A DNA stretch of 20,138 nucleotides from a virus. The stretch lies in the IMG/VR virus record IMGVR_UViG_3300032323_000096, positions 1 through 20,138 of that record; one strand, written 5' to 3'. A program made the position numbers and the translations under genes. Of this stretch, positions 1-20,138 are shown in pieces. Positions within the stretch are counted from its first letter, which is position 1, and each line of letters opens with the position of its first letter. Below the pieces are notes generated by a model. That model was given only the letters and a program-made list of their open reading frames with translations, did no database searches and was not told the origin of the DNA.

Positions 1-559
1 TTATAAATGTATTAAATGAAATACTAATTCTAGTTTCTTTACTTGTAGTTGGTGGAACATTATGTTGAAAATTTGATGGAAATAATACTAAATCGCCTGT
101 TTCTATAAGAACCGCAACATCGCCACTATTATAATTATTAGACTGATTATGATTAATTAAATACATAGGTTGCAAATCTTTATAAAACTTAATCATGTCT
201 TCATTCTTTATTGCATTTACATAAAAAACCCCCGATATAAAACTATTAGGATGCAAATGTTTATGATGATTTCCATTTGGCTCTGTGTAATTAGCCCATG
301 ATTGTGTTATATAAACATCTAAATTTGAACCAGGATAAACAATATTTATATATTCTTTTATATGCTCATTAATTGTTTTCTTTAATTCTGCAAATAAAGG
401 ATATTCAAGTATATATCCACTTTCACTTCTTAAATTGCCCGTATTTAATATTTTAGGTAAATTTAATAAATAATCTTTTTGCTGATTAATTAATGGCGCA
501 TCAATATTATTGATGTATAAAGGCGTTGGAAATAAATCCATGATTTTTGTATTATTCAT
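1..559 (-). CDS. 2OG-Fe(II) oxygenase family protein, truncated by the window edge
   Basis: I translated this by hand; it stays open for 186 codons from an ATG at 559 to the edge (a second in-frame ATG lies at 541). The pattern is that of the small phage/bacterial putative 2OG-Fe(II) oxygenases (PF13759/TIGR02466-like): WANYTEPNGNHHKHLHPNS at residues 88-106, then SGVFYV (109-114), GDLVLFPS (155-162), a distal histidine H166 in FQHNV, and R177 in ETRISISFN. In the family the HxH-type cluster and the distal His bind iron and the late Arg contacts 2-oxoglutarate. The family motif SISFN is reached only a few residues before the edge, so little of the protein is missing. Such genes are common next to tail genes in aquatic phages, where a protein or carbohydrate hydroxylase role is supposed but unproven. 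The substrate is unknown. Confidence 0.82.
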   Translation of the reverse strand, partial: MNNTKIMDLFPTPLYINNIDAPLINQQKDYLLNLPKILNTGNLRSESGYILEYPLFAELKKTINEHIKEYINIVYPGSNLDVYITQSWANYTEPNGNHHKHLHPNSFISGVFYVNAIKNEDMIKFYKDLQPMYLINHNQSNNYNSGDVAVLIETGDLVLFPSNFQHNVPPTTSKETRISISFNTFI

Positions 560-568
560 ATATTGTCT

Positions 569-1240
569 TTATAAAAATTTTACATCTTTACGCTCAATTT
601 GTGTATTACTTTTTTTATGCTCAATCGCTTCTATTGGATCATCTTTAAGATTTAATTGAATAGTAGTAGGATCAATATTGCTTGCAATTAATGGCGTTTC
701 TTTAGGTATTAAACCAATGTTTTTTAATGCAATCCAAGTAAGAGGATTGCTCATAGCATTTTTAATTTTAGCGGCGGATGGCCTGCCATTAGCTATAACT
801 TCAGCTTGCATTTCTCTTGCTAATAAAACAGTAAATTCATTAGCCGCATTAACTTCAAACATTTCTTCATCAGAATAAGGTGTGCCGTCTTTATGTTTTA
901 ATCTTGTTGGCTCGGCTAGCTCATAACATTCTTTTAATAGCTTTTCTAATATTTTAATTTCATCTTTATTTTGCTCAAAATTTCTTTTGCTTTCTTCAAA
1001 AAAAGATTCCATTTCAATAATATCAGCTTCCATATTCATAATAACATGAGGAAGCGCATCAATAGATTTAAGATGTTCTAATTCGGCATATTTAGCTTTT
1101 TGTTTTAAATTTGATACTGTTTCTAATACAGCCGCTCTTTTACGCCCGTCTAAAAATCCTTGAAGTGTTTTAATTTTTTCCCAAACAGTTTCACCTATTA
1201 CTTGGTATCTATAATTAAATTCACTGTTTAATTTTGCCAT
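569..1240 (-). CDS. Hypothetical protein, helical, downstream of the tail adhesin
   Basis: This 223-residue protein belongs to no family I can name. The start is an ATG preceded by AAGGACAAGATA, a good ribosome binding site. Residues about 15-110 are rich in Glu, Lys and Leu with few prolines and look like long helices or coiled coil. The middle (about 115-150) carries DGTPYSDEEMFEVNAANEF, and a conserved-looking block GRPSAAKIKNAMSNPLTW follows at about 152-169. The tail is polar. There is no signal peptide or membrane segment. It lies between the repeat adhesin and the 2OG-Fe(II) oxygenase and is cotranscribed with the tail genes. A structural accessory or fibre-assembly role is possible from position alone. 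Confidence 0.7.
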   Translation of the reverse strand: MAKLNSEFNYRYQVIGETVWEKIKTLQGFLDGRKRAAVLETVSNLKQKAKYAELEHLKSIDALPHVIMNMEADIIEMESFFEESKRNFEQNKDEIKILEKLLKECYELAEPTRLKHKDGTPYSDEEMFEVNAANEFTVLLAREMQAEVIANGRPSAAKIKNAMSNPLTWIALKNIGLIPKETPLIASNIDPTTIQLNLKDDPIEAIEHKKSNTQIERKDVKFL

Positions 1241-1260
1241 TATCTTGTCCTTTATTAAAA

Positions 1261-2358
1261 TTACGCAGTTAATGAATATCCTGCGGCAGCTAAACCACCT
1301 CTAGTAGTTCCAATTCCTGGGGTGTCAGCGGATACAACGCCTGTGTTTGATACTAGGTTGGTAATATTAGTAGCAGTATTTGGAGTGCTGTTGCCATACC
1401 CAAATATAGCTTTATCATTACCATAACCAGCGGCAGCTAAACTATTTCTAGTAGTTCCAACGCCAGGAGTGTCTGTTGCAACAACACCTGTGTTTGATAC
1501 TAGATTTGTCACGCTTACGCGTATAGAACCAGGTTGAGCTATACCATATCCAAAAATAGCCTTATCTCCACCATAACCAGCTGCGGCTAAACTTAATCTA
1601 GTAGTTCCAACACCAGGAGTGTTTGCTGCAACAACGCCTGTGTTTGATACTAGGTTGGTAATAGCAGTAGCATTGCCAGAACTTTGGCTACCATATCCAA
1701 AAATAGCCTTATCTCCACCATAACCAGCTGCGGCTAAAAAAATTCTAACAGTCCCAACGCCAGCAGTGTCTGTTGCAACAACGCCTGTGTTTGATACTAG
1801 ATTTGTAAAGCCTACTCTAGTTGATGGGGGAACTTGCCCATACCCAAATATAGCTCTATCATTGCCATAACCAGCTGCGGCTAAAGAAGTTCTAGCAGTT
1901 CCAACGCCAGGAGTATCTGTGGCAACAACACCTGTATTAGAAACTAAATTTGTAACACTAAAAGGTGCTGGCGTGCCGCCATATCCAAAAATAGCTTTAT
2001 CAGTCCCATAACCAGCTGCGGCAAGATTAAATCTAGCAGTGCCAACACCAGGAGTTTCAGCGGATACAACGCCTGTGCTAGATACTCGGTTGGTAACATT
2101 TGTGCTAACAAATGGAGTTGGAACTCCATTTACAGGCCCACCAAAACCAAATAAAGCTCTTTGAGTTCCTACAAAATTAGATTTACCATAAAAATCAGTA
2201 GGCATAACAATTACGCCGCTAGGCACTTGAGCTAGTGTTCTTACATTTGTATCATTTAAAGATATAGTAGCCGTTGCAGATTGACCTAATTCAACCGCAA
2301 TAGATTGACCTGCTACTGGACCTGCTAAACTAATTGCACCTGAAGGATTTAATGGCAT
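1261..2358 (-). CDS. Repeat-rich tail adhesin, predicted six-bladed propeller
   Basis: A 365-residue protein. Residues 1-64 form an N-terminal module (MPLNPSGAISLAGPVAGQSI to FYGKSN) of a type seen at the start of other phage tail proteins, probably the anchor. From residue 65 there are tandem units of 41-50 residues with consensus GTxRxxLAAAGYGxDKAIFGYG, a variable stretch of 8-15 residues, then TNLVSNTGVVATDTPGV. The first unit lacks the GTxR..LAAAGY half, and the protein ends with just that half (GTTRGGLAAAGYSLTA, 350-365). N- and C-terminal halves would therefore complete one blade, as in the velcro closure of beta-propellers, giving six blades. This is inference from the repeat layout. 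The start overlaps the upstream stop as TAATG, with GGGA seven bases before it. The likely role is receptor or glycan binding at the tail tip. Confidence 0.8.
   Translation of the reverse strand: MPLNPSGAISLAGPVAGQSIAVELGQSATATISLNDTNVRTLAQVPSGVIVMPTDFYGKSNFVGTQRALFGFGGPVNGVPTPFVSTNVTNRVSSTGVVSAETPGVGTARFNLAAAGYGTDKAIFGYGGTPAPFSVTNLVSNTGVVATDTPGVGTARTSLAAAGYGNDRAIFGYGQVPPSTRVGFTNLVSNTGVVATDTAGVGTVRIFLAAAGYGGDKAIFGYGSQSSGNATAITNLVSNTGVVAANTPGVGTTRLSLAAAGYGGDKAIFGYGIAQPGSIRVSVTNLVSNTGVVATDTPGVGTTRNSLAAAGYGNDKAIFGYGNSTPNTATNITNLVSNTGVVSADTPGIGTTRGGLAAAGYSLTA
1264..2166 (-). repeat. Tandem in-gene repeats of about 147 bp
   Basis: These encode the adhesin repeats (residues 65-365). Units span residues 65-105, 106-152, 153-201, 202-250, 251-300, 301-349 and a partial 350-365. 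Some parts are identical at DNA level between units: a stretch of over 40 bases covering the DKAIFGYG and AAAGYG codons is shared near 1549 and 1693. The sequence after each FGYG differs completely from unit to unit. Such repeats could gain or lose units by recombination. Confidence 0.9.
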
Positions 2359-2600
2359 TATGGTGTCCCGTATGCAGTAACATTATCGGCTGAAGTAATT
2401 GTGCCAGTTGATGAAATAGATGCAACGACAGTTGCACCATATAAAATTTGTAATACTCCACCTACTTCTTGAATAGTGAAGTTAGTAGTTTGTATTGTTT
2501 CAGCCGCAGGAACGGCATTAAACAAAGCAGTTGCAGCATCAAGCTGACCTGATGAATTTACATTATTGGCTAATTGAGATAAATTATAAGCTTGTGTCAT
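2358..2600 (-). CDS. Small tail-fibre-like protein
   Basis: An 80-residue protein. Its start overlaps the J-like gene stop (TAATG), with GGAG seven bases upstream, and its own stop overlaps the next start in the same way, so the three adhesion genes are translationally coupled. The N-terminus (AYNLSQLANNVNSSGQLDAA, residues 4-23) resembles the opening segment of many phage fibre or collar proteins. The C-terminal half (VGGVLQILYGATVVASISS) looks like short beta strands ending in TGTITSADNVTAYGTP. It may be a small fibre, an adaptor between the J-like protein and the repeat adhesin, or the remnant of a longer fibre. The function is inferred from position and sequence style. Confidence 0.65.
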   Translation of the reverse strand: MTQAYNLSQLANNVNSSGQLDAATALFNAVPAAETIQTTNFTIQEVGGVLQILYGATVVASISSTGTITSADNVTAYGTP

Positions 2601-5600
2601 TACGCAGCTCCAGCTCTTGAGAATGATTGTTGTAATATTTCAGTCAATGTTGTAGTAGGTGTATTTGTCAAAGTATAACTCCCTGATGCAGTAGTATAAT
2701 CTGTTCCTAGTAATAATAAAAGCCCATTCATAAATAAATTTAATGCGCCAGTAGTATAACCAAATGTATATGTAGTTTGGCCCACAGTTGTATTAATGCT
2801 GATATTAACAGGCGTTCCGTTAGGCACACCCAAGTTATTAGCTGACCATTGGATAACTGTCATTTTACCAGTAATTGGGCTTGGAAAATTAGTTATATGT
2901 CCGCCTACTATATCATAGTCTGTGTCTGACATAACTGCGCCATTTGTAAATAATAATTCATATCCTGAATTTAAAGTAAAGCTTGGAATGACAGTTGAAG
3001 TCGGTGTTGTTATATCTATAATGTTTCGGCTAAATGAAGGATAAGAAATGCCTGTAGTAGTTGTCACGCTTCTAAATGAAATAATAGTAATAATATCGCC
3101 TGTAACCGCACCTGTGTTTAAAGTAACAGTAGTAGAATTTTCTGTATAATCTAGCGTTGGATTAAACAATACGCCATTTCTAAACACTAAATCTTGACCT
3201 GTAATATATCCTGCTGATCCTGTAACGCGAGTAGTTGGCGTAAATACAGTTTGACCGCTTGTAGCCGTAAATGAATCTATAGTCATAAAGAAATTATCAG
3301 GCGCACTAAAACCTACTACTCGACCATAAATATCAATAGTTAAAGTAGCGGCTGATCCTGTAAATGTATAAACACCAGGTCCAAAATTAAGGAATTGCTG
3401 CAATTGAGCAACCATTTTTCCATCAGGACTATTAGTAATACCTATCTCGCCTGTTCCAACGGATGTTGTTCCTGTGCCAATTAATTGACCTGTTCTAACA
3501 TCAAGATCAATTACATTAAGGTTATCAGGCAAAGCTGACCAAATAGAAGGATCAAATAGAGAAGTTACAGTAGGCACGAATGCAGCAGTTCCAGCCGCGT
3601 AATCAGCAAGCCCTGTATCAAAGCTCATCTTGCGACCAGTTCTATTTGAATAAGTTAAATAGAAAGTAGTGCCAAAAGCAGGATCAGCTAAATACCATGT
3701 ATATACGGATGGATCGGTGCTAGGTGTAGTTGAGTTTTGATTGTGTAATCCATAATATGTTTTGCCTGTAGGGCTAAAATTTAATCCTGTGCCTGTAATA
3801 CTATCTGCATAAGCTACTATGATATATTTATTAGTAAATTGGAATGTAGTTGGCCGCCATTTATAAACAGTTGAAGCAGGTGAAAAATCACTTGTAGCAA
3901 ATTGATTAACCATGCGACTAAAGAAATACCAATCGCCTTGAGGTATGTCAAATAATTGAACATCAGGCAATACTTGACTTAATCCATACGGAGTTCCGTT
4001 AGATTGAATAGCCGTAGTGCCTGCAAATATTCTTTGAGATTCAGTTGGATTAGAATAGGCTGAATACCAAACTTCAGCATATTGAGTAATACCAGCGCTT
4101 GAAGATGTAACTCTTACACTAAATGCAGGGTTAGTTGCAGTAGGTAAAGCATTAACAATAACTGGAGCTGGAACAGTTCCAAAAGTAATAGGTGATCCAA
4201 TACCTGTATTAGGGCTTGGAGTAAATTGAGTTATATTGCGATCATCATAAACTTGTGGATTATATTCCATTAAATAAAGTGAAGCGGTTACTGTTCCATC
4301 ATCGCCAAATTTTTGAATAACTTTACTAATGCGGAATAGTTTGGCCACCCAACCATAATTAGCATTAGTTACAGTAACAATATCGCCAGCTTCTAATTCA
4401 AGGCCAATAAAATTAATTTCCACTTGAATCTGCATATCTTCTCTTGCAGCTTCTAACATTCGATTAGCAAGATATTGAGCAGTTACGCTATTGTTAGTTA
4501 AGTAAAGATTAACCGATTGTTTATTAACAGGCTCATTGGCAAATAAAAGAGTAGGTGCAATTGTGGATAAATCAAAGGTTGCTGAATTAAATGAATCTTT
4601 TGCAGAACCATCAGGAAATTTACATTCAATAATATTAAATGAATTATTAAGATCAATAGGACTAACTGTAATGCCACCAATCATATTAGTGTCATTAACA
4701 TCCATAACTACAGTATAAGATGGTGTTTGAGTAACAACGGCCCATTGACCAGTAATTTCATTGTATTTAACCAAACAATCGCAGCAATCAGCCATAGATT
4801 GAATGTTTTGCATAATCTTTAAATTAGTATCTAAAGCACCATTAAATTCAAAGCGAGGTTGAGTAGAAGTGCCACCTGTATAAGTTGTATATGTAAATGA
4901 AGCATTAGAATAAGTATTAAGCGCAGTCAAGCTTGCAGTATTAATATTAGCTAAAGGAATAGCAGCACCATATCTTTCGCTTGATAGATAATCTAAAAAG
5001 CAATCGCCTGGAGCTTTTCTTGAATTTATAACTTGGAATCTAGTTTGATTTAAACCTGTAAGCGCTTTGTCTGCATTATATTTAAGATGCACAATAGCAA
5101 AAGCAGTATTGCTCATTAATTTTGTGTTATTCCATTTATACACAAGATTAGATGCGCTCATAACATCAACGGCATTTATAGAACTATTGGTTGGGCTACC
5201 TGATCCATTTCTATATAAATAAATGTCCATATTGCCTGAAACATTTTGAGTTTCGCCAGTTGATTCGTCTGTTAATGAATTTACAGAATATCCATTAACA
5301 TTAAAATTAACCCTTTTACCGCCCCAATATATATTCCCAAAATTAATAGTATCAGGCGATCCGCCTGTTTCTGTATTGGTAACTTCACACAATGACATAA
5401 CCCAATAAATATCTTGATTGTCAGAGCTAATTGACATATCAGTAATTACACCGCCTAAAAAAGCAGTTCCATAAACTACAGGAAGTTTATTGTCGCCAGC
5501 AGGTGGAAGTTGTTGTCGATTGCCAGGATTGGGTTGTTGAGCATTAAGATTTTCTTGACCTGGCAAACTAGGCGCAAACATCTTGGAAATGATAGATGAT

Positions 5601-5749
5601 GCAACCATATTAATTCCCATAGCTATTATTTGTCCAACAACGGCTTTAGCAAAAGCTTTACCAGCAACCGCAGCAACAATAGCTCCGCCAGCAATAGCAT
5701 CATTAGCTATTGTAAAAAATGCAAGAAAATTAATGATAAAATTAATCAT
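2600..5749 (-). CDS. J: Central tail tip / host specificity protein (lambda J-like)
   Basis: At 1049 residues it is the largest tail protein here. Residues 1-58 are hydrophobic, Ala/Ile/Gly-rich segments, common at the N-terminus of J-like proteins. A PxxYG element (LPVVYGTAFLGG, 89-100) and LDYLSSERYGAAIP (252-265) match the hub region of J-like central tip proteins, which continues to about 510, including a Cys-rich DCCDC at 321-325. Residues about 525-635 resemble a fibronectin III-like domain. From about 640 to the end the protein is fibre-like beta sequence. It ends with three related repeats (about 820-895, 905-968 and 975-1044) with the pattern dLxFxNGxLxxxxDYT...vTL. It starts in a 4-nt ATGA overlap with the GNAT-like gene. 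It should close the tail tube and carry host recognition through its C-terminal part. Confidence 0.85.
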   Translation of the reverse strand: MINFIINFLAFFTIANDAIAGGAIVAAVAGKAFAKAVVGQIIAMGINMVASSIISKMFAPSLPGQENLNAQQPNPGNRQQLPPAGDNKLPVVYGTAFLGGVITDMSISSDNQDIYWVMSLCEVTNTETGGSPDTINFGNIYWGGKRVNFNVNGYSVNSLTDESTGETQNVSGNMDIYLYRNGSGSPTNSSINAVDVMSASNLVYKWNNTKLMSNTAFAIVHLKYNADKALTGLNQTRFQVINSRKAPGDCFLDYLSSERYGAAIPLANINTASLTALNTYSNASFTYTTYTGGTSTQPRFEFNGALDTNLKIMQNIQSMADCCDCLVKYNEITGQWAVVTQTPSYTVVMDVNDTNMIGGITVSPIDLNNSFNIIECKFPDGSAKDSFNSATFDLSTIAPTLLFANEPVNKQSVNLYLTNNSVTAQYLANRMLEAAREDMQIQVEINFIGLELEAGDIVTVTNANYGWVAKLFRISKVIQKFGDDGTVTASLYLMEYNPQVYDDRNITQFTPSPNTGIGSPITFGTVPAPVIVNALPTATNPAFSVRVTSSSAGITQYAEVWYSAYSNPTESQRIFAGTTAIQSNGTPYGLSQVLPDVQLFDIPQGDWYFFSRMVNQFATSDFSPASTVYKWRPTTFQFTNKYIIVAYADSITGTGLNFSPTGKTYYGLHNQNSTTPSTDPSVYTWYLADPAFGTTFYLTYSNRTGRKMSFDTGLADYAAGTAAFVPTVTSLFDPSIWSALPDNLNVIDLDVRTGQLIGTGTTSVGTGEIGITNSPDGKMVAQLQQFLNFGPGVYTFTGSAATLTIDIYGRVVGFSAPDNFFMTIDSFTATSGQTVFTPTTRVTGSAGYITGQDLVFRNGVLFNPTLDYTENSTTVTLNTGAVTGDIITIISFRSVTTTTGISYPSFSRNIIDITTPTSTVIPSFTLNSGYELLFTNGAVMSDTDYDIVGGHITNFPSPITGKMTVIQWSANNLGVPNGTPVNISINTTVGQTTYTFGYTTGALNLFMNGLLLLLGTDYTTASGSYTLTNTPTTTLTEILQQSFSRAGAA

Positions 5750-6171
5750 CTAATTTCCCAATGTAATTCTAATTTAACCATTCCGTATCTTTCAAACCCA
5801 TAATCTTTATAGGAAGCCATTATAGCTTGAGTTATTTCGCCTTTGTTAATCATATCTTTTGCTATTCTTATATATTCTTTTATTAATCTAGTAACAACAA
5901 ATTTATTATTTGCAGTCAGCATAACTTCTTGTAATTGCCAAACATTTTGTAACCAAAAAGATTCTGTTTTAGCAACTACCAATATATCGGTTTGTTTATC
6001 ATCAATTAACACAAACCCATGACCAGCATACAAAGTAGCTAGTATTTGTTCAATATAAGTTTTTGACCATACTAAAGGATTATTTGTTATTGGATTATTT
6101 GATTTAATCGCAAAATCTTTTAGTAGCTCTATTATCTTATCGTTATCGTATCTATTAGCAAATCTAATCAA
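5746..6171 (-). CDS. GNAT-fold acetyltransferase-like protein in the tail tip module
   Basis: A 141-residue protein. Its frame begins at a TTG codon that overlaps the upstream TGA (TTGA). The next in-frame methionine is about 88 residues on, so TTG is the only sensible start. The opening IRFANRYDNDKIIELL, then GFVLIDDKQTDILVVAK (52-68) and LQEVMLTANNKF (80-91), follow the order of GNAT beta strands and helices. The acetyl-CoA phosphate loop (Q/RxxGxG/A) expected after strand 4 is not evident, so it may have lost catalysis or bind something else. The C-terminus (YKDYGFERYGMVKLELHW) fits the last strands of the fold. It sits just before the J-like gene, where lambda has K and I. Whether it is an enzyme, a tail assembly factor or a structural part is unknown. 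Confidence 0.6.
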   Translation of the reverse strand: MIRFANRYDNDKIIELLKDFAIKSNNPITNNPLVWSKTYIEQILATLYAGHGFVLIDDKQTDILVVAKTESFWLQNVWQLQEVMLTANNKFVVTRLIKEYIRIAKDMINKGEITQAIMASYKDYGFERYGMVKLELHWEIR

Positions 6172-6926
6172 ACATCTTTTCCAAACGAATAATTAATGGT
6201 TTCAATAAAATTAACGCGATTCATAGATGTATCGCCTGGATTAAAAAATGTCCAAGCATTATTATTAGTAAAGCGCCCTGCGGTCCTGTTTTGTAAAATG
6301 ATCTGAATGCTAGAAGCTGAAGCAGTTATGATACCTACATAAGAGCGAGCTTCTTCCATATATTCCTCTGAAATTTGGAAAGAGCTTATATAGCCTGTAA
6401 AGAATTTATAAAGGCCACCTGTGCCGCCTGTAGTAATTAATTCATTATTTGTATTAAAAAATCCATGCCACATTTCAATCATAGAGCCTTTAATATCATG
6501 GCCTAATACCCATCCTAAAAGAGCGGTATCTAATCCAACTAAAGTAATTGTTGTTTCATTAGAGGTTGATTTAATATCTCTTTGAACATCGTCAATTTTT
6601 ACTAATGATCCAAGCGCATCAAAAGGTTGAGAATCAACGGCTGGAATTGTAAGGACATTAGCGGTTGTTGCAAAGCGATAATATACATCTTGATAAACTG
6701 TGCCTGTGCCTGTAGCTGGAGTTGTTATAGTTGAGGTAAATACTTCGCCTACAGTATTAGAATCAGCACCATATAAAGTAAAGTCTGTAGTGCCAATAGT
6801 TCTGATGGTATATTGAACGGCATCAACCATAGCGGTCGCATTGATATTAGTTCGCGTTGTTATGCGAACAAAATCCGCCATTCTTATATTGTTAGTATTT
6901 TCTATTGGTAATATTATATCTGCCAT
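6168..6926 (-). CDS. Tail tip / baseplate hub-like protein
   Basis: A 252-residue protein starting in a TAATG overlap with the preceding tail gene. Residues about 37-85 contain YTIRTIGTTDFTLYGADSN followed by TVGEVFTST and a Thr/Gly-rich stretch. This resembles a motif (GTTDFTxxGAxxNTVGxxFT) that recurs in phage fibre and decoration modules. The rest, from about 100, has strands and a C-terminal block TAGRFTNNNAWTFFNPGDTS (215-234), like the RxTN...FxPGD signature near the end of DUF2163-like and other baseplate hub proteins. Position between the tape measure and the J-like protein corresponds to lambda M/L, but there is no cysteine cluster, so no Fe-S cluster like that of lambda L. Assignment rests on context and this C-terminal pattern. 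Confidence 0.6.
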   Translation of the reverse strand: MADIILPIENTNNIRMADFVRITTRTNINATAMVDAVQYTIRTIGTTDFTLYGADSNTVGEVFTSTITTPATGTGTVYQDVYYRFATTANVLTIPAVDSQPFDALGSLVKIDDVQRDIKSTSNETTITLVGLDTALLGWVLGHDIKGSMIEMWHGFFNTNNELITTGGTGGLYKFFTGYISSFQISEEYMEEARSYVGIITASASSIQIILQNRTAGRFTNNNAWTFFNPGDTSMNRVNFIETINYSFGKDV

Positions 6927-7612
6927 TATAGAACCGCTTCTATAGCCTTAAATGTTCCATTCCAAGCAATAAAAGAATCATTGGTCATTGGAATAAATGT
7001 ATATGTTGGATACTCTTGAAGTATAACAGGGAATGTTGTTCCAGCGTAAGTGCTTCCGCCTAAAGCTATCGTTGTTCCAAATTGGCCAATAACTGCGCCA
7101 ATATCGGATACTACTGAAGTAATTAAAGTTCTGTGAACAGGAATAGATACAGTTGATCCACTTCCTCTTATTACATCAGCAGTTGCTATATAAGCATAAC
7201 GGCCCACTTGGCAAAAATCACCTGTTCTAACTACATATTCACTTGATAAAACAGTTCCTGGAATATCGCCTAATACTAAAGTTTTGTTAGCGCTTGCAGG
7301 CTTCCAATTGCATAAAGATATTTCACCGCTTGTCATATCGCCTTGATATTTAATATAGCTTGACCATCCTGTAGTGCCAAAATTAAGATATTGTTCAAAT
7401 TGTCTATCAGCAGCTCTTAATACTGATAATAATTGTCTGCTTTGACTATAAAGCAAATAATTCATTGGCTTCATGTCAAACATAAAAGGTTGAACAGTAA
7501 TAATTTCTGAAGTTGAGATGCGCTGATTGCGGCTCATGGTTTGACCAATAAATCTTTGATCAGTTATACCGATAGATTCTGAATTGGCAAGTATTGTATT
7601 TAAAGAAGCCAT
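6926..7612 (-). CDS. Probable distal tail protein (lambda M/L position)
   Basis: A 228-residue protein encoded directly after the tape measure gene (3-nt gap). This is the position of distal tail or lambda M-like proteins, which dock the tube to the tip. I do not recognise a named domain. The N-terminus (SLNTILANSESIG) is followed by QTMSRNQRISTSEI and a compact middle part with FDMKPMNYLLYSQSRQLLS (45-63) and QYLNFGTTGWSSYI (74-87). The second half is mostly beta-like (GDFCQVGRYAYIATADVIRG, SIPVHRTLIT, then YPTYTFIPMTNDSFIAWNG). There is no signal peptide or membrane segment. The SD is weak (GAG upstream), consistent with coupling. A structural tail tip role is inferred from position. Confidence 0.55.
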   Translation of the reverse strand: MASLNTILANSESIGITDQRFIGQTMSRNQRISTSEIITVQPFMFDMKPMNYLLYSQSRQLLSVLRAADRQFEQYLNFGTTGWSSYIKYQGDMTSGEISLCNWKPASANKTLVLGDIPGTVLSSEYVVRTGDFCQVGRYAYIATADVIRGSGSTVSIPVHRTLITSVVSDIGAVIGQFGTTIALGGSTYAGTTFPVILQEYPTYTFIPMTNDSFIAWNGTFKAIEAVL

Positions 7613-7615
7613 TTA

Positions 7616-9412
7616 TTATCTCGATTGTGGTAGTGATCTTTGCGCAGATTGGTTAGCTGACCAAACTGCTTGTTTATTTTTAGCCAAGAATTGCGTAGCG
7701 CTTTGTGTATCAATGGCTTGCATATTAGCAATGTAAGGGCCATTATACACCACTTGAGGTTGTCCGCCCATAGAGCTTAATTTGTTATTAGGAATAATAG
7801 TGCCTGAAGTTTTAGGGACAAATAATTCAGGGCCTTTCTCGCCTACCATATATGTATTACGGCCACTAACATCACCGCCTTCAGCTTTCCCAAGCCAAAA
7901 ATTAGTTGAACCAAATGCGGATGAATTTCCACCACCGCCAAAAAAGCCACCAAGAAAATCACCTATGCCTGAACTTTGAAATATTGCGGTAGCTTGTGCG
8001 CGTAATTGTATTGCAATTAAATCAGAAATAATACTTCTTGCTAAATCATTAAAACTTAATTTTCCTGTTCGAACAAATTGATCTAATGCTTGCTCCATAT
8101 TTTGTGTGACAGAAACGAATGCTTGCTCGCCTAATAAAGCGGCATTATTAGCATTGTCAGCATAAACAGCAAAAGCTTTTTTCCATCCAAATTCAAAATC
8201 TCTTTGAGCTTCCGCCACTTGATAAGCTTCTCTTGCTCTTGCCTTTTCTGCTTCAGCCCATTTTTGAGCCTGTTCCTCTGTCATCCTACGGCCAAACTGA
8301 TCGCCTACTAATAATTGTTGTCTTTTTTGTTCAATATCAAATAACTCTAATTGCAATCTTCTTTGATTTTCTGCAACAAAAGCTAATTCATGTTCTTTTT
8401 GTAATCTTTGACCTTTAGCTTGGCTGATTAACATTTCTTTATCGTAAAAGTCTTGTTGCCTTTGAGCTAACTCTTTTAATCTTTTTGCTTCAGCTTCAGC
8501 TTCTTTATCAGTTGCTTCTTTAACTTCTCTAACATTTTTTTTAGATGCAGACATACCACCGATGCCTGACATAATGCCAGGAACATTAGCGCCTTGAACT
8601 GATCCAAATTGTTTGTCAGCTAAATTATATTTTCTTAAACCTTCTTTATCTAACCAAGCGGCCCACCATCCAGCTTCTTTTTTAATTTCTTGAAATCTAT
8701 CAACAGTTCTTTTGCCTGATTCTTGCCAATTTTCCATTGCTCTAGTTGCCAAATCAAAAGCTGGAGCAACCGCATCAGCAAGCGTTACTTTTAAATTAAA
8801 AAAGAATTTATCTAAACGATCAACAGAAGCAGCAATCCTTTTAAAGGATTCCTCTGAATCAGCAAATTGATTTTGATTTCTTTGTAATTGATCAGCAAAA
8901 CCTCTTAAATCAATACCCTTAATGCCTTTGCCAAAAAAATCCATAGCCATAGCATTTCGTTTTGCTGCATCTTCTATCTTTGATAATGAAATTACTGTTT
9001 TTTCAAATAATTCTTGAGGGGTGAGTGTGCGTAAGTCTTGAAGTGAAACACCAATTCTTTTGAAAGATTTTTGAGCTTTGTCGCCACCATCAGCAGCTTC
9101 ATCAATTTTATTATTGAGTTTAGCTATCAACATACCAGTTTGATCTGCTGATCCGCCACTCAATGTTAATGCGCTCGACATGCGCAATACAGATTGAATT
9201 GACATATCATTTGCGACCGCTACTTTTTCAATATTGTCTGCAAAGTTAATTGCTTCGCGAGCGGAAGCAGCAAAGGCAGCTCCAACGGCAGCTAAAGATA
9301 ATTTAGCACCTAAACCAAAGCCTTCTACTTTGTCTTTAGCCTTACCTAGATTGGCATTAAACTCGCCTGCATCAAGCCCAAGTAAAACCGCTAACCTTGA
9401 AATAATTGCCAT
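7616..9412 (-). CDS. H: Tail tape measure protein (lambda-type)
   Basis: A 598-residue protein. The N-terminus SRLAVLLGLDAGEFNANLGK is the usual opening of lambda-family tape measure proteins, followed by a small Ala/Gly hydrophobic segment (35-55). Residues about 290-405 are strongly charged and helical, likely coiled coil. Residues about 415-475 (QNMEQALDQFVRTGKLSFND, then helix) match the lambda tape measure C-terminal domain. YMVGEKGPELFVPKTSG (521-537) is the typical late motif. Tape length sets tail length at roughly 0.15 nm per residue, which would predict about 90 nm; this is an estimate. The start has AAGG nine bases upstream, inside the end of the preceding chaperone gene. It is short for the family but appears intact. 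Confidence 0.92.
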   Translation of the reverse strand: MAIISRLAVLLGLDAGEFNANLGKAKDKVEGFGLGAKLSLAAVGAAFAASAREAINFADNIEKVAVANDMSIQSVLRMSSALTLSGGSADQTGMLIAKLNNKIDEAADGGDKAQKSFKRIGVSLQDLRTLTPQELFEKTVISLSKIEDAAKRNAMAMDFFGKGIKGIDLRGFADQLQRNQNQFADSEESFKRIAASVDRLDKFFFNLKVTLADAVAPAFDLATRAMENWQESGKRTVDRFQEIKKEAGWWAAWLDKEGLRKYNLADKQFGSVQGANVPGIMSGIGGMSASKKNVREVKEATDKEAEAEAKRLKELAQRQQDFYDKEMLISQAKGQRLQKEHELAFVAENQRRLQLELFDIEQKRQQLLVGDQFGRRMTEEQAQKWAEAEKARAREAYQVAEAQRDFEFGWKKAFAVYADNANNAALLGEQAFVSVTQNMEQALDQFVRTGKLSFNDLARSIISDLIAIQLRAQATAIFQSSGIGDFLGGFFGGGGNSSAFGSTNFWLGKAEGGDVSGRNTYMVGEKGPELFVPKTSGTIIPNNKLSSMGGQPQVVYNGPYIANMQAIDTQSATQFLAKNKQAVWSANQSAQRSLPQSR

Positions 9413-9414
9413 AA

Positions 9415-9723
9415 TTATTTACCTTGAAATCTGTCCATTTTAAAATCAGGTGCTTGCGACATAAATGATAATAAAGAATCGCTAGGATCAGCTTTTTCTA
9501 TGCCATAAATATAATCATAAGCACTACCTAAAACGCTTTTTATAGTATAAGGTTGGCTATTACTTGCTCTTAAATAATTAAAAACTCCAGCTATTAGAGT
9601 TCCTTGCATATTTAATAAGCTTCTATTTCCAACTAACCCATCAGCATACATGACTGTTATTTCATTCATGGTAGCTTCATCAAGCGCATCTATATCTTGT
9701 ATTGTATGCCCGTTAAAGACCAT
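9415..9723 (-). CDS. Tail assembly chaperone, second part (T-like), probably made by frameshift
   Basis: Counted from its first ATG it has 102 residues, but the frame stays open upstream to 9774. The 17 extra codons (ending VVSSLRTQVRAA) read like real coding sequence and overlap the end of the 156-aa chaperone gene. The ATG has no clear Shine-Dalgarno. This frame is -1 relative to the upstream gene, the same relation as lambda G and T. A shift at the last sense codon of the upstream gene would give a 270-residue fusion, close to lambda gpGT (about 280). The sequence (DIDALDEATMNEITVMYADG, then helix) is acidic and helical, as expected for a chaperone extension that recruits tube protein to the tape measure. 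Internal initiation at the ATG remains an alternative. Confidence 0.7.
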   Translation of the reverse strand: MVFNGHTIQDIDALDEATMNEITVMYADGLVGNRSLLNMQGTLIAGVFNYLRASNSQPYTIKSVLGSAYDYIYGIEKADPSDSLLSFMSQAPDFKMDRFQGK

Positions 9724-9727
9724 AGCC

Positions 9728-9761
9728 GCCCGAACTTGGGTTCTTAACGAGCTTACTACTT
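9728..9761 (-). promoter_or_regulatory. Candidate -1 ribosomal frameshift signal
   Basis: The upstream chaperone gene ends TCA AAG TAG. The Lys codon AAG is preceded by A, so a lysyl-tRNA can re-pair one base back on AAA and enter the T-like frame. Six nt downstream, after TAG and TAA, lies a stem: GCUCG (9752-9748) pairs with CGGGC (9732-9728), with an inner AAC/GUU helix capped by CCAA. Spacing and stem position fit a stimulatory element. There is no classical X XXY YYZ heptamer, so efficiency may be low. Confidence 0.45.
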
Positions 9762-10226
9762 TGACTTTATGTCTTTATAGTCAGGGCTAATAACCTCATT
9801 AATCTTTTCAACTAATGTCATTTGAACTGACAATGGAAATTCAGCTTCTACATCTTCATAAGTTATATCTTCTAATGATCCTGTTTCAGGAATTAGAAAT
9901 TTAATGCATTCAACTATTCTGTGTTGCAATACATGTTTATTTGTAGCAGTTTCTCTAATTGATCTGCCATCAATAATAAAATCATTGTCTTTAACTTCTA
10001 CGCCTTCTTTGCCTTCAAGGCCTTCAAAAGCTTTTACCATTAATTGATATTCTTTTTCAATCTTGTCAAGATTAGGGTTTTTAAAGTAATTATAAATAGC
10101 TTCAATTTCAGAAACACTTGGCACTCTTACTTTAAATGTATGATCGCCTAATTGAAACGACCTAGTTAATACTGATAATCTATTTTCCTCGTATTTTTTA
10201 CCGAGAGCCGATCCTAATTTACTCAT
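9756..10226 (-). CDS. G: Tail assembly chaperone (lambda G-like)
   Basis: A 156-residue protein just upstream of the T-like frame and the tape measure gene, the standard place for the tail assembly chaperone. Features seen are a compact beta segment (FQLGDHTFKVRVPSVSEIEA, 24-43), then helices (IYNYFKNPNLDKIEKEYQLM), and a C-terminal acidic region (LEDITYEDVEAEFPLS) before a last helix. This is the style of G-like proteins that adopt alpha/beta chaperone folds and coat the tape measure during assembly. The start has AAGGAAAAGAT upstream. It would be made both alone and as a -1 fusion with the next frame. Family assignment is by position and general pattern; no catalytic residues are expected. 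Confidence 0.75.
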   Translation of the reverse strand: MSKLGSALGKKYEENRLSVLTRSFQLGDHTFKVRVPSVSEIEAIYNYFKNPNLDKIEKEYQLMVKAFEGLEGKEGVEVKDNDFIIDGRSIRETATNKHVLQHRIVECIKFLIPETGSLEDITYEDVEAEFPLSVQMTLVEKINEVISPDYKDIKSK

Positions 10227-10235
10227 ATCTTTTCC

Positions 10236-10790
10236 TTATGTTGTTGATTTTTTAGCTTTATACGAATCCATTTTTTGTTTTAAAATTAAACCTAATTTTG
10301 CTGCTACTGCTTGCGCTTGCGATTCTAATGATACTCGCATAAATGGTTTAGCTGACATTTTGGCAGTTCCAAACTCATTAGCGATAGCTCTTGCATCATG
10401 CATAACGCCAGCTTCAGAATAAAAACTTCTTTTAGCTTTTTTATACTCACTACCTTTTAAATTTCCATATTTCGCATGGAATTCTTGCTTTAATTTTTTA
10501 GGGATTGGTCGAGATGAAACAAGCGATATAACGGAATCTTTTGGTGTTACATATCTTGACTTCATATCTTTTCTACTAGGTCTTCTTGCAGTAACATACA
10601 AAGAACGATCCAATGCGCCTGTGTCTTTAGGTGATAGTGCTTTTGCCATAGCCAATACAGGCTTCATAGCATCTCTAACTGCTGGTATTAATACTTTACT
10701 TTTTGCGTCTTTGTCGCCAAATTGCTCTTGAAATTCTTTAAATACTTCAAGAGTTTCTTTTAAACCATTGACCGCAAACTTGACACTCAT
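10236..10790 (-). CDS. HK97 gp10-like neck/tail completion protein
   Basis: A 184-residue basic protein with the HK97 gp10 family signatures: ALSPKDTGALDRSL (51-64), typical of the helix and turn before the core, and NEFGTAKMSAKPFMRVSLE (138-156), the GT...KPFxR motif near the C-terminus. Family members sit at the head-tail interface, usually encoded between the head-tail adaptor and the tail terminator. Here the gene lies after the major tail protein, with two small genes between. A Lys/Arg-rich stretch (residues 69-124) is inserted between the two signatures. The start is coupled to the upstream stop as TAATG, with AAGG seven bases before it. Confidence 0.78.
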   Translation of the reverse strand: MSVKFAVNGLKETLEVFKEFQEQFGDKDAKSKVLIPAVRDAMKPVLAMAKALSPKDTGALDRSLYVTARRPSRKDMKSRYVTPKDSVISLVSSRPIPKKLKQEFHAKYGNLKGSEYKKAKRSFYSEAGVMHDARAIANEFGTAKMSAKPFMRVSLESQAQAVAAKLGLILKQKMDSYKAKKSTT

Positions 10791-11017
10791 TAATCTGCCT
10801 TAATTATTTTTTGATAAATCGTATTATTAAGTTTAATAGCATAATCCACACAAGCTTCAGGTGTCATTTTGTCCGCATGATTTTTAGCAATGTCATGGGC
10901 TAATGCAATACCTGTTAAGCGTTGTTGAGCAAAACCAAACCAATTCTTTTGACCTGAATTGGCTTGGCTTACTAAATAACTTAATAGATCATCACTATTC
11001 TTGATTTGTGTCGTCAT
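10790..11017 (-). CDS. Small hypothetical tail-module protein (75 aa)
   Basis: A 75-residue, mostly helical protein (LLSYLVSQANSGQKNWFGFA, then LTGIALAHDIAKNHADKMTP). No family is recognised. It starts inside the end of the preceding small gene (23-nt overlap, +1 frame). AAGG lies nine bases before the ATG, so independent or coupled initiation is likely. The overlap contains an A7 run read A AAA AAA in the upstream frame, so a -2 or +1 shift could also join the two proteins. Its stop overlaps the gp10-like start (TAATG). The place just after the tail tube gene suggests a minor chaperone or tube-related factor, but nothing in the sequence proves this. Confidence 0.6.
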   Translation of the reverse strand: MTTQIKNSDDLLSYLVSQANSGQKNWFGFAQQRLTGIALAHDIAKNHADKMTPEACVDYAIKLNNTIYQKIIKAD

Positions 11018-11219
11018 CTTTTTTTACCTTTTCTTTTTTTGTATTTTCATAAGGATTAACTTTAGCTAATGCTTGTAGTGCAACATATTCAGCACTATCA
11101 GGATCAGCTTTTGCTAAAGCATCAGCAACTTCTTTGGCATCAACAGGCAATCCCAAAGCAACTGCATCAATGCTTTGATAAGTGCTTGTTAATAACTCAA
11201 CTGCATCAGATAATTTCAT
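10995..11219 (-). CDS. Small hypothetical protein after the major tail gene (74 aa)
   Basis: I take the ATG at 11219 as the start: AAGGA lies six bases upstream of it and directly abuts a TTG at 11225 that would add two residues. The product has 74 residues: an N-terminal helix (MKLSDAVELLTSTYQSIDAV), a stretch rich in Ala, Asp and Lys (DAKEVADALAKADPDSAEYV), and a charged tail (KKEKVKKDDDTNQE). The coding end contains two A7 runs read as A AAA AAA. No family is recognised. It is encoded between the tube protein and the gp10-like protein, together with the overlapping 75-aa gene. Confidence 0.6.
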   Translation of the reverse strand: MKLSDAVELLTSTYQSIDAVALGLPVDAKEVADALAKADPDSAEYVALQALAKVNPYENTKKEKVKKDDDTNQE

Positions 11220-11225
11220 ATTCAA

Positions 11226-11230
11226 TCCTT
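11226..11230 (-). promoter_or_regulatory. Ribosome binding site deciding the start of the 74-aa gene
   Basis: AAGGA on the minus strand. It leaves six bases to the ATG at 11219 and none to the TTG at 11225, so the ATG is the functional start. Confidence 0.75.
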
Positions 11231-11231
11231 A

Positions 11232-11726
11232 TTAAGTATTGTTTGACCAGCCGTATTGATTGCCGCGTGGATGAACAGTAAATGTGCATTTAGCTTCAGC
11301 AGTTGGATTAGGATCAACAGAGAATTGACCTACTCGACCATTGAAAGCGTAATTTACAATATTTGTGCCATCAGTTGCAGAGATTACAAAAGTTCTATCA
11401 ATAGTGCCATTGTAAGCATCAGCTCTCATTTGTAATAATTGTGCATCAGCAGGATTCCATGCAGCAGTAATTGTCATTGATGTTGGAGCTGCTTGTGTTG
11501 GAATCTTGTCAGATTGACGGCTACCAGCTACATTAAAGTTAGCCATTGCATCATCTTGACCGAATGCTGGGATAGCTTCTACAGGTAATAAATTGCCTGA
11601 AACTGCAACGGCAGATGTTGAAGCATAAACTGATAAGTTAGCAACTGTTAATGGTGTTGGAGTTGCGCCTGCTTGTGCATATAATGAAGCGCTAAAACCA
11701 GGTAAGACTTTATTTGGAAGTGCCAT
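11232..11726 (-). CDS. Major tail tube protein
   Basis: A 164-residue protein in the expected place between the tail terminator and the chaperones. The sequence is beta-rich and low in charge. It opens ALPNKVLPGFSASLYAQAGA, has a middle block QSDKIPTQAAPTSMTITAAW (91-110), and ends YAFNGRVGQFSVDPNPTAEA and CTFTVHPRGNQYGW, which fits the beta-sandwich tube fold of siphovirus major tail proteins. The start has a strong AAAAGGA nine bases upstream, consistent with high expression. No Ig-like extension is present, so the tube surface should be plain. Assignment rests on size, position and composition. Confidence 0.75.
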   Translation of the reverse strand: MALPNKVLPGFSASLYAQAGATPTPLTVANLSVYASTSAVAVSGNLLPVEAIPAFGQDDAMANFNVAGSRQSDKIPTQAAPTSMTITAAWNPADAQLLQMRADAYNGTIDRTFVISATDGTNIVNYAFNGRVGQFSVDPNPTAEAKCTFTVHPRGNQYGWSNNT

Positions 11727-11762
11727 AATTAAATTTCCTTTTCATTAAATAATCAAAAAATC

Positions 11763-12182
11763 TTATGTTGGAATGTATAAGGTGCAATCCATAAATATAT
11801 TAAATAGATTGATCTCATTGTCGTATCCATTATATAACCACACCACATCAGCTTTAGATATTTGAAAGCCATAAGTTGCACCGCCAAATAACCCACTATA
11901 ACCATGTAGTGACTGCAATATAGTATTTGCAGTTTGAAAACTATTTTCCATTGTGGTAGAAAATACACTCATTTGAAATGTAGGTGTATCAATACCTTTT
12001 ACGCTTTGAGTTTGGCCTGTATAAACGGGCTGATGCACATTTCTTAATTGCCAAGTTACAAAGTCGTTTTGTGTAGCAAAATTTCTATTGAAATTAGCAT
12101 ACACAGGAACTGGAGCTATTATACCACTCAATTGGGCCTGTATGGCTTTTGCGTATTGATTAACATTTTGTTGAGTAGCCAT
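11763..12182 (-). CDS. Tail terminator / tail completion protein
   Basis: A 139-residue protein directly downstream of the head-tail adaptor (1-nt gap) and before the tube gene, the position of lambda U / DUF3168-like tail terminators. It has an N-terminal helix (VNQYAKAIQAQLSG), a central strand run that includes PTFQMSVFSTTMENSFQTAN, and a helix (TANTILQSLHGYSG, 84-97) followed by a strand (YNGYDNEINLFNIFMDCTLY). This alpha/beta layout suits the terminator ring. The Shine-Dalgarno AAGGG lies in the last codons of the adaptor gene. Confidence 0.65.
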   Translation of the reverse strand: MATQQNVNQYAKAIQAQLSGIIAPVPVYANFNRNFATQNDFVTWQLRNVHQPVYTGQTQSVKGIDTPTFQMSVFSTTMENSFQTANTILQSLHGYSGLFGGATYGFQISKADVVWLYNGYDNEINLFNIFMDCTLYIPT

Positions 12183-12183
12183 T

Positions 12184-12528
12184 TTAAACCCTTGTTGTCG
12201 GATCGGATCGGTAGCACATTAAGGTCACAGACATTCTATCGTTAGCTTCAATGGCATCCGTAATACGCCAATCATGATCTCTCCAAGTAATCGAATATTT
12301 ATCTTGATGATTGACAATATCTTTTAAATTAGGTGTGTAATTAAAAGTGAATTGAATCAAATCTTGATATACACGATAACGCTCTGTAATAGCTACAGAA
12401 TTCTTTACATCAGACACTAAAGGCCTAGTAGTAAATTTCTTTGTTATTGTTGTTGTATAGTCACCATAGGCATTAGTGCCGAAAGTGAGATCATTTACAT
12501 CAACATTCTCATATCGTTTAATGGCCAT
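12184..12528 (-). CDS. Head-tail adaptor / joining protein
   Basis: A 114-residue beta-rich protein immediately after the connector (stop and start abut). Its central FTFNYTPNLKDIVNHQDKYS and C-terminal WRDHDWRITDAIEANDRMSV followed by TLMCYR fit the head-tail joining family (PF05521-like; lambda FII/SPP1 gp16 type), in which a W-R-I strand and a following R..v.l.c strand close the barrel. The protein should form a ring under the connector. The ribosome binding site is weak, suggesting coupling. Confidence is moderate because the match is by pattern only. Confidence 0.65.
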   Translation of the reverse strand: MAIKRYENVDVNDLTFGTNAYGDYTTTITKKFTTRPLVSDVKNSVAITERYRVYQDLIQFTFNYTPNLKDIVNHQDKYSITWRDHDWRITDAIEANDRMSVTLMCYRSDPTTRV

Positions 12529-13194
12529 TTACATTACCAATGGTTTATAAGGTCTTAAAAGAGCATCCACTCCATAAGGAATATTTTGTAATTTAGTCAA
12601 AGTTGTTTCTGCACGATTGTTATAAAGATGAGTTAATAACAATAAAGCCGCTTGTTTAATAACTGGATAAGCCTGTAAGAAATTAGGATTAACTGTATAT
12701 TCAACAACAATAGGCGATGTTACATTCATATTTATATCTTGCGGAGTTCCGTTTGGCAAAATTACTTTGTTACCAGTTGGATCGTAAGAATAATTAGTGT
12801 TTGCTAGAGTTATAAGAGCTACAGGATTGGCGTTGTTATAATATTTAACGCTATTAATAACAACGCTGCCTGTGTTATTACTATCTCTATATGATACTTG
12901 TGGCAAGTCTAAACAAACAGGACTTGCATATAATGAGCTTAAGCCATAATAAACGCGATACGAAATAGGGAATATAGGCATACCAAGATAATCCTCAATA
13001 TGCATTCTTACCGCTAATTCTAAACCTTCTAAATAAGAATCTTGAGATTCATCACCAAACAAGTTTAATTGTTGAGTGATTTCCTCTAACGATAACCATC
13101 CTGTCGTTAAAGCACGATTAATCTGCTCAACTTTATCGTAGTTAAACGGATTGCGAGTGCTTCCGAAAGATACTTGCCCTAGCGTATCAGCCAT
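12529..13194 (-). CDS. Head-tail connector protein (HK97 gp6-like)
   Basis: A 221-residue protein with an N-terminal helical part (GWLSLEEITQQLNLFGDESQ, then LEGLELAVRMHIEDYLGMPI) and a C-terminal end IPYGVDALLRPYKPLVM. That end is the hallmark of gp6/phage_connect_1 family connectors, which end in a GVxALLxPYR-like motif. A longer beta-rich insertion (about residues 90-165) separates the helical parts. It binds the portal and forms the first ring of the neck. It follows the second capsid gene by 2 nt, with GGGA inside the end of that gene as its likely ribosome binding site. Confidence 0.82.
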   Translation of the reverse strand: MADTLGQVSFGSTRNPFNYDKVEQINRALTTGWLSLEEITQQLNLFGDESQDSYLEGLELAVRMHIEDYLGMPIFPISYRVYYGLSSLYASPVCLDLPQVSYRDSNNTGSVVINSVKYYNNANPVALITLANTNYSYDPTGNKVILPNGTPQDINMNVTSPIVVEYTVNPNFLQAYPVIKQAALLLLTHLYNNRAETTLTKLQNIPYGVDALLRPYKPLVM

Positions 13195-13196
13195 TA

Positions 13197-14255
13197 TTAT
13201 ATTCCCATTAAAAATACGCCTGCAAAAGGATTGCGAACAGTAGATGCTAATCTTTTTTCAGCATATAGTGTTACAAAGCCAGGTGCAGTTTGATCAAACA
13301 TCTTAATATTCATTTCCTCTGCATCAGCAATAGTTAGGAATTGATCCCAATTTGCTAAAACGCCTGAAATCTTACCAGCCGCAGGTGCGTCAAGATAAGG
13401 ATTAGGAATTACAGGGAATCCAAAGATATTAGCAATAGCGCCACCATCTTCATCACCTACTTCAACAAACATTGGTGCGCCACCTGTCGATCCTTTTAAT
13501 TTTCTCAATTGAGAAATTAAAGCTGGATGCAAGTGCCATGCAGTTGTTGGCTTACTCCAATATTGACCAGGCAATAATGAAGCTGCATTAGCCATGTCAT
13601 CATAAGTAATTGCTGAAGCGCTAAATTCCTCTTTTAAAATGGTGTGAATACCATTAGTTATAGCAGTTCCGCTTGTGCCATAAGACGCAGCAGAGGTGCT
13701 TGTGTTATAAACAACTAAACCGCGTAGGCCATCAGTTCCGCCAGTTGAAGTTGTTGTTGATCCTGCTTGATCGTTGTTAAGCGCCATACTGGCCGCTTCT
13801 AACGCTGAAAATTCGAGCATCAAATCGTTCACAATTGCAGCTTCAATGCCATTAATATCTGACATCGCCGCAGTTCTAATTGGTAATTGAGCAGTTATTA
13901 CTCTTGTTGGAAGTTGCCAAAAAGAAGTAGCAATATTTGGGCTACCGCTATCGGGAACTACCGCATAAGTCCAGGGATTAGTTGAGTTAGCCGCGTTACC
14001 TGTTTTAGCTACAAATTGAGCTGCTGAAGTATTTGTGGATTTAATTTGACGAGAACCTTGTCTGAAAGGATTAGCATAACGGAGTGCCGCGAATGCATCG
14101 TCAAAGTATGTTCTACCACCAATATTTAAACCGCTACCAGTAAGCGCTGACGCTTCCTTAACATCTTGGGCTTGTTCCTCAAACAAATTAACTTTAGCTT
14201 CGCCTTCAGTTAATGCTTGTTTAATGCCTTTTAAAATTCTTTCAGATGTATTCAT
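13197..14255 (-). CDS. Second HK97-fold capsid protein, paralogue lacking most of the delta domain
   Basis: A 352-residue protein homologous to the neighbouring major capsid protein over nearly its whole length. Shared blocks include EASALTGSG (34-42), AKTGNA, LPIRTAA (against FPIRTAA), NNDQ, GLRGL, a DQTxPGF element (residues differ at one site) and EKRLA near the C-terminus. Its N-terminal part before EASALTGSG has only 33 residues, against 104 in the paralogue, so the scaffold-like delta domain is almost absent. The internal Gly/Ser-rich stretch after GLRGL is also shorter. The start has AGGAAAG upstream. It could be a second shell subunit, a pentamer-specific capsid protein or an expression-tuned variant. 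It appears intact, with no frameshift. Confidence 0.85.
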   Translation of the reverse strand: MNTSERILKGIKQALTEGEAKVNLFEEQAQDVKEASALTGSGLNIGGRTYFDDAFAALRYANPFRQGSRQIKSTNTSAAQFVAKTGNAANSTNPWTYAVVPDSGSPNIATSFWQLPTRVITAQLPIRTAAMSDINGIEAAIVNDLMLEFSALEAASMALNNDQAGSTTTSTGGTDGLRGLVVYNTSTSAASYGTSGTAITNGIHTILKEEFSASAITYDDMANAASLLPGQYWSKPTTAWHLHPALISQLRKLKGSTGGAPMFVEVGDEDGGAIANIFGFPVIPNPYLDAPAAGKISGVLANWDQFLTIADAEEMNIKMFDQTAPGFVTLYAEKRLASTVRNPFAGVFLMGI

Positions 14256-14281
14256 TTTTCTTTCCTAAATTAATTAAAGAG

Positions 14282-14299
14282 GGGCGGATTGCTCCGCCC
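14282..14299 (-). terminator. GC-rich hairpin between the two capsid genes
   Basis: On the minus strand it reads GGGCGGA-GCAA-TCCGCCC: seven perfect base pairs with a GNRA-type GCAA tetraloop, then CTCTTTAATTAATTT. In this AT-rich, gap-free window such a stem stands out. It may act as a partial rho-independent terminator, an RNase stop that protects the upstream capsid mRNA, or both. The U run is short and broken, so full termination is unlikely. Confidence 0.65.
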
Positions 14300-14309
14300 T
14301 TCCCGTTAC

Positions 14310-14326
14310 AATAGTTTTTAACTATT
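14310..14326 (-). repeat. Perfect 7-bp palindrome overlapping the major capsid stop codon
   Basis: AATAGTT-AAA-AACTATT on the minus strand. It takes in part of the TAA stop of the major capsid gene and the TAG that follows directly (tandem stops). With the GC-rich hairpin 10 nt downstream it forms a double-hairpin intergenic region, which suggests mRNA processing or stability control. Confidence 0.6.
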
Positions 14327-15677
14327 ATTTTGTTACTGTTGCAGTTGATCTATAACGAATAATCGCAAATGGATCAATTACTGATGTTGCTAGTCGTTTC
14401 TCACCATAGAATGTGATAAAGCCTGGCAATGTTTGATCATAACGGCGTAGAACCATATTTAAACGATCAACGATTGCATGACCTCTTTGGAAATCACCAA
14501 AATACATTGGATAGAGAGAATCTGTGCCAGCAGCAGTATCCATAGAAGGTTTGTCGAGGTATGTATTAACTACTACATCGAAACCTAATAGAGAACCTAC
14601 GATGCCATCTTCACGAGCTAAACCATCAACATAGATTGGGCGGCCTTGTAAGTCTGTTAAGCCACGAATCGCTGCAAGCATTACTGGGTTAATGATAAAT
14701 TTAGCATTAGGTGTCCAGTATTGTTGTGGTAGTGAGTAGATGAAATTAACAACATCTTTGTAAGTTACAAGATTAGCAGCAGCATCGCCGTTTGTTGTTA
14801 ATTGATCGTATGTAGCGATTGAATGTAAACCGCTTGAAGAACCTGTGCCTGAAGAACCATAAGCAGCAGTAGAAATAGTGCCACCTGTGTATGATCCGTT
14901 AGCGCCTGGATATTGATTTAAACCGCGTAAGCCGTTTGAACCGCCATAAGGAGTTGAATTGCTTGAAGCAACTTGGTCATTATTTTGGATCATTGACAAA
15001 CCTTCTTGTTGGCTGAATTCAGCTAACATGTCTGAAACAACATTGCTTTCTAGGCCATCAATATCGTCAAGAGCAGCAGTTCTGATTGGGAACTGTGTGT
15101 TTAAATCTTGAAGTGTTAATTGCCAAATGTTTGTGCTTTCAGAGTTAGGGTTTGGATTAGGTGCTGAAGTGTTGTTATTAATTGCATAACCCCACCATGC
15201 GCCTGCGTTACCTGTTTTAGCGCGGAATTGATATGTTGCGCCATCAGTTGCAGTAGTTCTTGAAACACCGCGTAATGGGTTGATCAAACGCAATGAAACG
15301 AATACTGGATCATAAGCTGTTCTACCACCCACGCCAGCGCCTGAACCTGTTAAAGCTGAAGCTTCTTTCATGTAAGCATCATATTGGCCAGCATCTTCAA
15401 AGAGTTTGATTTCTTTTTCATGACGACCATTGTTTTTAACGAATTCAGCAAGTTGGCCTTTAACCATACGATTAACTTCTTGGCTGATTGATTTGTATGT
15501 TTTGATTAATGAAGGAGCTTGAACTGAAGCAACTTTAGCTTCAAGTGCAGCTACTTTTTCATCAAATGAAGCTACTGTTTCAGCAAGTTTAGCATCAACT
15601 GAAGTAGTAATTTCTTCAACTTTTGCTAAATTAGCTGCTTCAATAGCATCTAATTTTTCAATAATTTTATCTGACAT
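14325..15677 (-). CDS. Major capsid protein (HK97 fold)
   Basis: A 450-residue protein. Residues 1-104 are a helical, charged delta-domain-like scaffold (about 3-52 look coiled coil) ending at AYMK. The conserved EASALTGSGAGVGG begins at 105, and a cut near residue 104 would match HK97 gp5, cleaved after residue 103. The shell part contains LRLINPLRGVSR (129-140), FRAKTGNAGAWWGYA, NTQFPIRTAALDDIDG, and a C-terminal YDQTLPGFITFYGEKRLATS, typical of the HK97 capsid fold. It follows the protease gene by 3 nt with AAAGGA embedded in that gene's end. A second capsid-like gene lies immediately downstream. This is probably the dominant shell protein, since it keeps the scaffold domain and has the stronger layout. 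Confidence 0.93.
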   Translation of the reverse strand: MSDKIIEKLDAIEAANLAKVEEITTSVDAKLAETVASFDEKVAALEAKVASVQAPSLIKTYKSISQEVNRMVKGQLAEFVKNNGRHEKEIKLFEDAGQYDAYMKEASALTGSGAGVGGRTAYDPVFVSLRLINPLRGVSRTTATDGATYQFRAKTGNAGAWWGYAINNNTSAPNPNPNSESTNIWQLTLQDLNTQFPIRTAALDDIDGLESNVVSDMLAEFSQQEGLSMIQNNDQVASSNSTPYGGSNGLRGLNQYPGANGSYTGGTISTAAYGSSGTGSSSGLHSIATYDQLTTNGDAAANLVTYKDVVNFIYSLPQQYWTPNAKFIINPVMLAAIRGLTDLQGRPIYVDGLAREDGIVGSLLGFDVVVNTYLDKPSMDTAAGTDSLYPMYFGDFQRGHAIVDRLNMVLRRYDQTLPGFITFYGEKRLATSVIDPFAIIRYRSTATVTK

Positions 15678-15680
15678 GAT

Positions 15681-16484
15681 TTATCCTTTTAAACGATTGT
15701 TAAGTTTTTTAAGAAGTTCTCTTTCCTCAAAAGCTTTGAGTAATTGATCTTCTTCATTTACCACCGCATCAGCATCACTCTGAATAGGTGCTTTTTCAAC
15801 TTCAACTTTAGGCTCATCACGAGTTGCTAAAATTTGTTTGAAAATTGAAGACGCGGTGGTCGCATCTTTTCTTGAAAGTTTTGCATCACGCAATGCTTTC
15901 TCGATTAGTTTTAAGTCTAAAGAACCATCGGCTCTAAAGCACTCTAATTTCGAGATATTGCATTCTAAATTGTTAGGTTGCATAACAATTGATACTTCAC
16001 GCAGTCCGCCTTTAGTAATTTGGAAATATGCTTCATCCATATCATCATCGTCTGATAACATATTGCCTTCTTTATCTGTCATACAGTATTCATCAGCATA
16101 AGCACCTACAGAAACACCGCCAACCATATTTGGCGATTCTTTCATAATTGTATAAAGGTCTTTACCAGCGCTTGTATTAGTAAATAGCCTGCCTTTTGCA
16201 TCCATTCCTTCGTCTGTGAATGAAAACTCTTGCCATTCACCTACAGGCATCGACATATCGTTATGTTGGAAATACATTGGGAGTGGTTTACCTGATTTTG
16301 CAAACTCATCAGCCCATTGTGCAAAACCTTCAGGCTTATAATTAAATTTACGACCATCAGCGCCTTCTCTAGCGCCCCAAGTTGTTACAGTAGCTTCTAT
16401 TAATCCAGTTGTATCTAAAGCTTCGTCATTTTTAATTCCTAACGCTACTTTTGATTCAAATAGAAATTTAATATCTTTAGTCAT
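15681..16484 (-). CDS. Prohead protease (HK97 gp4-like, S78 family)
   Basis: A 267-residue protein. The likely catalytic residues are visible: H74 in MYFQHNDMSMPVGEW, S125 in VGGVSVGAY, and E163 in LREVSIVMQPNN, as in HK97-type prohead proteases (His-Ser-Glu/Asp triad). The C-terminal part (about 195-267) is charged and helical and probably mediates entry into the prohead before self-removal. The start has a strong AAGGGAG about nine bases upstream, and the ATG lies inside the end of a 36-residue ORF. It would cleave the delta domain of the capsid protein, and possibly the short N-terminus of the paralogue. Confidence 0.93.
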   Translation of the reverse strand: MTKDIKFLFESKVALGIKNDEALDTTGLIEATVTTWGAREGADGRKFNYKPEGFAQWADEFAKSGKPLPMYFQHNDMSMPVGEWQEFSFTDEGMDAKGRLFTNTSAGKDLYTIMKESPNMVGGVSVGAYADEYCMTDKEGNMLSDDDDMDEAYFQITKGGLREVSIVMQPNNLECNISKLECFRADGSLDLKLIEKALRDAKLSRKDATTASSIFKQILATRDEPKVEVEKAPIQSDADAVVNEEDQLLKAFEERELLKKLNNRLKG

Positions 16485-16587
16485 TGATTGGCACTCCCTT
16501 ATTTTTCATTCCGTTAGTTTCAATCGGCTTTGGTTTTCTTTTTAAAGCGGATTGGGTTAATTTATCGAGTAACTCTTTTAATGTCAT
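16477..16587 (-). CDS. 36-residue ORF coupled between portal and protease
   Basis: Found by reading the 100-nt space between portal and protease. The ATG at 16587 shares a base with the portal stop (TAATG), and the frame runs 36 codons to a TAA that overlaps the protease start by 8 nt. The product begins MTLKELLDKLTQSALKRKPK and is basic, with a short amphipathic helix and a flexible polar end. It has no homologue I recognise. It fills the gap exactly and couples both neighbours, so it may be a small real protein or a translational bridge. Its own initiation would rely on reinitiation after the portal stop. Confidence 0.5.
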   Translation of the reverse strand: MTLKELLDKLTQSALKRKPKPIETNGMKNKGVPIND

Positions 16588-17996
16588 TAGGCTTTACCTG
16601 CCTGACCTGTTTTGCCAACGCTAGAAGTATTACCACCGCCACCTGTATCTTGAGGTGAAGTGCCACTAATAGGTTTAGCTTGTTTTGATGTATCTTTTAA
16701 TTCGTCTGCGCCTTCCATATTTTGTTTGCCAAGATATTCGCGCGCTTCATTAGGTGTCATTATACCATTTGTTACGCCTGCCACTACATAATTCATTTGA
16801 TCTAGCGGTGCGCCTTTAAGGAAATCTTGAGTTTGGAATTCAATGCATAGATTTGGATAGCCAGCAAGCAATGAAGTTTTAAATTTTTGTTGAATGTTAG
16901 TAATTACAGGAAGCATTGTTGATTTGTAGAATTCATCTAGCATAGTTTGTGTATTGTTATACTTACCTTCCTCAATTCCGATCATTGCAGGTGGCACACC
17001 AAACAATCCGCATATACGCTTCATTGTTTGTTGTTTTAATGCTCTTGCATCAGCATCTTGAAGTGTAAGCATATCTAGTGGCATATATTTCATGCCGTTA
17101 TCTAACAACATACCTTGACCTGGTTTAGATAGATCAGTTGATTTTGATCCTGTTAATGATGTCCATGCTTCTTTTAATCTTGCGGCAATCTCTTTAAATT
17201 TAGCGTCAGGAATAACTTGATCTGTAACAAACATGCCACTAGGTTTAGCACCATTTAGCATAATAAAATTGCTATATAAATCAATATCTTGATCTAATGA
17301 TACTAATTCTGTTGCTAGAATACCTTTATTGAAACCAGCGCTACCTTGCCAAGCCATTTCACTTGCATGAATAACTTGGAAATAATCTAATGGCTCATCT
17401 TTATTAAATCCGTATGTAGAAGTGCTTAATCTATATGTTGGATAGCGAGTTGGAGTAATTTGTGCAGTAATTAGAGTTGAATCTAATAAATACATTTCCA
17501 TTGGTGTTAGCGTAGAGTTATTTTGCTCTTTACGCCATAAAGCAGTAAATGTTTCACCTGATAGGTCATACCACATGGACCATTGATACCAAAATTCATA
17601 TGCAGATTGATAGTTATTAGGATTGTTTAATAAATAATAAACTGCTTTTGCTTTTGCTTTATCTCTTGCTGATACATTAGGATTAGTGACCGCATCTACT
17701 AATTTATTATCGGCATCATAAGCCATAATTTTAATGGGTAATTGAGCTAATGCCCTTGCTTTTGCATTCACACAGGCCATAACTGTTGAGTTACGGGATA
17801 GTGTGGACATATCCAATACTCGGCCTGCGGTATTAACGGATGATGTCGTTACATATAATAATTGGTTATTTGATTGAGTGCCTTGCCCTTTAACATTGCG
17901 TAGAATGTTATTACCAAGAGCGGTTTGACCAAAAAGAGTATTACTTTCTTGCGCGTTTTGATTTGGTTTTCTTTTGAATATATCTGTTATAGCCAT
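16587..17996 (-). CDS. Portal protein (HK97 family)
   Basis: A 469-residue protein of the HK97 portal family. Seen are SRNSTVMACVNAKARALAQL (67-86, the typical early helix), NPNNYQSAYEFWYQW (125-139), the FGVPPAMIGIEEGKYNNTQ block (332-350) with the following TMLPVITNIQQKF stem helix, and GIMTPNEAREYLG (411-423) near the crown. The last 30 residues are Gly/Thr/Ser-rich and probably disordered. The start has AAAGGA upstream and lies 9 nt after the large terminase stop. It forms the twelve-fold vertex ring that docks the terminase and the neck. Confidence 0.93.
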   Translation of the reverse strand: MAITDIFKRKPNQNAQESNTLFGQTALGNNILRNVKGQGTQSNNQLLYVTTSSVNTAGRVLDMSTLSRNSTVMACVNAKARALAQLPIKIMAYDADNKLVDAVTNPNVSARDKAKAKAVYYLLNNPNNYQSAYEFWYQWSMWYDLSGETFTALWRKEQNNSTLTPMEMYLLDSTLITAQITPTRYPTYRLSTSTYGFNKDEPLDYFQVIHASEMAWQGSAGFNKGILATELVSLDQDIDLYSNFIMLNGAKPSGMFVTDQVIPDAKFKEIAARLKEAWTSLTGSKSTDLSKPGQGMLLDNGMKYMPLDMLTLQDADARALKQQTMKRICGLFGVPPAMIGIEEGKYNNTQTMLDEFYKSTMLPVITNIQQKFKTSLLAGYPNLCIEFQTQDFLKGAPLDQMNYVVAGVTNGIMTPNEAREYLGKQNMEGADELKDTSKQAKPISGTSPQDTGGGGNTSSVGKTGQAGKA

Positions 17997-18005
17997 GTTT
18001 TTCCT

Positions 18006-19664
18006 TTATATACTTCTAAAACCAAACGAGGTAGAAGTTAATGGATGATCTAGTGAGCAATGCATCGCAATAATAAGCGCTATTATACCATCAACCTTTG
18101 CTGACTTGTCTGCTTCGTTCTTGCGAATCTTAATATTTCCATTTACATCTTCATAAACTTCGCAGTTACCTAACTGCCATCCGAGAAATGGATTGCCATT
18201 ATGTTTTATTTGATTTTGCATGATGAGCTTTTCAACATGCTTTGAAGGATTGCTTAAAACTGCCATTCCTTGCCCTACCTTTTTAACAGGTATGCTATTA
18301 TCGTGTAGTCTTGCAATAAGAGATGCTGCGTTATAAGCATCATACCCTACTTCTTTAACATTATAAAGTGTTGCTTGTTGTTTTATCCATTCTGATATTT
18401 CTCTATCATCCATAACATTGCCTTCGGTGATATGAAGTATTTTAGATTGAACTGCTTGCTCAAAGATTCCTTTGTAGTGAGTTGGAATTAGATTAAGCGC
18501 TTCTTCAGGTAAAAAGAATTTAAAGTCTGCATAATAATTATCTTCGGCATAGCGCTTTAATACACAAACTGCATTTAAGTCGCGAGTGGCTGCTAGGTCA
18601 AATCCGATAAACACTTCTTCAGGATCGCCTGGATCGTCACCTACAGATTTATCCCAATAATCGCGATCAATCCATGCGGTGTTAGCAGATACATATACAT
18701 TAAGAGTTTTACAAAGAAACTCATTAAGAGCTGCTGGTTTTAATTTAGCTTGTTCACATCTTTCTTTAATAGCTTCTTGATATACAGAAATGCCATGCAT
18801 AGGATTAGCTTTGGCCCAAGTTGTTTCATCTTTCCAGTTATCTTGCGGATCAAGTCCGTATAGCAAACCAAACCAATGAGGATTGTCAGCAGCATCACCA
18901 TTAAGCATAGTTTCAAAGGCCGTTAAGTCCTCAAAGAACTTTGTATCTTTAGTAAATGATGCGGTAGTGATATAAATTCTTAAAGGATTCTTTCGGGCCA
19001 CCATACCTGAAAATATAACTTCAATAGAATTACGATCCACAATCTGCGCAGCTTCATCTATGATTGCGCAAGATGCATTCTTTCCGTCACCTGATTTTTT
19101 ATTATCGCGAGATAAAGCTCGGAACATAGATTGACTATCATTAGCTTTTCCAATCTCGTATTTAGAAACTCGATACCATGATTTGACTTCATCAGGCATA
19201 GATTCGACCATTGATCTTGCTGCATCAAAAACAATAGTAGCCTGTTCGCGATTGGTAGCTAAAGTAAAGACTTCAGCGCCAGCTTCATTAAATGCTAATT
19301 CATATAAACCTATAACTGCGGTTAAAGTTGATTTACCAGCTTTACGAGGAATAAAAACAATGACATCGGTTGTCATTCTTTTCTCATGGTCTTTCTTGTG
19401 ACGGAATCCATAAATACCGCAAAGAAGTAAAACTTGGAAAGGTTCGAGAACTATTGGTTGGCCAGCATCAGGGCCTTTAGTGTGTTTAAGTATTGAAACG
19501 AAATCTAATACATGCTCTACATATTCAGGAAAGAATTCATATTCCCAATGCTTATCTTCCATAAAATTTAGAAAGCGTTGGCATGCTAATCTTATATTAT
19601 TGCAAACTTCAATATTGCCTTTAACTACATCTTTGGCGTATTGAACTCCGATTAAATAACTCAT
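18006..19664 (-). CDS. terL: Large terminase subunit
   Basis: A 552-residue packaging motor. The ATPase has a Walker A element in PRKAGKST (106-113), Walker B with catalytic Glu in CAIIDEAAQ (D203, E204) and a TTAS coupling motif (233-236). The nuclease domain carries acidic residues in GFDLAATRDL (D356), GYDAYNA (D442) and KVDGII (D525), consistent with the RNase H-like metal site. Length is usual for HK97/P27-partnered terminases, which mostly cut at cos sites; that mode is inferred. It overlaps the small terminase by 4 nt (ATGA). It appears complete. Confidence 0.95.
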   Translation of the reverse strand: MSYLIGVQYAKDVVKGNIEVCNNIRLACQRFLNFMEDKHWEYEFFPEYVEHVLDFVSILKHTKGPDAGQPIVLEPFQVLLLCGIYGFRHKKDHEKRMTTDVIVFIPRKAGKSTLTAVIGLYELAFNEAGAEVFTLATNREQATIVFDAARSMVESMPDEVKSWYRVSKYEIGKANDSQSMFRALSRDNKKSGDGKNASCAIIDEAAQIVDRNSIEVIFSGMVARKNPLRIYITTASFTKDTKFFEDLTAFETMLNGDAADNPHWFGLLYGLDPQDNWKDETTWAKANPMHGISVYQEAIKERCEQAKLKPAALNEFLCKTLNVYVSANTAWIDRDYWDKSVGDDPGDPEEVFIGFDLAATRDLNAVCVLKRYAEDNYYADFKFFLPEEALNLIPTHYKGIFEQAVQSKILHITEGNVMDDREISEWIKQQATLYNVKEVGYDAYNAASLIARLHDNSIPVKKVGQGMAVLSNPSKHVEKLIMQNQIKHNGNPFLGWQLGNCEVYEDVNGNIKIRKNEADKSAKVDGIIALIIAMHCSLDHPLTSTSFGFRSI

Positions 19665-20134
19665 CTCTTAACTTGTGGCCCTAACATTAATTTTCCTAAA
19701 GTTGAGTTTGGCATAGCTGATGGTTTTGCTAATCTTGATTTTGGAGTAAGTCCAAGCTCATTCATCAAAAGTATAATTTGCTTGAGAGCTTCTTTGCGAA
19801 TAGAAACATAAGGCGATGGCCCAATAGTCTTTCCGTCATTAAAACTTGTCACTAAACCTTCAACGGCAATATGTCGATTGCAATCCACATAGGTGTCAAT
19901 CTGATCTGTCAGCATAGTTAGTGCATGACGCTCTTGATCCGAACCTATGCCATACACTTCAAAAAGATATTCGGCAGTTTCATCGTAAAATCTTTTTTTA
20001 CTCCACGCATCAGGATTGTCCATCCACTCGGATTCGGGAATTCGTTTTTTAACAGATTCGGGAAGGAGCGTTCCCATTTTTTCACCTTTAGTTCCATGAA
20101 TTAAATGGACTTCGGCTGGTATTCTTGCGCTCAT
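19661..20134 (-). CDS. terS: Small terminase subunit (P27 family)
   Basis: A 157-residue protein with the P27-family layout: N-terminal IPAEVHLIHGTKGEK, a helical core (ERHALTMLTDQIDTYVDCNR), and the signature GPSPYVSIRKEALKQI (103-118) followed by LMNELGLTPKSRLAKP (122-137), matching the GLTPxSR motif. It recognises phage DNA for packaging and feeds it to the large subunit. The frame starts four bases from the right edge and the bases before the ATG are TTTA, so a TAATG overlap with a further upstream gene is possible, but its ribosome site cannot be judged. The length is usual. Confidence 0.9.
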   Translation of the reverse strand: MSARIPAEVHLIHGTKGEKMGTLLPESVKKRIPESEWMDNPDAWSKKRFYDETAEYLFEVYGIGSDQERHALTMLTDQIDTYVDCNRHIAVEGLVTSFNDGKTIGPSPYVSIRKEALKQIILLMNELGLTPKSRLAKPSAMPNSTLGKLMLGPQVKR

Positions 20135-20138
20135 TAAA

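Follow-up and report, generated by a model that had tools for sequence, protein, structure and literature searches.

Why should a small tailed phage encode two related capsid proteins side by side, and what would the second one contribute to the shell? The locus that raises this question lies on part of a tailed-phage genome, a virus record of 20,138 bases analyzed here over its whole length (the window), in which the head genes, like all features given below, are on the minus strand. In order, they encode the large terminase (18006..19664; PF20441, E = 2.1e-47), the portal (16587..17996; PF04860, E = 2.4e-60), an S78 prohead protease (15681..16484; PF04586, E = 1.2e-8), the 450-aa major capsid protein of the HK97 family, M1 (14325..15677), a second HK97-fold capsid protein of 352 aa, M2 (13197..14255, with a Shine-Dalgarno-like AGGAAAG at 14260..14266), the head-tail adaptor Ad1 (12529..13194; phrog_40, E = 2.5e-13), which starts 2 nt past M2 on the same transcript segment, and a probable head closure protein (12184..12528; a weak PF05521 match below the cut-off, together with its position). 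The protease gene is directly upstream of M1, and tail genes come after the head closure gene.

A sequence-only reading of the window had taken the two open reading frames for tandem, duplicated HK97 capsid genes; both frames are present at these coordinates, and both products match the capsid families PF05065 (M1, 112.8 bits, E = 2.5e-32; M2, 60.4 bits, E = 2.3e-16; cut-off 24.2) and TIGR01554. M1 also matches phrog_10 (major head protein) and is 78% identical to the capsid protein of Methylophilaceae phage P19250A, and M2 is 77% identical to P19250A_0006. The BLASTP alignment of M1 with M2 spans 380 columns at 37% identity (E = 2e-69, 212 bits), a match far past chance, and it contains all of the shared blocks named in that reading, in the same order. 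Structure prediction, which it had proposed for both proteins, was informative for M2, but the M1 model is of low confidence (pTM 0.30; helices predicted at residues 3-51, 64-81, and 96-108), so that the HK97 assignment of M1 rests on sequence; its closest solved structure by this route is the RcGTA capsid protein (E = 2.8e-11). The AlphaFold model of M2 (pLDDT 69, pTM 0.69, from a 19-sequence alignment), compared with the RcGTA and HK97 capsid proteins, has a complete HK97 fold, including the N-arm, the E-loop, the P-domain with its spine helix, and the A-domain, and its structural matches are the RcGTA capsid (Z 21.4 over 244 residues), HK97 prohead I (Z 16.5), and encapsulins (Z 15-16). By profile and predicted structure, M2 is an HK97-fold protein. 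A longer gene interrupted by a frameshift does not account for M2: a stop in the M2 frame occurs shortly before its ATG, and a hairpin lies in the gap between the genes.

The two proteins differ most visibly ahead of a shared junction motif, EASALTGSG, which starts at residue 105 in M1 (residues 105-113; 15339..15365) and at residue 34 in M2 (residues 34-42; 14130..14156). The 104 preceding residues of M1 (15366..15677) form a long, predicted helical region that is a putative scaffold or prodomain, and its place in M2 is taken by 33 residues (14157..14255) comprising a short conserved helix (residues 3-17) and a linker. These lengths are kept in relatives (97-116 residues in M1 and 18-43 in M2, across 208 distinct aligned pairs), as anticipated for a scaffold-poor second copy, and the E, S, T, and G of the junction are each more than 90% conserved in both families of the same 208 pairs. 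The M2 N-terminus is more than a truncation, with the short helix conserved before the junction as LxGIKxALxxG. The suggestion that a single protease may cut both proteins at the common motif agrees with the adjoining S78 protease gene, whose product is the candidate cutter of M1 and M2. A subgroup of M2 proteins (in L092, L091, L108, L120, L125, L155, and several of L359-L367) carries an extra N-terminal domain of ∼95 residues (MPKPTQAMKEEAQRGLDWRKEF..., phrog_2859, function not assigned), which is also found at the start of two capsid proteins of ∼800 aa, from roseophage CRP-406 and Synechococcus phage S-CBS1, and in further phage proteins.

A capsid-like protein without a long prodomain, whose N-terminal helix and core align with encapsulins, could in principle build a scaffold-free particle of its own or act inside the cell, outside the virion. 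The junction motif held in common with M1, the adjoining protease, and the constant place of M2 in the head operon all point away from such a function, no cargo gene was recognised nearby, and we regard it as highly unlikely.

How widely the pair occurs bears on whether M2 is needed at all. By tblastn against 50,697 phage records, M2 was matched only in P19250A, where M1 precedes it and M2 is annotated as a hypothetical protein, and IMG/VR holds hundreds of relatives with the locus. All fetched loci were scanned with profiles of M1 and M2: the tandem occurs in 340 of 340 locus records with enough flank (some records repeat one contig), and complete pairs were obtained from 297 loci (225 distinct), including the isolate P19250A. 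The search for the same gene pair in related phages, proposed in the sequence-only reading, thus returned it wherever the flank sufficed. In the 28 loci of the group with a single gene, the contig edge falls within ∼300 bases of the missing one, and the remaining seven loci belong to distant single-capsid phages. The order protease-M1-M2-Ad1 is constant across relatives. Decay of the second gene, which that reading had named as evidence against a working shell protein, was looked for, and neither M1 nor M2 is lost or decayed in any of the 340 locus records or 297 complete pairs. A short-looking M2 (206 aa, in L156) gives tblastn matches from residue 11 onward and appears to be a start-codon effect. 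An assembly artefact is ruled out, since hundreds of contigs have the pair, as does the deposited genome of an isolate. The carriers, small tailed phages from freshwater and marine habitats, form a large group in which the pair was found without exception; a scan of genome contigs yielded only five loci, all in metagenome-assembled genomes. Individual loci show local variation: M1 of L050 (1-1049), a locus counted apart from the 340, is split across two overlapping frames, likely by a sequencing error or frameshift, and in L053 (2090-2430) and L058 ∼250 extra bases resembling a small HNH-type endonuclease gene lie between intact M1 and M2.

A search for single-capsid phages inside the M1-M2 clade found none, and the nearest such phages are ∼24-35% identical to M1. 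Two single-capsid relatives have a gene of ∼141 residues between the capsid and adaptor genes (L369:5891-6313 and L374:4457-4882, Manatee Spring siphovirus and Desulfofustis phage), possibly decoration-like and in one case annotated as a capsid protein. M2 might accordingly be an outer decoration protein occupying the same slot. Decoration proteins have a non-HK97 fold and sit outside the shell, whereas the M2 model is a complete HK97 fold that retains the lattice-building N-arm and E-loop; to our knowledge, there is no HK97-fold decoration protein, and this role is very improbable.

The origin of the pair was addressed with a maximum-likelihood tree of 30 representative pairs and seven single-capsid outgroups. 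M2 forms a single clade (SH-aLRT 100) on a stem of 1.6 changes per site, so the pair stems from one ancient duplication before the group radiated, which, with the 37% identity, upholds the duplication origin first read from the shared blocks. On account of the long outgroup branch, M1 can be called a strict sister clade only tentatively. The two clades are unmixed, ruling out gene conversion between M1 and M2. Values of dN/dS between the window and 13 relatives are 0.17-0.24 for M1 and 0.13-0.29 for M2; purifying selection acts on both. A redundant duplicate, retained through chance or dosage, would be consistent with the clear duplication, but given the long divergence, the unmixed clades, the dN/dS of M2, and the absence of loss from 340 locus records, it is barely credible.

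The two genes may nevertheless not always have traveled together. The mean between-lineage distance is smaller for M1 (0.28) than for M2 (0.38), and it is M1 whose distances show the weakest correlations with other genes (0.59-0.71, with M2 at 0.59), whereas M2 distances correlate with those of the portal and Ad1 at 0.80-0.81. Between the window and L091, for instance, M1 is 80% identical, M2 54%, and the portal 65%. These patterns suggest that lineages exchange M1 but retain M2 together with the portal and adaptor, and that quite different M2 proteins can work with a single M1 type; the M1/M2 distance correlation does not speak for a tight fit between the two.

A further feature, absent from the sequence-only account, lies in the gap between M1 and M2, which is mostly 43-73 nt long and in which a G+C-rich hairpin precedes a T-rich stretch. 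The window has this terminator-like hairpin (TAACGGGAAGGGCGGAGCAATCCGCCCCTCTTTA, dG -17.6) at 14275..14308. Using a criterion of dG -8 or lower and at least four T in the next nine bases, 193 of the 201 distinct sequences that follow M1 have such a hairpin (comprising 163 different hairpin sequences), compared with 38 of 180 shuffles (21%), with a median z-score of -3.0 over 60 bases. It is also found after M1 in P19250A, and a similar post-capsid hairpin is found in most of the seven single-capsid outgroups; thus, the hairpin is probably older than the duplication, and a device unique to the pair or specific to M2 is ruled out. In T7, the T-phi terminator after gene 10 attenuates transcription past the capsid gene. 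We infer that the hairpin here likewise acts as a transcription attenuator after a highly expressed capsid gene. Its position between the two genes would place M2 in the weaker-expressed connector and tail part of the transcript, and fewer copies of M2 than of M1 are therefore predicted.

The absence of decay, the purifying selection, the fold of M2, and its constant place in the head operon support a working second shell protein, and M2 is very probably a real structural subunit of the shell. Its short N-terminal region and its place behind the hairpin further suggest a low-copy building block. To ask where such a subunit might sit, we compared normalised conservation between the M1 and M2 families, with domain limits set by eye from the model secondary structure. 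The best-kept parts are those that make lattice contacts, with values of 0.75 for the N-arm, 0.69 for the E-loop, 0.72 for the spine, and 0.82 for the G-loop region. Among the least kept are the A-domain, which lies at the capsomer axis (0.51), the strand that follows the E-loop (0.50), and the long strands of the P-domain (0.57). This pattern is compatible with a subunit of the same lattice that has a different capsomer centre; the low conservation outside the A-domain as well counts against the A-domain part of that argument.

Among the roles put forward in the sequence-only reading (pentamers, co-assembly to change capsid size, and decoration), the vertex would fit best, and we lean slightly toward M2 being the penton at the eleven non-portal vertices. 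In most small HK97-type phages, pentons and hexons are formed from one protein, which counts against this assignment. As we envisage it, M1 would build the bulk of the shell as a procapsid, bringing its built-in scaffold domain, and M2, an ancient paralogue that has lost this domain, would co-assemble with it as a minor subunit. Since it has no scaffold of its own, M2 would dock into the M1 procapsid via its N-terminal helix, N-arm, E-loop, and spine helix. The hairpin after M1 would stop part of transcription and keep M2 below M1; if the shell is taken to be T=7, eleven pentons would account for 55 copies of M2, against 360 of M1. Once the S78 protease had trimmed both proteins near the shared EASALT junction, the shell would expand.

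The main rival to the penton is an irregular mixing of M2 with M1, in which M2 would be a co-assembled minor subunit beyond the vertices, in hexamers or around the portal, and would adjust size, curvature, or stability. Two Family 2B encapsulin paralogues of Streptomyces lydicus co-assemble in this way, with variable composition and irregular tiling (PMC12407261). The conserved lattice-contact parts would also suit such mixing, and M2 distances track the portal (0.80) and Ad1 (0.81) more than M1, although that correlation may reflect only the recombinational exchange of M1. The strict 1:1 pairing of the genes and a hairpin predicted to hold down M2 suit a fixed-copy role better, and we consider the mixed shell rather unlikely, with the penton preferred.

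The known systems most similar to the pair each share only part of it. The RcGTA capsid protein Rcc01687 (6tb9/6tsu) is the closest solved structure to M2, and by sequence to M1, and that protein alone makes up the pentamers as well as the hexamers of RcGTA (PMC7296036). HK97 gp5 has the same fold, carries its scaffold (delta) domain within the capsid polypeptide, and is encoded next to an S78-type protease, but HK97 has a single capsid gene, unlike these phages. Two-component Family 2B encapsulins place two HK97-fold paralogues in one shell, as proposed for M1 and M2, but are cellular nanocompartments without a phage protease, portal, or terminase (PMC12407261); the cyclic-nucleotide-binding domain of that family is absent from M1 and M2, and instead of a cargo operon their neighbours are phage head and tail genes. 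In the open-access literature, we found no paper describing paired HK97 capsid genes in HK97/GTA-type siphophages; apparent matches meant two copies of one protein. Many viral contigs probably label M2 as hypothetical or mistake it for the major capsid protein, and recognition of the pair would improve their annotation.

The closest functional parallel is T4, in which gp24, a paralogue of gp23, occupies the 11 pentameric vertices, the prohead protease cuts both proteins (with gp24 losing 10 residues and gp23 65), and gp24 can be bypassed by gp23 mutations (PMC9958956). Like gp23 and gp24, M1 and M2 are HK97-fold paralogues that arose by duplication, and in each pair the N-terminal region of the second protein is far shorter. 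T4 differs in being a large prolate myophage with a gp21 protease and ∼20% identity between gp23 and gp24, whereas the M1/M2 phages have small genomes (38.7 kb in P19250A), an S78 protease, PF05065 capsid proteins, and 37% identity, with a vertex role that is predicted for M2. Pfam and PHROGs assign M1 and M2 only to PF05065 and phrog_10/phrog_15928, outside the gp23/gp24 sequence families. By this comparison, a division that works like gp23/gp24 most likely arose independently. More specifically, we tentatively propose, at a little less than even weight, a lineage-wide scaffold-free penton of independent origin in small HK97/GTA-type siphophages, with the hexon-to-penton stoichiometry set by the attenuator; a phage of ∼38 kb would then divide the labour as T4 does, in minimal form. 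How one HK97-fold protein chooses between pentamer and hexamer is a long-standing question, and T4, which separates these tasks, is a large and complex phage; if our reading is correct, a small, abundant lineage with scaffold-bearing and scaffold-free paralogues would offer a natural experiment in compact form. The pair, gene order, and hairpin of the window are shared by the isolate P19250A, which makes the question directly testable.
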